DNA from: an uncultured Clostridia bacterium
GTDB taxonomy: Bacteria; Bacillota; Clostridia; Monoglobales; Monoglobaceae
Assembly: GCA_947625905.1 (NCBI GenBank)
Contig: CANQQJ010000005.1
Coordinates: 1-64,000 of the forward strand
Direction: 5' to 3'
Length of the DNA: 64,000 nt
In this document: piece by piece, positions 1-64,000 of the stretch
Layout of the letters: each line of letters begins with the position of its first letter
Position numbering within the stretch: position 1 is the first letter of the stretch
Notes under the pieces: model-generated
The model's database searches: none
What the model was told of the DNA's origin: nothing
The model's input: only the letters and a program-made list of their open reading frames with translations
Made by a program: the position numbers and the translations under genes

Positions 1-3000
1 GGCGCTCCCTCGGGTGTGAGCCCGAATATCAGGACCGCTATCTTGGTGAACTCGGCCCTCGTTATGTTGTCGTCGGGGACGAACAGCGTCGGCGTCTCTC
101 CGTTGATTATTCCCGCGTTGTAGAGCTCCATGATGTAGCCGTAAGCCCAGTAATCTGTCGGAACGTCTGCGAATACCGCACCTGCTGCGGGCGCCGCAGG
201 CTCACTGTCCGCGCCAGGCGCCGATGTGCCCGCGGGTCCGGGCTTGGCGGTCGCTCCGGGCGCTGTTGTGGCCGCGGGCTTTGCTGAAGCCGATGTGCCG
301 AAGTTTGATGAAGTATCACCTATCCATACTTCGCCGCTATTTCCTCCGCCTCCGCCGCCGCTTCCGCCGGGAGTGATCGGCCTCCTTGTTGGCGTTGGCG
401 CGGGCGACGGCGTCGCGTTAAACGTGTTGCTTACCTCGATCTTCACGGAATACGAGCTCCGCGTTCCTCCGTCCGATGTTTCGATGACTATCTCATGATC
501 TCCGTTCGGCAGCGACTCGAGGAATTCGGGCGTGAATGTGATAACTCCGTTTTCAATAGTGTAGCTCTCCTTAGGAACAGGACGGCCGTTGAGCGTAACT
601 CCCGTTACGGCCGCGCTCGAGCTCATGTCGGGCAGCTGCACAACTACTTCGCCGGGCTTATCCCCGTCAAACTTCTCGGGTTCCAGAGGCTTTGGCGTCG
701 CTGTCGGCTTAGCTGTCGCGGTAGGCGCGGGCGTTGATGTCGGCTTGGTTGTTGCTGTTGGTGTCGGTTTTGTTGTCGCTGTCGGTGTTGGTGTTGTTGT
801 TGGTGTCGGTTTTGTTGTCGCTGTCGGTGTTGGTGTTGTTGTTGGTGTCGATGTCGGTTTAGTTGTTGCTGTTGATGTTGGTATAGGTGTTGATGTAGGC
901 TCAGTCACGCCTCCGCCCGGTGTTGCGGACGGATTTTCCGTCGGCGTATCAGTCGGAGCCGGCTCCGATGATTCCGTGGGTCCCGCTGACGCTTCGGGCG
1001 TGACCGCGGGGGTCTCCGACGGTTCATCCGAAGGCTTCGGCGAAGCAGTCTCCTCGGGCCCCGCCGACACTTCGGGAGTGGTCGTTGCCGTCTCCGACGG
1101 CTCGGGTGTATTCGTTTCCTCCGGCTCGGTATATTCCTCAATAAACAGATCGTCAAAGTATATAAATACATCGCTGGTTTGATGATATTGAGTCACATTG
1201 ATCTTGCCGATGCTGAAACCTTCCGGTATGGAGGTAGTTCCGTTTGCGTATACAGTTAATGGATAGGCAACTCTATCGGCAAGCGTTTTACCGTCTTGCT
1301 TAACTGTATAGCTGATTTCCATTTTATCCAAATCAACCACTGTCTCAAAATCGACCCATTCGGTGACTTTAACTGCGCATATGCGGTAGTTGGAAACATC
1401 CGCCTCACTACCGGCGCGGTTTGTGTGGCGCACTCGACCGGCTGTGTCGATCGCCCCAAGAATAATTCCGCCGCTCGGCGTACCTGTAGACGAACTTGGT
1501 CCCGCACCCACATATGTATGCTTTCCGTTGGGAATAACAGAAAATTTGAATGTGTACTTTCCGGAATTTAGCTCTTTTCCGAGGTTCATTTCTACGCCTC
1601 TGTACTTACCGGTCGTTTGTCCGACTTTGAGTGACGCTTTATGGGATGCCTCATCACCGATGCGTTTTTCCAATGTAGCGCTGTTGGGAAAATCAGTAAT
1701 ATCCCGCTTCGTCATAACGTCTGTCAGTATATTTGAATCTACCTCGCCGCTGTCATTAAAACAACTTTCAAAGTCGGGCTCATCAAATGTCAATTGATAC
1801 GAAAACGGTAATTCGGGCGTCGGCTCAGGCTCGGATGAAGGTGTTTCCGTTGCCGCCGGCTTATCCGATTCTATAGGAGCTGCGGGCTGCGTCTGCTCGG
1901 GAGTTGCTTCCGGTGATCCCGTAGGCGTTTCCGTAGGTTCGTTCGTCGGCTCTGCCGAAGGCACATTTGTGGGCTCGGTCGTCGGTTCTATAGTTGGTTC
2001 TGTCGCGGGCTCAGTCGTAGGTTCCGCTGTTGGCTCATCGGTAGGTTCCGACGTAGGCTCGATCGTCGGTTCTGCCGTTGGTTCTTCCGTAGGCTCTGCG
2101 GTCGGCTCTTCGGTTGGAGCCGGAGAGGATTCGGGCTCGGGCGATGTTTTGAAGTTCAGAGTATACTCCTTCTCCAATGCTTTTTCGTCGGCCGTTTCAA
2201 CCGTCACCGGAACCGTGAGCGTGTACTGCGTATCATACTCAAGAGCGCTGCCCTCTTCCAATGTCAAATCGTATGTTCCGTTTTCGTTCTGCTTGGCTGT
2301 GAGCTTGATATCATCGCCGCCGCCTTCGATTTTTGCCAAGGTAATACCGCTCAGCGTTGACTCATCAACTTCGCAGCCGAAGTTTAATGTGATCTTGCTC
2401 AGGTCCTTATCAACGGTCAGATTCTCGGTCGTGGCTTTGATAGGCTCCTCGGATTTATCCGTAAGCGTAACGCGTGCGTTGCTAAGCTTGGGAATTGGAT
2501 AATTGTAGGTCTCAAGCTTTAAATTATCCAGATAAGCCGTGCGCCCATCAGTACCGGTTGTGTTTAACACAAATCTAAATCGGGCAAGCGCAAGACTATT
2601 TATTTGTTCTCCCTTTTCATTAGTAAGTTCTTTACCGCCTAAATAGGCTATTTCCTCATCATTCTGGCTGACACTGTAGCTTAGAGTTTTATTATCTAAG
2701 TCTATAATAGTTTCAAAATCTACCCAGTCTTCGGGATTTACTTTGGCAAAATAACTGCTTGTTTGGTCTGTGGGCGCATGCCTTACCGAACCATCCGGTG
2801 AAATGTATGCAAGCGGAAAATATTCGGAGCTTGTTCCGGCGTTGACCAATGCGGGTAATTTATTTGGATACACGGAAAATGATGCCTTGTATCTTCCGTC
2901 GGTAAAACCGGTTTTGGGAAGAGGACTTGAAAAAGGAAGCGCAATAGCGGGAGCAGCTGTTCCTGAACCGCTATAAGAAAGTCCCAAAGAATTACCATGC

Positions 3001-3917
3001 GTGTCATCACTTGTTGCGGGAGCAATGGTTCTGGTAGCAGTACCATTTTTTGGAGCGTTTGTATCCGTATATTCACTTGCAGTTTCAAAATCATAGCTTA
3101 ATAATTCGGTTTCTCCGGTGTATTTCTCAACCACTAAGTTATCAAAATAAAATTTGGGCACATCGGCATTCTTGTCTCTAACGGAAATGCCGGAAAAGTT
3201 CAGTTCTTCGGACCATAAGGTTGCATTGCTGCGGCCCGACAAAACACAGGATTCGTTGTTCACAATTACACTTCCGTCCTGAGTCACTTTATATGTAATC
3301 GTTTTTTGATCCAAATCCACAACCGTCTCGAATTCTATCCATTTCTTCTCGGCAACATCTTGAGCACCTTCCGAAATAATATTACCGGCACTTCCACCTA
3401 TATTTGCTTTTCTTATTTTGCCATTTACGATACATCCTAAAGCTACATAGTCAGATACTTTGGAACCGGAAGGCTCCAATCCTATTACGGGCATACTGCC
3501 GTTATTGCCGGCGGTGCCTGTTAAACTGTCCAAATAGAGTGAAAACTTAAATTTGTATTTGTTGCCCGCTGTCAGATTTTGGCCTAAATCGATAATTCCA
3601 CCAGCACCAGCTGTACCTGTCTTACATGACAAAGATTTATTATAGCTGCTGTCACTCGGTGTTTCAATATCAAGCGTAGCCGAAGTTTTTTCATTTGTTG
3701 GCGTCATACGTGCCGCTGAAGCGTCAACAACATCAAATATATTTTCTTTACTCCAATCTTCAAAATCTTCCGAATATATCAGTTTCCAGTTATCATCCGG
3801 TTCGGCTGCGGAGGCGGCCGCTTTGGGCGCGGGCGCCACAGTGAACAGAGCGCAGATCATCGCCGCAACAACAAGCAGACTTTGAGTGCGCATTTGGGTT
3901 CTTTTAAATAATTTCAT
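1..3917 (-). CDS. Giant exported SLH-domain protein with three jelly-roll modules (C-terminus cut by window start)
   Basis: The reading frame is open from the ATG at 3917 to the window edge, giving 1305 visible residues. A signal peptide occupies about residues 1-35. Three LamG-like beta-sandwich modules follow (about 46-264, 272-469, 704-930), each containing a variant of D(W)VDFETVVDLD. Between them lie an SbsA/Big_5-like Ig domain (470-590) and an E-P-T repeat linker (590-702). After a Thr/Pro linker (930-1076) come an X2-like Ig module (1076-1163), a Gly-rich stretch and the first SLH repeat (from 1243). Family knowledge: SLH repeats bind pyruvylated cell-wall polymer, so the protein should sit on the cell surface; the jelly-rolls probably bind glycan. 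RBS AAAGGAG lies about 10 bases before the ATG. It is last in the operon starting at 11460, 78 bases after the GH39-like gene. No catalytic domain is recognised. Its C-terminal cassette is almost a copy of that in the gene at 61173-63485. Confidence 0.9.
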   Translation of the reverse strand, partial: MKLFKRTQMRTQSLLVVAAMICALFTVAPAPKAAASAAEPDDNWKLIYSEDFEDWSKENIFDVVDASAARMTPTNEKTSATLDIETPSDSSYNKSLSCKTGTAGAGGIIDLGQNLTAGNKYKFKFSLYLDSLTGTAGNNGSMPVIGLEPSGSKVSDYVALGCIVNGKIRKANIGGSAGNIISEGAQDVAEKKWIEFETVVDLDQKTITYKVTQDGSVIVNNESCVLSGRSNATLWSEELNFSGISVRDKNADVPKFYFDNLVVEKYTGETELLSYDFETASEYTDTNAPKNGTATRTIAPATSDDTHGNSLGLSYSGSGTAAPAIALPFSSPLPKTGFTDGRYKASFSVYPNKLPALVNAGTSSEYFPLAYISPDGSVRHAPTDQTSSYFAKVNPEDWVDFETIIDLDNKTLSYSVSQNDEEIAYLGGKELTNEKGEQINSLALARFRFVLNTTGTDGRTAYLDNLKLETYNYPIPKLSNARVTLTDKSEEPIKATTENLTVDKDLSKITLNFGCEVDESTLSGITLAKIEGGGDDIKLTAKQNENGTYDLTLEEGSALEYDTQYTLTVPVTVETADEKALEKEYTLNFKTSPEPESSPAPTEEPTAEPTEEPTAEPTIEPTSEPTDEPTAEPTTEPATEPTIEPTTEPTNVPSAEPTNEPTETPTGSPEATPEQTQPAAPIESDKPAATETPSSEPEPTPELPFSYQLTFDEPDFESCFNDSGEVDSNILTDVMTKRDITDFPNSATLEKRIGDEASHKASLKVGQTTGKYRGVEMNLGKELNSGKYTFKFSVIPNGKHTYVGAGPSSSTGTPSGGIILGAIDTAGRVRHTNRAGSEADVSNYRICAVKVTEWVDFETVVDLDKMEISYTVKQDGKTLADRVAYPLTVYANGTTSIPEGFSIGKINVTQYHQTSDVFIYFDDLFIEEYTEPEETNTPEPSETATTTPEVSAGPEETASPKPSDEPSETPAVTPEASAGPTESSEPAPTDTPTENPSATPGGGVTEPTSTPIPTSTATTKPTSTPTTTPTPTATTKPTPTTTPTPTATTKPTPTATTKPTSTPAPTATAKPTATPKPLEPEKFDGDKPGEVVVQLPDMSSSAAVTGVTLNGRPVPKESYTIENGVITFTPEFLESLPNGDHEIVIETSDGGTRSSYSVKIEVSNTFNATPSPAPTPTRRPITPGGSGGGGGGNSGEVWIGDTSSNFGTSASAKPAATTAPGATAKPGPAGTSAPGADSEPAAPAAGAVFADVPTDYWAYGYIMELYNAGIINGETPTLFVPDDNITRAEFTKIAVLIFGLTPEGA
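740..905 (-). repeat. Short tandem repeats encoding a Thr/Pro linker
   Basis: Near-repeats of a unit reading GTTGTTGGTGTCGGT on the plus strand encode a (T-P-T-x)n linker in the minus-strand SLH protein. The repetition explains the Gly/Val-rich open frames on the opposite strand, which are not genes. Such tracts are prone to slippage and length variation. Confidence 0.75.
1935..2125 (-). repeat. 12-base tandem repeats encoding E-P-T-x linker
   Basis: About fifteen degenerate 12-base units (GTCGGTTCTRTN-like on the plus strand) encode a run of (T/A)-E-P-T in the SLH protein on the minus strand. The run separates the Big_5-like domain from the third jelly-roll module. It is an extended acidic spacer typical of surface proteins. 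Confidence 0.75.
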
Positions 3918-3995
3918 AAATACCGCTCTCCTTTCAAGCTTCATATTTATACTTTATATTAATACTAAATTTTTTCATTTCCAAATCCCGCGTTT

Positions 3996-6900
3996 TTATT
4001 TTGCGTTAAAGCTCATTTTGCCGAACAGAGTGGCGTCTTTGGTGGGCGCTATGCCGGACATATAGGTCATATATCCGCGTCTGCCCGCGCCGTCGTTGTC
4101 GTTGGCCAGCATTGCGAAGCCCATTGATCTCGGGCAGTCCGGAACATAGCCTTCGTAGAAGATCTCCGACCAGGGGACCGCGCACTCGTATATCGTGTAG
4201 GTGTCGTACCGCCTTATTGCAACGTCGGCGTTCTTGACCTCTCCTATCCCAAGCTGCTGCGGGTACAGCGAGATCGAGCGGTATATTTTGTCTCCCCTGC
4301 CCGGGATATTGCCGAGTACAAATTCCGAAAATGTCTGTCTGTCAAGCGAGGTGATGCTGTCACGGTCGTCAAGGGCGAACTGTATGCTGTCGCCGCGCCA
4401 CATATAAGCGGGGTCGCCCACGTTCTGATATTCGGACGACTGCACATCGTCATTCACTATTGCCAGCATATAGAACTTTTCCTCGTCCCACATAAAAACG
4501 CTGCTGAATGACACATCCTGCGGTCCGCCCCAATCGGTTATCGACTGAGCCGCCTCTCTTGTGTCCGCGCCTATCCAAATTCCGTTCCATTCGCCCTGCG
4601 AGGCCTCGCCGTCGATCTTGGGCTTTCGCTCGGCGTATGCTGCGGCAGTGAAGTCTATAAATTGATCGGTATAATATGTTCCCGCGCCGTCCACAACTGT
4701 CTCAAGTCTGAGATTCATGCTTGAATTTATCATCTTTTCGGGCAGGTTGAACATCATTACCGTCTTTTTGCCTGCTTTCAGGTTCTCGAACCTTCTGGCG
4801 GGCGTTTGCGCGGCCGCGTCGTCGGGCGCGACTATCCGCACTGTGCCCGCGCGGGCCGTCTCGTGTGCGGGGTTTTCAAGCTCAACTCTGGCGCGCCAAT
4901 GGGTGTTGCCCAGATCGGTCGCTGTCTCGGCTTTGACCGTGATTATCAGCGGTTCCACGATGCGTATCGTGTGGTACTGACAGTACAGAACGCTTCCGCT
5001 TTCGTCCTCAACGGTGATCAGCACCTTCTCATCGCCCGAGGCGCTCGAGGATGTCGCGAGCACGAGCTCCGCCTCGCCATCCGCAAAGCCGCTGTTTTCC
5101 GCAACGCTTATCCTGTCCGAGCTCTCGGCCTTTATGGTAAGAGCTTTGTCGGAGCTTGACGTGAAGCGGAACGATACTTTATCGTCCGTCGTGGCCGTGT
5201 TTACCACCGCGTCGGTTGTGACCGCGCCTTTTTCGGAACTCTCGGCAAAGGTTGTGAAATTTCCTGCCGCGTAGACCGGGTCCTGCGTCACATCGAAGGT
5301 GTATATTCCGTTATCCGAGTTAACGGTGCGCAGCAGATTGCCAAATCTGTCATAAACATCAACCGAGGCGCAGCCCAAGTTATAGCTTTTCTGCTTTTCC
5401 GCGTCATGGCCCGAAATGAGCAGCAGCACGTTCTTGCCAAGCTTGGAATTATCGTATTTAAAGGCGTAGCATCTGTCCTCCTCCAGCTTTTCTTCAAACA
5501 CCGCGTACTTGCCGCAGAACTCGTTAAACGCCGACATTGCGAGGAAGCTCGGTTTCGCGCCTCTTGGCGTGTTGCCGAGGTTGTCGTTCCAGGCGTATAT
5601 CAGGCCCCAGTTGTTTTCACGCTCTCCCTCATAGGAACGATCGTAGAGGTCGTACTGCAGGAGTCTGTCGGCGTAGCCGTAGCCCTGAGTTATGGCGTTC
5701 AGCAGCACCGACGCGTCCGCCTGGCTTGTTTTGCTGTAGCCGTCCTTATATGTTGAGTAGCCAACCTCGGTTATCCAGAAGGGCTTGAGGGGCTGACCGT
5801 TGGTGTACTGAGAGAACAGCTCTATTGTCTTGTCCCATTTGTCTCTGTATTCTTCGTCGCGGAAGAACGAGGTGTTTCGTCCGCCGTTGTAGTCATAGGG
5901 GTGAACGCTGACAATATCCAGATAATCATAGGCGCCCGCGTCCAGACAGCGCCTGAACCACTCGCGGTTGTTGTCCTGCAGGTTGTAGGTATTCATGCCC
6001 AGCACAAGCATATCGGGGCATACTTCCTTGACGGCAGTGTACGCCGATTTCAGAAGCTTCACGTAGGTCTCGGGCGGTTCGTTGGTGGGATTGAAGTTTG
6101 ACAGATCGTACTCGTTCCAAATCTCGATATAGTGGGTCCCGTGCTCCCACAGCGCCTTGGCAACGTCCGCGCAATACTTTCCGAAGGCATCGATGCCTTC
6201 GTCGGTATTTGGAACCGCGCCGCCGCTTGAATAGAAGCTGGAGCCTCCGCCGCCGATCGTGCAGACCGGGATGAAATCTATCCCGTCGTCCGCCTCCTGC
6301 TGCGCCCTCGAGGTTATAAACTCGGGCACTACCCGCACGCCCTTGGTCGTTTCGATACGGGACCAGATAAGCTGCGTGCGCGTCACGGTGGCGCCCACCT
6401 TTTGCAGCATTTTATCGGCTGTTTCGGTGGTGTCGTAATAATTATAATATGTGGCCGTTACCACTCCGTAACGGGGATTTCCCTCTCCCGGCTCGTGGAG
6501 TATGGCAACGGAAAATTCTCTTGAAATATCTTCTTTATATATGTTGCCGGGATCGCCCTCATAATACGCCTCAAAGGAAAGGTCGATTCGGTAGATCCCG
6601 TACTTTCCCGGGTTGGCGATCTCGAGCGGCAGCGTTTTTTCCTCGCCCGGCGCGTATGAATATTCGGTTTTATCGCTCTTTTGAAGCAGCTGCTCGGCCT
6701 CGTCGTATACCTTATAGGTCAGCGACATATTAACGGGCCGATCGGTCTTGTTCATTGTGCCGAGCGAAACAGCTATATCATCGTCTTTGTCGAAAATGCT
6801 GCCGAGCTCATCCGAGCCGACCTCCACCCTTATCGGATTGATATAATCGGCCCTGCGCACGGTGACCGAGCCGAATATCACGTCGGCCTCCGAGCCTCTG

Positions 6901-7457
6901 GACAGGATAAGACCTTTGACGCCCAGCCGAATATCCGTGCCGCCGGTGCAGCGGTTGCTCAGCTTCATATCCTCGAGGTGATAGGTGAAGGACTTCCAAG
7001 TTTTAGTGTCGGTCAGATTCACGACCGGGGTCGCCTTCCACAGCTGCGATGTGGCTGTGGCCATATCATATGTCACAGGCTCGGTGGAATCATAGTCCAG
7101 CTCAAAGCTTCCCTTTCCCTCGTCGAAATATTCAACCGTCACTTCCATAGGCGTGTTCGGCGGCAGATCATAAAGGAGCTTGTCGTCCACGTTTATCAGA
7201 TAGTAACATCTGTTTGACGAAATAGTCGTCAGCTGTCCGTATCTGCCATCCCTTTCCACGATCTGCCCTTGAATGGCCGTGCTGTTGCTTACAAGGCTCA
7301 TGTTTACGGTCTCGGGACCCTTTTCGCCAACGACCATTGACGCCTGATCATTGCTTTGCTCCGCAATGACACCCCACGGAGCCGCCGCGGTCACGCAACA
7401 CACGCACAGTGCGCAGACAAGCATCCGCAGCCATCCCGCGTTCCTTCTTTTGAACAT
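3996..7457 (-). CDS. Secreted GH39-like multidomain glycoside hydrolase with C-terminal CBM9-like domain
   Basis: This 1153-aa protein starts with a signal peptide (about 1-32). A beta-sandwich region (34-320) precedes a TIM barrel (about 325-680) of the GH39/clan-A type. E449 in HYIEIWNEYD is the expected acid/base and E564 in FWITEVGYST the expected nucleophile; both assignments follow from clan-A motif positions. Ig-like regions follow, then a CBM9/DOMON-like domain (about 938-1153) with the signature IDGEASQGEWNGIW. RBS AAGGAG is 8 bases before the ATG. It is a clear paralogue, with the same domain order, of the 1137-aa protein at 50604-54017. It lies 34 bases after the phosphodiesterase gene and 78 bases before the SLH gene, in one operon. 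No SLH repeat is present, so it is either secreted or held by partners. The substrate is unknown; GH39 members include beta-xylosidases and iduronidases. Confidence 0.88.
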   Translation of the reverse strand: MFKRRNAGWLRMLVCALCVCCVTAAAPWGVIAEQSNDQASMVVGEKGPETVNMSLVSNSTAIQGQIVERDGRYGQLTTISSNRCYYLINVDDKLLYDLPPNTPMEVTVEYFDEGKGSFELDYDSTEPVTYDMATATSQLWKATPVVNLTDTKTWKSFTYHLEDMKLSNRCTGGTDIRLGVKGLILSRGSEADVIFGSVTVRRADYINPIRVEVGSDELGSIFDKDDDIAVSLGTMNKTDRPVNMSLTYKVYDEAEQLLQKSDKTEYSYAPGEEKTLPLEIANPGKYGIYRIDLSFEAYYEGDPGNIYKEDISREFSVAILHEPGEGNPRYGVVTATYYNYYDTTETADKMLQKVGATVTRTQLIWSRIETTKGVRVVPEFITSRAQQEADDGIDFIPVCTIGGGGSSFYSSGGAVPNTDEGIDAFGKYCADVAKALWEHGTHYIEIWNEYDLSNFNPTNEPPETYVKLLKSAYTAVKEVCPDMLVLGMNTYNLQDNNREWFRRCLDAGAYDYLDIVSVHPYDYNGGRNTSFFRDEEYRDKWDKTIELFSQYTNGQPLKPFWITEVGYSTYKDGYSKTSQADASVLLNAITQGYGYADRLLQYDLYDRSYEGERENNWGLIYAWNDNLGNTPRGAKPSFLAMSAFNEFCGKYAVFEEKLEEDRCYAFKYDNSKLGKNVLLLISGHDAEKQKSYNLGCASVDVYDRFGNLLRTVNSDNGIYTFDVTQDPVYAAGNFTTFAESSEKGAVTTDAVVNTATTDDKVSFRFTSSSDKALTIKAESSDRISVAENSGFADGEAELVLATSSSASGDEKVLITVEDESGSVLYCQYHTIRIVEPLIITVKAETATDLGNTHWRARVELENPAHETARAGTVRIVAPDDAAAQTPARRFENLKAGKKTVMMFNLPEKMINSSMNLRLETVVDGAGTYYTDQFIDFTAAAYAERKPKIDGEASQGEWNGIWIGADTREAAQSITDWGGPQDVSFSSVFMWDEEKFYMLAIVNDDVQSSEYQNVGDPAYMWRGDSIQFALDDRDSITSLDRQTFSEFVLGNIPGRGDKIYRSISLYPQQLGIGEVKNADVAIRRYDTYTIYECAVPWSEIFYEGYVPDCPRSMGFAMLANDNDGAGRRGYMTYMSGIAPTKDATLFGKMSFNAK

Positions 7458-7491
7458 TTATCTCACTCCTTTTTCGGTTTCGGCAGCAACG

Positions 7492-8232
7492 TTATATGCC
7501 GATCCCGTACATAGTGTTTGTGGGTATGTAATCCAGTCCCATCTCAAGCATTTTGAGTACCGTATGAATATTGTCTCCGGCGCGGAGGCAAACTTTGACG
7601 CCCGCCTCGTGGGTCCGATCTATCAAGCCTTCGGGCACCTCGTCAAGATCGGTATAATCATACGAAAGCCCCGCGTTCTTCATTTTAGAAAGCTCGGGCA
7701 AAAGCGCTTCACTGCCGAAAATATGGTGCACGAATATCTCTTCGTTTAATTGCCGCGCCCGCTCGATATGCTCAAATTCTATGGATGAGATCACACTGTC
7801 GGAAATAATATCACGGCTTTTAAGCTCCCGAAGGACCGCGTCGACAACGTCCGCCGCGCCCTTGGTTTCGATAAAAGGAACGGCTCCGTATTTGGCGCAG
7901 ATATCAAGATATTCGCCGAACTCCGGCATCTTAAGACTTTCACTCGGATAGGTCTCGACGCGGCTGCCGCGGGATATGCGAAGCTTCATCAAATCGTCAA
8001 AATCGCTTTCTTCGATGATCAATTCATCTCCGAACATGCGTTCTGTTGACGAGTCGTGACAGCAGACCAACCGACCGTCACGGGTCAGGTGAACATCCGT
8101 CTCGATAGCCCACACGCCGCGCTTTCCGGCTTTCTCAAAGGATATGAGGGAGTTTTCGGGCGCGACGGGAGTGTATCCTCTGTGGCTGATAAACTTAGGT
8201 TTTTTTATACTCTGTTTCTCTTCAAAAAGCAT
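7492..8232 (-). CDS. Glycerophosphodiester phosphodiesterase family protein (GDPD)
   Basis: The 246-aa protein has the GDPD fold signature: H17-R-G, E44-T-D46 and H59-D, the general acid/base histidines and metal ligands of the family. Members hydrolyse glycerophosphodiesters to glycerol 3-phosphate and an alcohol. There is no signal peptide, so it should act in the cytoplasm, like UgpQ. RBS AAAGGAG sits 6 bases before the ATG. It lies 18 bases after the FAD oxidoreductase and 34 bases before the GH39-like gene, within one operon whose first gene is a glycerol-1-phosphate-dehydrogenase-like enzyme. Two glycerophosphate-related proteins together in a glycan operon suggest a glycerophosphate-decorated substrate, or a linked function in wall polymer turnover (inference). 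Confidence 0.87.
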   Translation of the reverse strand: MLFEEKQSIKKPKFISHRGYTPVAPENSLISFEKAGKRGVWAIETDVHLTRDGRLVCCHDSSTERMFGDELIIEESDFDDLMKLRISRGSRVETYPSESLKMPEFGEYLDICAKYGAVPFIETKGAADVVDAVLRELKSRDIISDSVISSIEFEHIERARQLNEEIFVHHIFGSEALLPELSKMKNAGLSYDYTDLDEVPEGLIDRTHEAGVKVCLRAGDNIHTVLKMLEMGLDYIPTNTMYGIGI

Positions 8233-8250
8233 ATCGGTCTCCTTTGCGGA

Positions 8251-10077
8251 CTATTGCACGTCAAACGCGAACAAATGCACCTGCGCGCTGCCGTACGTGG
8301 TCCAAAGCGTCTCGGAAAAGTATGTGCTTTTCGGTATCAGCCGCACCGCCGTGGTGTCCGCGTCTATCTCGCCGACTATCATCCTCTGATAATTGCTGTC
8401 CGTGCCGTATACTTTTTTCCAATCTCCGCTGTCCTCCAGAACCTCGACATCAAACGACTTGAGCAGACATTTTGGGAAGCCGAAGGTGGTGTAGTTGTAA
8501 TCTCTGCGCCTGAACAGCGAAGCTGAAATGTTAAGCACATCGGGGTTACCGTCGGTATATTCTCGGTCAAGATCGCTGTCCGCGATCAGTCTGAACGAGT
8601 TTACATGGGTCTTTTCGGGGAATGTGTATGTTATCGCTCTGTCGCATATTCCCCAATATCCGTTGTCTCTGCCCCATATCTTGCGGTCAAGGCCGTTTTG
8701 CAGATTCGAGGGGTCGCCGTACTCCGTGGTAAGCTCAGCTTTCATTGAAAGTTCGGGCATCTCGCGCTTAAAGCCCGGAAGGAAGCAGTCGTCGTCAAGC
8801 AGCATCTTTTGCAGGTTCTTTATCTCCTTTTCCCCGACCTCTCGCGGCAGCAGACCTTTTTCCGCCGCCAGCGCCGCCGCGGTGCCGACGGCCTGGCCGA
8901 TAACGCCGCAGGTCGCCATAACGCGGGTCGTGGCAAACGCGATGTGCGACGCGCTGATATTTCGGCCCGCGAACATCAGATTGCGTATATTCTTAGAGTA
9001 AAGGCTCCTGTAGGGAATACCGTAAGGCTCCCTCAGTCTGACCTTTTGCAAATGCTTTCCGTTTGCGCCGTTCATATAAAATCCGCCGGGCAGATGATTG
9101 TCGATCTGCCAGCCGCCGTAAGCCACGGTATCATGCGGCCTTAACGCCTTTATAACATCGTCCTGTGTCAGCACATAGTCGCCCACATATCTGCGGCTTT
9201 CGCGCTTTCCGGGCAGAAAGCCGAGCCAGTCGAGCTCCCAATTGTCGGCGCCGTGGTCGCCGCGGTTTTTTATATGGTCCCATACTCCGAACGCTATCTT
9301 AAGCAGCTCGTCGCGGATCTCCTCGGTGTCGTAAAGGCAGTCCTGCTCGCCGCCCAATTCGATCCAATAAAAATTGGTGTTGATCTTTTCAAGGCAGTCG
9401 TGCGGCTTGTTGCGCATATCCTCATCGGTGTTGTACACATACGCCCACTTAGGCGGGATGAAATCAACTTTATGGTCGGTTTCGTGAGCCTGGATCATAA
9501 GACTCATTCCCATAGTCCGCTTGTCGGCCTTATCCAGCGCCATGCTTTCGTTAAACGTATCCTTTGCTTCGCGGCCGAGCATATATTCGGCGCCCGTCAG
9601 GTCCGCCAAAATACTGTCTCCGCTGCAGTCGGCGAATATCTTCGCCCTAACGCTGTGGTATGTATATGTGGTAAGCTGAAATCCGGTGACGGATATCACA
9701 TTGTCATCCCCGGTCTCGGCGTCGCAACACGCGCAGTTAAGGAGCAGCGTGATGTTGGGCTCGAACTTGACCTTTTCATACAAAACCGAGTCCCAGATCG
9801 AAAAGTTCCTCTCGGGATTGCGGTGCATATTTTCAAGCAAAATTTCCTCAACCAGGCCCGTCTCCTGCAGGTTGCGCACGCGGCTGCCCGCGCCGCTGAC
9901 CCACATCCTGATCTCGGAAGACGAGTTTCCGCCGAGCACGGGTCTGTCCTGCATCAGCACTACCTTTGCGCCGTGCCTCGCGGCCGATATCGCCGCGCAG
10001 ACACCCGCCAGGCCGCCGCCTATAACACACACATCTGTCAGATGTTCTTTTTTTCTCAACTTTGTTGTATTAACCAT
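8251..10077 (-). CDS. FAD-dependent oxidoreductase (FAD_oxidored / pfam12831-like)
   Basis: The 608-aa protein begins with a Rossmann dinucleotide motif, GGGLAGVCAAISAARHGAKV (about residues 20-39), followed by LGGNSSSEIRMWVSGA, a sequence typical of the FAD-dependent oxidoreductases found in many carbohydrate loci. A second conserved stretch is FADCSGDSILADLTGAEYMLGRE around residue 150. The C-terminal 120 residues look like a beta-rich discoidin-type domain. There is no export signal. The true reaction of this family is poorly known; oxidation of a sugar or sugar acid is a reasonable guess. The ribosome site is weak (AGG, 8 bases before ATG), so translation may depend on coupling to the gene upstream, which ends 39 bases earlier. 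Confidence 0.85.
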   Translation of the reverse strand: MVNTTKLRKKEHLTDVCVIGGGLAGVCAAISAARHGAKVVLMQDRPVLGGNSSSEIRMWVSGAGSRVRNLQETGLVEEILLENMHRNPERNFSIWDSVLYEKVKFEPNITLLLNCACCDAETGDDNVISVTGFQLTTYTYHSVRAKIFADCSGDSILADLTGAEYMLGREAKDTFNESMALDKADKRTMGMSLMIQAHETDHKVDFIPPKWAYVYNTDEDMRNKPHDCLEKINTNFYWIELGGEQDCLYDTEEIRDELLKIAFGVWDHIKNRGDHGADNWELDWLGFLPGKRESRRYVGDYVLTQDDVIKALRPHDTVAYGGWQIDNHLPGGFYMNGANGKHLQKVRLREPYGIPYRSLYSKNIRNLMFAGRNISASHIAFATTRVMATCGVIGQAVGTAAALAAEKGLLPREVGEKEIKNLQKMLLDDDCFLPGFKREMPELSMKAELTTEYGDPSNLQNGLDRKIWGRDNGYWGICDRAITYTFPEKTHVNSFRLIADSDLDREYTDGNPDVLNISASLFRRRDYNYTTFGFPKCLLKSFDVEVLEDSGDWKKVYGTDSNYQRMIVGEIDADTTAVRLIPKSTYFSETLWTTYGSAQVHLFAFDVQ

Positions 10078-10116
10078 ATAAGTAACCTAACCTTTCCGAA
10101 TGCATAGCTTTGACTG

Positions 10117-11460
10117 TCAAATTCCGTCGAAGGAAATTTCATCCAATATGCCCAGGTCCCAGGCGAGCATTGACAATACATATTTTGCACGTATGTCTTT
10201 TGTTGCTTTAAACGTGAGTGGCACGATCTCGGGGTCGATACCTATTTCCTTCGGGGTTTTGGGAGCGCGCACGGTATCAAATATCCGTTCGATCCGAGAG
10301 TACTCGGGCAGCTCCTCATCCATGATCTTCAATATATCGAGCCAACGTTTTATTATGATTTCCAATCGGCTTTCGTGGTTTTTCGCGTCGTATTTATGCT
10401 CTTTTTTCTCGTTTTGAAACATTGACTCCGCGGCCGTACCCACAAATTCCGAGAGGACAGTTTTCCATTTTGCGTAGTCAAACTCGGCCGCGCTTTTGAG
10501 CGCCTTTTCACTGTCGGGCGTTATTTTTCTTATCTGTTCGTACAGCTTTAAAGATATAAGCGTCGCCACACCGCACTGAATACCGTGCAGATCAACGGAA
10601 GTACCGAACTCGCATCCGCGCATATCCCATATGTGCGAAAAATAATGTTCAACACCCGAAGCGGGTCTTGAAAGTCCGGCGTAATTCATGGCGATTCCGC
10701 TCGCGACCAGGCCCTCAAACACCGCGCGCAACGCTTCATCATCACGACGCATAAGAGCGTCGGCACAATCAACGCATATTTTAAGCGATGCTCTGACCAG
10801 CTCCGCGACCTTCTCGCAGTAATACTCACCTGTAACGATATGCGAGATCCTCCACTCGCAGATGCTTATATACTTCGCCAGCATATCGCCAAGTCCCGCC
10901 CAAAGCATACGATCCGGCGCGGTGGCAAGCACATCGGTGTCTCCTATTATAACGTCGGCACATCGGGACGGCAGCGAGACCTTAAGGCCCGAAAGCGTAA
11001 CCGACGATGTGGCGGATGCAAACCCGTCCATTGACGGCGCGGTCGCCGCGATAATATAGGGCTTTCCCGAAATGTTGCTCAATATTTTGCCTATGTCATT
11101 TATAACTCCCGAGCCGACTCCGACGATCAGATCACAGGAGGGATCAAAATTCATAATCACCGAGCCGACAGAGCTTTCGTCGGGTTCCGGGTTCGGATCG
11201 TTTATCACATATGATATGTATTGTATTTCGTTTTTGTCAAGCAGACCGCATACTTTAATGCCCGCGGCTCTGTAAGTGTTAATATCCGAAAGCACAAATA
11301 CTTTTTCGGCATTATAAACCTTAACAAATTCCGCCAGGCGGTCAAGCGCACCCTTTCCGACGATGATATTATCCACATCAAACACATGCGGTTTTCCGCA
11401 GGCGCACGGCTTTCCGTTTATATCTTTCAGAAGCTTTATAATTCCCTCGTCCGCTTTCAT
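10117..11460 (-). CDS. Glycerol-1-phosphate dehydrogenase-like (AraM/EgsA family, Fe-ADH superfamily)
   Basis: I set the start at the ATG at 11460 (MKADEGIIK), which has GGAGGAAGATA directly before it, giving 447 aa; an upstream in-frame start at 11505 has no ribosome site. Family marks are GVGSGVINDIGK (nucleotide binding), ATAPSMDGFAS and the metal-binding segment SRPASGVEHYFSH. AraM of Bacillus subtilis, in the arabinose operon, makes glycerol 1-phosphate from dihydroxyacetone phosphate with NADH; that is family knowledge. It is the first gene of the operon running to the window start and has a good promoter at 11569-11597. A paralogue lies at 32077-33342. It may instead act on a sugar derivative, because both copies sit among glycan genes. 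Confidence 0.87.
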   Translation of the reverse strand: MKADEGIIKLLKDINGKPCACGKPHVFDVDNIIVGKGALDRLAEFVKVYNAEKVFVLSDINTYRAAGIKVCGLLDKNEIQYISYVINDPNPEPDESSVGSVIMNFDPSCDLIVGVGSGVINDIGKILSNISGKPYIIAATAPSMDGFASATSSVTLSGLKVSLPSRCADVIIGDTDVLATAPDRMLWAGLGDMLAKYISICEWRISHIVTGEYYCEKVAELVRASLKICVDCADALMRRDDEALRAVFEGLVASGIAMNYAGLSRPASGVEHYFSHIWDMRGCEFGTSVDLHGIQCGVATLISLKLYEQIRKITPDSEKALKSAAEFDYAKWKTVLSEFVGTAAESMFQNEKKEHKYDAKNHESRLEIIIKRWLDILKIMDEELPEYSRIERIFDTVRAPKTPKEIGIDPEIVPLTFKATKDIRAKYVLSMLAWDLGILDEISFDGI

Positions 11461-11568
11461 TATCTTCCTCCGTTTGTATTGCGAGCGGTTTTGATCAAAT
11501 AACACCGATCAACATTTTCCTTATCTTATATGATTTCACTATTTTTTATATCCGATTTTATCGATTTT

Positions 11569-11597
11569 AGTTTAACATAAACAAAAAATAATGTAAA
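11569..11597 (-). promoter_or_regulatory. Sigma-A type promoter for the 11460-to-1 operon
   Basis: On the minus strand TTTACA (11597-11592) is followed after 17 bases by TAAACT (11574-11569). It lies about 110 bases upstream of the ATG at 11460. The 256-base gap 11461-11716 otherwise holds only the terminator at 11667-11708. Confidence 0.6.
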
Positions 11598-11666
11598 TAG
11601 CTGTAGCTTTTGTTGTATATATGTCCATGTTTTTGGAAGTAATTCTGAGCGTTTATGAGCAAAAAG

Positions 11667-11708
11667 AAAACGCCTTGTTTGACATTTTTGCCAAACAAGG
11701 CGTTTTTT
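11667..11708. terminator. Bidirectional rho-independent terminator after the deoR-type gene
   Basis: A perfect 15-bp stem (11667-11681 with 11692-11706, AAAACGCCTTGTTTG) surrounds a 10-base loop and has A and T runs on both sides. It begins 9 bases past the stop of the DeoR gene, which it should terminate. It separates that gene from the promoter at 11569-11597. Confidence 0.85.
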
Positions 11709-11716
11709 GGTTTTTA

Positions 11717-12457
11717 TCATTTATTTTGCATAAGCTCTCGAATCTCCCGAGGAAGAGGTTTCTCGCATATTATCTCATCAATTTCATCGACCGTGCACAG
11801 GTTGCTAAGATAGGTTTTTCCGATTTTTGCGCTGTTGCACAGAAACACCTTTTTATCCGCCCTATGCATCATCACTTTTCGCAGCTCGTTCTCCTCAACG
11901 GAGCTGCTGGTGATGCGCCCGTCAAGCGACAATCCTTTACACGAGAAAAACATAATATTGGCGTTGTAATTCATGATAGCCCTCTCGGCATCAGAGCCGA
12001 TATAGCTGAAGGATTTTATCACCATCCTGCCGCCGGTGCAGATATTGGGGATACCCAATTCGCCCAAGGCGCATGAAGATTTCGCGCTGTTTGTAATAAC
12101 CAAGATATCCTTATGGTTCGCAAGGTACGGGATAATGCAGTATGTGCTTGTCGTGGCGTCCAGGAAAATAACGTCCTCGTCACGGACCATGCTTGCCGCC
12201 CGCCTTGCCATATCTGTTTTTTCGGCGTTATAGTCTTTTTCGCGCAAGGCAAAAGACAGCCATTGTTCGGCGGTTTGCGCTCTGAGCTTTGCGCCGCCGT
12301 GAGTTCGGACGATCATTCCTTTGTCCTCAAGCTTCATCAGATCGCGGCGCAGTGTTTGCGCGCTGACAAAAAGGCGCTTTTCAAGCTCACTGATTGTCAC
12401 GCTTTTTTTCATGCGCAGGATATTCAGGATCTCTTCTTTTCTGTCGTCAAACGGCAA
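11717..12457 (-). CDS. DeoR-family transcriptional regulator
   Basis: I choose the TTG at 12457 as start, since GGAGG lies 7 bases before it and the N-terminus then begins directly at the conserved DeoR helix-turn-helix (LPFDDRKEEILNIL; TISELEKRLFVSAQTLRRDL). This gives 246 aa; an upstream ATG at 12511 would add 18 residues without a ribosome site. The C-terminal DeoRC domain carries the sugar-phosphate sensor motifs FLDATTSTYCIIPYL, VITNSAK and GGR. Such proteins repress sugar operons and respond to a phosphorylated intermediate. It has a perfect consensus promoter at 12580-12608 and its own terminator, so it is monocistronic. Its likely target is the adjacent operon starting at 11460, but no operator could be identified. 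Confidence 0.88.
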   Translation of the reverse strand: MPFDDRKEEILNILRMKKSVTISELEKRLFVSAQTLRRDLMKLEDKGMIVRTHGGAKLRAQTAEQWLSFALREKDYNAEKTDMARRAASMVRDEDVIFLDATTSTYCIIPYLANHKDILVITNSAKSSCALGELGIPNICTGGRMVIKSFSYIGSDAERAIMNYNANIMFFSCKGLSLDGRITSSSVEENELRKVMMHRADKKVFLCNSAKIGKTYLSNLCTVDEIDEIICEKPLPREIRELMQNK

Positions 12458-12579
12458 ACCGGTTCCTCCTTCCTTGCCGTAATCGCTGGAACCGCGCGCA
12501 TTTCGCAACACGATCCGCAGGCGAAAAACGCAGCATTACGATGTAGGTTTTGAGTATATTATGCTAAACGCACAACATT

Positions 12580-12608
12580 ATTATACTTTGTTTGCTTCTT
12601 TTTGTCAA
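12580..12608 (-). promoter_or_regulatory. Perfect consensus sigma-A promoter of the deoR-type gene
   Basis: On the minus strand TTGACA (12608-12603) and TATAAT (12585-12580) are separated by 17 bases. All twelve positions match the consensus. The leader to the TTG start is about 115 bases. Confidence 0.85.
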
Positions 12609-12665
12609 TACCTCACATTTGCGGATAATTTTGAGCAGATTTAAATGCGCAAAAAATGGCACATA

Positions 12666-12693
12666 TTGACAAAAAATACGTTATGTTTATAAT
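12666..12693 (+). promoter_or_regulatory. Consensus sigma-A promoter of the orphan gene at 12730
   Basis: TTGACA (12666-12671) and TATAAT (12688-12693) are 16 bases apart, followed by an AT-rich leader with RBS GGAG before the ATG at 12730. It lies back to back with the deoR promoter 57 bases away. Confidence 0.8.
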
Positions 12694-12729
12694 TAAATAA
12701 AAAACCTAATATATAGGAGTGGATCTTAA

Positions 12730-13461
12730 ATGAGCAAAAATTATACCGAGACAAAAACTGAATCGGAAAAATCTCGCGTCATTGATAGGAATGATGTTGT
12801 AAAATTCATGTTTAGAGAGATGTTCGGAACTAACAGCTATGACTATTTGGAAAAAGCGATGAAATCAGAAGCCGGTTCAAAAGAAATGCATAGATACGTG
12901 CGGATCGCCTGCTTGAGAAAAGCGCTGCCCGACGCAATGCTTCATGTTAAAAATAAATATTCGGATAATATCGACGACATCATAAACAACTGCGAACAAT
13001 TATTGGAAAATGTACTGAATGAGTATTCCAAGGAAGAAAAATTTGATTATCTGTGGGATCTGTATTCATCAAATGATACGAAAATAATAAATATTAAAAA
13101 TAAACTACGCGGAATCAAAAAGGAGTTTACTTTCGGCAGGTTCCAAAAGCTGTTTAATATGGCGGTGAAATATTATGTTTGTGTTTGTGAGTTTAAAGAA
13201 ATATTGGGCCTTGAAGGACTTAATGTGTACTCTCTCGAACATGCAAATTGTCCTGTTGATAGAAATATAGTGGATAAATTGAAAGATAAAAAGGACAGCG
13301 CTAATTTACCTTGCAAATACAAGGATCTTCTTAAAAAAGATATAAAGTGGACCAAAATTGATGAAAACGATTACGAGGATTATATTATGATACAGGAAAT
13401 TATACAATTATTGGCTCCGACACTGTCCAATTTGGCATTTGATTTTAAAGAGTGGAAATAA
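12730..13461 (+). CDS. Orphan protein of unknown function next to the nuclease-helicase
   Basis: The 243-aa protein is soluble, charged and lysine-rich, with no signal peptide or membrane segment. I do not recognise a named family. Its C-terminal half has a pattern I associate, from memory only, with hypothetical proteins of accessory regions: FTFGRFQKLFNMAVKYY, then HANCPVDRNIVDKL, then WTKIDENDYEDYIMIQEI. The gene is visibly more AT-rich than the glycan genes around it. It has its own consensus promoter and converges on the nuclease-helicase gene, the two stops lying 64 bases apart with a hairpin between. Composition and position suggest it arrived together with that gene, and it might be its partner or regulator (inference). 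Confidence 0.8.
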   Translation: MSKNYTETKTESEKSRVIDRNDVVKFMFREMFGTNSYDYLEKAMKSEAGSKEMHRYVRIACLRKALPDAMLHVKNKYSDNIDDIINNCEQLLENVLNEYSKEEKFDYLWDLYSSNDTKIINIKNKLRGIKKEFTFGRFQKLFNMAVKYYVCVCEFKEILGLEGLNVYSLEHANCPVDRNIVDKLKDKKDSANLPCKYKDLLKKDIKWTKIDENDYEDYIMIQEIIQLLAPTLSNLAFDFKEWK

Positions 13462-13478
13462 ATATTTAATTTTATCGC

Positions 13479-13511
13479 CCTGCGGCAGACAATAAACGCG
13501 TCCGCCGCAGG
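13479..13511. terminator. Hairpin between convergent genes
   Basis: CCTGCGGC (13479-13486) pairs with GCCGCAGG (13504-13511), and GAC (13488-13490) with GTC (13500-13502) inside it. It lies between the stops of the orphan gene and the nuclease-helicase gene. It lacks a long T run on either side, so termination strength is uncertain. Confidence 0.5.
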
Positions 13512-13525
13512 TATCCGTTCCGCGC

Positions 13526-16500
13526 TTAAGTTTGCCAGTTTCTTATCAGCTTTTCTGTTTCCGCGATATGCAGAAGCTCAGCAAGATCCTCTTTTTTCTT
13601 TTTCATCTCTTCGCTGTGATTATAGGGAAGAGCCAGCGCGGTCTTTGTTTCTTGATATTGTTTAAGCTTATTCTGATAATTCTCTTCATCCGCCTTTACG
13701 GTTTTTCCGAACCTGATCAAAAAATTTGAAATTCTTTTTATATTTCCTAATGGGGATGTTCCAAGTTCCAAGTCATAATTTACTTCGTTCCGCCTCAGTT
13801 TAACCAAAAGCTTATCCTCATTTTTAGCTGAAAGCACGCAGAATCCGAGAAAGTTTAGCAGTTTTCCGCCATAAGGCGCGCTGCTTATATATTCTTCGGT
13901 CAAAATATTTCTGAATTTCTCTATTTCGGCCTTATATCGCTGAACATCAATGCCTCGCAAATAGTCCCGATTTTTAACCGTCCGATTATATCTCTCCTTT
14001 GCGCGCGGGATTTCTTGTTCAAGATTTTCTTTTTCTTGTTCTAATCTTCTTCTGATTTCGGCCTGCTTATTGATCAAAATCTGAAGCGTTTTAATTTCCG
14101 ATTCAAGTTCCGCGATTTGTTTCATGATCGGATCAGAAAGCGCGATCGCTTTTACCTCCGCATAAGACAGGACATTGTTTTCCAGATCTTCAATACTCCG
14201 TTGATATGAATTTCCGGTTAAAAATTGAGATATGAACCGCTGCTTGTTTTCAAGAATTTGCCAGGAATAAGAGTCAAAGCTGCCTTTTGCGATATAGCGA
14301 AAAATCTCAACGCTGCTGTTTTCGTTCCCGCGGCGCAAGATGCGCCCCTCGCGCTGAGTCATATCGGCCGGCCGCCACGGCACATCAAGATGATGGACAG
14401 CTTTTAATTTTGACTGCACATTTGCGCCGATCCCAAGCTTAAATGTGGAGCCGATCAGAACCTTGATTTTGGCGTGATTCACATCCTCATACATTTTTAA
14501 TCGTGAGTTCTCGCTCTTAAAGCTGTGCACAAAAGCGATTTCGTGACTCGGGATCCCTATGTCAATAAGCAGTTCCTTCATCTTTGCATAAACGTTGAAT
14601 TTTTCAGACTTCGGAACGGAGTAATCGCAAAAAATCAGCTGTGATGTGTGCGGATGCAGTTCGTATATTTTTTTCACATTTTCCGCACAGGCGCTCAACT
14701 TTGAAAACTCATCATAGCTTTGCCGCTCTCCAACCAGCGTCAGGTCCAAAGCGGCTTTCCTTCCGTCGGTGCTCACCTTGGCCATGTTGTCGGTCTTACG
14801 ATTGACTGCGCCTGCTCGAATTTCCTCCGCACGTTTACAGATTTTTGACATATATCGATCCAGGTCTTCACTCTTTGGGATCTCAACATTTTTGTAATCC
14901 ACCCGATCCGGAAGACCGTTTTCCCGATCCATTGCATAAAAGACCGCGATCTGCGAAAACATTAGTGAAAGCTCGGGCAAATTAAAAAATTTCGCAAAAC
15001 GCGTCACGAACCGATAATTTACTGCGGTCACGTCAACCTCGAAAACCTGCTCGGGCTGCGCAAATGTTTTGACCCAGTTGTCAAATATATCAAGACGTTT
15101 AGAGTGCAGATCATCATACTGCAAATACATTTGCATGGTATATGCGTCAGTAATTGAATTGCAAAGCGGCGTTCCGGTGGCGAGGACGGCGCCGCGGCCG
15201 TTATTATTTTTTTGCACATAACTGATTTTTTTCAGCATTTCGAGGCACTTTCGAGAACCGTTTTTGTTAATTCCGCGTATATTTTTCATATTTGTCCTGA
15301 TGGGAATATTCTTATAATTGTGCGCTTCATCCAAAAAAACAGTGTTGATATCCAGGTCGTCAAAAGTTATTTCGGAATTAATTTTTTCGCAAACAGCTAT
15401 AAGCTCATCCGCCTGCTTTTCTATATAATTAATTTCACGCTTCGCTACCGATTTGATCCTCGCTGTTCCGAAACGCTTTGTCCCGAATGTGTCTATAATA
15501 CCATTGATATCGGCTGCTTTTTCACGCATATCGTCCATGATATATTTTTTTGACAGTGGTATCCTTTCCAGACAGCTGTACGCAATTATGATGCCGTCAT
15601 AATCGCCCATTTTCATCTGCGAAAGTACCTTCCGACGCATTTTCGGTTTAAAGGTTTTAGGTTCGATCGTAAGCAGCTTAGCGCTCGGATACAGATCCGA
15701 GAAAACTTTTTCCCACTGACCCACAATGTTATTCGGCACCACGAACAAGTTCTTCCGTGAAATCCCCATTTCCCTCATTTTCATAGCCGCAGCGATCATA
15801 ATATATGTTTTTCCCGCACCTACGTCAAAGGCGAGCAATGTATTATTTGAATTTATGATCCGCGAAACCGCGTCTTTTTGATAATCATACAGCTTGAATC
15901 TTGAGTTCATTTTCGGAAAATCAAGCTTACTGCCGCTGAACCGCTGTCCCTTGTAATGACCAAAAAGCCGATTATACGCTTCTTCGATCTGCCATTTCCT
16001 GTCCTCATCCTCCCAGACCCAGCTTTTAAATTCATCATTGATCAGTTTTTGTTTTTCCAGAGCGGCAAGCGTGTCAGACTCGCTGAGTTTTCTGCCGCTG
16101 TTATAGATCTTGATCTCACGCAGATTTAATGTCGCTTCGATAATCCACAGCGCGTTGAAGCGCGGTATACCGTATTTTACGTTAACATTTGAATTTGTAC
16201 AGTTCCGCTTGCCGTTTATAAACCACGCTCCGGTAACAGGTTCGTAGTCAACGAATGAATCAAAATTATTTTCTCGATCACCCCAAACAATATGATTTAC
16301 AAAATCGTTTACAATATCTTTATCAATCCAAGGCACTCCGAGCGATGCTTCGATTTTTTCCCACGTGATCTTGTGAGGAGTCCGCTCGATCTTCTTTTCA
16401 CAAATATTTTCTTTTTTATCACGTAGTTTTTTGGCTTCGCGGTACAAATCTATCCATTTGTCTAATGTGAACTTATCAAAATCTTTTTCGGACAGAGTAT

Positions 16501-17101
16501 CGATAATATCAAGAACGGGAATGTTTTTAAAAGCTTCTTGTTTACTGTAAATCGTGTAATCAACAGCGCCAAAGAAGGAATAATCACGATGCAGCAGCTC
16601 ATAAGCTATCTGTTTTCCCAACGTCTTTTTATCCGTTTGACTGCAGATTCTATCGGCAATATATCCCTTTTCTTTTTGCGCGTAAATCGGCAATTTGTTT
16701 TTAATTAACATATTTTTCAACTCTATCTTCCATAGCACAGACAGCTGGCTTCGCCTGGAAACAAGATCGTTTTTGCGTGCATTTCTCAAAATTTTCAAAC
16801 CGTCATCCGCGATATAAATAATGCCCCAGTGCTTCGGAACCTTCTCTTCCGCGCTTGCAAGATGTTTGTGGCTGACCACGATATAATTTTCATCAAAAAA
16901 TTTATCATAAAATCTTATTTGCCGCTTAAGCCTTTGATAATTGTCACCGTCGCTTTTGATCTCAAACCCTATCAGCCTATCCGTGACCGCCATTACATCG
17001 CAAACAGCTTCACCAATGCTTTTCTCCTGATAAATGCGAACTTCCTTATATCGCGTTTTTATAAAGGAAATTAATATTATTCTGATAGATTTATCCTTCA
17101 T
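13526..17101 (-). CDS. Fusion of sce7726-like PD-(D/E)XK nuclease domain with SNF2/DEAD-type helicase
   Basis: This 1191-aa protein joins two enzymes. Residues 1 to about 115 match the sce7726 nuclease-like family: D35, then E47-I-K49 in LIGFEIKSDGDNYQRLKRQ, then KVPKHWGI, which together give the PD-(D/E)XK pattern D-X11-E-X-K. From about residue 400 a superfamily 2 helicase follows: DVGAGKT with K431 (Walker A), LDEAHNYKN with D591 (motif II), ATGTPLCNSITDAYTM (motif III) and QREGRILRRGN from Q916 (motif VI). The helicase part resembles those found in phage and conjugative-element methylase-helicases of the DarB type, but no methylase motif is present. A coiled-coil-like Glu/Lys-rich region ends the protein (about 990-1180). 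RBS GAAGGAAAG precedes the ATG. Gene and orphan neighbour are AT-richer than their surroundings. A DNA-targeting defence role is likely but unproven. Confidence 0.85.
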   Translation of the reverse strand: MKDKSIRIILISFIKTRYKEVRIYQEKSIGEAVCDVMAVTDRLIGFEIKSDGDNYQRLKRQIRFYDKFFDENYIVVSHKHLASAEEKVPKHWGIIYIADDGLKILRNARKNDLVSRRSQLSVLWKIELKNMLIKNKLPIYAQKEKGYIADRICSQTDKKTLGKQIAYELLHRDYSFFGAVDYTIYSKQEAFKNIPVLDIIDTLSEKDFDKFTLDKWIDLYREAKKLRDKKENICEKKIERTPHKITWEKIEASLGVPWIDKDIVNDFVNHIVWGDRENNFDSFVDYEPVTGAWFINGKRNCTNSNVNVKYGIPRFNALWIIEATLNLREIKIYNSGRKLSESDTLAALEKQKLINDEFKSWVWEDEDRKWQIEEAYNRLFGHYKGQRFSGSKLDFPKMNSRFKLYDYQKDAVSRIINSNNTLLAFDVGAGKTYIMIAAAMKMREMGISRKNLFVVPNNIVGQWEKVFSDLYPSAKLLTIEPKTFKPKMRRKVLSQMKMGDYDGIIIAYSCLERIPLSKKYIMDDMREKAADINGIIDTFGTKRFGTARIKSVAKREINYIEKQADELIAVCEKINSEITFDDLDINTVFLDEAHNYKNIPIRTNMKNIRGINKNGSRKCLEMLKKISYVQKNNNGRGAVLATGTPLCNSITDAYTMQMYLQYDDLHSKRLDIFDNWVKTFAQPEQVFEVDVTAVNYRFVTRFAKFFNLPELSLMFSQIAVFYAMDRENGLPDRVDYKNVEIPKSEDLDRYMSKICKRAEEIRAGAVNRKTDNMAKVSTDGRKAALDLTLVGERQSYDEFSKLSACAENVKKIYELHPHTSQLIFCDYSVPKSEKFNVYAKMKELLIDIGIPSHEIAFVHSFKSENSRLKMYEDVNHAKIKVLIGSTFKLGIGANVQSKLKAVHHLDVPWRPADMTQREGRILRRGNENSSVEIFRYIAKGSFDSYSWQILENKQRFISQFLTGNSYQRSIEDLENNVLSYAEVKAIALSDPIMKQIAELESEIKTLQILINKQAEIRRRLEQEKENLEQEIPRAKERYNRTVKNRDYLRGIDVQRYKAEIEKFRNILTEEYISSAPYGGKLLNFLGFCVLSAKNEDKLLVKLRRNEVNYDLELGTSPLGNIKRISNFLIRFGKTVKADEENYQNKLKQYQETKTALALPYNHSEEMKKKKEDLAELLHIAETEKLIRNWQT

Positions 17102-17307
17102 GACGTGCTTTCCTTCTTTCCTTTGCTGTAATTCGCAGTATGCTTTGTATCACTCTTACGGCAAGACACTTATTATAATTTAATTTTAGTGCAGCGGACA
17201 TACAAAAAATCGCACAGCTTATCAAATTATTGAAAGCATGTGCGTCTATTTGCTTTTGAAGCGCCGCTAACACGGCTGCCGCTATTTTATTATCAAATAT
17301 AAGTTAA
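17102..17307. other. Intergenic stretch upstream of the nuclease-helicase gene
   Basis: It contains the leader of the nuclease-helicase gene. A TATAAT lies on the minus strand at 17177-17172, but no convincing -35 hexamer is placed 16-18 bases upstream, so I do not call a promoter with confidence. A 60-codon open frame here shows no family features. Confidence 0.4.
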
Positions 17308-17332
17308 GCGGCGCTGCGTATTGCAGCGCCGC
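17308..17332 (-). terminator. Terminator hairpin after the GH2 gene
   Basis: A perfect 10-bp GC-rich stem (GCGGCGCTGC, 17308-17317 with 17323-17332) encloses a 5-base loop. On the minus strand it is followed by TTAACTTATATTT and lies 15 bases beyond the GH2 stop codon. Confidence 0.75.
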
Positions 17333-17347
17333 CTGTGATTTGCTAAA

Positions 17348-19105
17348 TTATTCTTTATCTTCGAGTTCTATTGCGGCGGCTCGAGAATTGATCTCCCTTA
17401 TTATATCGGGATCGAATTTAAATTTTCTGTCGTATGTCATAAGTCCGTTGATCTCTTGCTCCACATCATAAAGCTGTGTATAGCAGAATCCAAGCATGTA
17501 CGGGTTATTTAGGAGGGCGGCAGTAAGCCCGCGATAGCGCTCAATAAATTCTTTCTCGCTCTTGGGCGCCTCTCCGTAGCCCCAGCCCTGAACGTCCTCA
17601 AATGACCAGCGTATGCCGCCATACTCACTGACAAACGTCGGAGATACGCCGTCATATTTTTGGCGCGGGCGCCGCGCCGGATCGCGATATATATGATCCA
17701 TTATTATTCCCTCCGGTATTCTGTCAAAATATGAAGCGAAAGTCTTAGGATCTTGAGTATAATCATGGACATCAAATATGTCCGTTTCAACATGATAGTT
17801 TCCGCTGGTATCAATGACCGGTCTTGTCGGATCTACCGCTTTGGTTACGCGGTAAACCAGCCTCAACAGCTCGTCGCACTGCTTTCTGCCCTCGAAATCC
17901 CAGGTTTCGTTGAAGGGGCACCATCCGATGATCGAAGGGTGGCTCATGTCGCGCCTCAGGGCTTCGAGCCATTCGGGGAGAAAATGCTCGATTTGATCCA
18001 TTTCGGTAATGTTAAGGCCCCAATTTGCGTGCTCTCCCCATACAGTGTAACCGAGTTTGTCGGCCCAGTACAGATATCTTGGTTCAAATACCTTTTCGTG
18101 CATACGCGCGCCGTTGAAACCGAGGCTCATTGAGTACAGAATGTCGTTTTTGAGTGCGTCGTCGCTCGGGGCGGTATATATCCCGTCCGGATAAAAGCCC
18201 TGGTCAAGGACCCACCTTCCGAACACCGTTCGGCCGTTTATCTTGAGAACTCTGCCATCAAGACATACGCTTCGCAGGCCGAAATAACTTGAAACCTCGT
18301 CGTATATTTTATTGCTCTTTTCTATTTTCAGTTTAAGGTCGTAGAGACCGCCTCGACCCACCTCCCACAAATGTTTTTCGAGCAGGTCTATCGTGAGCTC
18401 CGGCGAATCGGAGTACACGCCGCACGAAGCGCTTCCGACCGGCTTACCGTCCCAGAATGCTTCGGCCGTGATATTACAGCCGTTGAAATCGCCGCCGAGC
18501 TCAAAGCGGATATGCACGCTCGGTCGATCCAAAGAGGTCGTTATTGTCATATTTTCGATTCGGCATTTGTCAACGGGCTCAAGCCATACTGTCTGCCAGA
18601 TCCCGGTCGTGCGCGTGTAATAGCAGCCGTATGAATGCAGCTTTGACGACTGTTTTCCGGCCGGTTGATCGGCACTTCTCACATCGTCAAAGACACATAC
18701 GGTTACACTGTTTTTGCCGTCTTTGATATGTTCCGTGATATTAAAGCAAAACGGAGTATATCCCCCCTTGTGAGAACCCTCGTATTCTCCGTTTATATAT
18801 ACTTCGGCACGATAGTCCACAGCTCCGAAGTGAAGGATAATATCCTTTCCGTGCCACTGCTTCGGAATATCAAAATCCCTTCTGTACCATACACATTCCA
18901 TGAAATCGGTATGTCCTATCCCCGAAAGCTTGCTTTCGGGACAAAACGGCACGATTATCTTGCCGTCAAGCGAGGAACGGTTGAAAAATTCCCGTTCAAT
19001 ACCGTTCTTCGCGTCGTCGATCTCAAAATCCCATTCTCCGTTGAGATTTAACCACTCGTCCCTGACCAGCATGGGTCGCGGGTATTCATTTCGCGGTACA
19101 CTCAT
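17348..19105 (-). CDS. Cytoplasmic glycoside hydrolase family 2 protein
   Basis: The 585-aa protein has the GH2 order: sugar-binding jelly-roll (about 15-170, NLNGEWDFEI ... WYRRDFDIP ... VDYRAEVYINGEYEGSHKGG), Ig-like domain (about 175-275), TIM barrel (about 280-575). The expected acid/base is E400 in CPFNETWDF and the nucleophile E494 in FVSEYGGIRWS. GH2 includes beta-galactosidases, beta-glucuronidases and others; the specificity cannot be set from sequence alone. Without a signal peptide it should act on imported oligosaccharides. It is shorter than LacZ and of the size of beta-glucuronidases and related short GH2 enzymes. RBS AAGGAGG precedes the ATG. It is monocistronic, with its own promoter and terminator, and divergent from an AraC regulator that probably controls it. 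Confidence 0.9.
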   Translation of the reverse strand: MSVPRNEYPRPMLVRDEWLNLNGEWDFEIDDAKNGIEREFFNRSSLDGKIIVPFCPESKLSGIGHTDFMECVWYRRDFDIPKQWHGKDIILHFGAVDYRAEVYINGEYEGSHKGGYTPFCFNITEHIKDGKNSVTVCVFDDVRSADQPAGKQSSKLHSYGCYYTRTTGIWQTVWLEPVDKCRIENMTITTSLDRPSVHIRFELGGDFNGCNITAEAFWDGKPVGSASCGVYSDSPELTIDLLEKHLWEVGRGGLYDLKLKIEKSNKIYDEVSSYFGLRSVCLDGRVLKINGRTVFGRWVLDQGFYPDGIYTAPSDDALKNDILYSMSLGFNGARMHEKVFEPRYLYWADKLGYTVWGEHANWGLNITEMDQIEHFLPEWLEALRRDMSHPSIIGWCPFNETWDFEGRKQCDELLRLVYRVTKAVDPTRPVIDTSGNYHVETDIFDVHDYTQDPKTFASYFDRIPEGIIMDHIYRDPARRPRQKYDGVSPTFVSEYGGIRWSFEDVQGWGYGEAPKSEKEFIERYRGLTAALLNNPYMLGFCYTQLYDVEQEINGLMTYDRKFKFDPDIIREINSRAAAIELEDKE

Positions 19106-19159
19106 TATGTATTCCTCCTTGTTTGATTTTGCATCAAGTATGTGAATGTTTTTTCTTTA

Positions 19160-19187
19160 ATTATATCAGAAATTTACTCAGCGTAAA
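19160..19187 (-). promoter_or_regulatory. Promoter of the GH2 gene
   Basis: On the minus strand TTTACG (19187-19182) is followed after 16 bases by TATAAT (19165-19160). The -35 hexamer overlaps the dyad at 19172-19188, as expected for a regulated promoter. Confidence 0.7.
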
Positions 19188-19188
19188 T
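19172..19188. promoter_or_regulatory. Candidate operator dyad between GH2 and araC-type genes
   Basis: ATTTAC (19172-19177) and GTAAAT (19183-19188) form a perfect inverted repeat with a 5-base centre. It covers the -35 region of the GH2 promoter and ends 19 bases before the -35 of the araC promoter. The regulator that binds it is presumed to be the adjacent AraC protein. Confidence 0.5.
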
Positions 19189-19207
19189 GATAATTTCTAC
19201 TTAAATA

Positions 19208-19236
19208 TTGACATTTTATACTGCGTAGGTTATAAT
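19208..19236 (+). promoter_or_regulatory. Perfect consensus sigma-A promoter of the araC-type gene
   Basis: TTGACA (19208-19213) and TATAAT (19231-19236) are exactly 17 bases apart. The start codon follows only 17 bases after the -10, so the leader is very short. Confidence 0.85.
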
Positions 19237-19253
19237 ATCAATTGGTGGTGTTT

Positions 19254-20033
19254 ATGAATTTTTTGCTTATCGAATCATTATATCCCGAAGAAGAGAATTT
19301 CACACTGCACAGAGATAATATCGGACAGCAATATATTTTTTTGCATTTTCTCACTCCGGTGACCGCGATCCTGAAAGGTCATGAAGTGGATATAACGCCG
19401 GGAGGCTGCGTTTTTTTCGGCATGAATTCCATGCAGCATTTTTCATCGCGGATATGCGGACTGCTCCACGACTGGTTCCACGCCGACAGCGGCTGCGTTG
19501 AGCTTTTGAAAAAATATGGCATTGAATGCGAGACGGTCTACTATCCCGAGGACAGCGGCGAGATCACAAGGATCATAAGCGAGATCCAGATGGAATATAC
19601 GCACAAAGGCCGGCACTATCGTGAAGCAGCCGACGCGCTTGCCGAGCATATGTTTATTAAGCTCGCGCGCTCAAAGGACAATGACAAACAAATGCCGTCC
19701 TCATGTTTTGTCTATAAAGATCGATTTATCGAAGCGCGGGCGCTGATACACATGGATCTGCGGCGCCAGTGGCATGTTCGGGAAATGGCGGAGCTTGTTA
19801 ATTTAAGTCCTTCGCGTTTTTATTATATCTATAAGAATATTTTCAAAATATCGCCTCAGCAGGATTTGATAAACAAAAGGATCAAAACGGCGCAGGTCCT
19901 GCTTATGGAAAACAAGCTTAGCGTTGAGGAGACCGCGCGCCTCACGGGATATACAAACCAATACCATTTTATACGCCAATTCAAGCAGATCACCGGGACA
20001 ACGCCCGGAAAAATGCGTTCGGAAAAAATTTGA
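19254..20033 (+). CDS. AraC-family transcriptional regulator
   Basis: I place the start at the ATG at 19254 (259 aa) with GGTGG 5 bases before it; an in-frame TTG at 19242 is possible but lies only 5 bases past the -10. The N-terminal half (about 1-150) looks like the cupin-type ligand-binding domain. The C-terminal hundred residues hold two helix-turn-helix motifs: WHVREMAELVNLSPSRFYYI and LSVEETARLTGYTNQYHFIR, ending in the AraC signature TGTTPGKMR. Such regulators usually activate a neighbouring glycosidase or transporter gene when a sugar binds. The divergent GH2 gene with a dyad in the shared 148-base gap is the obvious target. It converges on the aldo/keto reductase operon. Confidence 0.9.
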   Translation: MNFLLIESLYPEEENFTLHRDNIGQQYIFLHFLTPVTAILKGHEVDITPGGCVFFGMNSMQHFSSRICGLLHDWFHADSGCVELLKKYGIECETVYYPEDSGEITRIISEIQMEYTHKGRHYREAADALAEHMFIKLARSKDNDKQMPSSCFVYKDRFIEARALIHMDLRRQWHVREMAELVNLSPSRFYYIYKNIFKISPQQDLINKRIKTAQVLLMENKLSVEETARLTGYTNQYHFIRQFKQITGTTPGKMRSEKI

Positions 20034-20093
20034 AATATATTATGTCAAACACACTCCGCAATCATTGTTTCAACCGCGGCTGTATTATGACAT

Positions 20094-20126
20094 AAGAGCA
20101 GGCAGGATGATCTCCTGCCTGCTCTT
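20094..20126. terminator. Strong hairpin between convergent araC and aldo/keto reductase genes
   Basis: A perfect 14-bp stem (AAGAGCAGGCAGGA, 20094-20107 with 20113-20126) has a 5-base loop. It lies downstream of both convergent genes. No long T run follows on either strand. It is joined to the 28-base conserved sequence at 20128-20155, an arrangement also found at 61091-61153. Confidence 0.7.
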
Positions 20127-20127
20127 G

Positions 20128-20155
20128 GGATATAATTGGGAAGAATTAATTATTT
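20128..20155. repeat. Conserved 28-base hairpin-linked repeat, copy 1
   Basis: The 28 bases beginning GGATATAATTGGGAAG are identical to those at 61126-61153. In both places they sit between the stop codon of a minus-strand gene and a hairpin built on GCAGG/CCTGC. Intergenic position and exact identity over non-coding sequence suggest a dispersed element or a conserved 3' RNA motif. Confidence 0.75.
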
Positions 20156-20166
20156 ATTTTTGAATT

Positions 20167-21180
20167 TTATTTGCTTATTTCCGGCGTTTCAAGATTCAGA
20201 TAAGCGCTCTCTTCGGGGGTAAAAATTATGTCCATAGCCTCTATATTAGCGTTAATTTGCTCTAAAGTAATCGGAGAAGAAATGGCCCACACACGCATAT
20301 CTTGATTATATATCCACGCCATTGCGATCTGAGCGACGGAGCATTTCTTCTCCGCGGCAAGCTCCTCGCAGCGTCTGAGGCGCTCGAGATTTCTATCGCA
20401 AAAGTAGCCCGTCATGCCGGGCTCGTCTAAAATTTGCGCGGCCTTTTCGGGCTCGCCGCTGCTAAAAGCTCCCGAGAAAAATCCACGCGCCAAGCTTGAG
20501 TAAGCGAAAATCGGCATTTTTTGTTCTTTGTACCATTGACGCGCCTCGAGATTTTCCGGCCCTGATATTGTAACGCAGCCGGGTCCCCATTTGGCGTCTT
20601 GCTTCCACGGGTCGGCGATCTGCTCCGCGAGACCGAAGTTGGGGCTTGAAACAGAAAACGGTACCAGATCGTGCTTCGCGGCGTACTCGTTGGCTTCCTC
20701 GATCCGTTTATGCGTCCAATTGGACGCGCCGAACACTTTGATCTTACCCTCTTGATACAGTCTGTTCATAACATCCACAATTTCTTTTACGGGCACATCG
20801 GGATCATCCCTGTGGAGCATATAAATATCAATATGATCCGTCTTTAGTTTTTTCAAACTGTCATGGACGTCCGACAAAATATCAAAATCGGTGACCCGCT
20901 GCCGCCACTGATTCGGGTGAGCGCATTTGGTAATGATAACGCACTCGTTTCTGTTTCCGTTTTTCTCCATCCAGCGGCCCATAACTTCTTCACCGTAATG
21001 CGCCGCGCAGTCAAATGTGTTTATCCCTGCCGCCGCCACAGCGTCAAGCAGCGCAAATGCCTCATTCTGTATCTCTGTAGGCGCGTCTTCCGGCAGAGCA
21101 TCAAACAAGAGCGGCACGGCCGTTCCGAATACCAGTTTTGACAGTGACAGATCAAGTCCTCCGATTTGTTCGTACTTCAT
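20167..21180 (-). CDS. Aldo/keto reductase
   Basis: Starting at the third of three consecutive ATG codons (21180; GGAG 7 bases before it) gives 337 aa; the first ATG at 21186 is also possible. The catalytic tetrad of the family is present: D57 and Y62 (TFDCAAHYG), K85 (VIITKCAHP) and H123 (IDIYMLHRDDP). The C-terminal NADP-binding region is recognisable (CSVAQIAMAWIYNQ). These enzymes reduce aldehydes or ketones of sugars with NAD(P)H. It is the last gene of the eight-gene operon beginning at 28738 and lies 36 bases after the 2-hydroxyacid dehydrogenase. Two oxidoreductases at the operon end point to redox steps on a sugar acid or aldehyde. Confidence 0.9.
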   Translation of the reverse strand: MKYEQIGGLDLSLSKLVFGTAVPLLFDALPEDAPTEIQNEAFALLDAVAAAGINTFDCAAHYGEEVMGRWMEKNGNRNECVIITKCAHPNQWRQRVTDFDILSDVHDSLKKLKTDHIDIYMLHRDDPDVPVKEIVDVMNRLYQEGKIKVFGASNWTHKRIEEANEYAAKHDLVPFSVSSPNFGLAEQIADPWKQDAKWGPGCVTISGPENLEARQWYKEQKMPIFAYSSLARGFFSGAFSSGEPEKAAQILDEPGMTGYFCDRNLERLRRCEELAAEKKCSVAQIAMAWIYNQDMRVWAISSPITLEQINANIEAMDIIFTPEESAYLNLETPEISK

Positions 21181-21216
21181 CATCATTCTCCTTCCGAGTT
21201 TATATTCACTTTTTGG

Positions 21217-22179
21217 TTACAGTCCGTTCACAATATTGATCGGTTTTCCCGCCAGATATGCTCTGAGATTATCGACGGAATAGTCCACCAGTCTCTGTCG
21301 GCACTCAATTGCGGCCCAGCTGATATGCGGCGTTATGTAGCAATTTCTTGCCGTCAGCAGCGGGTTATCCATCTTGATCGGCTCGTCTTTGACTGCGTCC
21401 AATCCCGCGGCTCTGATCTTGCCCGAATTCAGCGCTTCCGTCAGATCCTCCTCCACGATCAATGCGCCTCTGCTGTTGTTGATCAGGATCACGCCGTCCT
21501 TCATTTTCGCGATGGTTTCTTTGTTGATAATGTTCTCGGTTTGCGGGGAAAGCGGGCAGTGTAGTGCGATAACATCCGAATTTTTAAGCACAGTGTCCAG
21601 ATCGGTATAATGACAAACATCCGATTCCAAATTGCTGTCCGGCTCCGAATCATACGCTATCACATCCATCCCGAAGGCACGGGCCACGCCCGCCGTCACT
21701 CTGCCGATCCTGCCCAGACCGATTATACCCATTGTCTTATGCTCAAGCTCAATAAACGGATAATCCCAAAAACACCAATCGTGGTCGTCGTTGCGCCGTC
21801 CTTTTCTGACCTCGGAATCATGGTATGCCACATGGTTGGTAGTTTCAAGCAAAAGCGCTATTGCGTGCTGGGCGATGGCCTCCGTTCCGTAAGAGGGAAC
21901 ATTGGCTACCGGTATATTCATATCCCTGGCAGCATCCGTATCCACGGTATTATAGCCTGTGGCAATAACCGAAATAAATTTCAGATTAGGACACTGCTCA
22001 AGCGTTTTTCGAGTGATCACGGTTTTATTCAAAAACACAACGTCCGCGTCTCCTATTCGCTCCGCAGCTTCCTCGGGCTGAGTTCCGGAATACCTGCGCA
22101 CCTGCCCGTAATTATTAAACGCTTTCCAGTTGATCTCACCCGGATTTTCACGCGGATAATCTAAAATTACTATTTTCAT
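21217..22179 (-). CDS. D-isomer specific 2-hydroxyacid dehydrogenase
   Basis: The ATG at 22179 has GGGAGGA 8 bases before it, giving 320 aa; an in-frame TTG at 22185 is less likely. The NAD-binding motif is GLGRIG (154-159), and the expected catalytic residues are R237 (NNSRGAL), E266 (VKDEP) and H285 (ITPHISW). The family reduces 2-keto acids to D-2-hydroxyacids or the reverse, as in glycerate or lactate dehydrogenases. It follows the HpcH-type aldolase gene by only 16 bases. That aldolase would release a 2-keto acid such as pyruvate, or a small aldehyde, so this enzyme may act on its product or substrate (inference). Confidence 0.9.
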   Translation of the reverse strand: MKIVILDYPRENPGEINWKAFNNYGQVRRYSGTQPEEAAERIGDADVVFLNKTVITRKTLEQCPNLKFISVIATGYNTVDTDAARDMNIPVANVPSYGTEAIAQHAIALLLETTNHVAYHDSEVRKGRRNDDHDWCFWDYPFIELEHKTMGIIGLGRIGRVTAGVARAFGMDVIAYDSEPDSNLESDVCHYTDLDTVLKNSDVIALHCPLSPQTENIINKETIAKMKDGVILINNSRGALIVEEDLTEALNSGKIRAAGLDAVKDEPIKMDNPLLTARNCYITPHISWAAIECRQRLVDYSVDNLRAYLAGKPINIVNGL

Positions 22180-22195
22180 AATCAATGTCCTCCCG

Positions 22196-22960
22196 CTATT
22201 TTATTTTTGCCAAGACGTCCATTTCCTGCTGATAGCCTCGCATGAAAAAGTCCTTGTCGCTGCCTGTCCACAAAACGTTGCATCCCATATCTCTGTATTT
22301 CTGCGCCAAAATCTCATCGTCGCAGAAAATGCCGCATGATTTTCCGTATTGATTGCTTATATCAAAAATTCGCTGTATCGACTCAATCATTTGCGGACTT
22401 CCGATATCATTCGGCGTTCCCACCATAACCGACAAATCATAAGGGCCTATCATGACCGCGTTTATGTACCGTCCGTATTCCTCAAGCATTTTCGGAAGCA
22501 GCTCAATGCCCTTCGGTGACTCGATTTGAGGGAACAAAAACCGAGTTTTTGAAAAGTCCTCAAATGCCTCGCCCGGTCTGAATTGTCCGTGGCCCCCGCT
22601 TCCCTTTCTGCCTTCCGGGTAGAAAACAAGCGCGTCGACAGCTGTTCGCAGCTGTGATAATGACTCGGTCCTCGGAAGCATAATACCGTCCGCGCCCATA
22701 TCTATCGCCTTGGCAATCAGATGATATTCGCTGTCCTGTGCCCGCACAAACGCCGGAATACCCTGAAGTCTGCACGTCTGCAAAAGCGGAACAAGATTTT
22801 GCGTGTCAAAAATTCCGTGCTCGGCGTCAAACAGGATAAAATCCAGATCCGGTCTGTTCATTTTCTCCAAAATGATTGTGTTATTGAAGATTATCATGGT
22901 GGTTCCGATAACCTTTTCTCTGTTTTTAAGCTTTTCGGCTAATTTTATGTATCTGTCCAT
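22196..22960 (-). CDS. HpcH/HpaI family aldolase
   Basis: The 254-aa protein belongs to the class II pyruvate aldolases. Motifs are FDAEHG (base/metal region), PQIESPKGIE (metal-binding Glu) and IGPYDLS (metal-binding Asp). Relatives cleave 2-keto-3-deoxy sugar acids such as 2-keto-3-deoxyrhamnonate or 4-hydroxy-2-ketoheptanedioate into pyruvate and an aldehyde. Its presence beside a separate class II fructose-bisphosphate-type aldolase in one operon is unusual, and means two different C-C cleavages may be encoded. The ribosome site is weak: AAAGGA lies about 14 bases before the ATG. It starts 81 bases after the preceding gene, the largest gap within this operon. Confidence 0.9.
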   Translation of the reverse strand: MDRYIKLAEKLKNREKVIGTTMIIFNNTIILEKMNRPDLDFILFDAEHGIFDTQNLVPLLQTCRLQGIPAFVRAQDSEYHLIAKAIDMGADGIMLPRTESLSQLRTAVDALVFYPEGRKGSGGHGQFRPGEAFEDFSKTRFLFPQIESPKGIELLPKMLEEYGRYINAVMIGPYDLSVMVGTPNDIGSPQMIESIQRIFDISNQYGKSCGIFCDDEILAQKYRDMGCNVLWTGSDKDFFMRGYQQEMDVLAKIK

Positions 22961-23041
22961 TTTGTTTTACCATATCCTTTCTGTCCGCGGATAAATGATG
23001 CTCTTGAAATTATCGGCAGTAACGCGGAACGTGTCTTATTA

Positions 23042-23899
23042 TCATACATTCTGTTTTGTACTTTGCGCGCCGCAAGAAAATATCCCGATCGCGGTCTTAA
23101 CGTCCTGCTTCATTGCCTCATAAGCGGCCGTCTCCATATCATGGAAGAAAGTCTTGTCCTTAAGCGCGGCAGCAGCTTCTCCTCCGGCCTTTGCCATATA
23201 TGTATAGTAATTGATTTTTTTCACTCCGCGGCTGATAACCGCTCTGTAGTCGTCATGGCTGACGCCGCTGCCTCCGTGCATGACCAGAGGCACATCAACA
23301 AGCTTATTGATCGTTTCCAGCCGATCAAAATCAAGCTTCGGTTTTTTTAGGTAAAGGCCATGCGCCGTTCCGAACGCGCACGCCAGAGCGTCAATCCCGG
23401 TCTCGCGAACAAATTCGGAAGCCTGCTCGGGATCGGTGTACAAGCTCTCACTGCTGCCTCCCTCTCCCGATTCTCTGGCGCCCAAGGAGCCTATCTCTGC
23501 CTCAACCGACGCGCCGCATTTGGCGGCAAGGCTGACAACGATCCGCGTATTGGCGGTATTCAGCGCCGTGTCCAATGCGGAACCGTCATACATTACCGAG
23601 GTGAATCCGAGCTTCAAGCCTTTGCTTACATACTCAAGATCTTCGCCATGATCCAAATGCACGCATACCGGAACTGTTGCGCGCTCCGCCATAAGCAGCA
23701 TCACCGGCGCTATCTCATCCATTTTGCACAGACCCATTTCTTCATGAACCTGGGCGTGCATAATTATCACCGGTTTTTTAAGTTCCTGCGCCGCATCGAT
23801 CACGGCGCGCATACTCGTCAAGCTCGGAGTGTTAAACGCTCCTACGGCGCATTTCTCCGCTTCCGCGAGCTTTAATATTTCACGCAGTGTTACAAGCAT
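23042..23899 (-). CDS. Class II fructose-bisphosphate/tagatose-type aldolase
   Basis: The 285-aa protein has the zinc-dependent class II aldolase marks: HLDHGED with D83-H84, EAEIGSLGARE, GTAHGLY and VMHGGSGVSHDDY with zinc-binding histidines, and KINYYTYM near the C-terminus. It resembles the GatY/KbaY and Fba groups, which cleave a ketose 1-phosphate or 1,6-bisphosphate to dihydroxyacetone phosphate plus an aldehyde. RBS TGGAGG precedes the ATG, which overlaps the end of the DUF4432 gene by 10 bases. In an operon with an isomerase and an FGGY kinase it probably cleaves the phosphorylated ketose they make. Confidence 0.9.
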   Translation of the reverse strand: MLVTLREILKLAEAEKCAVGAFNTPSLTSMRAVIDAAQELKKPVIIMHAQVHEEMGLCKMDEIAPVMLLMAERATVPVCVHLDHGEDLEYVSKGLKLGFTSVMYDGSALDTALNTANTRIVVSLAAKCGASVEAEIGSLGARESGEGGSSESLYTDPEQASEFVRETGIDALACAFGTAHGLYLKKPKLDFDRLETINKLVDVPLVMHGGSGVSHDDYRAVISRGVKKINYYTYMAKAGGEAAAALKDKTFFHDMETAAYEAMKQDVKTAIGIFSCGAQSTKQNV

Positions 23900-24867
23900 T
23901 GTCTTTCCTCCACAAATTCAAATTTCAAATTACATTTTTTTGTCTCGCCACATTTTAAAAATTCAAGTTTTCCCTGCTCCCGCATAACGTCACGGCCGTC
24001 GGGCAGACAGTTTCCCGGCTCCAGCCCGAGGACGTAATCGCGCACGCCCATCATCTTCCACTCGGTAAAGAATGGAAGCTCATCCGCGTTATAGGATATG
24101 ACTACACCCTTTTGGATCTTAGGATTAAACACAGAGACCGACGGTCTGCCCTCGAGTTTATGATAATAGCATTTTTCCTCATAACCGGGCTGCGGCTCTT
24201 CTGTTTCAAGGCACCGTTCTATCCCGTCAAGAGCGTGCTCGTTTCTTGGCGCGACCTCGCTTGAAGGGATGTTTACCTCAGAGGCTTCCGACAGCAGCGG
24301 GTATCCCATATTGCAATGATAAAGCACCTCTATGGGAGTCTCTCTTTCACCTATATTGGTTATTGTATCACTCAGATAAATTTCGTTTTTGTTCAGAGGG
24401 CAAATATATTCCCGCTCAAGCAGCAGCTGATGTGAAAATATTGCCGCATCACGGACAAGCGCCTTAATATGTATAGCGCCGCCCTCGTTCCAATATCCGA
24501 TGTTCTCGCAGGGCGTGTTGGACACATTTCCGTGCAGGGGCAGCTCCTCGCCGTCGTCAACACACGGCGTGCCTACGGCTGTGAGTCCGCAGGTAGTGAA
24601 GAAACCCGCGGTAAAAGACTTCAGGAAGCCGTCGCCCTTGCCGTCATAATATTTTGGCGAAACATATCCGCAGGGCGCAAAATAACCCATGTTGTCGCCT
24701 TTAAACGTGACCCTTGAGATGTCCGCGCACCTATCCGCCGAAACAACAAATTCCAGTCCCTTGCCGCTGCGCACATGTAAAAGGCGCATGCCGTCTCCTT
24801 TTCCGCCGACAAGGCGCAGCTCTTGAACGCCCCAAAGCTGCTGCTCGCATCCTATATATCGATTCAT
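23890..24867 (-). CDS. DUF4432 / aldose-1-epimerase-like protein
   Basis: The 325-aa protein is an all-beta galactose-mutarotase-like protein of the DUF4432 type, recognised from GKGLEFVVSADRCADIS, SFTAGFFTTCGLTAVGTPC, LPLHGNVSNTP and YHCNMGYPLL. The histidine in LPLHG and the acidic residues further on are typical of the fold. Family members accompany sugar catabolic operons and are thought to interconvert anomers, though the function is poorly proven. It overlaps its kinase neighbour by four bases (ATGA) and the aldolase by 10 bases, which shows tight translational coupling of these three steps. Confidence 0.85.
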   Translation of the reverse strand: MNRYIGCEQQLWGVQELRLVGGKGDGMRLLHVRSGKGLEFVVSADRCADISRVTFKGDNMGYFAPCGYVSPKYYDGKGDGFLKSFTAGFFTTCGLTAVGTPCVDDGEELPLHGNVSNTPCENIGYWNEGGAIHIKALVRDAAIFSHQLLLEREYICPLNKNEIYLSDTITNIGERETPIEVLYHCNMGYPLLSEASEVNIPSSEVAPRNEHALDGIERCLETEEPQPGYEEKCYYHKLEGRPSVSVFNPKIQKGVVISYNADELPFFTEWKMMGVRDYVLGLEPGNCLPDGRDVMREQGKLEFLKCGETKKCNLKFEFVEERQCL

Positions 24868-26360
24868 TCAGATACCTCCGTGATCGGCCTAACCGCGGAA
24901 TAAATTTTTCGGTAGGCCGCATACTTCTTTTTATACTTCTCAGCAATCTCAGGCTGCGGAGTAAATATTTTTTTATACTTCACAAAACTTTTGCGTGCGG
25001 CGTTAAGGTCCCGTGCAGCTCCCATTACCACAGCCACAAGCATACATGTTCCGCAGGCTCCGGCTTCGGGAGCGTCCAAAGTGGTGAAAGGCCGGTCCAG
25101 GATGTTGGCCTTGATCTGCAGCCACACGTCGGAAGCAGCGCCGCCGCCCGTTGCGCACAAACCGCTCAAACAAATTCCGAAACTTTCCAAATGCTCCACA
25201 TTTACAAGCATCTCATACGCCACGCCTTCCATTAACGACTTATAAAGATCTATGGCGGTATGCTCGAGCGTAAGTCCGATCACAGCGCATTTTGACTCTC
25301 CGTCCATGTAGGGATTTGCCGCTCCCGCAAGATGCGGAAGGGTCAATATTGAGCCCGGCTCGGACGTAACTTTTTTGTCAAGCTCGGCAAATACGTTTTT
25401 TCCGGCCTTCTCAGCCGCTTGCTTCTCAGCGGCGGCAAAGCCGTCCCTGAACCACTTAAGCGCCGCCCCGCCTGTATATGACATGGCATAACACACATAG
25501 GTGTTGTCAAACACATACGGCACTACCGAATACCCTTCATCATACAGTTTTTCGTTCTCGGGTACCATGTCAAACATGGGCGTCACGCACTCGACGGTTC
25601 CGGTGCCGTCCACCGCGCTGCCGACTTCAAAGACACCCGCTCCCAAAGCCGCGGCCACTTGATCATGTCCTCCGCTTACTACCAAAACATCCTCCGAAAG
25701 GCACAGCCTCTCCGACAATTCTCTCAGGATAGTTCCGGCGGCTGTTCCCGTTGGCACGGGCCGCGACATAAGCTCGGGGTCAATCCCCGCTGCGTCAAAA
25801 ATTTCTTTACTCCATTGTTTTTTTCGTATATCAAACGCCATAGTCCTGGCGGCCAAAGAATAGTCGATCTGCCGCCTGCCTGTGAGCCGATACACAATAA
25901 AATCTTCTATCAGAAAAATATATTTTATCTTTTGATATATCTCCGGTTTGTTCTCTTTTATCCACATTATTTTCGGAATACTGTACATATGGTGCGGCTT
26001 CACGCCGGTAATTCGCGTCAGTTTTTTCTCGCCTATGCGCTCGCAGAGGCGGGCACACATGCTTTCGCCTCTCGGGTCGGTGTACAGCATGGACGGCAGG
26101 AGTACGCGGCCGCGATCGTCGACGGCCGCAAAGGTCTCACCGAAAGTGGACACGCCCATAGCCAAGATCGGATATTTCTCTGCCGCACATCGTATCACAT
26201 CGCATACGGCCTCAAATATTTTCTCTCCGTCTATCTCGTGCTCTCCTCCGACACGCTTCACATCGTATTCCCTATACTCTTTATGGATAAACTCTCCCGC
26301 GGTATTATAGACCGTAAATTTACAGCCCGTAGTGCCGACGTCAAGTCCTCCTATCAACAT
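24864..26360 (-). CDS. FGGY-family carbohydrate kinase
   Basis: The ATG at 26360 (MLIGGLDVGTTG) is chosen because GGGGGCGGAAG lies directly before it and the conserved phosphate-binding motif then starts at residue 6; this gives 498 aa. Further marks are GVSTFGETFAAVD, LTGRRQIDYSLAARTM, VVSGGHDQVAAALGAG with the catalytic Asp, and LCATGGGAASDVW. Xylulokinase, gluconokinase, fuculokinase and rhamnulokinase are all FGGY kinases, and the exact substrate cannot be read here. It lies 20 bases after the phosphotriesterase-like gene. Given the L-fucose-isomerase-like enzyme in the same operon, a ketose is the likely substrate. Confidence 0.9.
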   Translation of the reverse strand: MLIGGLDVGTTGCKFTVYNTAGEFIHKEYREYDVKRVGGEHEIDGEKIFEAVCDVIRCAAEKYPILAMGVSTFGETFAAVDDRGRVLLPSMLYTDPRGESMCARLCERIGEKKLTRITGVKPHHMYSIPKIMWIKENKPEIYQKIKYIFLIEDFIVYRLTGRRQIDYSLAARTMAFDIRKKQWSKEIFDAAGIDPELMSRPVPTGTAAGTILRELSERLCLSEDVLVVSGGHDQVAAALGAGVFEVGSAVDGTGTVECVTPMFDMVPENEKLYDEGYSVVPYVFDNTYVCYAMSYTGGAALKWFRDGFAAAEKQAAEKAGKNVFAELDKKVTSEPGSILTLPHLAGAANPYMDGESKCAVIGLTLEHTAIDLYKSLMEGVAYEMLVNVEHLESFGICLSGLCATGGGAASDVWLQIKANILDRPFTTLDAPEAGACGTCMLVAVVMGAARDLNAARKSFVKYKKIFTPQPEIAEKYKKKYAAYRKIYSAVRPITEVSE

Positions 26361-26380
26361 ATCTTCCGCCCCCTTATACA

Positions 26381-27322
26381 TTACACATTCAGCGCGCATA
26401 ACGCGTTTTCACGGAGAATATGCTCACATTCCTCCGGATCTCCTCCGGCGCCGTAAAAGGCCGGCATAACCTTTTCAAACATATGCCCGAAACGCTTAGT
26501 CTGCTCCTCGACCGTAAGCTCTGTTCCAAGATTGCCGACTCTTCCGAAATCGCAATACATACACAGGTCATTCCCGATCAAAAGACTTTCGGCAAGTCCT
26601 CTTCTGCAAAGCTCCGCGAGCTCGCCTCCGATTTTCTCTAAGCTGTACGGCACGCAGTGGCACTGGTCAACCACAACTCGGCAGCCTCGGCAGATTATGC
26701 TTTCCCAATAATCCGCGTCGGGTCGTCTGGCGGAATGACCCATAAGTATTTTATCGGGATCCGCACCCGCTTTGGTCAATATGTCTATTTGCTCATGCGC
26801 CATATTGCCGGTATGGATGCAGTGAACGTAAAGCGGCAGTCCGGTTTCGCGCTGAACGATGCCAAGAGCCGTCAGACGCTTGATATTATCCGCCGTCATT
26901 CCGTCAGTGTCGGAAGCGCATTTTAATATGCCCGGTCTCACGCCGCAGTTTTCGGCGTTTTGGCAGTCTCTGAGCAGCCATTCCGCCAGGTCCTCGGGGG
27001 TCCGCTCGTTTGTCACGCACGAGGGAAAGTAATAAAATCCCGTGGAGGCCACGATTGGCACTTCCGCCTTTTCAGACACGGCGGCAAGGAATCTTATATC
27101 GCGTCCCATATCTATCGGGGTGCCGTCCACAAACAGGCTGATACCGTATTCTTTCTTGAGCTGGCGCAGGACCTGCGCGGCATACTCGACAAATTTCTCC
27201 TCATCAAGCCAGCTTTTTCCGAATGTGTGCAGCATATCATTCGACAGGCATCTAATATGATCGTGTATCAATACGCTCCCCGGTCCCGGCTCCGATATCG
27301 CTCCGGTTACAGTGTAGATCAT
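26381..27322 (-). CDS. Phosphotriesterase-family metal-dependent hydrolase (putative sugar lactonase)
   Basis: The 313-aa protein carries the binuclear-metal ligands of the phosphotriesterase family: H20-x-H22 (LIHDHIRCL), the Lys of GILKCASD that would be carbamylated, His in LYVHCIHTGN, His in LMGHSARRPD and Asp in LLIGNDLCMYCDFGR. Bacterial relatives outside the organophosphatases hydrolyse lactones of sugars or sugar phosphates. RBS GGGAGG precedes the ATG. It lies 18 bases after the isomerase gene and 20 before the kinase. A lactonase in an isomerase-kinase-aldolase operon suggests the pathway starts from, or passes through, an aldonolactone (inference). Confidence 0.85.
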   Translation of the reverse strand: MIYTVTGAISEPGPGSVLIHDHIRCLSNDMLHTFGKSWLDEEKFVEYAAQVLRQLKKEYGISLFVDGTPIDMGRDIRFLAAVSEKAEVPIVASTGFYYFPSCVTNERTPEDLAEWLLRDCQNAENCGVRPGILKCASDTDGMTADNIKRLTALGIVQRETGLPLYVHCIHTGNMAHEQIDILTKAGADPDKILMGHSARRPDADYWESIICRGCRVVVDQCHCVPYSLEKIGGELAELCRRGLAESLLIGNDLCMYCDFGRVGNLGTELTVEEQTKRFGHMFEKVMPAFYGAGGDPEECEHILRENALCALNV

Positions 27323-27340
27323 AAACTTTCCTCCCGCTTT

Positions 27341-28738
27341 TTAAAGCTCCATAATATCATAGCCCAGATAGTATCTAAAGGCTTCGTCAAGTATTTTTGC
27401 CATGTGTCCCACGCCAACGACCGTGTGGTGCCTGAATCCCTCTCTGCCAAGCTTGAGCAGCTTTTTCTGCAAATCGTCGATCACTGCCACGCCTCCGCAG
27501 CCGAAAAATTCTTTCTCTATCTCATCATCGGTAAACTCTCCCTCTCCCATATAGAAGGTGAGCTTGCCGTTCTCGGTCTTGCAGTTTGAGAACGTCATGG
27601 GGAAGGCGGCTATTCTTCCCTCGTTGCTGCCCCAGCCGCAGCCCGGACAGCCCTTGGCGAACATCTTATGGTCCGTGACTGTGCCTTTGCCCTTCATAAG
27701 CGACTGCGCCGTGGAACCGCAGTGGAACAGTATCACCTTATCGGGATCATCGCCGTAGTTGTTGTTCCAGTCCACGCAGGCGGTCGGCTTCTCGGATGCA
27801 AGCGCCATTGAATACATGTTGATAGCCGAGCACAGGTCTATCTCGCACGAGGCAACAATCCCTCGGTCGTTCAGTTCACTCAAAAGAACACAGGGCGCTA
27901 TACCCAGTATCTCGTGCATTTCGTCCCAGCAGCGGATGGTCACGCAGTCGAGTTTATATTCTTCTATGTAGTCATCGATCACCACCGAAAGCTTTGCCAA
28001 AGTGCTCATCTTATCCTCGGGAACAAGCGAGAAATCGGTGTAGTCCTTTAAATATTCCGCGCGCTGTTTGACCTTTTCGTCATCGTCGGCGTATTGATCA
28101 ATGCGGCAGAACACCTCTGACAGGTCAAATGTCTCACAGCTTATGCCGTACTTCTGCAGAGTTATCTCGTCGTACCTGACTGTCTTGAATTTAGACGTTC
28201 TGGCTCCCAGAATTCCTATCGAGAACCGTTTCATTCCGTTTGCCACTCTGCAGATCGCGGCAAAGTCGTTGAGGTTTTGCCGAAACTCCGATGTGAGCGG
28301 ATGGACCACATGGGGCGCAAGCGCAGTATACTTGATGCCGTACTGATGAAAAACATCTTCAATGCTGAACTTGCCGCAGTAGGCGTCACGTCGGTGTTCA
28401 AAATCCATTTTTCCTATCTCATCCGGATACGCCTGTATAAGAATGGGCTTTCCCGCGTCTTGAAGAGCCGCCACCGCGCCGTTTTCATCACCGAAATTGG
28501 GCAGCGACAGGATCACCCCGTCATATTCGCCCTCGTGCTCGCGCAGCCACTCGGCATACGCCCGGCCCTCCGCGCGGCTCTCAACCGCTCCGTATCGAGT
28601 CATTTCCGCCGGAGGCATAAGGAAGTCATAGCCTGCCTCCTTTACCGCACGGCTCATCTCCTCACGGGCGGTTCCTATCAGGCTTTCAGGGAAAAATCCC
28701 CTATTGCCAAAATACAGTGCAAATACCTGTTTTTTCAT
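27341..28738 (-). CDS. L-fucose isomerase-like protein
   Basis: The start at 28738 (MKKQVFALYF) has GGAGGGAG 5-8 bases before it and gives 465 aa; an upstream ATG at 28756 overlaps that ribosome site. The fold is that of the L-fucose/L-arabinose isomerase group: LYFGNRGFFPESL at the N-terminus, SLPNFGDENG, then the metal-site region IRCWDEMHEILGIAPC, LSELNDRG and SCEIDLCSA. Known members interconvert aldoses and ketoses with Mn2+; others act on sulfoquinovose or are uncharacterised. It is first in the eight-gene operon, just after a shared-type promoter, and divergent from the PocR-AraC regulator. Confidence 0.87.
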   Translation of the reverse strand: MKKQVFALYFGNRGFFPESLIGTAREEMSRAVKEAGYDFLMPPAEMTRYGAVESRAEGRAYAEWLREHEGEYDGVILSLPNFGDENGAVAALQDAGKPILIQAYPDEIGKMDFEHRRDAYCGKFSIEDVFHQYGIKYTALAPHVVHPLTSEFRQNLNDFAAICRVANGMKRFSIGILGARTSKFKTVRYDEITLQKYGISCETFDLSEVFCRIDQYADDDEKVKQRAEYLKDYTDFSLVPEDKMSTLAKLSVVIDDYIEEYKLDCVTIRCWDEMHEILGIAPCVLLSELNDRGIVASCEIDLCSAINMYSMALASEKPTACVDWNNNYGDDPDKVILFHCGSTAQSLMKGKGTVTDHKMFAKGCPGCGWGSNEGRIAAFPMTFSNCKTENGKLTFYMGEGEFTDDEIEKEFFGCGGVAVIDDLQKKLLKLGREGFRHHTVVGVGHMAKILDEAFRYYLGYDIMEL

Positions 28739-28800
28739 CTTTCTCTCCCTCCACAACTTATAATTTACAGTGTTGCTATATAATAGTTTCTTTTATGCTA

Positions 28801-28828
28801 TTGATTTTATCAGATTTTGTGCTATAAT
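28801..28828 (+). promoter_or_regulatory. Candidate promoter of the PocR-AraC regulator gene
   Basis: TTGATT (28801-28806) and TATAAT (28823-28828) are 16 bases apart. The -10 directly abuts the minus-strand promoter of the isomerase operon, so the two divergent promoters are face to face and likely interfere. Confidence 0.6.
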
Positions 28829-28860
28829 TATAGATAATATTATATAAAAAACTGTATTTT
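28829..28860 (-). promoter_or_regulatory. Shared-type promoter/operator box of the isomerase operon
   Basis: On the minus strand ATACAGTTTTT (box 28860-28847) is followed 13 bases later by CTATA (28833-28829). The same arrangement occurs at 55664-55696, 55839-55869 and 61010-61041. It lies about 90 bases upstream of the isomerase start codon. Confidence 0.6.
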
Positions 28861-28882
28861 TGTTTCGGAAAGGATGATTTTT

Positions 28883-29728
28883 ATGAACTCTATTCTCTAT
28901 GATGAGAAGATCAACGGATTGTTTGAGCAATTCTATACCCTGACCGGCATTCGAATCGCTCTCTATGACGCCAACTACAATAAGATTACTTCCTATCCCA
29001 GAGGATCATCCGGATTTTGTCTGCTCCTGCGCGAAAACGAGGAATTTGACACCTTATGCCACGAATGTGATGTTAACGCCTTTACAAAATGCCAGAAAAC
29101 ACAGCGCGGCTTTATGTACAGATGCCATCTCGGACTTCTGGAGATCGCCGCTCCTATTATTGACAACGGCATAATCTTGGGATATATCATGCTGGGGCAG
29201 GTCACCGACAACAAAAACAAAGATGAACTGGCGCAGAATCTGACAGACATCTGCAGCAAGTATTTCGACAGTGATCTGATCTTGAAAGAGGCAAAACACA
29301 TCAAATACAAAAACGCCAAGCAAATGTACGCGGCAGAGGGAATTTTGGGCACATGTATCAGTCATATCCTGCTTAAAAAGATGATAAACATTCCCACGCA
29401 AACTCTGTTCTCGCAGATCGAGATGTTTATAGACGAACACCTTTGCGACGACCTGACGATCGACCGTTTGTGCGACGAATTTAACATCAGCCGCACACAC
29501 CTTTATAACATTACGAACAAACATGTCAGCACGGGCATTGCATCATTCATACGCTATAAGCGGATGAACCACGCGAAATACCTGCTTGAAAACACAAAAA
29601 TTTCCATTGCCGACGTAGCCGAGGCTGTGGGGTTCAATGATTATAATTATTTTTTAAAGGTATTTAAGAAAACATATCACGTGTCGCCTAAAAAATTCGT
29701 TCTTTCCAAAACGGGTCAAAATAAATAA
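28883..29728 (+). CDS. AraC-family regulator with N-terminal PocR ligand-binding domain
   Basis: The ATG at 28883 (MNSILYDEK) has AGGA 8 bases before it; an ATG at 28874 overlaps the ribosome site. The 281-aa product has a PocR-type sensory domain (about 5-165) with conserved cysteines in FDTLCHECDVNAF, FTKCQKTQRG and MYRCHLGLLE, followed by AIIDNGIILGYIMLGQ-like core strands. The C-terminal AraC domain has two helix-turn-helix motifs (LTIDRLCDEFNISRTHLYNI; ISIADVAEAVGFNDYNYFLK). PocR domains sense small hydrocarbon-derived ligands such as 1,2-propanediol, which is also a product of deoxysugar breakdown. It probably activates the divergent isomerase operon and possibly the other promoters carrying the same box. 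Confidence 0.9.
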   Translation: MNSILYDEKINGLFEQFYTLTGIRIALYDANYNKITSYPRGSSGFCLLLRENEEFDTLCHECDVNAFTKCQKTQRGFMYRCHLGLLEIAAPIIDNGIILGYIMLGQVTDNKNKDELAQNLTDICSKYFDSDLILKEAKHIKYKNAKQMYAAEGILGTCISHILLKKMINIPTQTLFSQIEMFIDEHLCDDLTIDRLCDEFNISRTHLYNITNKHVSTGIASFIRYKRMNHAKYLLENTKISIADVAEAVGFNDYNYFLKVFKKTYHVSPKKFVLSKTGQNK

Positions 29729-29748
29729 CGAATAACGGATATTTGTAT

Positions 29749-29776
29749 TGACAACCCGTGATAATTATAGTAAACT
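29749..29776 (+). promoter_or_regulatory. Promoter of the MBL hydrolase / GH28-like pair
   Basis: TTGACA (near 29749-29754) is followed after about 16 bases by TAAACT (29771-29776). It lies just after the stop of the PocR-AraC gene and starts a leader of about 95 bases. Confidence 0.5.
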
Positions 29777-29784
29777 AAGTTTAG

Positions 29785-29835
29785 GATACAGAGAACGGGA
29801 GACGTATCAAGGCAAAACTCGGACGGGTTTTGTTT
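29785..29835 (+). promoter_or_regulatory. Structured 5' leader with two hairpins
   Basis: GATAC (29785-29789) pairs with GTATC (29804-29808), and CAAAAC (29813-29818) with GTTTTG (29827-29832), the second followed by TTTTG. An alternative pairing of GAGAC (29799-29803) with GTCTC (about 29839-29843) is possible. This could be an attenuator or RNA sensor; I do not recognise a known riboswitch class. Confidence 0.35.
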
Positions 29836-29877
29836 TGTGTCTCTTTTCTTTATAATTTAAAAAGGGAGTTGACAAAA

Positions 29878-30675
29878 ATGGAACAGCCTTGGGAAGGATA
29901 TTTTCCGCCGATAAAAATATGGGGCAATCTTTACTTTGTGGGCACAAAGCCCGCTTCAACACACATTATTGACACGGGCGACGGGCTTATTATGCTTGAC
30001 AGCGGCTACCAGCATTCGTTATACCTGGTTCTTTACAATATGTATAAGATCGGCCTTGATCCCGACGACTTAAAGTACATTATTCACACCCACGGCCATA
30101 TTGACCACATGGGAGCTACACGAGCTTTGGTTGAAATGACGGGCGCGAAAACCGTCATAGGACGTGCGGACCGCGACGTAGCAAACGGCAAGCTCGATCT
30201 TTCGTATGCCAAAGAGCTTGGCATGGAATATACCGAGTATTTTGAACCGGATATCCTTTTGGACGACGGCGATAAATTCACGCTCGGAAACACTGTTATT
30301 GACTGCGTCGCCACACCGGGACACACGCCCGGCGCCATGTCATACTTTTTTGATGCCGTATACGGCGGCGAGAGCTATCGCGTCGGACTTCAGGGCGGCA
30401 TGGGCATTAACACCATGTGCCGCGAATTTTTGGACAAGTACGGCCTATCATATTCCTGCCGCGACGACTTTATAAAAGCCATGGATAACCAAGCTGATAT
30501 TAAGGTTGACATTTTCCTCGGCAATCATATGCAGCACAATCATACCGAGGAAAAATACAAAAAGCAGCTTGACGGCGACGAGAGAGCATTCATTGATCCC
30601 GATGAATGGAAGACTTACATACCATGGGCAAAACAAAATCTTCTTAATATGATAGAGCGGGAAAATCGGCAGTAA
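29878..30675 (+). CDS. Metallo-beta-lactamase-fold hydrolase
   Basis: The start at 29878 (MEQPWEGYF) follows AGGGAG and gives 265 aa. The zinc motif H72-G-H74-I-D76-H77 (IHTHGHIDHMG) is complete, and CVATPGHTPGAMSYFF supplies the next histidine ligand. The N-terminal ASTHIIDTGDGLIMLDSGY is typical of the fold. The family covers glyoxalase II, lactonases and phosphodiesterases, so the function is open; a lactonase or thioesterase step in sugar-acid metabolism would fit the neighbours. It lies 22 bases before the GH28-like gene and is cotranscribed with it. There is no export signal. Confidence 0.87.
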   Translation: MEQPWEGYFPPIKIWGNLYFVGTKPASTHIIDTGDGLIMLDSGYQHSLYLVLYNMYKIGLDPDDLKYIIHTHGHIDHMGATRALVEMTGAKTVIGRADRDVANGKLDLSYAKELGMEYTEYFEPDILLDDGDKFTLGNTVIDCVATPGHTPGAMSYFFDAVYGGESYRVGLQGGMGINTMCREFLDKYGLSYSCRDDFIKAMDNQADIKVDIFLGNHMQHNHTEEKYKKQLDGDERAFIDPDEWKTYIPWAKQNLLNMIERENRQ

Positions 30676-30697
30676 GCCCCGAAAATGGAGGTATATT

Positions 30698-32050
30698 ATG
30701 AACATACGATACGTGACAGACTTCGGAGCTGTTCCGTTTTCCGAAGATCCACAAACCGAAATGCTGCAGCGGGCCATCGACCATTGCTTTAAAATCGGCG
30801 GCGGTGAAGTGCGCGTTCCCGCGGGCGACTTTTTGACCGGCGGTCTGCGGCTGCGCTCAAACGTGCGGCTTTATTTGGAACAGGGCGCGCACTTGATCGG
30901 CAGCAGGGAGCCCAAAGACTACTTCGCCGTTTTATCGGATAAGCTTGAGCCTCTTGCGCCGAATGACTTGACCGACGTTTTGTGGAAGCCCGTTGATGTC
31001 CGCAAAAATTTTGATCATATGAACCGCGCGGGAAGCTCCTGGAACAACGCGCTGATCCGCGCCATTGACGCGGATAATATAGCAATAATCGGTGAAAACG
31101 GCTCATACATCGACGGCAGAGACTGCTTCGACATATCGGGTGAGGAACACTATCGCGGTCCTCACGCAGTGAATTTTTTTCGCTGCAGCAACATAATTTT
31201 TAAGGGTTATGAGATAAAAAACAGCGCCAACTGGGCTCACGCTTTGTTTGACTGCACTAATATCCAGATGGAAAACGTCACTGTGACCGCAGGTCACGAC
31301 GGCATACACCTGACCTCCTGCAGAAACATTGATATACGCCGCTGCGATTTTTATACCGGTGACGACTGCATTGCCGGCATCGACAACCTGAATATGTCTG
31401 TCAGCGACTGCGTGCTTAACACCGCGTGCAGCGCCTTCCGCTTCGGCGGCACAAACGCCGTGATTGAAAAATGTCGTATTTTCGGCCCGGCCAAATACCT
31501 GTTCAGAGGCAGCCTGTCGGACGAGGAAAAACGAAACGGCGGGCAGCCGGTCGGCGGACGCAGAAATATGCTCAGCGCGTTTACCTATTATGCCGATTTT
31601 TCAAGAAATATCAGCCGACCGGCAGGGCACATATTAATGACCGACTGCGACATCTCAAACGCGGACCGCTTTCTGCACTATAACTATTCCGGAAATGAGC
31701 CTTGGCAGAGAAACAAGCCGCTCGAGGAGATCACGTTCAAACGTATCAAAGCGCGCGGCATCAAAAATCCGCTCACAGCCTATGGCAGCTCGGATATTCC
31801 GATACGGCTCGCGCTTGAGGACTGCGAGATCAGCTTTTCCGAAAACCGCGCGCCCGAAGCGTTTATGCACCTTTGCAACTACGACAAGGTGCTGCTTAAA
31901 AACACAACGGTTAAAAACGTTAATGGCGGCGAGCTTATCAAATCCTGGAGCGAGGGCGGAGAAATAGTGGCCGATAATTTTGATACCTACGGCTTTGACG
32001 GCGAATTTTTGAAAATCACCGATGAACCGTTTGTATGCGGTGCAATATAA
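30698..32050 (+). CDS. GH28-like (polygalacturonase-fold) enzyme, cytoplasmic
   Basis: The 450-aa protein is a right-handed parallel beta-helix of the pectate-lyase/GH28 type. It begins with YVTDFGAVPF and GGGEVRVPAGDFLTGGLRL, the usual N-terminal signature. The three acidic residues expected in GH28 are present as D201 (AGHDGIHL) and D222-D223 (TGDDCIAG). The GHG and RIK motifs of classical polygalacturonases are not evident, the equivalent region reading SAFRFGGTN, so specificity may differ. No signal peptide is seen, implying action on imported oligogalacturonide-like material. RBS GGAGG precedes the ATG, and a strong terminator follows directly. Confidence 0.85.
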   Translation: MNIRYVTDFGAVPFSEDPQTEMLQRAIDHCFKIGGGEVRVPAGDFLTGGLRLRSNVRLYLEQGAHLIGSREPKDYFAVLSDKLEPLAPNDLTDVLWKPVDVRKNFDHMNRAGSSWNNALIRAIDADNIAIIGENGSYIDGRDCFDISGEEHYRGPHAVNFFRCSNIIFKGYEIKNSANWAHALFDCTNIQMENVTVTAGHDGIHLTSCRNIDIRRCDFYTGDDCIAGIDNLNMSVSDCVLNTACSAFRFGGTNAVIEKCRIFGPAKYLFRGSLSDEEKRNGGQPVGGRRNMLSAFTYYADFSRNISRPAGHILMTDCDISNADRFLHYNYSGNEPWQRNKPLEEITFKRIKARGIKNPLTAYGSSDIPIRLALEDCEISFSENRAPEAFMHLCNYDKVLLKNTTVKNVNGGELIKSWSEGGEIVADNFDTYGFDGEFLKITDEPFVCGAI

Positions 32051-32052
32051 AA

Positions 32053-32078
32053 GGGCTGTGAAAAACAGCCCTTTTTTT
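32053..32078. terminator. Rho-independent terminator after the GH28-like gene
   Basis: GGGCTGT (32053-32059) pairs with ACAGCCC (32065-32071), with loop GAAAA and a run of seven T. The A-rich left side lets it also serve the convergent gene ending at 32077. Confidence 0.92.
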
Positions 32079-33342
32079 ATGACTTATAAAACATTGTATA
32101 ATAAGGCCACAGTACGGAGTATCTGTCGCGCAGGTCTTTTGCGAACCATACGGCGTTATCGATCATTTCTTTTCCGTACATACTCTCAAAATCCGAAAAG
32201 TCAAGAGCGACACTCTTAAGATATTCCTTCATTTTGATAGATGACGGAGGCTCGGCCAACGCAGCCTTAATATCGTGCCACTTGGTTTGATATATCTTGA
32301 TATCGCCGCTTTTGTAGCGTCCCCACTTAGTTTGAAGATCTATCACCTCGTCGGCGGCTATGCCGTAAATCTCCTTTATCTTCCTCCTCCAAGCGGTCTC
32401 ATGAAACGGTTCAGCCTCGCTTGGCTCGTCAAGCTTTAAAAGCTGCTCACGCATAATCTGCGTGCACACCGCGGAATATGCCACGTCGATCCCGTGACGG
32501 AAATACGGGCGGCTGTTCATAATGCCAAGAACTTCAAAAAAGTGAGACATATGATGCTCGCTGCCCGAGGCGGGTCGTGAATTACCCGAGTACGCCATCG
32601 CTATACCCACCCCGATCAGCGCCTCTGTCAGCGTTTGTATTGCAGATTCGTCTCTTGCCAGAAGTTTAGGGCCCAGGTCTTTTACCCGCATCAGCATATC
32701 ATACGTTAGGTTATATATGGTCTCGCAGAAATATTCTCCGTTCACAACGGCGCTCAGCTTCCAGTCGTTAAGACATGAAAATTTGCCTATTATGTCGCCG
32801 TATCCCGAAACGATAAGCTCTGTCGGAGCCGCTGCAAGCACCTCGGTGTCCGCTATGATAAATCGCGGCGTGTGAGCGGTGTATGTCACCTTCATATTGT
32901 CAAAAGTCATGGCGGCCGACACCGAAGCGTATCCGTCCATAGACGGCGCTGTTGCGACTATCGCGTATGGAAGCTTTTCTCGAAAGCTCACGTACTTGCA
33001 TAGATCTTGTATAACTCCGGAACCGATGCCCAGGATCAGATCAACATCGGAGTTTACTTTCGATCGAATGTCTGCGACCGCGCGCTCATCGGGAATCAGT
33101 ATGCCGTGTCGGACATCAAAAATTTGTTGTTTTGCGATCTTTCCGCAAAGCTGCTCCGCCACAGACTCGCCGCACACGGAATATGTATTGTCATCGGCCA
33201 CTATCAAGATTTTGTTATACGGCTCAAGCAAAGCTCCGATTTCCGCTATCGCGCCCTTTTTTATAACTGCTCTCTCAATTTCGCAATTATGGACTCTCCC
33301 GCATTCGCAGGATGTCGGTTTTAAAAGTGTTTCAAAATTCAT
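32077..33342 (-). CDS. Second glycerol-1-phosphate dehydrogenase-like protein (AraM family)
   Basis: The ATG at 33342 (MNFETLLKP) follows GGGAGA by 7 bases and gives 421 aa. It is a diverged paralogue of the protein at 10117-11460: LGIGSGVIQDLCKYVS, VATAPSMDGYASVSAAM and SRPASGSEHHMSHFFE match the nucleotide and metal sites of the family. The N-terminus also has a Cys-rich start (TSCECGRVHNCE), as in the first copy (KPCACGKPHVFD). The gene stands alone, convergent with the GH28-like gene and 130 bases from the upstream SLH gene end. Two copies in one glycan region suggest different substrates or different control. Confidence 0.87.
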   Translation of the reverse strand: MNFETLLKPTSCECGRVHNCEIERAVIKKGAIAEIGALLEPYNKILIVADDNTYSVCGESVAEQLCGKIAKQQIFDVRHGILIPDERAVADIRSKVNSDVDLILGIGSGVIQDLCKYVSFREKLPYAIVATAPSMDGYASVSAAMTFDNMKVTYTAHTPRFIIADTEVLAAAPTELIVSGYGDIIGKFSCLNDWKLSAVVNGEYFCETIYNLTYDMLMRVKDLGPKLLARDESAIQTLTEALIGVGIAMAYSGNSRPASGSEHHMSHFFEVLGIMNSRPYFRHGIDVAYSAVCTQIMREQLLKLDEPSEAEPFHETAWRRKIKEIYGIAADEVIDLQTKWGRYKSGDIKIYQTKWHDIKAALAEPPSSIKMKEYLKSVALDFSDFESMYGKEMIDNAVWFAKDLRDRYSVLWPYYTMFYKS

Positions 33343-33406
33343 TTTGTTATCTCCCAAGTCTATCACTAATTAAGCGTAAGCTGAAAAGCTCTGATACGAC
33401 GTTTTA

Positions 33407-33438
33407 GGGCAGAAATGGAACAGGTCCTATTTCTGCCC
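33407..33438 (-). terminator. Hairpin after the 869-aa SLH protein gene
   Basis: GGGCAGAAAT (33407-33416) pairs with ATTTCTGCCC (33429-33438), extended inward by GGA/TCC. It lies 59 bases beyond the stop at 33497, at the end of the long surface-protein run. Only a short T/A tract follows. Confidence 0.6.
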
Positions 33439-33496
33439 CGTAAAATAGAATAAACAGACAAGATGTCAAGGTCGTTAAACGCCGCGTCTTGATTAT

Positions 33497-36106
33497 TTAC
33501 AGATAAATGACAAGCATCTTAGGCTTACCTCTGGCCTGCATCTCATATACCATTGAGCAGCCGGTTCCAACATCCATATATGTATTTGCTTGATCAACAG
33601 TTCCTTTGTATATTTCTTTTCCGCTCGGCGCGTTTTTGTCGTATATCAAGCACGGCACGCCGTTGGTCTCGATGGTTCGACCGCCTGTTCCGAAGCCGTC
33701 GTTTGTCAAGCTTATTCTGAGAACGCCGTCAGTATAATCATACGCATAACCCTTTGACTGTCCGAATACAGTGTTATACGCGGAAATGCTCGGTGAGGGA
33801 GGATCGTCGCAGTCAAAAAGCATATCATAAAACTGTATTGTGCCGTCCGACGCTGTGCCCAAACGTATCACATCGCCCTTTTGGACCTTGTCAAATCCCT
33901 GCGACTCGTAAATGCCGTCGCCAAGCGGCAGATTTATTTCATCTGCACCTCTGTACCCAACCAGCGTTTTAACAAAAGCACCGTCCTCGTTTACAGAATC
34001 AGCAAAGTATTCGACCAGCACAGGCAGCGTTTCACCGAGGTTTCGGCTGCTCGCTTCGTCAGCGCCTTTTATCAGGACAAATTGCTCGTATCCGATTCTT
34101 TCGGCTACCTTATAACTCTCAAAGTTATAATATATCCAGTTCGTAAGTCCCGATTTGTTGCCGACGTGGAACTCTCTGTCCTCCGCCTCCGACAGACGCG
34201 CGTCATTCGGAACAAAGAATATTTTACTGTTATTATCTAAAACCGCGTAATTTTCGAGACTTCCGGAAACGTAGGCCGCGTTTGTGACATACGGAGCGCT
34301 GACTTTTAAAACATCATCCTCACCGCCCGCTCCGGTGTTAACGGTGTCTATCACCGTGATCTCTCCGCGCGAGTTGGTTCTCAGCATAACAAACTGTGGT
34401 TTAAACGAACCTCCGCTGCACAGGCGTTCAAAGGCCTCATCCATGTTTTTGGCGTACATTATGCCGTCTATTGTAACTTTGCTTGCGCAGATCGTCTCGA
34501 GCACTTCACCGTCGCTGTTTAAAAGCTTAAAACGTATCGTATAGCTGAAGTTATAATTCTCGATCTGGCCCATGTAAAGATAAGCCGGTGTGTATGAACC
34601 CGCTGCAAGCTTAACATATGCGACCTGACCGCCGTCATCCAGATACAAAACGACATCTCGGCCGGCTTCAACATCCGCATCCGGAGATTCCTCGGGCATA
34701 TAGTATTCAACGCCGTCGATCAGCAGTGTCTTTCCGATATCATCACGAGTTACACTTGTGATTGCGCCGCTTACCGTATCATTGACAATATGTACTTCCG
34801 CCGCTCTCTTATCCTGAGAAATATAAACGCTGAGGATCGTGTTTCTCTGAATATCGGAAAAAGCTTTCGCAGTTCCATTCATGGTAATGCTCAGATAGTC
34901 ATACAGACTCTCATCGAGCTTCAGCTCGCGCCGCGTTTTTCCGACCGTATCATAAATAGTGCGTGACGATGCGTCGATATTGCTGACATAATAGTTCTCG
35001 TATCTGCGGACTACGGCGGTGGAGTAGCTTCCGGAGCCGTTGGTCACAAGTTTTAATGTGTATTTATGCGCATTAAATATCTCAGCAAGATTTCCGGTCG
35101 CGATCCTGCCGTTATAGATAACAGCAATGTCACGAGGCAGTTTGACGCTGCGCTGCCTTCCGTTTTCGAGCGTGTAGGTCAGCTCAAAACTGTCGGCGTC
35201 AAATCGCGTGTTGTGGTCCGCGTCTATTACGAGCATATTGTCTCCGGCACCCAAAGTCGCCGCGCCCCATACGATCGTTTTCGCGTTGCCGTATTTGTCG
35301 CTTTCATACAAGACATCAATTTTCTGTCCGATGTACTCATCAAGCGGAATTTTCGTTTCGTATACGGTATCATCTATCATTGCCTGTCCCTGCTTGAGTG
35401 AGCCGCCGGACAAAGTTATGCCGTTTACGCCGCGGAGTGTTCCCCTTGCGCAGTAAACATTATGATATATGCTGAGTAATGTATTGCCTTGATCTGTCCT
35501 GTATTGATTTCCGTCGCTGCTGAAGTATACCGGCTCGGAGACGGACGCCGTTACTGCGCGGTACAGATAAACCAGCATATCGCCGACCGTCAGCTCGGCC
35601 GCGTCGCTTGCGCCGCTCACGATGCCGAGCCGTCCGGCCGCGCGAATATATCCCGTAGGATAGCCGCCGTTATATTCCGCCCAATCGCCGTAACCCAGAG
35701 CAACGACCAAAGGCTTTATTGCTTCAGATGTTGTGATGGCGTTATCCGGCTCAAACATACGGTCGCTTTCGCCGTTTAATATGCCTCCGCGCGTCAGCGC
35801 GTTGATCTCCTTATAAGCCCAATGTGTCTGCGGAACGTCGTAATAATACGGATCGCCCGAATACTCGGTCATATTGACGATCTTCGCTATAGCCGACACA
35901 AAATCCGCGCGGGTCACCTTTGCCGAAAGATCGGTGTTATAATCGTAATAGTCCGGAATGAACGAGAACATCCTGAGCACCTGCATTGCTCTGTCGGTTT
36001 CTTCGCTTATTTGTTCGGCAGACGCGGGAGTAGATATTCCCGCGGCGCCCAGGCACAAGGATAACGCCAAAACCAGTCCTATCAGCTTTTTTATGTATTT
36101 CCTCAT
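33497..36106 (-). CDS. SLH-domain surface protein of unknown function
   Basis: This 869-aa protein has a signal peptide (about 1-30) and, unlike its neighbours, N-terminal SLH repeats (about 50-200; VTRADFVSAIAKIV, HWAYKEINALTRGGILNGES). The rest, 200-869, is beta-rich with no family I recognise; it alternates segments such as VDVLYESDKYGNAKTIVWG-like strands, suggestive of repeated SH3-like barrels. Its last 135 residues (KGDVIRLGTASDGTIQFYD ... EIYKGTVDQANTYM) match the end of the partial protein at 63561-64000, so the two belong to one family. RBS GGAGG lies 8 bases before the ATG. It follows the 556-aa SLH protein by 17 bases. It should be anchored to the cell wall by its SLH repeats. Confidence 0.85.
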   Translation of the reverse strand: MRKYIKKLIGLVLALSLCLGAAGISTPASAEQISEETDRAMQVLRMFSFIPDYYDYNTDLSAKVTRADFVSAIAKIVNMTEYSGDPYYYDVPQTHWAYKEINALTRGGILNGESDRMFEPDNAITTSEAIKPLVVALGYGDWAEYNGGYPTGYIRAAGRLGIVSGASDAAELTVGDMLVYLYRAVTASVSEPVYFSSDGNQYRTDQGNTLLSIYHNVYCARGTLRGVNGITLSGGSLKQGQAMIDDTVYETKIPLDEYIGQKIDVLYESDKYGNAKTIVWGAATLGAGDNMLVIDADHNTRFDADSFELTYTLENGRQRSVKLPRDIAVIYNGRIATGNLAEIFNAHKYTLKLVTNGSGSYSTAVVRRYENYYVSNIDASSRTIYDTVGKTRRELKLDESLYDYLSITMNGTAKAFSDIQRNTILSVYISQDKRAAEVHIVNDTVSGAITSVTRDDIGKTLLIDGVEYYMPEESPDADVEAGRDVVLYLDDGGQVAYVKLAAGSYTPAYLYMGQIENYNFSYTIRFKLLNSDGEVLETICASKVTIDGIMYAKNMDEAFERLCSGGSFKPQFVMLRTNSRGEITVIDTVNTGAGGEDDVLKVSAPYVTNAAYVSGSLENYAVLDNNSKIFFVPNDARLSEAEDREFHVGNKSGLTNWIYYNFESYKVAERIGYEQFVLIKGADEASSRNLGETLPVLVEYFADSVNEDGAFVKTLVGYRGADEINLPLGDGIYESQGFDKVQKGDVIRLGTASDGTIQFYDMLFDCDDPPSPSISAYNTVFGQSKGYAYDYTDGVLRISLTNDGFGTGGRTIETNGVPCLIYDKNAPSGKEIYKGTVDQANTYMDVGTGCSMVYEMQARGKPKMLVIYL

Positions 36107-36123
36107 AATTATACCTCCGTCAG

Positions 36124-37794
36124 TTATTGCAGCAGCGACAGCGCGCCGTATATGACTTTTGCCGCTTCAGCACGCGTCGCGGTGCCCTTGGGAACGAACG
36201 TCTTCTCTGTCTCGCCGTTTACAACTCCCAAATGGTAAAGAGCGCTCACCGCGTCGGCAGCATAATCGGCGATCTCTCCAAAGTCGTCAAACGCCGCGGC
36301 TGTTGTGTCCATCGCCGCTCCTTTCATTCTCAGAGCGTTATAAAGCATGGTAACCATGTCCTCACGCGTAATGCTGTTTCCGACTCCGAACAGTCCGTCT
36401 CCAATTCCCTTAACTATGCCCTGAGTTCTCGCGATATTCACATAGCTGCAGAACCAGTCGTCCTCGCTGACATCTGTGAATCCGTTTCCGTCATATTCAG
36501 CATTTTGAAGACCCATAGAGCAAACCAGGAGCTTGGCAAATTCTTCTCGCGTAACGTTGCTGTCAGGGTCAAACTGTCTGTAGCCGACCCCGTTTACGAT
36601 GCCCTTATCAGCCAGAGCGAGAATCGCTTCCGCGGCCCAGGGCACGCTGTCCAGATCATCAAACGACACCGATAGGGTCTCGGACACGTCGCCACCGGTT
36701 ATAGGTTCGGCAGCATATCCGCCTATGCCGGTGCCGGTGTTGCTCCAGCCGCCCGAGCCGCCGCCGGATCCGCCAAAACCTCCGCCCGAGCCGCCGCCTG
36801 TTGCGGGTCTCGAAGTATTCAGCGCGTCATAATTACTTTTTATTTCTTGAATACTGCTGAAATCGCGGCCCATCAATCCGCGGCATGCCGTGTCGGACAT
36901 AGAGCTGCCGATGCCTATGAAACTGTCATAAGCTGTCAGGACGTTCTTGACGTCGTCCGAGCCGCCTGCATACCGTATCGTCGCGAAGATAAGCGCCTCG
37001 CGCGCCGCCTTCTCGAAATCATCAGTGCCGACTATGTTCTTTCCGGACATCTTTTGGGTGAAGTATGCCTGTTTTGAGGATGTGGTTATGTATTTATCGT
37101 AAAGCTCGTTAAATTGTTCATCCTCAATATACATTTCGTCTATATAACGGTCCATATCTGAAACGGCGCCCTTATTAAGCGCAGCTGCAGCGGCGTAAGT
37201 CTTAAATATCCGCGAATTCGTTTGCTCGTCGCTCTCGCTTTCAAGCCGCAGAGGGTTCGACTTTACATAGTCGTAATAATTCTTAAGCTCCGACGCGGAC
37301 ACTGTGCCGTTATCAATAAGCGCAAAGCCGAAATTCAGATCGGCTGCATGTTCGTCGAGATAGCTCGAGAAGGTATCGAAATCCGAAACTGCTCCCTCAA
37401 GACCCGCGTAAGCATTCGCGAGATTTTCTTTCGGCTCGAGATATAGTGACAGCTCTGTCACCTCGTCTCCGCTTTGCGAGCCGAGCCTTGCCGCGTACTC
37501 ACCGGTATCGGCTTCGGTGCAGGAGAATGGGATCTCAAATACGTAGCGTCCGTTTTCCGCTCTCGTCTGCCTGCATATTTTTAAGGCCTCGTCGCTCAAC
37601 GCTCCGTCGAAAGCGTTTCCCTTTTCAAGCACTTCAAGCGTCACCATACCGTCGTTGACAGCCGTGGTGCCCTCGATTGTCAGACTGCCGTTTAAATAGT
37701 TGTATGTCACAGTATACGGCATTGGCTGAGCGAATCCCGTCATACCGAAGCACAGTACGAGCAGAGCCGCCAAAGCGCTGATTAATTTTTTCAT
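36124..37794 (-). CDS. SLH-domain surface protein with Gly-rich hinge
   Basis: The 556-aa protein has a signal peptide (1-22), an N-terminal beta-domain (about 25-130), a helical central region (about 130-330), a glycine-rich hinge (about 331-355) and three C-terminal SLH repeats (about 375-556; WAAEAILALADKGIVNGVGY, DDWFCSYVNIARTQGIVKG, AVSALYHLGVVNGET). The N-terminal domain resembles none I know. A near-perfect ribosome site, GAGGTGAT, precedes the ATG. The gene lies 21 bases after the 1045-aa protein gene. By family knowledge it is wall-attached; the SLH-free neighbours in the run may dock to proteins such as this one (inference). Confidence 0.87.
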   Translation of the reverse strand: MKKLISALAALLVLCFGMTGFAQPMPYTVTYNYLNGSLTIEGTTAVNDGMVTLEVLEKGNAFDGALSDEALKICRQTRAENGRYVFEIPFSCTEADTGEYAARLGSQSGDEVTELSLYLEPKENLANAYAGLEGAVSDFDTFSSYLDEHAADLNFGFALIDNGTVSASELKNYYDYVKSNPLRLESESDEQTNSRIFKTYAAAAALNKGAVSDMDRYIDEMYIEDEQFNELYDKYITTSSKQAYFTQKMSGKNIVGTDDFEKAAREALIFATIRYAGGSDDVKNVLTAYDSFIGIGSSMSDTACRGLMGRDFSSIQEIKSNYDALNTSRPATGGGSGGGFGGSGGGSGGWSNTGTGIGGYAAEPITGGDVSETLSVSFDDLDSVPWAAEAILALADKGIVNGVGYRQFDPDSNVTREEFAKLLVCSMGLQNAEYDGNGFTDVSEDDWFCSYVNIARTQGIVKGIGDGLFGVGNSITREDMVTMLYNALRMKGAAMDTTAAAFDDFGEIADYAADAVSALYHLGVVNGETEKTFVPKGTATRAEAAKVIYGALSLLQ

Positions 37795-37815
37795 AATTGA
37801 TCACCTCATTCTCTC

Positions 37816-40800
37816 TTATTTCAGTACAAATGTGTCGCAATACGGCGTTATGCTGCCAAGGTCGTTCCACAAAAGCAGTTCCGCCGAGACCGCACCTTCG
37901 GGCTTGAGTATTTCAAACGAAGGCATATCGGCGCTGCCCAAGCGGCCGTTTGCGGGAACGCTGCTCTTGGCGGTCTGCACCTTAATGCACTCTCCGCGCT
38001 CATCCAAATACGTCAGGAGCCATACAATCGGCACCTGAGCATCCGTAGAGTTTACGGCCTGCGTCTGAACAGTGACAACGTCGCCGTTATCAAGCTCATC
38101 GAAGCTGCTTATTAACGCGCCGTTTGATACAAGCCCCGTAATACCATACTTTGAACCCGATGCCTCGGATGTTTTGAACTTTTGTGTGTATCTTCCGCCC
38201 TGCATCGGCACACCGCTTGAATTTGCGACAGTTCCCGGAACGGTCAGAGTGTACTCGGCGCCGCCTTTCAATACGGCCAGCGGCGTCAATATCCACACAT
38301 TGCTGTTAGTTTTGTCTTTGGCAAGGGTAAACTCCGCATTTACGCCTTCATCATCCGTTAGTGTAATTCCCCGGCCGCCCTCCGGCTCGGGCATCGTCGT
38401 TCCGAAGTCCAGTTTTATGCTGTCGATCTCGGGCGCTATCATGCCGTCCTTTAAAGTATTGCCCTCGACATCGGTTATTGTGACAAAATCATCTCTCAGC
38501 ATCGGCTGAGGCGATGTATATTTTATCAGCAGATTATCAAAGACAACGTCTGTGCCCCTGAGGCTTAAATAATCCACAGAATTTGCCGGCACATATCTTG
38601 TGGTCGGGTTTTCATGGGTCGCTTCCGATGAGGGAACTCCTGTATTTTCTTTTACGTACAGAGTTTGTGATTTTTCGTTAACAACCTTGGTATCGGGGTC
38701 TTTTACCGAGCTTAAGGTTATATCATAAATCCCTCTCGCGGGCATAACGTTAAGCGTTAAATGATAAGCCGCGCCGGTGTCAATTGTCACGGGCAGTTTC
38801 TGGCCGATGCCGGTCGTGTTAACGCCGGTGCTGGTGGCAGTTTCGTCGTGATTGCCGAGCGATATGCTGACATTATTCACCTGCGGAGCCGCCGTGCCCT
38901 GCTTGTTGACGTCGCCGGGCGGCACCAGATCAAATGTAACCCAATGCGAGCTGGTCGTCATGGTAAAGTCACATTCAACGGTAAGCGTGCCGTCTCTTAC
39001 TGTCTTGGGCAGTTTATACGCAAGACGCATATTTGTGCCGAAGACCAGGGTCTGCGGGTCATACTTGCTAGAGTCTACCGTTGTGCCTCCGTAGTAATTG
39101 CTCCAGTTGTTTTTCTTAAGATACGCGTCATCCCACGTGTTATCACCCGTCATATCCTGATAAACCTCGGTTTTTGCCTGAGACGGATCGGGATTTGCTG
39201 TAGGCGTCGGCGTAGGCTTTGGGGTAGGTGTGGGCGTGGGTTTTGCCGTTGGCGTAGGTTTTGCGGTAGGCGTGGGCGTGTTTGTCGGTGCCGGAGTGCT
39301 GCTCGGCTTGGGCGAAGCGCTCGGAGTCGGACGCGGTGAAGCGCTCGAAGCGGGAGTGCCGCTCGGAGTCGGCACGGGCGAACCGCTCGGTTCGGGCTTT
39401 GCTGTCGGCGTCGGCTCGATCGTCGGTGTGGGTTCGGAAATATCTTCTCCCGTCGTTCCGATCTTCAAATAATCAAGCCTCAGCTCCGCGCCGTGTGTGG
39501 CGGGGAAACGAACCGTGTCAATACCGTTTAACGCAAGTTTCTCTCGAACCAAAATACCGGTTTTTGTGAGTTTTGCCCCGCCTTCCTGACTGATGCTCAC
39601 GGCCCATTGTGCCGCCTCGATGTCAAGAACTATGTTGATATCGCACCACTGTTCGGGATCATAGCTGCCGATCTCCGTTCTGTTTGTTGAGGTGTATCCG
39701 CCGTCGGTATCTCCGTTTACATACACTGTTTTATCTTCGGGAGTGAACTCCAGCGTCGCGGGAATGCCGCCGCCCAGGATCTGTATCCTGCCGTAGCCGC
39801 CGCTTCCCGAGACCTTCATGCGCGCCGACAGATACGTCTTGCCTTTTAAAGAACTCTCCCACGGGGCTTTAACAAGCGTTTGAAGCTGGTATTCGTTACC
39901 GCCGCTGACTCCGTCGGGCGGGATAACCGATATATAATCTTCATCGCCGACATATTCGATATCTATACCTTCGGTATTGGTTGCGGAATTCGCATCATTC
40001 TGTTTGTTCAGTTCCCAGCCGGAGTTTACAAACTCGTTTATGGTCTTTTTGCTGTCAAATAAATTTCCCTTATAATAGCCGTAATTAGTTCCGGCTCTGT
40101 ATGTCTCCGGTATGGAGGCATGGACAAAATCCTCAAAATAACCGCTGTACTCTACGGGGCTGTCGGTCGCATTCGTGTACTTTGCGTCAGCAACCTGAGG
40201 ATTTTTGCCGTCTGCAACCGCCTGCGCAACAAAGCGCAGATATCCGAGGCCTGTGCTCTTAATATGCGCGCCAAGCGTGCTTCCTCTCATCTGCTGAGCA
40301 ACAATATCGCCGCCCTGCTTGACGATCGTCTTGACCTTGTCGTCATTTAGGTTAACTATATTTATTACCTCTATCCACTCGCTCGGGTCGCACTTTCCCG
40401 CCGCCCATGACGGGCTGGTATTGTATACGGGATTGGCTGCCGGCGGCAAAAATATCCAGCCGTCGCCGCAAATATTTATCAGCGGCCGCCTCTGATTTGT
40501 TGAGCCTGTGTACTGCGTTTTCAGTGTGTCTATGTTGCCGCTTATATCCGCGGCGAAATTGGCGCCGCAGGGTTTAACCCAAAAGCTGATCTCATAAATG
40601 CCGCTTGTCGGATTTGCTCCATCGACAGCCAGCGAGTGCGCTATGCCGCTGTTAGAGCTTCCGAACTGTATCGCTTGTCCGCCGCTTAGACTTTCAGCGG
40701 ACGTAAGGCCGCCGCTCGGCTCAACGTAGGCCGTGCCGCTCAGGCCGACATTGAACCAGCCGTCCGGGCCTTCGGGCTCGGTCTCGGAATCGGCGGTCAG

Positions 40801-40953
40801 CTGCGCCGCGTTAAGGGCCTCGATGTCGATCGCGTCAAAACCTTCGAAATCTGCAGCCGTGATCGTATCGGGCTGTGCCGAAACAGAAACTGCGCATCCC
40901 AAGATCAAGGTCAGACTGAGAATGATCGACACGATCCTGTTATGTTTCTTCAT
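37816..40953 (-). CDS. Exported multimodular protein with the shared ~480-aa module, no SLH
   Basis: The 1045-aa protein has a signal peptide (about 1-28). The module shared with three other copies in this window spans about 30-503 (FDAIDIEALNAAQLT, GWFNVGLSGTAYVEPSGGLT, GKCDPSEWIEVINIV, PATLEFTPEDKTVYVNG, DTVRFPATHGAELRLDYL). A Pro/Thr/Ser linker follows (504-591), then a second sandwich domain (595-815), a Big_5-like Ig domain (818-930) and a C-terminal domain (935-1045) ending in LLLWNDLGSITPYCD, also seen at the end of the 724-aa protein. No catalytic site is recognised; glycan binding is the likely role. RBS GAGGAG precedes the ATG. It lacks SLH repeats, so it is either released or held by partners. 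Confidence 0.85.
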   Translation of the reverse strand: MKKHNRIVSIILSLTLILGCAVSVSAQPDTITAADFEGFDAIDIEALNAAQLTADSETEPEGPDGWFNVGLSGTAYVEPSGGLTSAESLSGGQAIQFGSSNSGIAHSLAVDGANPTSGIYEISFWVKPCGANFAADISGNIDTLKTQYTGSTNQRRPLINICGDGWIFLPPAANPVYNTSPSWAAGKCDPSEWIEVINIVNLNDDKVKTIVKQGGDIVAQQMRGSTLGAHIKSTGLGYLRFVAQAVADGKNPQVADAKYTNATDSPVEYSGYFEDFVHASIPETYRAGTNYGYYKGNLFDSKKTINEFVNSGWELNKQNDANSATNTEGIDIEYVGDEDYISVIPPDGVSGGNEYQLQTLVKAPWESSLKGKTYLSARMKVSGSGGYGRIQILGGGIPATLEFTPEDKTVYVNGDTDGGYTSTNRTEIGSYDPEQWCDINIVLDIEAAQWAVSISQEGGAKLTKTGILVREKLALNGIDTVRFPATHGAELRLDYLKIGTTGEDISEPTPTIEPTPTAKPEPSGSPVPTPSGTPASSASPRPTPSASPKPSSTPAPTNTPTPTAKPTPTAKPTPTPTPKPTPTPTANPDPSQAKTEVYQDMTGDNTWDDAYLKKNNWSNYYGGTTVDSSKYDPQTLVFGTNMRLAYKLPKTVRDGTLTVECDFTMTTSSHWVTFDLVPPGDVNKQGTAAPQVNNVSISLGNHDETATSTGVNTTGIGQKLPVTIDTGAAYHLTLNVMPARGIYDITLSSVKDPDTKVVNEKSQTLYVKENTGVPSSEATHENPTTRYVPANSVDYLSLRGTDVVFDNLLIKYTSPQPMLRDDFVTITDVEGNTLKDGMIAPEIDSIKLDFGTTMPEPEGGRGITLTDDEGVNAEFTLAKDKTNSNVWILTPLAVLKGGAEYTLTVPGTVANSSGVPMQGGRYTQKFKTSEASGSKYGITGLVSNGALISSFDELDNGDVVTVQTQAVNSTDAQVPIVWLLTYLDERGECIKVQTAKSSVPANGRLGSADMPSFEILKPEGAVSAELLLWNDLGSITPYCDTFVLK
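39190..39435 (-). repeat. Degenerate Pro/Thr/Ser linker repeats
   Basis: Short near-repeats of GGCGTAGGTTTTGC and GAAGCGCTCGGAGTCGG type (plus strand) encode a P-T-P / A-S-P linker in the 1045-aa protein. They separate the shared module from the second sandwich domain. Confidence 0.65.
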
Positions 40954-40990
40954 TCTTTTTAACTCCTCTCGTTTTTGTTGTTCCGCCGCT

Positions 40991-43519
40991 TCATCGGCCG
41001 GAAGGAACGCGCGCGGCGTTCATCATAGGTCTGTTTTGGCCGTCCCACAGGAAGAAGCGCAGAGATCTCAGATCTGTATTCTCCGAGACAGTGAGCTCGG
41101 CCGTCAATGTCGTCTCGCCGCCGCTTTCGCAAACGTCAAAATCTTCAAGCATGCCGCTGCCGTCGCTGACAGCACCGTAAAGGCTCAGTCCGTCGGGCAA
41201 ATCTCCGCTGACATTCATTACCGCCTTTACAGTGTCGCCGGGTTTGAGCACACTCAGATCTTCAAGCGGCGTCTCTCCGGAAGCGCCGACCGTGTAATAG
41301 TTAATCTCCATTTCGAGATCCCCGTTCATTATCCCGTCGCTGTGCTTTGTCACGCCGTCATAGATCGACAGTCGGTAGATCTCGCCCGGGTCGGTGTCGA
41401 AACTAAACTCGCAGCTTCCGTTTTCGTCCGCCTTTATCTGGTCGATGTACACCGCGGCATCGGCGGGACCGCCGATGATGTTACGGCTGGTGGCGAGAGC
41501 CGTCACATTTCCTTCGGGCTCGGTGTTGCGCACAGTCACTCTCACGCTCACACTGTCGGTTTGCTCCACCGATATTTGCGGCAGGTATTCTGCCTCGGGC
41601 TTTTTAAGGATAAGATAGGTCGGCTCGGCTCGCAGACCGCACACGTTTCCGCTTTGGCCTTCGCTCACGCGGTTGCCGAACATATTGTATATTTCCGCTG
41701 TTCCGCCGATGTAGGCATGAACTGTCAGCGCCGCGCCCGTGCCGCTTGTCACCGCCGCGTCCTCGGCCTCGACATACGGAGTTCCGTTTTCGTCCACATC
41801 ATATTTTATCTCTTTTATAAACGCCGTGCTTCTGCTCATGCTGCGGATTCCCAGGCTCCTGGCGTCCGATGTGACGCGCACGGCCGACTCGAGCGCCAAA
41901 ACATGACCCGAATCACTCTCGAAGGAATAGGCGGTATACAGGTCGCCATCCTTTTCGGGCATATTCACCGCAGTTGCCGGCGACGCGTTTTTCATGAGCG
42001 ACGCGAGATACGAAACGGCGAGGTATGCGGGCTTTGCTTTGTAATCAGCGGTCACTATGCCGAATTTGTCTTCGCTGGGATTGTTCAGCGTTTTTTCAAC
42101 AAAGTTGTATATAAACAGCTTTTCGATGCTCTCCGATGCTGCCGATGCCAGCATTGCGCGGGTGAGCGCCGTAGCCTGGCCGTGGCCGCTGCCTCTGAAA
42201 TCATACGCCTTGAATCCGATATATCCCTTGTCCGTATTTAAGTATCCGCTGCCGGTGTCGCCGCAGTCGGATGCGCCGTACTCGGTTATCCACAGGGGGA
42301 CCCGACGCGTAGGCGACGCCTCGCTTAAAAGCTGCTCGGCAAGGCCCGTCTGGGCGGTGAAGTCTCTCACGGGGTGAGCTCCCGATGACGAATCGGGCAG
42401 ATACGCGTAAGGCTGAGAATAGGCATGTATGCTGAACGCGTCCATGTACTCGGTGATGCCGGGTATCTTGAGAAGTTCATAGCCGAACGTGCCCGGATTG
42501 CTCGTGAAATTCATCTGCGCTATGCAGCCGCCGATAACAGTGATATCGGGATTTGTGTTTTTTATGGCCGCGTATGCCGCCTTGAGCAGGTTTGCGTACT
42601 GCGCGGGCGTCACTTTCGCGCCGTCTTTTGTTTTGTTTGTGGCGTTGTCGAGGTCCGGCTCGTTCCAGATCTCAAGGGCGTGTATCCGTCCCCTGAAATG
42701 GTCGGCCAGGTAGGCGCAGTATTCCGCGTACGCCGCCACCGCCTCATCGCTTGTGGGGAAGCGTCCGCTGTCGTACAGCGGGTTCACATTCGAGCAGATA
42801 AGAAGCGTCTTTTTTCCGCTCTCGCATGCGGCGTTAACCGCGTCGTCCACATAATCGGGCACCCGCTTATTAACAGTTCCTCCCGAGCCTCTCGTCACCG
42901 TCTCGGACCAGAAGCAGTTATCGCGGATCCAGCCCGCGCCGACAGCGGTTATCAGCGGATCGGCGCTTTCAAGCTTGTCTGTGTCCCTGTTGCCGGTGTG
43001 GCCGTAGTGGGTCTGAACACCCAAAGAATCGAACAGAGCGGCGCCGCCGCTTACTCGGGAATACGAAAATGTCGTCTCGTTGATCGTCTGTCCGTCACAG
43101 GATATGCTGATAGTAGTATCAAACAGTCCGTACTTATCGTCAAGCTCCGCCTCGCAGCCTTTTGTAAGGCGCGTGTTTCCGCTCAGCGTGAAGGTCTCCT
43201 CTTGGTGCTGGGTAAAGCTGCTGCCGTCGCTGTTTCCGCTCTCGTCGGTATCGCCCGTCGTATCGCAGGTCAGCGTCAGCTCTTTCGCTTCATCTTCCGG
43301 ATTCTCAAGCTCTATGCGGAAGCTCGCGGGCTCGTTTTCAAGAAAAACATTGCCGCGCTCGCAATTCAGGGAGATCTTTACGCAGCCGACGTCAAACACG
43401 CGCTCGGCGCGGACGGTAATGCCCGTTGCCGAAAGCGTCACCAGCAACGCTGTGATAAGGGCTGCCGCGAGTATTTTGTAAGCCGGTTTTTTGTTGTGCA
43501 TTTTCTTATTCATATTCAT
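40991..43519 (-). CDS. Secreted GH39-like glycoside hydrolase
   Basis: The 842-aa protein has a signal-type N-terminus (about 1-38), an Ig-like region (40-155), a TIM barrel (about 160-520) and C-terminal beta-domains (520-842). E287 in ALEIWNEPDL is the expected acid/base and E413 in LWITEYGASD the nucleophile of clan-A GH39-like enzymes. It is shorter than the two other GH39-like proteins here and lacks the CBM9-like end. The gene begins 9 bases after the stop of the 724-aa protein gene, and no Shine-Dalgarno sequence is visible before the ATG at 43519; translation probably relies on coupling. ATG codons at 43513 and 43501 are alternatives with no better site. The substrate is unknown. Confidence 0.85.
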   Translation of the reverse strand: MNMNKKMHNKKPAYKILAAALITALLVTLSATGITVRAERVFDVGCVKISLNCERGNVFLENEPASFRIELENPEDEAKELTLTCDTTGDTDESGNSDGSSFTQHQEETFTLSGNTRLTKGCEAELDDKYGLFDTTISISCDGQTINETTFSYSRVSGGAALFDSLGVQTHYGHTGNRDTDKLESADPLITAVGAGWIRDNCFWSETVTRGSGGTVNKRVPDYVDDAVNAACESGKKTLLICSNVNPLYDSGRFPTSDEAVAAYAEYCAYLADHFRGRIHALEIWNEPDLDNATNKTKDGAKVTPAQYANLLKAAYAAIKNTNPDITVIGGCIAQMNFTSNPGTFGYELLKIPGITEYMDAFSIHAYSQPYAYLPDSSSGAHPVRDFTAQTGLAEQLLSEASPTRRVPLWITEYGASDCGDTGSGYLNTDKGYIGFKAYDFRGSGHGQATALTRAMLASAASESIEKLFIYNFVEKTLNNPSEDKFGIVTADYKAKPAYLAVSYLASLMKNASPATAVNMPEKDGDLYTAYSFESDSGHVLALESAVRVTSDARSLGIRSMSRSTAFIKEIKYDVDENGTPYVEAEDAAVTSGTGAALTVHAYIGGTAEIYNMFGNRVSEGQSGNVCGLRAEPTYLILKKPEAEYLPQISVEQTDSVSVRVTVRNTEPEGNVTALATSRNIIGGPADAAVYIDQIKADENGSCEFSFDTDPGEIYRLSIYDGVTKHSDGIMNGDLEMEINYYTVGASGETPLEDLSVLKPGDTVKAVMNVSGDLPDGLSLYGAVSDGSGMLEDFDVCESGGETTLTAELTVSENTDLRSLRFFLWDGQNRPMMNAARVPSGR

Positions 43520-43528
43520 ATTTTTATA

Positions 43529-45703
43529 TTATTTCAGTTCTACGCTGTCACACAGCGGCTCTATGTCATCGAGACTGTTCCAGAGCATCACTTTCGCGGA
43601 TGCCGCGCCGTCGGGTATCGGTTTGTCGAGAGCCTGAGGCGCGGTTATCTTGGTGCGGGGTGAAAGGTCTTTTTTCTCGATCGTCTGCGAGCCGATATAT
43701 TTTTTCGATCCGTCATAGTACGCTATCACCCACGCGAGAGAGGTGTTGTCGATATTTACTATAGCGGGACTGATAACGGCAGACTCGGCCGATTTGAGCG
43801 CCGCGAAATCTGTTATTTCGGTGCCGCCGCTCATAACCGACTGAGTTAATTTTTGCTCGGCAGCGCCCGTTGTGAACTCAAAAGCTTCATCTGCGGGCAT
43901 GGGCTTTCCTTCGGATGCAGCGGTCTTTGATACGGTCAGACGGTATGTTGTGTTGTCTTCCAGCAGCTTGTCACCAAGATCAACCGTATAATCCGCGCCG
44001 CTGCCGCTTACAGAAATGCCCTCAACATCACTGCCGTCCGCTTTTGTAAGCTTAACGGCGCCTATTACGGATTCCGGATCCATGTCCGCAGTAAATGTAA
44101 GTCCGATCTTTTGGAGCGCGGGCGATACGTCGGTCAGCGTATTTTCGATAGGCTCTCCGAATACGTCCGTCATGGTGCAGTCAAAAAGCTCCGCGCTTGC
44201 GGGCGTCTTTCCGATCGTCAGGCTGTCAAGCTTAAGATCCGCGCCATAGGTCGCGGGGAAACGCACCGTGTCGATGCCTTTTTCCGCGAGGGTTTGACGT
44301 ACCAATATACCGCTTTTCGTGATTTTTTTCTCGCCCTCCTGCTTGATCGACACGGACCATTCTTTTGCGTCGGTGTCAAGCACGATATTTATATCGCACC
44401 ATTTTTCGGGATCATAGGTGCCGATATTTATTTGGTTCTTGGGGCCGTAACCGCTGTCGTCATTGCCGTTCACATATATGTTTTTGCTATTCGGCAAGAA
44501 TTCCAGCGTCGCGGGAATTCCGTCGCCCAGAATAAGTATTCTGCCGTAGCCGTCCGTTCCCGAAACCTTCATGCGCGCCGAAAGATACGTCTTGCCCGTT
44601 AAAGAACTCTCCCAATTGGATTTAACGATCGTTTGAAGCTGGTACTCGCCGCTTGTACCTTCGGGCGGAACCACCTCTATATAATCTTCGTCGCCTTCGG
44701 TTATAATATTAATGCCGTTTGTCGTTGTTGTAGGCTCCTTGGCATCCTGCTTATTCAGCTCCCAGCCGGAATTATAAAGAGCGTTTTGCGTCTTTACATC
44801 GGTAAAGAGATTGGTTCTCGTATAATTGGCGCTCGAAGCTTGAGTAAAGTCTTCTCTATATCCGCTGTAGGGCACATCGGTTACCTTTTTGACCGACACA
44901 TCCGCAACCCGGGGATATTTATCCTTAGCCGGAGTCTGGGCAATAAAGCGGATATATCCGAGTCCGTTATCTACACAATCCTTGCCCATCCTGACGCCGC
45001 GCAGCATCTGTCCGACAATTTGTTCATCCTGTTTTACTACTGTCTTTACCAGGTTTTCGTCCAAATTCAGCCATGTCGTCACTTGTATCCACTTATCGGG
45101 GTCGCACTTGCCCACGATCCATGACTTGCTGTTGTTAATTACCGCGTTTGAGTCGATTGAAATATACAAGGTTCCGTCTGTGGTAACAGCCAAAACCGGC
45201 CGCCTCGAATTTGAGGAAGCTTGCGTTCTCAGATTATCAAGTGATCCCGTGATATCAACTGCGAAATTCCATGTGCTCGGTTTTGCCGAAAAGCTGACTT
45301 CATAGATACCGCTTTTTATCGGCTCCGACGGCGCATTGCCGTCCTCTGTCAGCGCGCGGGCTATGCCGGAATTTGAGTTACCTAACTGTATCGCTTTGCC
45401 GCCGTCGGGACCTTCGACCACGCTGAGTCCGCCGGGACTGTTAAAGTGATAACCGTTGGCGTTGCAAAATCCGACATTGAACCAGCCGTTGCTTCCTTCT
45501 GCAGGCTCGGGGGCGGACGCATCGCCGCTCTTTAACTGAGCCGCGTTAATCACATCGGGATTGACCGAGTCAAAACCGTCGGTAAATATTACCGTGTCTT
45601 CCGCCGAAACAGCCGTCGGGACAGCGCATACGCATGAGAGCGCCACAGCAAGGCAGAGAGTCAAAAGAAGCAATTTTTTAAGGCTTCGTATACCTTGTTG
45701 CAT
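43529..45703 (-). CDS. Exported protein with shared ~480-aa module, Big_5-like and terminal domain
   Basis: The 724-aa protein has a signal peptide (about 1-33), the shared module (about 36-505: FDSVNPDVINAAQLKSGDAS, SKSWIVGKCDPDKWIQV, ILGDGIPATLEFLPNSKN, DTVRFPATYGADLKLDSL), a Big_5-like Ig domain (about 520-620: TFTADMDPESVIGAVKLT) and the C-terminal domain (625-724) ending in VMLWNSLDDIEPLCDSVELK. It is a short version of the 1045-aa protein, missing the linker and second sandwich domain. RBS AAAGGAG lies 8 bases before the ATG. No SLH and no catalytic motif are present. It is directly upstream of, and probably coupled to, the 842-aa GH39-like gene, so it may be that enzyme's binding partner (inference). 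Confidence 0.85.
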   Translation of the reverse strand: MQQGIRSLKKLLLLTLCLAVALSCVCAVPTAVSAEDTVIFTDGFDSVNPDVINAAQLKSGDASAPEPAEGSNGWFNVGFCNANGYHFNSPGGLSVVEGPDGGKAIQLGNSNSGIARALTEDGNAPSEPIKSGIYEVSFSAKPSTWNFAVDITGSLDNLRTQASSNSRRPVLAVTTDGTLYISIDSNAVINNSKSWIVGKCDPDKWIQVTTWLNLDENLVKTVVKQDEQIVGQMLRGVRMGKDCVDNGLGYIRFIAQTPAKDKYPRVADVSVKKVTDVPYSGYREDFTQASSANYTRTNLFTDVKTQNALYNSGWELNKQDAKEPTTTTNGINIITEGDEDYIEVVPPEGTSGEYQLQTIVKSNWESSLTGKTYLSARMKVSGTDGYGRILILGDGIPATLEFLPNSKNIYVNGNDDSGYGPKNQINIGTYDPEKWCDINIVLDTDAKEWSVSIKQEGEKKITKSGILVRQTLAEKGIDTVRFPATYGADLKLDSLTIGKTPASAELFDCTMTDVFGEPIENTLTDVSPALQKIGLTFTADMDPESVIGAVKLTKADGSDVEGISVSGSGADYTVDLGDKLLEDNTTYRLTVSKTAASEGKPMPADEAFEFTTGAAEQKLTQSVMSGGTEITDFAALKSAESAVISPAIVNIDNTSLAWVIAYYDGSKKYIGSQTIEKKDLSPRTKITAPQALDKPIPDGAASAKVMLWNSLDDIEPLCDSVELK

Positions 45704-45764
45704 TTTTAAAACTCCTTTCGTTTTAAAATTTTAAATCATGTCCGTATTATCAAATTTTTCGGTG

Positions 45765-45797
45765 CGGCTGCCCCATCAAAGATGATGGGGGCAGCCG
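45765..45797. terminator. GC-rich hairpin inside the surface-protein gene run
   Basis: CGGCTGCCCCATCA (45765-45778) pairs with TGATGGGGGCAGCCG (45783-45797) with one bulged G. It lies just beyond the stop of the 1579-aa protein gene and before the RBS of the 724-aa gene. No T run follows on the minus strand, so it may be an RNA-stabilising or partial-termination structure rather than a full terminator. Confidence 0.5.
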
Positions 45798-45805
45798 TTA
45801 TAAAA

Positions 45806-48800
45806 TCATCTTTTATAAATTCTGTCTGCTATTGCCGCTGCTTCCGCGCGGGTCGCGAACGCCTTCGGCATGAACATTCCGTCAAATCCGTTGAGTATTC
45901 CCGCTTCCGAAAGAGCCGCGACGTACGGCAGGGCGTATGCCTCAATATCAGCCGCGTCGGCGTAGCTTGCGGGTGCGCTCGACGTCAGATTCAGGTGCCT
46001 GCCGACGATCGCCGCGATCTGCTCGCGGGTTATGTACTCGTCGGGTGAGAATGTGGTGTCGCTTGTGCCGTTTATTATTCCGGCGCTTAGAGCGGCGCTC
46101 ACATATTGCGCGTACCAGTCACCGGCGCTTACGTCAACAAACTTGTCGGTGCTCTCCGCCCCGGGAAGCTCGAATATAAGAACAGCCAGCTTGGTGAATT
46201 CGGCTCTAGTGATGTTTCCGTCGGGAACAAACATGGTCGCCGTCTCGCCGTTTATAACGCCGATGTTATAAAGGTCCATGATATAGCCGTATGCCCAGTG
46301 GTCGGGAGGTACATCCTCAAATACCCGTGACGGCGCGGGGGCGCTTGTTGCCGCGGCCGTGGCCTGCGGCACGGACGGAGCCGCTGTCGCGCCGGGTTCG
46401 GAGGCAGGTGTGGGAGTCGGCGTTGCAGCAGACGCGCCTGTTCCGAATGACGAACTCGAGAAATTATTTACGGTGCCGCTGCCGCCCGCCGGTCTGTTCG
46501 GCTTAAGCGTAGGCGTCGGCGTGTTTGTCGGCGCGCTTGTCGGCGTCGGTGTCGGGCCGGGCGCATACGTGTTTTCAACGGATATTGTGACCGAATATAC
46601 ATTGCCGTCCTCGGCTTCGATAACTATAACATTGTCGCCTATGGGCAGAGACTTCAGGAATGACTGATTGAATGTGAGTTTTCCGTTTTCGATGGTGTAG
46701 CTGTCGGCCGAAACCTCAACGCCGTTGAGCGTTACCTGCGCTTCCGTCACATCCTCGGGCAGAGCCACAACAACGTCCTGCGGGGCATCGCCGTCAAACT
46801 TTTGATCTTCAAGCGGTTTGGGCGTCGCAGTCGGCGCGGGCGTCGCAGTCGGCGCAGTTGTCGCAGTCGGCGCAGTTGTCGCAGTCGACGCGGGTGTCGC
46901 GGTCGGCGCGGGTGTCGCGGTCGGCGCAGTTGTCGCGGTCGGCGCGGCAGTCGCGGTCGGCGGGGGCGAGTTACTCGGTTTCGGTCCATCGGACGGCGTC
47001 TCGGTGGGAGGCGCGGTCGTCGGCGACGGTTCCGTCGTTTCGCTCGGGATCGGTTCTGTCGTTTCCGAAGGCTCCGATGTGCCGCTCGGCTCGGGGTTCA
47101 TTGTTTCCGAAGGCTCGGGCGTGCCGCTCGGTTCGGGCACCGTCGTTTCCGAAGGCTCGGGTGTGCCGCTCGGTTCAGCGCTTTCGGAAGGCTCGGGAGA
47201 ATTGGTGGTTATCGGCTCATCGCCGGGCGTCTCGGTCGGCTCCGGCTCAATATCCGTTCCGGTCTTTTCAATGCTTAAATAATCAAGCTGCAGGGTTGCG
47301 CCGTGTGTGGCGGGGAAGCGCACAGTGTCAATGCCTGCGGCCGCAAGGCCGCTGCGTACCAAAACATCGGTTGCCTTGAGTGTTTTCTCGCCCTGAGTGA
47401 CTGTCACTGCCCATTTCGCGTCGGATGTGTCAAGCACTATGTTGATATCGCACCACTGCTCGGGATCATATTTGCCGATCTCGGTTCTGTTGGTTTCGCT
47501 ATATCCTTTGTTTTCGCCGCCGTTTACATACACCGTTTTATTAGCGGGCAAAAACTCAAGCGTCGCGGGTATGCCACCGCCCAGGATCTGTATCCTGCCG
47601 TAGCCGCCGCTTCCCGATACCTTCATGCGGGCGGTCAGATATGTCTTGCCTGTTAAGGAACTCGGTGATTTAACAGTGGTTTGGACCGCGTATTCGTTGC
47701 TGCCGTTCACACCTTCGGGCGGGATGATCTCTAAGTAATCTTCATCATCAACATACTTGATATCTATGCCGTCGGGCTTGGTCTTGTTAGATGTCTTTCC
47801 CTGATTATTAAACTCCCAGCCGGAATTATACAACGCGTTTTTGGTCTTATTTTTTTCCATAGCGCTTGCATCGCTGTCAAAGAAATTTGATTTGTTATAA
47901 CCGCTGCCGGTCAAAGCGTGAGTGAAGTCTTCTCCGTAATCGCTGTACGGCACAGCTTCGACTTGCTTCATAGACACGCCGGCGACTTGCGGATAGTTTT
48001 CGCCATGCGGGTCTTGCGCAATAAAGCGGATATAACCGAGTCCGTTACTTTTGCAATCCGCGCCTATCGTGACACCGCGCAGCAGCTGACCCACAATTTT
48101 TCCGTCCTGTTTAATAACAGTCTTTACAGTGCTGTTTGTCAAATCCAGCCATGACGTCACTTGGAGCCATTTGTTCGGGTCACAATGGCCCACGATCCAT
48201 GACGGACCTATGTTAAACACGGGATTTGCAGCGCTCGGCAGATACAGAGTTCCGACATCCGAAACATTCAAAACCACCTGTCTCTGATTAGCGGGATTGC
48301 CTGTCGTATTTCCTTGTTTTTGCAAATTGGCCGTCGTTCCCGTGATATCAACTCCGAAATCCCAGCCGCTCGGTTTTACCGAAAAGCTAAGCTCATAGAT
48401 GCCGGTTTTGGGATTTGCGCCGTCCACTGCCAGCGAGTGCGCAATGCCGCTGTTGGAATTCGCAAGTTGTACCGCCTTTCCGACGTCGGGAACATCTTCG
48501 ACAGTAAGGCCCCCGCTTGGTTCTGCGTATTGCGATACGTTTTCCGAGCCTTGCTTAACCGAGTAACCAAGTCCCACATTGAACCAGCCGCCGGAACCTT
48601 CGGGAGCAGCCTCGGCGTTTTCTGTCAATTTGGCCGCGTTGATATCTTCGATATCAATCAGGTCAAAATTGTTCAGTTCATCGGACGGTATGACCGGCTT
48701 GGGCGATCCGCTCGGCTCGGACGGCTCGTCCGGAACCGGTGATTGGCTCGGCTCGGACGGCTCGGACGGAACCGGCGATTGGCTCGGCTCGGACGGCTCA

Positions 48801-50545
48801 TCCGGCACGGGCGATGGGCTCGGCTCGATGGGCTCCTCCGGCACGGGCGATTGACTCGGCTCGATGGGCTCTGCCGCCGCGGGTGATTGGCTCGGCTCCG
48901 GCGGTTCGACCGGCAGAGGCGACTCGCTCGGTTCCTCGCTTGGTGAAGGACTGGGGTCCGGCTCGATATCCGTTCCGGTCTTTTCAACGGTTAAATAATC
49001 AAGCTGCAGCGTTGTGCCGTGTGTGGCGGGGAAGCGCACCGTGTCAATGCCGGCGGTCGCAAGGACGCTGCGTACCAAAACATCGGTTGCCTTGATTGTT
49101 TTGCCGCCCTGAGTGACTGTCACTGCCCATTTTGCGGCAGTTGTGTCAAGCACTATGTTTATATCGCACCACTGTTCGGGATCATAATTGCCGATCTCTG
49201 TTCTGTTGGTGTCGCTATATCCTTTGTTTTCGCCTCCGTTTACATAGACCGTTTTATTAGCGGGCAAAAACTCAAGCGTTGCGGGAATACCGTCGCCCAG
49301 GATCTGTATTCTGCCGTAGCCGCCTGTTCCCGAGACCTTCATGCGGGCAGTCAGATATGTCTTGCCCGTTAAGGAACTCGGTGATTTAACAGTAGTCTGG
49401 AACGCGTATTCATTACTGCCGCTCACTCCGTCGGGTGGTATGATCTCGAGGTAATCTTCTTCATCAACATACTTGATATCTATGCCGTCGGGCTTGGTCT
49501 TGTTAGTAGACTTTCCCTGATTATTAAACTCCCAGCCGGAATTATACAACGCGTTTTTGGTCTTGTTTTTGGTCATATCACTTGCATTGCTGTCAAAGAA
49601 ATTTGATTTGGTATAACCGCCGCCCGAAGCTTGAGTAAAATCCTCTCTGTATCCGACGTGCGGCACAGCATCAACTTTCTTCACCGATACATCGGCAATC
49701 TGAGGATGGTTGTCACTTGACACATTATCGGCAATAAAGCGGATATATCCGAGTCCGTTATTTTTGCAATCCGCGCCTATAGTGACGCCGCGCAGCAGCT
49801 GGCCTACAATTTTTTCGTCCTGTTTAATAACAGTCTTTACAGTGGTATTTGTCATATCCAGCCATGATGTTACTTGTAGCCATTTGCTCGGGTCGCATTT
49901 GCCGACGATCCATGACGCACCGTCATTAAATACGGGATTTGCGGCGCTCGGCAGATACAAATTTCCGCCGGTGGAAACATTCAAAACCGACTGTCTCGGA
50001 TTGGCGGGAATTTTGGTTGGAGACGGGTTCTCTGTCGACGTCGGCGGGGTTGCATTGCCCTGCTTTCTAAGATTATCGAGCGATCCCGTGATATCCACTC
50101 CGACTCTTGAACCGTTCGGCTTTACCGAAAAGCTGACCTCATAGATGCCGGTTGTTATCTTTTCGGTCGGCGCGCTGCCATCTTCGGTCAATGCGCGGGC
50201 TATGCCGGAATTAGTGCTTCCGAACTGTATCGCTTTGGCGGCGCCGCCGGGGCTGCCGGGACTGTCAACTAATGTAAGCTCGCCTATCGGCTCCGTATAC
50301 GAACCGCCGCACATACCCACATTAAACCAGCCGTTGGTGTCCGTGGTGGGTGTGGGCGCGGCCTCGGCTTCGCCGGTCAATTTTGTTGCGTTAAGGGTAT
50401 CAATAACAATCGAATCAAACCCGTCGGTAAACACTACATCATCCTGCGCAGAGACCGTTACCGGAACAACATAGACGCATGACAGGGCGACCGCGAAGCA
50501 GAGTGTCCAAACAAGCAGTTTTAAACTTCTCATTTTTCGTTCCAT
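45806..50545 (-). CDS. Giant SLH surface protein with two tandem copies of the ~480-aa module
   Basis: This 1579-aa protein has a signal peptide (about 1-34), module copy A (about 36-527), a P-S-E-P linker (528-622), module copy B (622-1095), a Thr/Pro/Ala linker (1100-1243), an X2-like Ig module (1245-1330; VTLNGVEVSADSYTIENG), another linker, and three SLH repeats (1407-1579; HWAYGYIMDLYNIGVINGET, QYVSAALSAGIINGTSDTTF, YVAALSEAGILNGF). The A and B copies are close to identical over long stretches, repeating with a spacing of about 1716 bases. The protein should be anchored on the wall and hold binding modules outward. No catalytic motif is recognised. RBS AAAGGAG lies 9 bases before the ATG. 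It follows the 1137-aa GH39-like gene by 58 bases. Confidence 0.87.
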   Translation of the reverse strand: MERKMRSLKLLVWTLCFAVALSCVYVVPVTVSAQDDVVFTDGFDSIVIDTLNATKLTGEAEAAPTPTTDTNGWFNVGMCGGSYTEPIGELTLVDSPGSPGGAAKAIQFGSTNSGIARALTEDGSAPTEKITTGIYEVSFSVKPNGSRVGVDITGSLDNLRKQGNATPPTSTENPSPTKIPANPRQSVLNVSTGGNLYLPSAANPVFNDGASWIVGKCDPSKWLQVTSWLDMTNTTVKTVIKQDEKIVGQLLRGVTIGADCKNNGLGYIRFIADNVSSDNHPQIADVSVKKVDAVPHVGYREDFTQASGGGYTKSNFFDSNASDMTKNKTKNALYNSGWEFNNQGKSTNKTKPDGIDIKYVDEEDYLEIIPPDGVSGSNEYAFQTTVKSPSSLTGKTYLTARMKVSGTGGYGRIQILGDGIPATLEFLPANKTVYVNGGENKGYSDTNRTEIGNYDPEQWCDINIVLDTTAAKWAVTVTQGGKTIKATDVLVRSVLATAGIDTVRFPATHGTTLQLDYLTVEKTGTDIEPDPSPSPSEEPSESPLPVEPPEPSQSPAAAEPIEPSQSPVPEEPIEPSPSPVPDEPSEPSQSPVPSEPSEPSQSPVPDEPSEPSGSPKPVIPSDELNNFDLIDIEDINAAKLTENAEAAPEGSGGWFNVGLGYSVKQGSENVSQYAEPSGGLTVEDVPDVGKAVQLANSNSGIAHSLAVDGANPKTGIYELSFSVKPSGWDFGVDITGTTANLQKQGNTTGNPANQRQVVLNVSDVGTLYLPSAANPVFNIGPSWIVGHCDPNKWLQVTSWLDLTNSTVKTVIKQDGKIVGQLLRGVTIGADCKSNGLGYIRFIAQDPHGENYPQVAGVSMKQVEAVPYSDYGEDFTHALTGSGYNKSNFFDSDASAMEKNKTKNALYNSGWEFNNQGKTSNKTKPDGIDIKYVDDEDYLEIIPPEGVNGSNEYAVQTTVKSPSSLTGKTYLTARMKVSGSGGYGRIQILGGGIPATLEFLPANKTVYVNGGENKGYSETNRTEIGKYDPEQWCDINIVLDTSDAKWAVTVTQGEKTLKATDVLVRSGLAAAGIDTVRFPATHGATLQLDYLSIEKTGTDIEPEPTETPGDEPITTNSPEPSESAEPSGTPEPSETTVPEPSGTPEPSETMNPEPSGTSEPSETTEPIPSETTEPSPTTAPPTETPSDGPKPSNSPPPTATAAPTATTAPTATPAPTATPASTATTAPTATTAPTATPAPTATPKPLEDQKFDGDAPQDVVVALPEDVTEAQVTLNGVEVSADSYTIENGKLTFNQSFLKSLPIGDNVIVIEAEDGNVYSVTISVENTYAPGPTPTPTSAPTNTPTPTLKPNRPAGGSGTVNNFSSSSFGTGASAATPTPTPASEPGATAAPSVPQATAAATSAPAPSRVFEDVPPDHWAYGYIMDLYNIGVINGETATMFVPDGNITRAEFTKLAVLIFELPGAESTDKFVDVSAGDWYAQYVSAALSAGIINGTSDTTFSPDEYITREQIAAIVGRHLNLTSSAPASYADAADIEAYALPYVAALSEAGILNGFDGMFMPKAFATRAEAAAIADRIYKR
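46815..46970 (-). repeat. Tandem repeats encoding T-A-T-A-P linker
   Basis: About twelve near-identical 12-18 base units (GTCGCAGTCGGCGCA-like on the plus strand) encode a Pro/Ala/Thr linker before the X2-like module of the 1579-aa protein. Long antisense frames here are a by-product of the repeat. Confidence 0.7.
48710..48915 (-). repeat. Tandem repeats encoding P-S-E-P-S-Q-S-P linker
   Basis: Degenerate units of 36 bases (GGCGATTGGCTCGGCTCGGA-like on the plus strand) repeat about six times and encode the linker between module copies A and B of the 1579-aa protein. Confidence 0.7.
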
Positions 50546-50603
50546 TATTTAAAACTCCTTTCTATTTAAAATTTTTGTAATATATCGTTTATATAAAATA
50601 TCT

Positions 50604-53600
50604 TTATTTCACCAGCGTCAGACTGCCGAATTTTTCGGTCGAGATGCCGGAACCCATTCCTTCGCCGTATGAGATCCAGCCGCGGCGGTCGGCTCCGTCG
50701 TTGTCGTTGATGATGGTGGAAAATTTATAGCTTCTTCCCGCTTCGGGAACAAACTCATCATTGAATATTCCCTTCCAGGGGATCTTTGCCTCGTACAGAG
50801 TCTCGGTTCCCCGGCGCTGCGAGGCAGCCTCGGCCCCTTCCACGATGGCGTCGTCCGGCAGGCCGTAAACCGTGTTGTATCTGAAGACGGCGGGCTTGTC
50901 GCCGGGGAGCTCGGCAATGCCGAACTCGTTGAACAAAGTCTCGTCTCCGGCCGCCACGTCCTTACGGTCGTCAAGACCGAACTGAATTCCGTCACCCTTG
51001 TACATATAATACGGTGTCTGCGGACTGTAGCTGATGCAGTATATATCGTCGGTCACAACCGCAAGGTAATAGAGGTATTCCTCGTCCCACATCATTATGC
51101 CGCTGAATGACAGATCGTCCGGACCGCGCCACGGCGTTGTAAGGTCGTGAACATTGTCTATGCCGTCGGAGCCGAACCAAATGCCCTGCCACTCGCCGTC
51201 GGACACCTCGCCGTCTATTTGGGGCTTCTGCTCCGCGTAGGCGGCGGAGGTAAGCTCCATATTCTTGTTCACTTCAACGCTGAATCCGCTCTCAAGATCG
51301 ACCAGCGCCGACAGCTTTATCACGCGCTTTACTATCTGGGTCGGCAGGTGGAACAGGAAGGTGGCCTTTTTGCCCGGCGCGAGGTTTTTAAACTCGCGCT
51401 TCGCGGCGCTCTTGGCGATATCGGCCGGGGCGGTGATGCTCACCGTGCCGCTCTGATACGCCGAGTTTGAGGTGTTGGTCACCACTATCCGAGCCGCCAT
51501 GTGGCTGCTTGTGCCCTCGACCGTTTCGATAAAGTCGATCTCGGTGACCACGGGCTCGCGCACCGTCACGTTATGGTCGGCGCTGTAGTATACGTTTCCG
51601 CTTTTGTCGGTCACGCGGACGCGCACGGTTTTTGTTCCCTCGATGTCATCCGCGCTTTTCAGCACGATCACGGCTTTTCCGTCTATAAAGCCTGTGTTCT
51701 CCTGCACGCTGAGTCCGTCCTCTGCTACCGCCTCGACGATCAGCTCCTTGTCGGTGTTTGACGTGAACGTCAGCGCGGCGGTATCGTTCTCGGCGCAGTA
51801 CGCGGTGATGGTCTCGGGTTCCACGCAGGAAACGCCGTCGCTCTCAGCAAAATCGGTGAAATTTCCGACCGCGTAGATCGGGACCTCTCCGGCCACAAAT
51901 GTGAAAATGCCGTTGTCGGAGCATATCGTTTCGGTTTTGTTGCCGAACATATCATATACATCGACCGACGGGCAGCCCAGCTTGAAGCTTCTCAGCGACT
52001 CGCCCGAATCCATGCCGTTTTGGATAAACAGCACGTCCTTATTCATCGAGTTATTGGTGAATTTAAAGGCGTAGCTCCTGCCGTCGACCAGCATATCGGA
52101 ATATTCCGCGTTGTAGCTGCCCAAAAATCTGTTCATCGCGGCCACGGCCAGATAGCTTTCTTTCGCGCCGTTCCTCGGCTTATAGCCCTCGGCTTCGTAC
52201 CAAGCGTAGTTGAGGCCCCAGCAGGACTCGAGGTCCTTCTGATTGTTCCTGTCATACAGACAGTAGCCGATCATCATGTCCATTGCGTCGTATGCCTTGA
52301 GCACCGCGTTGAGCAGCACGGTTGACGCCGCCTGCTCGGTCTGGGTGTAGGGATGATAAGCGGGCTTGCTGGCAACAACATCGTCAATACTTGAAAAACC
52401 GACCTCGGTTAACCAAATCGGCTTGTCATAGCCGAACTCATTCATAATGGATCTGAGATTTTGAATACTCTTGAGCGTGGTGTCCTCGTTGAACTCGTAA
52501 GACCAGTCGTAGGGATGGCAGCTTATCGCATCGCAATACTCAAGGCCGCCCGCCTCGAATACCTGCCTTGACCACATGAGGTCAACGTTCGCCTGACCCA
52601 GACCCACAACGACCGCGTCAGGGTTCGCGGCTTTTATCGCTATGTATGACTGCTTCAGCATTTCCGCGTATGTCGCGGGACCCGTTTTGTTCGCGACGTT
52701 GTTAAAGGGTGTATGGTTGTACTCGTTCCAGATCTCGAAGTGGTCCACAACGCCCTTAAGTGACGAAGCCAGAAATCCGCAGTATCTCGCGAATCCCGCT
52801 ATGCCCTCGGGCGTGTTGGGCGTTTCGCCGTTGTCGTAGAACTGATTGTAATTCGAGCATATCAGCAGCGTGTTTATCCCGTTGTCCTTGGCGGTCTTAA
52901 AAATATCATAGCTGCCCTCGGGAAGACTGAGCACGTCCTTCTCGGTCTCGACCGTGCTCCAGGCAAGGCCGTCGCGCGACCATGATGCGCCCATGTTTCT
53001 TTGCAGGATCGGAACCTCCTCCGGCACGCCGCGGCCGAGAGAGTTGGTCTGCGTCTGATATCCGAAGGCCGCGTCGCCCTCGCCCAAGCCCAATATATCG
53101 GAAACCGAAAACTCCGTGGCGCAGGTTTGCGTCTTTTTTTCATTCTCCCGACCGACGCGCCAGGCGGTTTCCTCGATCGTTACCGAATATATCGAGCGCT
53201 TTCCGGGCGCGGGGATACGCAGCTCGTTCTCGACTGCCGCATCGCCCTCGAGCTCGTTTTGTCCGTCGCTGTTGTAGATCTGCTCTCCGGTCAGCTTGTC
53301 GCTGACCTCAAGCTTATACTCGGTGGCGATCTCGTCCGAGGTTTTGTTTAAGACAGTCTCGGTCAGGACGATCTCTTCGCCGTCGGTATAGATATTTCCG
53401 AGCTTGTCGGAAGTTATCGAGAGCTTGGTCAGATTTTCATAATCCGACGGAACAACCTGCACCGATGATATGATAACCGGGCCTGCCGAATATCCTGAGG
53501 GTCTGTAGCTGTACAGCGCGACACGAAAATCGTTGCCGTCAATGCGGTTCGCCATTTTCATGTCCTCCAAATGTATGGTCGCCGTTTTCCATGTCTTGGT

Positions 53601-54017
53601 GCCCGTGAGCTCGACCGGCGTGCTCTGCATCAGATACTTATTGCCGTTATACAATCCCTCATCGGGGTGATGGCTGTCGTACTGAATCGAAAAGCTGCCC
53701 TTCTCGTCGTCGTAATATTCAACCGTGATGTCAATCGGAGTGTTGTCCGGTATGTCATACATCACCGAGTCGCTCACATTTACCCTGAGATACAGATTGC
53801 CGTCGGCCTGAACGTTGCTGAGCCTGCGAGCTTTGCGCCCATAGTAGTCAGTTGTGGACGCCTTGCAGGATATGGCCAAGTTAACGAGCTTATCGCCTTT
53901 GCTGAAGTCGGCAAGGATAGTGCCGTCGTCCTTCTCCGCGGCAAAAGCTGCAGGGAACGTGAAAACCGTCGCCAAGAGTGCAAGTATCAGCGCCGCGGCC
54001 AAGCATCTTTTTCTCAT
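50604..54017 (-). CDS. Secreted GH39-like glycoside hydrolase with CBM9-like domain (paralogue)
   Basis: The 1137-aa protein has a signal peptide (about 1-26), an N-terminal sandwich (30-200), an Ig-like domain (205-310), a TIM barrel (about 316-670), further Ig domains and a C-terminal CBM9/DOMON-like domain (about 924-1137; IDGEVSDGEWQGIWFGSDG). E432 in HFEIWNEYNH and E538 in IWLTEVGFSS are the expected acid/base and nucleophile. It is the paralogue of the 1153-aa protein at 3996-7457 over its whole length. RBS AAGGAGG precedes the ATG. It lies 59 bases after the solute-binding protein gene, so import and this hydrolase share a transcript. Without SLH repeats it is secreted or partner-held. 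Confidence 0.88.
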   Translation of the reverse strand: MRKRCLAAALILALLATVFTFPAAFAAEKDDGTILADFSKGDKLVNLAISCKASTTDYYGRKARRLSNVQADGNLYLRVNVSDSVMYDIPDNTPIDITVEYYDDEKGSFSIQYDSHHPDEGLYNGNKYLMQSTPVELTGTKTWKTATIHLEDMKMANRIDGNDFRVALYSYRPSGYSAGPVIISSVQVVPSDYENLTKLSITSDKLGNIYTDGEEIVLTETVLNKTSDEIATEYKLEVSDKLTGEQIYNSDGQNELEGDAAVENELRIPAPGKRSIYSVTIEETAWRVGRENEKKTQTCATEFSVSDILGLGEGDAAFGYQTQTNSLGRGVPEEVPILQRNMGASWSRDGLAWSTVETEKDVLSLPEGSYDIFKTAKDNGINTLLICSNYNQFYDNGETPNTPEGIAGFARYCGFLASSLKGVVDHFEIWNEYNHTPFNNVANKTGPATYAEMLKQSYIAIKAANPDAVVVGLGQANVDLMWSRQVFEAGGLEYCDAISCHPYDWSYEFNEDTTLKSIQNLRSIMNEFGYDKPIWLTEVGFSSIDDVVASKPAYHPYTQTEQAASTVLLNAVLKAYDAMDMMIGYCLYDRNNQKDLESCWGLNYAWYEAEGYKPRNGAKESYLAVAAMNRFLGSYNAEYSDMLVDGRSYAFKFTNNSMNKDVLFIQNGMDSGESLRSFKLGCPSVDVYDMFGNKTETICSDNGIFTFVAGEVPIYAVGNFTDFAESDGVSCVEPETITAYCAENDTAALTFTSNTDKELIVEAVAEDGLSVQENTGFIDGKAVIVLKSADDIEGTKTVRVRVTDKSGNVYYSADHNVTVREPVVTEIDFIETVEGTSSHMAARIVVTNTSNSAYQSGTVSITAPADIAKSAAKREFKNLAPGKKATFLFHLPTQIVKRVIKLSALVDLESGFSVEVNKNMELTSAAYAEQKPQIDGEVSDGEWQGIWFGSDGIDNVHDLTTPWRGPDDLSFSGIMMWDEEYLYYLAVVTDDIYCISYSPQTPYYMYKGDGIQFGLDDRKDVAAGDETLFNEFGIAELPGDKPAVFRYNTVYGLPDDAIVEGAEAASQRRGTETLYEAKIPWKGIFNDEFVPEAGRSYKFSTIINDNDGADRRGWISYGEGMGSGISTEKFGSLTLVK

Positions 54018-54076
54018 AATTTCGCCTCCTTGCTAAGCCCGCGCCGCCATTCGGCGCGGGCCGTATTTAAAAGTTA

Positions 54077-55495
54077 TTAATATTCCAGTGTGTCGAGGTA
54101 GTCTTTCTGGAAATCGGAATTGGCTTTTTCAAGCAGAGCCGCGCAGTCTGCGTTCTCGTTGGTCAGAACTTCCTGGATGCAGTCGTCCAGTATTCCGTAG
54201 AGCTCCTGCGCGCAAACCGGCTCCTCGGCCTGTATCTCAACATCGCTCTTTACAAAATCGTTGTAAAGCTTCACATGGTTGGGATTGCCGTTGGCGTTCT
54301 CGTCAATCAGCTGCTCCTCGAATTTAAGGCTCTCGACATCGTCGTTCCAGACGCTGAGATCCTTTATGCCTACCAGACGGTTCTCGTCGAGCGCGGTTTT
54401 GATCTCGTTCTGCTTGCTTATCTTAAAGTCCTCGGTGGCCTCAAAGTCGTACTGCATTTTGAGCCAGCGGATAGCCGCGTCGATCTGTTCCTCGCTCGCA
54501 TTGGGAGCTACCGAATAGATAACGCCGCCCAGCAGCGTCACGTGGCGCTTGGGGCCCTTGGGCAGCGCCATTATGCCTATCTGGTCGGGCTGCATGTCAT
54601 ACTTGGTGAGACGGGCCGGGAATCCGCCGTAGGCGATAAGCATACCCGCGCCGCCGGTCGCGAATGTCTTGTAATATTCCTCGCCGTCGATCAATGTGTT
54701 GTCGGGAAGCACGTTGTACTTCCACTTGAGATCCTTGACATACTCAAGCGCCTGAGCAGTCTCGGGTGAATTGAAGGTCGCATGCCATTTGCCGTCCTCG
54801 TCCTGCTCCATGAACTTCGCGCCGAACGACCACGCGAGACATGTGAACAGCCAGCCGCCGTTGTTGTTTGATGTGGGCAGCACGAATCCGGGCTTGCCCG
54901 TCGCTTGTTTGATCTTTACCGCAAAGTCTATAACGTCGTCCCACGTCTCCGGCTGCTGCGGCGTTCCGTCGTCGTTCATCAGGCCGGCCGCCTCAAACAG
55001 GTCTACGTTATAACCCAGACCCATTGTGTAGGAGCCTCTGGGGAACGCGTATATCTTGCCGTCCTTCTTGATCAGATTCTCGATCTTATCCGAGAATTTA
55101 CCATTAAATCCGTACTTCTCCATCGCGGCAGACAGATCAGCGGCGTATCCCGAATCAATGATCTGCTCCGCCTCGGTGAAGTGAGCGTTGTACACCGTGG
55201 GAAGTCTGCCTCCCGCAGCCTTGGCGTAAAAGCTCTTAAGGTCAAACGTCCATGTGTCGGGCGATATGGCGGCATCTTCATTCGACGCCTCGAATCTGCT
55301 CTTTAGGTCGTTCATCCTATCAAGGCTTGAGCCCTCCTGCTGCGGCCAGCCGCCGATACTGATAACTGTTCTGCCCTGTTCGTCGGTGGTGTTCGCGTTT
55401 TTTTCGCCTCCGCATGAGCCGAGGCATACGGCCGCCATAACAGCCGCAACGATAATTGCCACAACTTTTGTCAATCGTCTTTGTTTCGCTTTCAT
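54077..55495 (-). CDS. Sugar ABC transporter solute-binding lipoprotein
   Basis: The 472-aa protein begins with a lipoprotein signal: a hydrophobic helix (10-25) and lipobox LGSC with C28, followed by a flexible GGEKNANT stretch. The fold is the cluster-B (family 1) extracellular sugar-binding protein: SIGGWPQQEGSSLDRMNDLK, KDGKIYAFPRGSYTMGLGYN, ETWDDVIDFAVKIK and MLIAYGG with the hinge motifs. It binds oligosaccharides outside the membrane and passes them to the two permeases transcribed divergently. RBS AAAGGAG precedes the ATG. It heads the minus-strand run of seven surface proteins and has the shared-type promoter at 55664-55696. Confidence 0.92.
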   Translation of the reverse strand: MKAKQRRLTKVVAIIVAAVMAAVCLGSCGGEKNANTTDEQGRTVISIGGWPQQEGSSLDRMNDLKSRFEASNEDAAISPDTWTFDLKSFYAKAAGGRLPTVYNAHFTEAEQIIDSGYAADLSAAMEKYGFNGKFSDKIENLIKKDGKIYAFPRGSYTMGLGYNVDLFEAAGLMNDDGTPQQPETWDDVIDFAVKIKQATGKPGFVLPTSNNNGGWLFTCLAWSFGAKFMEQDEDGKWHATFNSPETAQALEYVKDLKWKYNVLPDNTLIDGEEYYKTFATGGAGMLIAYGGFPARLTKYDMQPDQIGIMALPKGPKRHVTLLGGVIYSVAPNASEEQIDAAIRWLKMQYDFEATEDFKISKQNEIKTALDENRLVGIKDLSVWNDDVESLKFEEQLIDENANGNPNHVKLYNDFVKSDVEIQAEEPVCAQELYGILDDCIQEVLTNENADCAALLEKANSDFQKDYLDTLEY

Positions 55496-55663
55496 TAAAA
55501 TTACTCCTTTCTATGACTTATTTTATTAATTTGTTTTCTGTTTAATGGTTTAGTGCCGATGTAAGGCGCCTCGCAACAGCGCTCAATCGCCGTGGATACG
55601 TGCATTTGCGCAATAATTTGCACAAAAAGTTAATTATATTCTAACACCATATCATGCATATTG

Positions 55664-55696
55664 TATAGTCAATTTTATTTTAAAAACTGTAAATTT
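55664..55696 (-). promoter_or_regulatory. Shared-type promoter/operator box of the binding-protein operon
   Basis: On the minus strand TTTACAGTTTTT (from 55693) is followed by 13 bases and CTATA (55668-55664). TTTACA serves as -35 and GACTAT (55670-55665) as -10 with 17-base spacing. Confidence 0.6.
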
Positions 55697-55838
55697 ATAT
55701 ACAATTTTTAGGATTTTTTTTACATTCCGCCGAATCGGAGTTTCGGGACTAATTCCCAAAATGCCGAACAGACCGCTAAAGAGCGCTTGATAAAATTTTA
55801 ACAACATATTTCCGAGGCCCGAAAAATTTTATGAACGA

Positions 55839-55869
55839 ATTTACAGTTTTTCAAATAAAGATTACTATA
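55839..55869 (+). promoter_or_regulatory. Shared-type promoter/operator box of the permease genes
   Basis: AATTTACAGTTTTT (55839-55852) is followed by 12-13 bases and CTATA (near 55865-55869). It closely matches the minus-strand copy at 55664-55696 over about 35 bases. It lies about 75 bases upstream of the permease ATG. Confidence 0.6.
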
Positions 55870-55942
55870 AAAGCTTGACGCGCTTTGTTATAATAATATC
55901 ATAGAAAAACGTCGATAAATTTTAAAAGAAAGGATAATTGCG

Positions 55943-56872
55943 ATGAAAAAGATTACAAAAAATCATTCGGGCAAAAAGGGCCGCGGACGGCTGCGGCGGC
56001 TGCGCAACGATTTCGACGCGTGGATCCTGCTGCTGCCGCTCGTTATCATACTTTATATTATGGTATGGCGCCCCACGGTGCTCGGAGCCGTATGGTCGTT
56101 CTTTAAAATGAACGCGTACACTCCCGTCAAGTTCACGGGGCTTGACAATTATGTCAGGGTACTCACCCACACGCAGTTTCTGCCCACGCTTATCAATACC
56201 GGCTGGTACGTGTTCTGGTCGCTGGTCATCGGCTTTATTCCTCCGGTGATCATTGCGGTGATGCTTAACGAGCTTGTGCATTTCAAAAAAACGTTCCGCA
56301 TTTTGTCGTACATACCCGCGGTCATACCCGGAATAGCCGGTATGCTTATGTGGTACTACATATACTATCCCGGAAATATGGGACTGCTCAACATGGTGCT
56401 TACAAAGCTTAATCTGCCGCAGTTTGAATGGCTGCAAAATCCGAAGTTCACGATCATAGGCATTGTTATCTATAAGACATGGAAAGGTTTCCCCGGCGCG
56501 GTGCTTTTGTATTACGCCGCGGTCCAAAGTGTTTCCGTTGAGCTTTACGAGGCCGCCCTTATAGACGGCGCGGGACCGATCAAACGCGCGTGGCACGTTA
56601 CGCGCCCGGCGCTTGAGGGAATGCTGCTGCTTAATCTCGTGCGTCAGATCATCAGCGTTTTCCAGACGCTCGACGAGCCTCTGGCCATGACGGGCGGAGG
56701 CCCGAACAACGCCTCAAACACTCTGTCGTTCCAGCTGTATCAATACGGTTTTAACAGCGGCGGACGAGCCACCGGCCAGGCCATGGCGCTTGGCGTTATA
56801 ATCTTCCTTATATTGATCGTGTTTACATTGTTCTACTTTATATTGAACAAAAAAGTCGAAGACCGCTACTAA
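55943..56872 (+). CDS. Sugar ABC transporter permease 1
   Basis: The 309-aa protein has a basic N-terminus and six predicted membrane segments (first at about 29-50). The EAA loop that docks the ATPase is EAALIDGAGPIKRAWHVTRP, with the first Glu at E203. It belongs to the MalF/UgpA-type permeases (LNYNPQ-like TNYVRVL region: FTGLDNYVRVL). With the next gene it should form the channel for the sugar bound by the lipoprotein. RBS AAAGGA lies 9 bases before the ATG. It is divergent from the binding-protein gene. No ATPase gene is in the window, so a shared MsmK-type ATPase elsewhere is expected. Confidence 0.92.
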   Translation: MKKITKNHSGKKGRGRLRRLRNDFDAWILLLPLVIILYIMVWRPTVLGAVWSFFKMNAYTPVKFTGLDNYVRVLTHTQFLPTLINTGWYVFWSLVIGFIPPVIIAVMLNELVHFKKTFRILSYIPAVIPGIAGMLMWYYIYYPGNMGLLNMVLTKLNLPQFEWLQNPKFTIIGIVIYKTWKGFPGAVLLYYAAVQSVSVELYEAALIDGAGPIKRAWHVTRPALEGMLLLNLVRQIISVFQTLDEPLAMTGGGPNNASNTLSFQLYQYGFNSGGRATGQAMALGVIIFLILIVFTLFYFILNKKVEDRY

Positions 56873-56888
56873 GAAAGGAGATGCTGAC

Positions 56889-57800
56889 ATGAAAAAATTT
56901 GAAAACAAAGAGACCGGCATCCTTTCTCGTTCGGACCTGAGCAACGTGAGCGGTCAAATGCTGTACTGGTTTTTCTTCATCGTGCTGGCGCTTGTGTGCG
57001 TGGTGGCCGTTGTACCGGCTCTCTGGACCCTGCTGACAGCCTTTAAGGATACTCAGGAGATATATGCCTCGTTCAGTTTCCTGCCGTCCGATATGTCGTG
57101 GCACCGGATAACGAGCAGACTGAGCGAATCATGGGCGGCTCTGCAGCTCGGTGACTCGTTTATAAACACCATTATACTTTCAATAGGCAGTCTGGTATTT
57201 AAAATCACGATCTGCGGCCTCGGCGGCTATGTGCTGTCAAGATTAAAGCCGCGCGGCGCGGGACTGGTTTTCGCTCTGGTGGTTTGGACCATGATGATGC
57301 CGGTCCAGATACGTATCGTTCCCACATACATGTCGTTTCTGCACTTTCCGTTTGCCTCCGATAATATGGGCGGCGTAAGCCTGCTTGACACCTACTGGCC
57401 CATGTGGCTCAACGCGTGCGCGGACACCTTCGCGGTGCTGCTGTTTAAAAACAACTTCGACGCGATACCAATCTCATACATCGAATCGGCAAAGCTGGAC
57501 GGCTGCGGCAACATCAGAGCGTTTTTCAAGATAGTGCTGCCGCTTTCAATGCCTATAGTTATCTTTGAGTCGATCAACACTTTGAGCCAAGCGTGGTCAG
57601 CCTTCTTCACGCCGCTGCTGGTGCTTGACAAGAGGATGGTGCTGCCGCTTAAGATATACAGACTATCAATGGACCCCAATATCAGGATGAACACGTATTT
57701 CATGGGACTGATATTCGCCTCGCTTCCTCCGCTGCTGATATTCATTATATTCCAGCGCAGGATCATGGGTGGCATCAATGTCGGCGGAGTGAAAGGCTGA
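56889..57800 (+). CDS. Sugar ABC transporter permease 2
   Basis: The 303-aa protein is a MalG/UgpE-type permease with six predicted membrane segments and the EAA loop ESAKLDGCGNIRAFFKIVLP (first Glu at E199). It follows permease 1 by 16 bases and RBS AAAGGAG lies 7 bases before the ATG. The C-terminal IFQRRIMGGINVGGVKG matches the usual MalG-like end. The two permeases share a terminator at 57813-57850. Confidence 0.92.
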   Translation: MKKFENKETGILSRSDLSNVSGQMLYWFFFIVLALVCVVAVVPALWTLLTAFKDTQEIYASFSFLPSDMSWHRITSRLSESWAALQLGDSFINTIILSIGSLVFKITICGLGGYVLSRLKPRGAGLVFALVVWTMMMPVQIRIVPTYMSFLHFPFASDNMGGVSLLDTYWPMWLNACADTFAVLLFKNNFDAIPISYIESAKLDGCGNIRAFFKIVLPLSMPIVIFESINTLSQAWSAFFTPLLVLDKRMVLPLKIYRLSMDPNIRMNTYFMGLIFASLPPLLIFIIFQRRIMGGINVGGVKG

Positions 57801-57812
57801 TAAACGAAAAAC

Positions 57813-57850
57813 GGGCTTTGCATCGAATCTGATGCAAAGCCCCTTATTTT
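57813..57850. terminator. Bidirectional terminator after the permeases
   Basis: GGGCTTTGCATC (57813-57824) pairs with GATGCAAAGCCC (57831-57842) around a 6-base loop; TTATTTTTT follows. On the other side AAAAAC gives a T run for the convergent gene ending at 57856. Confidence 0.92.
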
Positions 57851-57855
57851 TTATC

Positions 57856-58698
57856 TTAAAACGCGAAATATTGGTTGTAAAGCTCAAGCATATACCGCGC
57901 CTGGATCTTTTTGATCTCGATCGGCACCGAATTATATATCACTTCAAAAGTGAACAAACCGTCATACTTTACGTCTTTCACTCCGCGGCGGACATTATCG
58001 AAATTGACCGAGACCCCTTTGCCGACCGTAAACGGCATTTGATGAAGGTCGCAATCCACTCCTATCAGGCCGTCGTGCTCTCCGCAATTATCGTGAACAT
58101 GCATGGCCTTGAGGTAATCTCCCGCCTGCATAATGAAGTCGTACTGGTTGCCCTTCTTTGAGATATGCAAATGCCCCGTATCGAGACAGATGCCGATATT
58201 ATCTTTGTTGTCGACCGACTTGCAAAGACGCAGCAGATGACCCGCGTCGAAATCATAGAGCCGACTCAGGTTCTCAAGGCAAATCACCATATCGGTGCCC
58301 TTGACATATTCGGTAAGTTGATTCAAGGCGTCAACACGGACGTCAAACCATTGCTCCCACGGCTCCCAATCCGTTCCGAAATTGGAATGGTGCAGCACCG
58401 CGGCCCGAACACCCAAATCGTGAAAAATATCAATGTTCCGTTTGAGGTTATCTATCGCGTAGGTATTGTCGATAGAAGTGATATTTCCCTCGTTCATAAA
58501 TATCAGGTGTCCCTGCGGAGCGGAGAATCCTCTGTCGTCCATATAGTGCCTGAACGCTTTTACTTCACCCTTTCTGTAAAGAGGCTTATAGTGTTCGGCG
58601 TTTATCTCCGTCTGCATATAGCCGCACTCTATAAAAGTATCAACCATTTCCTTAGGCTCAAGCCGGCCGAAAAATGTAGACGATATCGCAGGTTTCAT
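57856..58698 (-). CDS. Sugar phosphate isomerase/epimerase (xylose-isomerase-like TIM barrel)
   Basis: The 280-aa protein belongs to the AP-endonuclease-2/xylose-isomerase-like TIM-barrel group. Motifs are VICLENLSRLYDF with a metal Glu, ICLDTGHLHIS with Asp and His, AMHVHDNCGEHDG with two His, and the C-terminal LFTFEV Glu. Members isomerise or epimerise ketoses, inositols or sugar phosphates with a divalent metal. There is no export signal. RBS GGGAGG precedes the ATG, and the gene stands alone with its own consensus-like promoter at 58742-58770 and a shared terminator. It converges on the permease genes. Confidence 0.9.
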   Translation of the reverse strand: MKPAISSTFFGRLEPKEMVDTFIECGYMQTEINAEHYKPLYRKGEVKAFRHYMDDRGFSAPQGHLIFMNEGNITSIDNTYAIDNLKRNIDIFHDLGVRAAVLHHSNFGTDWEPWEQWFDVRVDALNQLTEYVKGTDMVICLENLSRLYDFDAGHLLRLCKSVDNKDNIGICLDTGHLHISKKGNQYDFIMQAGDYLKAMHVHDNCGEHDGLIGVDCDLHQMPFTVGKGVSVNFDNVRRGVKDVKYDGLFTFEVIYNSVPIEIKKIQARYMLELYNQYFAF

Positions 58699-58741
58699 AA
58701 ATATTTCCCTCCCGTTAAATCAGAAATAGCTTTGCGCTTAT

Positions 58742-58770
58742 ATTATATCACATTATTTTATCATTTTCAA
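58742..58770 (-). promoter_or_regulatory. Sigma-A promoter of the sugar isomerase/epimerase gene
   Basis: On the minus strand TTGAAA (58770-58765) and TATAAT (58747-58742) are 17 bases apart, 43 bases upstream of the ATG. This unit does not carry the shared CWGTTTTT box. Confidence 0.75.
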
Positions 58771-58841
58771 GTCTTTGATCAATAATCGCCGCGAGCAGAT
58801 TTTCTTTCACTCCCTGATTGGTTTTATCTTGCGGCAAACCG

Positions 58842-60941
58842 CTATTCTTTCCAAAGCTCCGCAATATCTTCCCGGTCCATGGCCGACAGGGTGTACATCC
58901 TCCACGCGCACATCCACGCGTGCAAGTTGTCGTTAAAGTGTCCGCGTTCCTCACAGGTCGGGCGGTACTTCGTCCATCTGCAATGGAAAAATCCTTCGTT
59001 CTGACTGCCAATCGGCCGCTTGTTTCCGTGTATCTCGGGAGTGTCCTCGGTGGCAATGCAGAGCAGCGCGTTCCACCATGTCATCTTTGCCCAGATTTTA
59101 AAATTCTCATTTTTCGTTATATGCCACAGCTTGAACATCGCGTCCACAAGCAAAGCTCCCCACGCGTCAAGCGCGCTGTGCTCCGCGCTGACAAGCGTTC
59201 CTCCGGTCGTATGGTAGCCGAACTTTGAAAAGTCGGATTTATCATCATATATACAGTCGCAAAACATCATCCAGCTGAAGAAATAATACGCCGATTTTTC
59301 GGCGCGGATAAGCCAAATTTCATCATTTGTCAGCTCATAAAGGTACAGTGCCGACTCAAGAAACGGATATGCCGTTTCCTTGTCGATACAGGCGCAGTCG
59401 ATCGCGCCCGCGGTGCAGACAAAGTTATCAAGATCCCGCTTATAATACAGGTCCATAGCTTTTATTATCGTGTCAAGGTACCTCTTATCCTTTGTTTCGC
59501 GGTGTACCTCGCACAAACCCATTATCATGAACCCGCCTATGCTGCCGCTTTTGGAAACAGCCGTCCCGTCGATCTTCCAGGTCTTGGCAAATCCGTATTC
59601 GGGGTCAAAGGCTTTGACGGCAAAATCCGCTATTTTGATTGAAAAGTCATAATAGTTTTGCTTGATTTTTCCGTGGGCTTTAAACATTCTGTAGCTTCGC
59701 ATAAGCTCGCACATTGCCCAACCGACATTGCAGGCGTCCGGCAGACGGCAATTCTCTTCGCCATCTCTTTTAAACTGCCCGTACGCCGTGTAAAGGAGTC
59801 CGCTGTCCCTCTGCATCGAAACAAAGGCGTCCAGACACTCTTCCGCCGCTTTAACATCCATATCAAATCCGTTTTTATATCCGTTCATGGCAAACAGTCT
59901 TGCGAGCATTGCGCCTTGACCCGCCCATCCGATCTCATAGCCGGATGAAAAAACAGATAATTTTAAATTTTCGGGGTCCTTCATAGCCTCCGCCAGTTCC
60001 TCGCCCTTGAGCGTCGCGTTATGGCACCTGTGAAACAGCTTGTCATAGATACCTCCCGAAAACATAGGGGCGTCAAATTCCTGTTTAAGCAGAAATCTCA
60101 TATACGAGATCTCCAAGTTCCATAACTCTTTTGCTGAAAGCTCGGGCGTTTTATGAAACGGGAAAATCTTGGTGCAGCGCTCCATCAAATCCGCCGTGCC
60201 GTAGTATTTGTATTTCGGGACCCCGACAAACATATACGCGGAAAGCTCGATTGATTTTCCGCTTTCCAATGTGAAATATGTTTCCATCGGTTTATCAAAT
60301 GTATTTTTATGAGCATAAGTATATGGCATCTCGGAGATCGGATGAATGATCCTGTGCTGATACGTTCCGTCGCTGTTTTTGATAATGCTGCAGGACGACT
60401 CAAGCGAGATCTTATTTTCATTCGACGCGAATAACGCAAACACGCGATTTTCGTTTTCGGAAACGGTCGCCGACGGGATGCTCTCGCGGTCATAAGCGAA
60501 TACCCACGGCTGTCCGTCTATCGCAAGACCGGTCGGCGTGTTTGTACCGGAAGTCTCCCGTTCCTCGGTCTTTCCGTTCAGTATCTCTCCGGCATTTACG
60601 CCGCCGCAATGTGATGTGTCATAATTAAAACCCGGGAATACAAAATGATTCGGTTTGAAAACAGTGTTTACCGCAAAAACAGACTTAAAACGCAAACTCT
60701 GCGGATCGCGGTTTAAAATGTGCCTTCCGAGCTTAAAAATTCCGTCGCCGATATATTCTGTTTTATCCGAGATCTCCAAACCTTCAATTTCGCATTTTTG
60801 AAAATTATCGGTTGATTCAACAATATTTCCTTGTTTTTCGAGACCGTCGATCACGATTATCGGGGCAAGGAGTTCACAATAAGTTTCGTCTGCGGTTTTT
60901 TCGGATAAAGTATAGTCATTTCCGCGTTTCGTTATATACAT
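58842..60941 (-). CDS. Unrecognised cytoplasmic 699-aa protein, probable (alpha/alpha)-barrel carbohydrate enzyme
   Basis: I do not recognise a named family. Residues 1 to about 270 are beta-rich, and 280-690 form a helical array with aromatic-rich repeats (ELWNLEISYMRFLL, NVGWAMCELMRSYRMFKAHG, GSIGGFMIMGLCEVHRETKD, YPFLESALYLYELTNDEIWL, HSALDAWGALLVDAMFKLWH), the pattern of (alpha/alpha)6 glycosidases and lyases. Possible catalytic residues are not assigned. No signal peptide is present, so it should act on imported material. RBS AAGGAGG precedes the ATG. Its promoter has the shared CWGTTTTT box, which links it to the transporter and isomerase operons. It is the most likely undescribed enzyme of the locus. 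Confidence 0.85.
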   Translation of the reverse strand: MYITKRGNDYTLSEKTADETYCELLAPIIVIDGLEKQGNIVESTDNFQKCEIEGLEISDKTEYIGDGIFKLGRHILNRDPQSLRFKSVFAVNTVFKPNHFVFPGFNYDTSHCGGVNAGEILNGKTEERETSGTNTPTGLAIDGQPWVFAYDRESIPSATVSENENRVFALFASNENKISLESSCSIIKNSDGTYQHRIIHPISEMPYTYAHKNTFDKPMETYFTLESGKSIELSAYMFVGVPKYKYYGTADLMERCTKIFPFHKTPELSAKELWNLEISYMRFLLKQEFDAPMFSGGIYDKLFHRCHNATLKGEELAEAMKDPENLKLSVFSSGYEIGWAGQGAMLARLFAMNGYKNGFDMDVKAAEECLDAFVSMQRDSGLLYTAYGQFKRDGEENCRLPDACNVGWAMCELMRSYRMFKAHGKIKQNYYDFSIKIADFAVKAFDPEYGFAKTWKIDGTAVSKSGSIGGFMIMGLCEVHRETKDKRYLDTIIKAMDLYYKRDLDNFVCTAGAIDCACIDKETAYPFLESALYLYELTNDEIWLIRAEKSAYYFFSWMMFCDCIYDDKSDFSKFGYHTTGGTLVSAEHSALDAWGALLVDAMFKLWHITKNENFKIWAKMTWWNALLCIATEDTPEIHGNKRPIGSQNEGFFHCRWTKYRPTCEERGHFNDNLHAWMCAWRMYTLSAMDREDIAELWKE

Positions 60942-61009
60942 ATTTATTTACCCTCCTTAAAAACAATATCTTAATTTGAATTTCATTTTAGCATAATGAA
61001 AGTTTCAAA

Positions 61010-61041
61010 TATAGATATATTCGTTTTAAAAACAGTAATTT
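61010..61041 (-). promoter_or_regulatory. Shared-type promoter/operator box of the 699-aa protein gene
   Basis: On the minus strand AATTACTGTTTTT (from 61041/61028) is followed by 13 bases and CTATA (61014-61010), the same layout as the transporter and isomerase promoters. It lies about 70 bases upstream of the ATG. A further extended -10-like TGCTAAAAT follows downstream. Confidence 0.55.
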
Positions 61042-61090
61042 CATTTAAAGAATATTTCACCGGTAAGCTCACTGCATATAAAGCAAAGCC

Positions 61091-61125
61091 AAAAAAGAGG
61101 CAGGGTGTCGGCCTGCCTCCTCTTT
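61091..61125 (-). terminator. Terminator hairpin after the 770-aa SLH protein gene
   Basis: AAAGAGGCAGG (from 61094) pairs imperfectly with CCTGCC...CTCTTT (61112-61125), and on the minus strand a run of six T follows. The right arm holds three extra bases compared with the left, relative to the perfect hairpin at 20094-20126. Confidence 0.75.
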
Positions 61126-61153
61126 GGATATAATTGGGAAGAATTAATTATTT
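61126..61153. repeat. Conserved 28-base hairpin-linked repeat, copy 2
   Basis: These 28 bases are identical to 20128-20155 and sit in the same position, between a minus-strand stop codon (61173) and a GCAGG/CCTGC hairpin. The stem bases differ between the copies while the 28-base tail is unchanged. Confidence 0.75.
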
Positions 61154-61172
61154 TGCTTCTGCAATTATTTTG

Positions 61173-63485
61173 TTATTTCCGCAGCGCGGATACTCTTGCC
61201 ATTATCGCCGCGGCCTCCGCGCGCGTAGCGGGTGACTTGGGCATGAAGTATCCGTTGTCTCCCGTCAATATTCCTGCCTGCGTCAGCGCTGAAACAAAGG
61301 GCAGTGCGTACGGCTCGATATCTGCCGCGTCCGCGTAATTCAGCGGAGTTTCCGAACTCATATTGTAATATCTTCCGACAATCGCGGCAATCTGCTCGCG
61401 CGTGATGTACTCATCCGGACCGAACGTCGTCTCGCTCGTTCCGTTGATAATTCCGGCGCTTTGAGCCGCCGCTATGTACGGCGCCGACCAGTCGTCAGAC
61501 GCTACATCGGCAAACGACGATGCGCCCTCGGGTGTGAGCCCGAACAGCAGTACAGCTATCTTGGTGAACTCCGCCCTCGTTATGTTGTCATCGGGCACGA
61601 ACAGCGTCGGTGTCTCTCCGCTTATGATTCCCTCGTTATACAGTTCCATGATGTAGCCGTATGCCCAGTGATCAGTCGGAACGTCAACAAACACTTGTGT
61701 TTCTCCCGTATTCGGTTCATTCGGAATATTCGTTCCCGTCGTCGGCGTCTCGGCAGCATCCGGTGCGGCTGTGGCTCCCGGTTTTGATGTGCCCGCAGGG
61801 GTCGGCGTGGCGTTCGAATTGCCTGTACCGAAATTCGACGGCCTGCCGTAGCTTCCTCCGCCGAAAGTAGTCGGCGTCTTTGCGGGTGTGGGAACAGGCT
61901 CCGGCGACGGCGTCGCCTCAAATGTGTTGCTTACTTCGATCTTCACGGAATATGTGCTCTGTGTTCCGCCATCGGATGTTTCGATAACTATCTCATGATT
62001 ACCGTTCGGCAGTGATTCGAGGAATTCCGGCGTGAATGTGATAACTCCGTTTTCATCAACCGTGTAGCTGTCCTTCGGAACGGGACTGCCGTTAAGCGTA
62101 ACTCCCGTAACGGTGGTACTTGAGCTCATGTCCGGCAGCTCCACAACTACCTCGCCCGGCTTTTCTCCGTCAAACTTCTCGGGTTCCAGAGGCTTTGGCG
62201 TCGCTGTCGGGGCTGCTGTAGCGGTAGGCATGGCTGTGGCGGTCGCCGACGGCGTTGACGTAGGCTTAGTTGTCGGTGCTGCCGTAGGCGTGGGTGTTGA
62301 TGTCGGCTTAGCAGTCGCTGTTGCAGTAGGCGTAGGTGTTGATGTTGGCTTAGCAGTCGCTGTTGCTGTCGGTGTAGGTGTAGACGTTATTCCGGGCGTC
62401 TGCGTTGGCGTTGATATTCCCGGTGTCGGTGTAGGTATTAATGTCCCGGGTGTTTCTGTAGGCGTTCCCGGCGTCTGTGCGGGCGATGTTGTTCCGGGTG
62501 TCTCCTCGGGCGTTCCCGGTGTTTCGGAAGGCTGCGCCATAGGCGTTGACGTCACAACCGGCGCTGCTGTTGCCGTCTCGCCGGGTTCGGGGACCGTTGT
62601 CTCGATCGGAGGTGCCGCTGTCGCCGTCACGTCGGGCTCGGGCACACTTGTCTCGATCGGGGGCGCCGCTGTTGCTGTTTCGCCGGGCTCGGGAACTGTC
62701 GTCTCGATCGGAGGCGCTGCTGTCGCTGTCTCGCCGGGCTCGGGAACTGTCGTCTCGATCGGAGGCGCCGCTGTCGCTGTCTCGTCGGGTTCGGGTTCTG
62801 TTGTCTGGGTCGGCTCAGATGTCGCCGTTTCGACGGGCTCGGGTATTTCCGGAGTTACTGTCTCGGTCGGCGTAGGCGTCGGTTCGGATACCGCGGCAGA
62901 TTTCGCATCTGCTATTTTTTTGTCATAATCCAGCATATCCGTTTTCGCTCCGCCAACCTTTACTATCATTATCTTGTCTTTTTTATCCGAGGCGAGTTTG
63001 AAGCTGAATGCCGCGTTATCTTTATCATCCGGAGTTTTCATCTGATCAATATAGGATATAGTGCCCGGGGTTTTATATTCCCATGTAGTTTCTTGAGCTT
63101 TGTCGACCGTCTCATAATCCGATATGTCATATACGAACATCGTGATCTGGTCAGCCGCGGTTCCGTTTCCTGTTATCTTAAATGAAACCGTAATATCGTA
63201 ACCATCCGATACTTTCTTTACTTTGATATCGGTGATCTGAAAGTCCGCGCTCTCCTTATCAATTCCCGGATCTTCGTTTACGGCGGCCGCCTCGATCATC
63301 TCATCGACTATCTTCTCCGCCTCGCTCGGCACGGCTTCGCTGTTGTTTCCCACAACAAACGCGGCTGCTTCCCGCGCTGCACCGTCGGGCTCTTCCGCAT
63401 ACGCGATCCCCGCTCCGGCAGCCGTCGAGAAAAGCATCAGCACGGAAGTGATGACCGCACACAATTTAATAAATCTTATTTTCAT
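61173..63485 (-). CDS. SLH surface protein with long Thr/Pro/Glu linker
   Basis: The 770-aa protein has a signal peptide (about 1-30), a small Ig-like domain (about 60-195; VSDGYDITVSFKITGNGT, QITMFVYDIS), a very long low-complexity linker (198-435), an X2-like Ig module (about 437-520; VTGVTLNGSPVPKDSYTV), a second linker and three SLH repeats (598-770; HWAYGYIMELYNEGIISGET, YIAAAQSAGIINGTSETTFG, FVSALTQAGILTG). The X2-linker-SLH end is nearly identical to that of the protein at 1-3917. RBS AAGGAGG precedes the ATG. The gene is followed by the hairpin and the 28-base repeat. No catalytic or clear glycan-binding domain is seen; it may be a structural or spacer S-layer-associated protein. Confidence 0.88.
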   Translation of the reverse strand: MKIRFIKLCAVITSVLMLFSTAAGAGIAYAEEPDGAAREAAAFVVGNNSEAVPSEAEKIVDEMIEAAAVNEDPGIDKESADFQITDIKVKKVSDGYDITVSFKITGNGTAADQITMFVYDISDYETVDKAQETTWEYKTPGTISYIDQMKTPDDKDNAAFSFKLASDKKDKIMIVKVGGAKTDMLDYDKKIADAKSAAVSEPTPTPTETVTPEIPEPVETATSEPTQTTEPEPDETATAAPPIETTVPEPGETATAAPPIETTVPEPGETATAAPPIETSVPEPDVTATAAPPIETTVPEPGETATAAPVVTSTPMAQPSETPGTPEETPGTTSPAQTPGTPTETPGTLIPTPTPGISTPTQTPGITSTPTPTATATAKPTSTPTPTATATAKPTSTPTPTAAPTTKPTSTPSATATAMPTATAAPTATPKPLEPEKFDGEKPGEVVVELPDMSSSTTVTGVTLNGSPVPKDSYTVDENGVITFTPEFLESLPNGNHEIVIETSDGGTQSTYSVKIEVSNTFEATPSPEPVPTPAKTPTTFGGGSYGRPSNFGTGNSNATPTPAGTSKPGATAAPDAAETPTTGTNIPNEPNTGETQVFVDVPTDHWAYGYIMELYNEGIISGETPTLFVPDDNITRAEFTKIAVLLFGLTPEGASSFADVASDDWSAPYIAAAQSAGIINGTSETTFGPDEYITREQIAAIVGRYYNMSSETPLNYADAADIEPYALPFVSALTQAGILTGDNGYFMPKSPATRAEAAAIMARVSALRK
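62570..62830 (-). repeat. 51-base tandem repeats encoding 17-residue linker units
   Basis: Five near-identical 51-base units encode the 17-residue unit PIETTVPEPGETATAAP in the 770-aa SLH protein. Further degenerate T-P repeats occupy 62200-62540. The unit length is a multiple of three, so copy-number changes keep the frame. Confidence 0.8.
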
Positions 63486-63560
63486 TTATTTTCTCCTCCT
63501 TTTCTACCTACAATTCTCGTCCGCGTTCTCTGCTCGTTCGTTTATACATAAATTTTTATA

Positions 63561-64000
63561 TTAGTCTTTGTATTTAAAGATAAACATGGATTCCATATTA
63601 TCATAACGGTACTTTGCAAAAAACCGTGTGGCGGATTCTCCGACTGCTTTATAGGGCAATATATCCTGAACGGTTCCTACATATATCTCATCCAGTTCCT
63701 CGTCATAAATCATAATATTGCCTGCAATATTGGTGGAGTAAAGATTGCTGACGTCAGTAAAATCTATACTTTTAAGCGGCTCGCCTACCACCTTGGAAAC
63801 AATGGCAAAATTGCCGTCTATAGAATACACCACGCCGCTGAATCCCCAACCCACGGACGTATAGACTGAACCAAAGCCCGCGTTGACCGTGCGTTGAGTG
63901 TCGATGTTGACATCCACGGATATATTGCAGATCTCGTTTTTATCATTAAGTGCAAACCGAACAACATCACCGCGTTTTATGCTTCGCTTCGTCTCTCCCG
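63561..64000 (-). CDS. C-terminal part of a surface protein related to the 869-aa SLH protein (N-terminus beyond window)
   Basis: The frame is open from the right window edge to the stop at 63561, giving 146 visible residues; the Met at 63917 is internal. KRGDVVRFALNDKNEICNIS and ELDEIYVGTVQDILPYK align with KGDVIRLGTASDGTIQFYD and KEIYKGTVDQANTYMD in the last 135 residues of the protein at 33497-36106, so both share this terminal domain. The domain is beta-rich and of unknown function. The stop is 75 bases before the ATG of the 770-aa SLH gene, so the two are probably cotranscribed. Confidence 0.75.
   Translation of the reverse strand, partial: GETKRSIKRGDVVRFALNDKNEICNISVDVNIDTQRTVNAGFGSVYTSVGWGFSGVVYSIDGNFAIVSKVVGEPLKSIDFTDVSNLYSTNIAGNIMIYDEELDEIYVGTVQDILPYKAVGESATRFFAKYRYDNMESMFIFKYKD

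Follow-up and report, generated by a model that had tools for sequence, protein, structure and literature searches.

What does a bacterium gain by joining an sce7726-like nuclease to an SNF2-type helicase in one polypeptide, and is the union real? The question arises from a single open reading frame in a 64,000-nucleotide stretch of DNA from an uncultured Clostridia bacterium (contig CANQQJ010000005.1; hereafter the window), for which a first-pass annotation had proposed such a fusion, lacking a methylase and acting together with an orphan neighbour in defence or in the maintenance of a mobile element. We found the frame to be intact and to encode one protein, P0001 (Table 1). The sce7726 model NF033832 covers residues 1-173 (E 3.8e-39; 134.5 bits vs. 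the curated NCBIfam cut-off of 70), and the N-terminus thus belongs to this family and has its conserved residues in common; sce7726 proteins are known as stand-alone genes, whereas here the domain heads a motor protein of 1191 aa. Pfam SNF2-rel_dom, ResIII and Helicase_C each exceed their own cut-offs, and the PHROG profile phrog_10089, "DarB-like antirestriction", spans residues 241-1182 (E 4.9e-184). With SNF2 and Helicase_C domains, Walker A, DEAH and motif VI, P0001 has the features of an SNF2-type SF2 motor, and the residues named beforehand, D35 (in CD, 34-35), E47-I48-K49, K431, D591 and Q916-R920, all lie at those positions. The absence of a methylase was borne out as well: no methylase family was detected with Pfam or NCBIfam, residues 1-240 are made up of the sce7726 domain and a linker, and two PHROGs named "DNA methyltransferase" match helicase residues only (235-747 and 869-966).

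Table 1. Features of the fusion gene and its immediate surroundings (positions in the window).
Feature	Position	Strand	Basis
sce7726-SNF2 fusion protein P0001, 1191 aa	13526..17101	-	family profiles and homologues
sce7726 domain, residues 1-180, probable PD-(D/E)XK nuclease (E26, D35, E47-x-K49, Q61-x3-Y65)	16562..17101	-	NF033832 profile and invariant residues; nuclease inferred from motif
Linker, residues 181-240, less conserved	16382..16561	-	dN/dS 0.218 (window vs. L033)
SNF2/DarB-type motor, residues 241-1050 (GAGKT 428-432, DEAH 591-594, QREGR 916-920)	13952..16381	-	profiles and motifs; dN/dS 0.096
C-terminal tail, residues 1051-1191, less conserved	13529..13951	-	dN/dS 0.146
Purine-rich sequence AGAAGGA resembling a ribosome-binding site, before the ATG at 17101	17111..17117	-	sequence reading
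Hairpin resembling a terminator, 12 pairs of which 9 are G-C, separating the fusion from the gene upstream (17348-19105)	17306..17334	-	consensus match only
Neighbouring ORF P0002	12730..13461	+	

Conserved D...ExK active-site residues define the PD-(D/E)XK nuclease superfamily, and the N-terminal domain of P0001 carries this constellation. In a 16-row alignment E26, D35, E47, K49, Q61 and Y65 were identical in all 11 fusions and all five stand-alone sce7726 proteins. From these residues we infer a DNA nuclease of PD-(D/E)XK type that also has the QxxxY motif in RecB-like form. Searches of the PDB returned no sequence relative of note (best E 0.074) and no match to a profile of the fusion alignment at 1e-5. 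Profile-profile comparison produced no significant match to a PDDEXK_4 protein (probability 0.3%, E 0.21) or to a Cas4/DUF2779 protein; a WYL protein used as the negative control scored 0.1%, and stand-alone sce7726 100%. In the low-scoring PDDEXK_4 alignment, to which we gave no weight, E47, K49, Q61 and Y65 are paired with E, K, Q and Y. Both domains look to be under constraint, with dN/dS values of 0.083 (nuclease) and 0.096 (helicase) between the window and locus L033, and of 0.060 and 0.091 between L037 and L040.

An assembly artefact is excluded, since in other genomes homologues at 50-83% identity extend from residue 1 into the helicase. The family is genuine, though rare. A full-length protein occurred in two of 391 genomes of the class, and a match from residue 1 was seen in one of 396 genomes in the Ruminococcus flavefaciens family set (the seed genome only) and in one of 398 in the phylum set (the window genome only), at most two candidates per genome being scored in these counts. 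Within the fusion clade the fused sce7726 part was present in 13 of 15 genomes, all of them scattered Clostridia, and collecting homologues with both parts, as had been advised, yielded this rare and patchy set. The copies also decay: one genome (G010) holds a truncated remnant, one locus (L039) is frameshifted, and one clade member (G430) has the motor and is missing the sce7726 part. These observations bear on the possibility that the protein is a chromosomal nuclease-remodeller with a housekeeping role in DNA repair or replication restart. An sce7726 domain can be a core gene, because in seven of eight loci examined the stand-alone genes of Monoglobus come after rnc and a radical SAM gene. 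Stand-alone relatives with at least 38% identity have open frames of approximately 180-230 aa. Against a housekeeping role for the fusion stand its rarity, the decay of copies and genomic contexts that are unlike between most genomes, and we consider that role unlikely.

Phylogenetic placement separates the motor from the methylase-type helicases. The nine fusions placed in trees form one clade (100/100), which groups with ten shorter helicases and apart from the methylase-type helicases (100/100 in two trees). Among known systems close to P0001 is the DarB-type dyad of methylase and helicase that phages and conjugative elements carry (PMC5512222); P0001 shares with it the SNF2-like motor family (phrog_10089), but differs in having no N-terminal adenine methylase, in its position in the trees and in being found on no plasmid or phage record among the matches listed. 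Membership of the DarB superfamily would suit a role in element maintenance or antirestriction, in which a DarB-like helicase, its methylase swapped for sce7726, would protect or process entering element DNA. The motor indeed matches 1329 plasmid and 84 phage records, and TnpV and DUF4368 families occur among the neighbours of fusions (2 of 140 members each). Yet none of the matches listed (20 of the 1329 plasmid and 25 of the 84 phage records) starts before residue 200; eight plasmid records reach 80% coverage, one of which is among the matches listed and spans 209-1185. Two scans of viral contigs confirmed no relative, and the window contains neither a tRNA nor repeats around the insert other than short ones of chance type, none convincing as an element boundary. 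As the motor does not group with methylase-type helicases and no listed plasmid or phage match begins before residue 200, the element half of the earlier proposal is disfavoured, and we regard it as decidedly unlikely.

Of the ten shorter helicases, seven lie in a three-gene operon of Clostridia with a MoxR-like AAA gene and a DUF2201/VWA gene. They resemble the fusions in their side of the tree and in that no methylase was listed for the two helicases scanned; the difference is that the AAA-VWA pair is present where the fusion has its sce7726 domain, and no match to the N-domain was found in the AAA-VWA-associated helicases (L103-L106, L162-L167). The operon may be a variant of the MoxR-vWA ternary conflict systems, because some of these use SWI2/SNF2-clade helicases as partners (PMC7159879). 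The AAA protein scores 15.3 bits vs. a bpMoxR cut-off of 27, and the term "DUF2201" is absent from the text of the same paper. The fusion itself differs from the ternary systems in having neither a MoxR nor a VWA partner. For the loci examined we rejected an AAA-VWA pair as the fusion's partner, no AAA match being present in any of them; L034 is the only fusion locus with a DUF2201 VWA gene nearby, and it too is without AAA. The DarB-type motor is known from the equipment with which phages and conjugative elements invade. We tentatively suggest, as an idea that is possible rather than probable, that the methylase-free DarB-type SNF2 branch is a host-adopted immune sensor-motor with exchangeable outputs, either an sce7726 fusion, often under WYL control, or a pair of MoxR-like AAA and VWA/metallopeptidase-like proteins.

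Helicases of this branch that do without the sce7726 part, namely the AAA-VWA-associated ones and the motor of G430, would also be expected if the motor alone acted, stripping protein-DNA complexes from foreign DNA or remodelling them, while the sce7726 domain bound DNA ends without cutting them. The six invariant residues of the putative active site and the low dN/dS of the sce7726 domain argue against motor-only action, which we find highly doubtful.

The company kept by the fusions speaks for immunity. A WYL regulator lay within 8 kb of the fusion in seven of 12 genomes searched vs. 0.23 expected (P about 4e-10), and in five of nine vs. 0.18 expected (P about 2e-7) when near-duplicate hosts were dropped, the 8-kb limit having been set after the maps had been seen. 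WYL regulators of the BrxR family are reported to occur together with defence systems (PMC9122601). PafBC, itself a WYL protein, governs a response to DNA damage (PMC11804915), and to that extent the association is in keeping with the housekeeping role considered above. Around the fusion at L043 we found a type III methylase-like gene, two GmrSD-like genes (by motif) and two WYL genes, and elsewhere PDDEXK_4, RNase_T, PHP and ResIII proteins are among the neighbours at single loci. In PADLOC, 111 models were matched by 140 ORFs near fusions and 28 by 82 far ORFs (of 91 listed), a soft contrast since the models overlap and the far set includes a DrmD-like helicase and mad3/AriA matches. The expected clustering with defence genes was recovered in independent genomes, through WYL regulators and, in some loci, restriction-type genes, but not in the window genome, where no WYL gene lies near the fusion; G004 has none either.

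Since relatives of this rare fusion often adjoin regulators typical of anti-virus defence, P0001 is probably a single-protein immune enzyme. In the wording we prefer, it would be a host-encoded single-chain nuclease-translocase defending against phage or other invading DNA, a proposal to which we give slightly better than an even chance. Its membership of a single clade, its rare and patchy occurrence and the loss or decay in G010, G430 and L039 were counted in favour of defence; the sugar and redox genes next to it in the window, the lack of a WYL gene there and in G004, the soft PADLOC contrast, the non-significant PDB and PDDEXK_4 comparisons and the clade member without sce7726 were counted against. 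The SNF2 motor could load on aberrant or unprotected double-stranded DNA, such as ends or stalled or replicating phage DNA, travel along it with ATP, and feed or license the tethered nuclease. Because no methylase marks self, the host would be spared by restraint, the nuclease staying inactive when it meets intact chromosomal DNA or when ATP is at its normal level. Restraint of the nuclease is reported for Hna (PMC13381803) and Hachiman (PMC12278908). In many hosts the WYL regulator probably also controls transcription of the fusion.

Precedents for nuclease-helicase defence exist in Hna, Hachiman and Nhi (PMC12904381). In Hna and Nhi a nuclease and a helicase-type motor share one polypeptide, and by analogy the fusion likely has a working logic in common with these single-gene proteins, from which it differs in combining an sce7726 domain with an SNF2-clade motor. 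No Hna family appeared among the profile matches of P0001, in libraries not known to contain an Hna model. Hachiman HamAB follows the same nuclease-helicase logic, but as a two-protein complex. Similarity of the helicase part to DISARM DrmD is weak (57.2 bits, far under the cut-off of 610), and the protein does not belong to that family. In the literature searched, sce7726 is named in four papers and sce7725 in three; none of the titles or abstract openings listed deals with sce7726 function, and no paper on an sce7726-SNF2 fusion was among those listed, most subscription journals lying outside the search. Should the proposal of defence hold, gut Clostridia would possess a compact one-gene nuclease-motor immune factor, the sce7726 family would gain a setting for functional testing, and hosts would seem to have turned round a protein family of mobile-element invasion.

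The orphan neighbour P0002 does exist, but the gene pair that had been envisaged was not supported, and P0002 was rejected as a partner or antitoxin of the fusion. Its homologues sit away from fusions: in G004 the homologue is on contig C3, next to a gene resembling PHP/DNA polymerase III alpha, and the fusion on C32, while in G007, which has no fusion, it adjoins SecDF genes. In G174 a weak fourth relative is separated from the AAA-VWA operon by approximately 3 kb. P0002 had no trusted match to a family, the PDB or viral contigs.

The fusion ORF has a G+C content of 0.412 vs. 0.505 for the remaining window. We rejected reduced G+C as a general indicator of transfer, since it is clear in the two Monoglobus copies only (0.412 and 0.444 vs. 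0.505); at the ten other loci measured the fusion ranged from 0.042 below to 0.026 above its flanks. A search for element boundaries gave no Rfam match. An empty site could not be shown because the flanking DNA (17300-19400 and 10117-12720) had no match in the 11 other genomes of the genus. From translations, the neighbours of the fusion in the window read as sugar and redox metabolism genes. The hairpin upstream of the fusion, one of seven such sites found in the stretch vs. 5.2 expected in the consensus scan, suggests that the fusion gene may be transcribed on its own.

The fusion encoded in the window, P0001, carries an sce7726 domain at residues 1-173 (NF033832, 134.5 bits, cut-off 70) and, in the same chain, a DarB-type SNF2 helicase at residues 241-1182 (phrog_10089, E 4.9e-184), with SNF2-rel_dom, ResIII and Helicase_C all above the Pfam cut-off. 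Every residue named in the first-pass annotation was recovered at its assigned position. No methylase family was matched in Pfam or NCBIfam searches; two PHROGs named 'DNA methyltransferase' do match, but within helicase residues only. The host genome is Monoglobus-like (2.96 Mb, 68 contigs), and the gene is probably transcribed alone, since it has a terminator-like hairpin on its upstream side and a ribosome-binding-like sequence ahead of its ATG. No earlier description of an sce7726-SNF2 fusion was found within the literature searched.

Coordinates of the fusion, of introns within its homologues, and of related loci
Feature	Locus	Positions	Strand	Length
sce7726-SNF2 fusion (P0001)	window	13526-17101	-	1191 aa
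Group II intron parts and reverse transcriptase ORFs inside fusion gene	L040	12755-15059
Group II intron parts and reverse transcriptase ORFs inside fusion gene	L043	11127-13763
Stand-alone sce7726 locus, Monoglobus	L159	9761-14511
Stand-alone sce7726 locus, Monoglobus	L160	4380-10177
Stand-alone sce7726 locus, Monoglobus	L161	5475-10196
Stand-alone sce7726 loci, Monoglobus, further	L003, L022, L024, L025, L027
Helicase-AAA-VWA operon	L103	7798-13773
Helicase-AAA-VWA operon	L104	7378-13715
Helicase-AAA-VWA operon	L105	5832-11852
Helicase-AAA-VWA operon	L106	5849-12133
Helicase-AAA-VWA operon	L162, L163, L167

In the alignment, E26, D35, E47, K49, Q61 and Y65 show no variation across the 11 fusions and the five stand-alone sce7726 proteins that passed a motif filter (nine loci tried). 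The arrangement D-x11-E-x-K followed by Q-x3-Y is reminiscent of RecB/Cas4-type PD-(D/E)XK nucleases, and the PD-(D/E)XK fold of the domain is putative. Between the window and the G004 locus L033, dN/dS was 0.083 for the nuclease, 0.218 for the linker, 0.096 for the helicase and 0.146 for the tail, ratios that are rough because dS is ~1; L037 against L040 gave 0.060 (nuclease), 0.185 (linker) and 0.091 (helicase), and against L034 the window was saturated for dS in three of four parts.

Among 100 relatives, window genome included, G004 holds one other full-length fusion (83%) and G010 a truncated remnant (residues 792-1182). Six exact peptide patterns, scanned against 84,980 species genomes, yielded 13 loci, a lower bound (L033-L045, with L033 being the locus of G004 and L042 the remnant of G010), and a class-wide sample added the fusion of G160 (62%). 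Full-length fusions occur in at least 2 of 391 class genomes, window genome counted, and no further match from residue 1 appeared among 396 Ruminococcus flavefaciens family or 398 phylum genomes; with no more than two candidates scored per genome, these counts are lower bounds. The set contains close pairs (two Ruminococcus flavefaciens loci; Flintibacter with Pseudoflavonifractor), and many of its assemblies are drafts or metagenome bins.

The sce7726 part is present in 13 of the 15 genomes represented by the 13 loci, the window and G160. It is missing from the G010 remnant and from L041 (G430), where a fusion-clade helicase ORF (7216-9408) begins at query residue 208 and tblastn found no trace of the domain anywhere in the locus. 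In G433 the two halves of the fusion lie on separate short contigs, and the L039 copy is interrupted by a frameshift. The L040 and L043 copies are interrupted as well, with group II intron parts (Rfam) at differing insertion places. The L040 break falls at the conserved HHLDVPW/RPADM helicase motif, and splicing could yield a whole message; L043 has additional in-frame stops.

The helicase phylogeny sets the fusions apart from methylase-type helicases, a status taken from ORF length and in some cases also N-terminal sequence, not from a family search of each. A first tree held 36 helicase parts (nine fusions, seven other short proteins, 20 methylase-type), without the interrupted or contig-cut copies L040, L041, L043-L045 and L049. 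The nine fusions formed a single clade (100/100) and grouped with four of the seven short proteins (100/100), away from the methylase-type rows, among which the other three short proteins (L055, L083 and L084) fell. In a second tree of 34 rows, including 11 methylase-type and eight newly fetched short proteins, the split was again 100/100, with six of the eight on the fusion side (L128 and L150 were not); both trees were rooted by midpoint only. On the fusion side, sce7726 occupies the place where non-fusion relatives carry other N-terminal sequence.

Records matched by P0001 number 1329 from plasmids and 84 from phages, and none of the matches listed (20 and 25, respectively) starts before residue 200. 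The sce7726 domain alone matched 25 plasmid and 161 phage records; those listed (15 of each) are named sce7726, hypothetical, or without annotated name. No relatives in viral contigs were confirmed by two scans. In seven of eight Monoglobus genomes examined (exception L026), the stand-alone sce7726 gene comes directly after rnc and a radical SAM gene; the three longer loci also have acyl-carrier and fab-like genes (names from our own reading) before these. There the domain appears to belong to a chromosomal gene inherited vertically.

Seven of the ten non-fusion proteins of the fusion side, from Clostridia, share an operon of overlapping ORFs in which the short DarB-type helicase is followed by a MoxR-like AAA ATPase (370-374 aa) and a DUF2201 metallopeptidase-like/VWA protein (415-493 aa), assigned by Pfam for L103 and by blastp for the other six loci. 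No AAA or VWA matches were found in L164-L166, the L166 helicase being masked on the map by a longer opposite ORF. The operon may be a variant of the MoxR-vWA conflict systems, for which SNF2-clade helicase partners have been reported (PMC7159879). In L105, the gene next upstream of the operon encodes TIR and TPR domains.

A WYL family search of 12 of the 15 genomes (G424, G433 and G010 left out) placed a WYL gene within 8 kb of the fusion, a limit set after the maps had been seen, in seven (G425, G426, G427, G428, G429, G431, G160), at 1.4-4.1 kb; the G160 match is weak (27.1 bits, cut-off 21.8). From the WYL genes per genome, 0.23 cases were expected versus seven observed (P ~4e-10); with near-duplicate hosts counted once, 0.18 versus five of nine (P ~2e-7). 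These WYL proteins are diverse (95% to 23% identity to that of L037). None was found near the fusions of G000 (the window genome), G004, G423, G430 and G432, the last three restricted by short contigs; a 92-aa ORF 6.3 kb upstream in L044 (G432), like the start of a WYL regulator, was not counted.

Among chosen neighbours, Pfam families comprised WYL, PDDEXK_4, RNase_T, PHP, metallophosphatase, DUF2201, DUF2779/Cas4-like, ResIII and reverse transcriptase. With PADLOC (1e-10), 140 near ORFs from 13 loci matched 111 models (seven WYL members, two SspE-like, two DEDDh, one type III methylase), versus 28 for 82 of 91 listed far ORFs (nine far window ORFs left out), a contrast used as support only, because members are unspecified, there is overlap between models, and the far set is itself not free of defence genes. 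L043 is the clearest island among the fusion loci: motifs there mark a type III methylase-like gene with DPPY and two genes resembling GmrSD, and two WYL genes are also present. Immediately upstream of the fusion, L038 (8299-9972) and L039 (7536-9962) carry a PHP-domain/DNA polymerase III alpha-like gene; in L038 the two ORFs are, as listed, 13 bases apart.

Lacking a methylase, an SNF2 translocase tethered to a PD-(D/E)XK-type nuclease would need other means of sparing self. Restraint serves this end in Hachiman, whose nuclease is constrained by the helicase on intact DNA and activated on damaged DNA (PMC12278908), and in Hna, an auto-inhibited dimer at physiological ATP that phage SSB destabilises (PMC13381803); BrxR is described as a WYL protein and repressor, 48% of whose homologues co-localise with defence systems (PMC9122601). 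From these precedents we infer that the fusion is probably an auto-restrained nuclease-translocase, in which self would be spared by restraint of the nuclease, and that the WYL regulator often found nearby may control it in many hosts. Cutting, restraint, trigger and WYL control are all four predicted properties.

The window's own fusion lacks a WYL neighbour and is flanked by sugar and redox metabolism genes (names from reading of translations). Its G+C is 0.412 versus 0.505, and that of L033 0.444 versus 0.505, which suggests a recent arrival in Monoglobus; in ten other loci measured, the fusion ranged from 0.042 below to 0.026 above its flanks. The adjacent ORF P0002 (12730-13461, +), formerly proposed to form a gene pair with the fusion, is not its partner. 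It belongs to a small family without database match, with relatives in G004 (67-69%), G007 (36-42%) and, weakly, G174, which have a QKLxNMxxKY...CPxD...W pattern in common. Between P0002 and a regulator-like ORF (11717-12511, -), two perfect-consensus (12 of 12) sigma-70-like promoters pointing apart (12580-12693) overlie a 22-nt imperfect inverted repeat.
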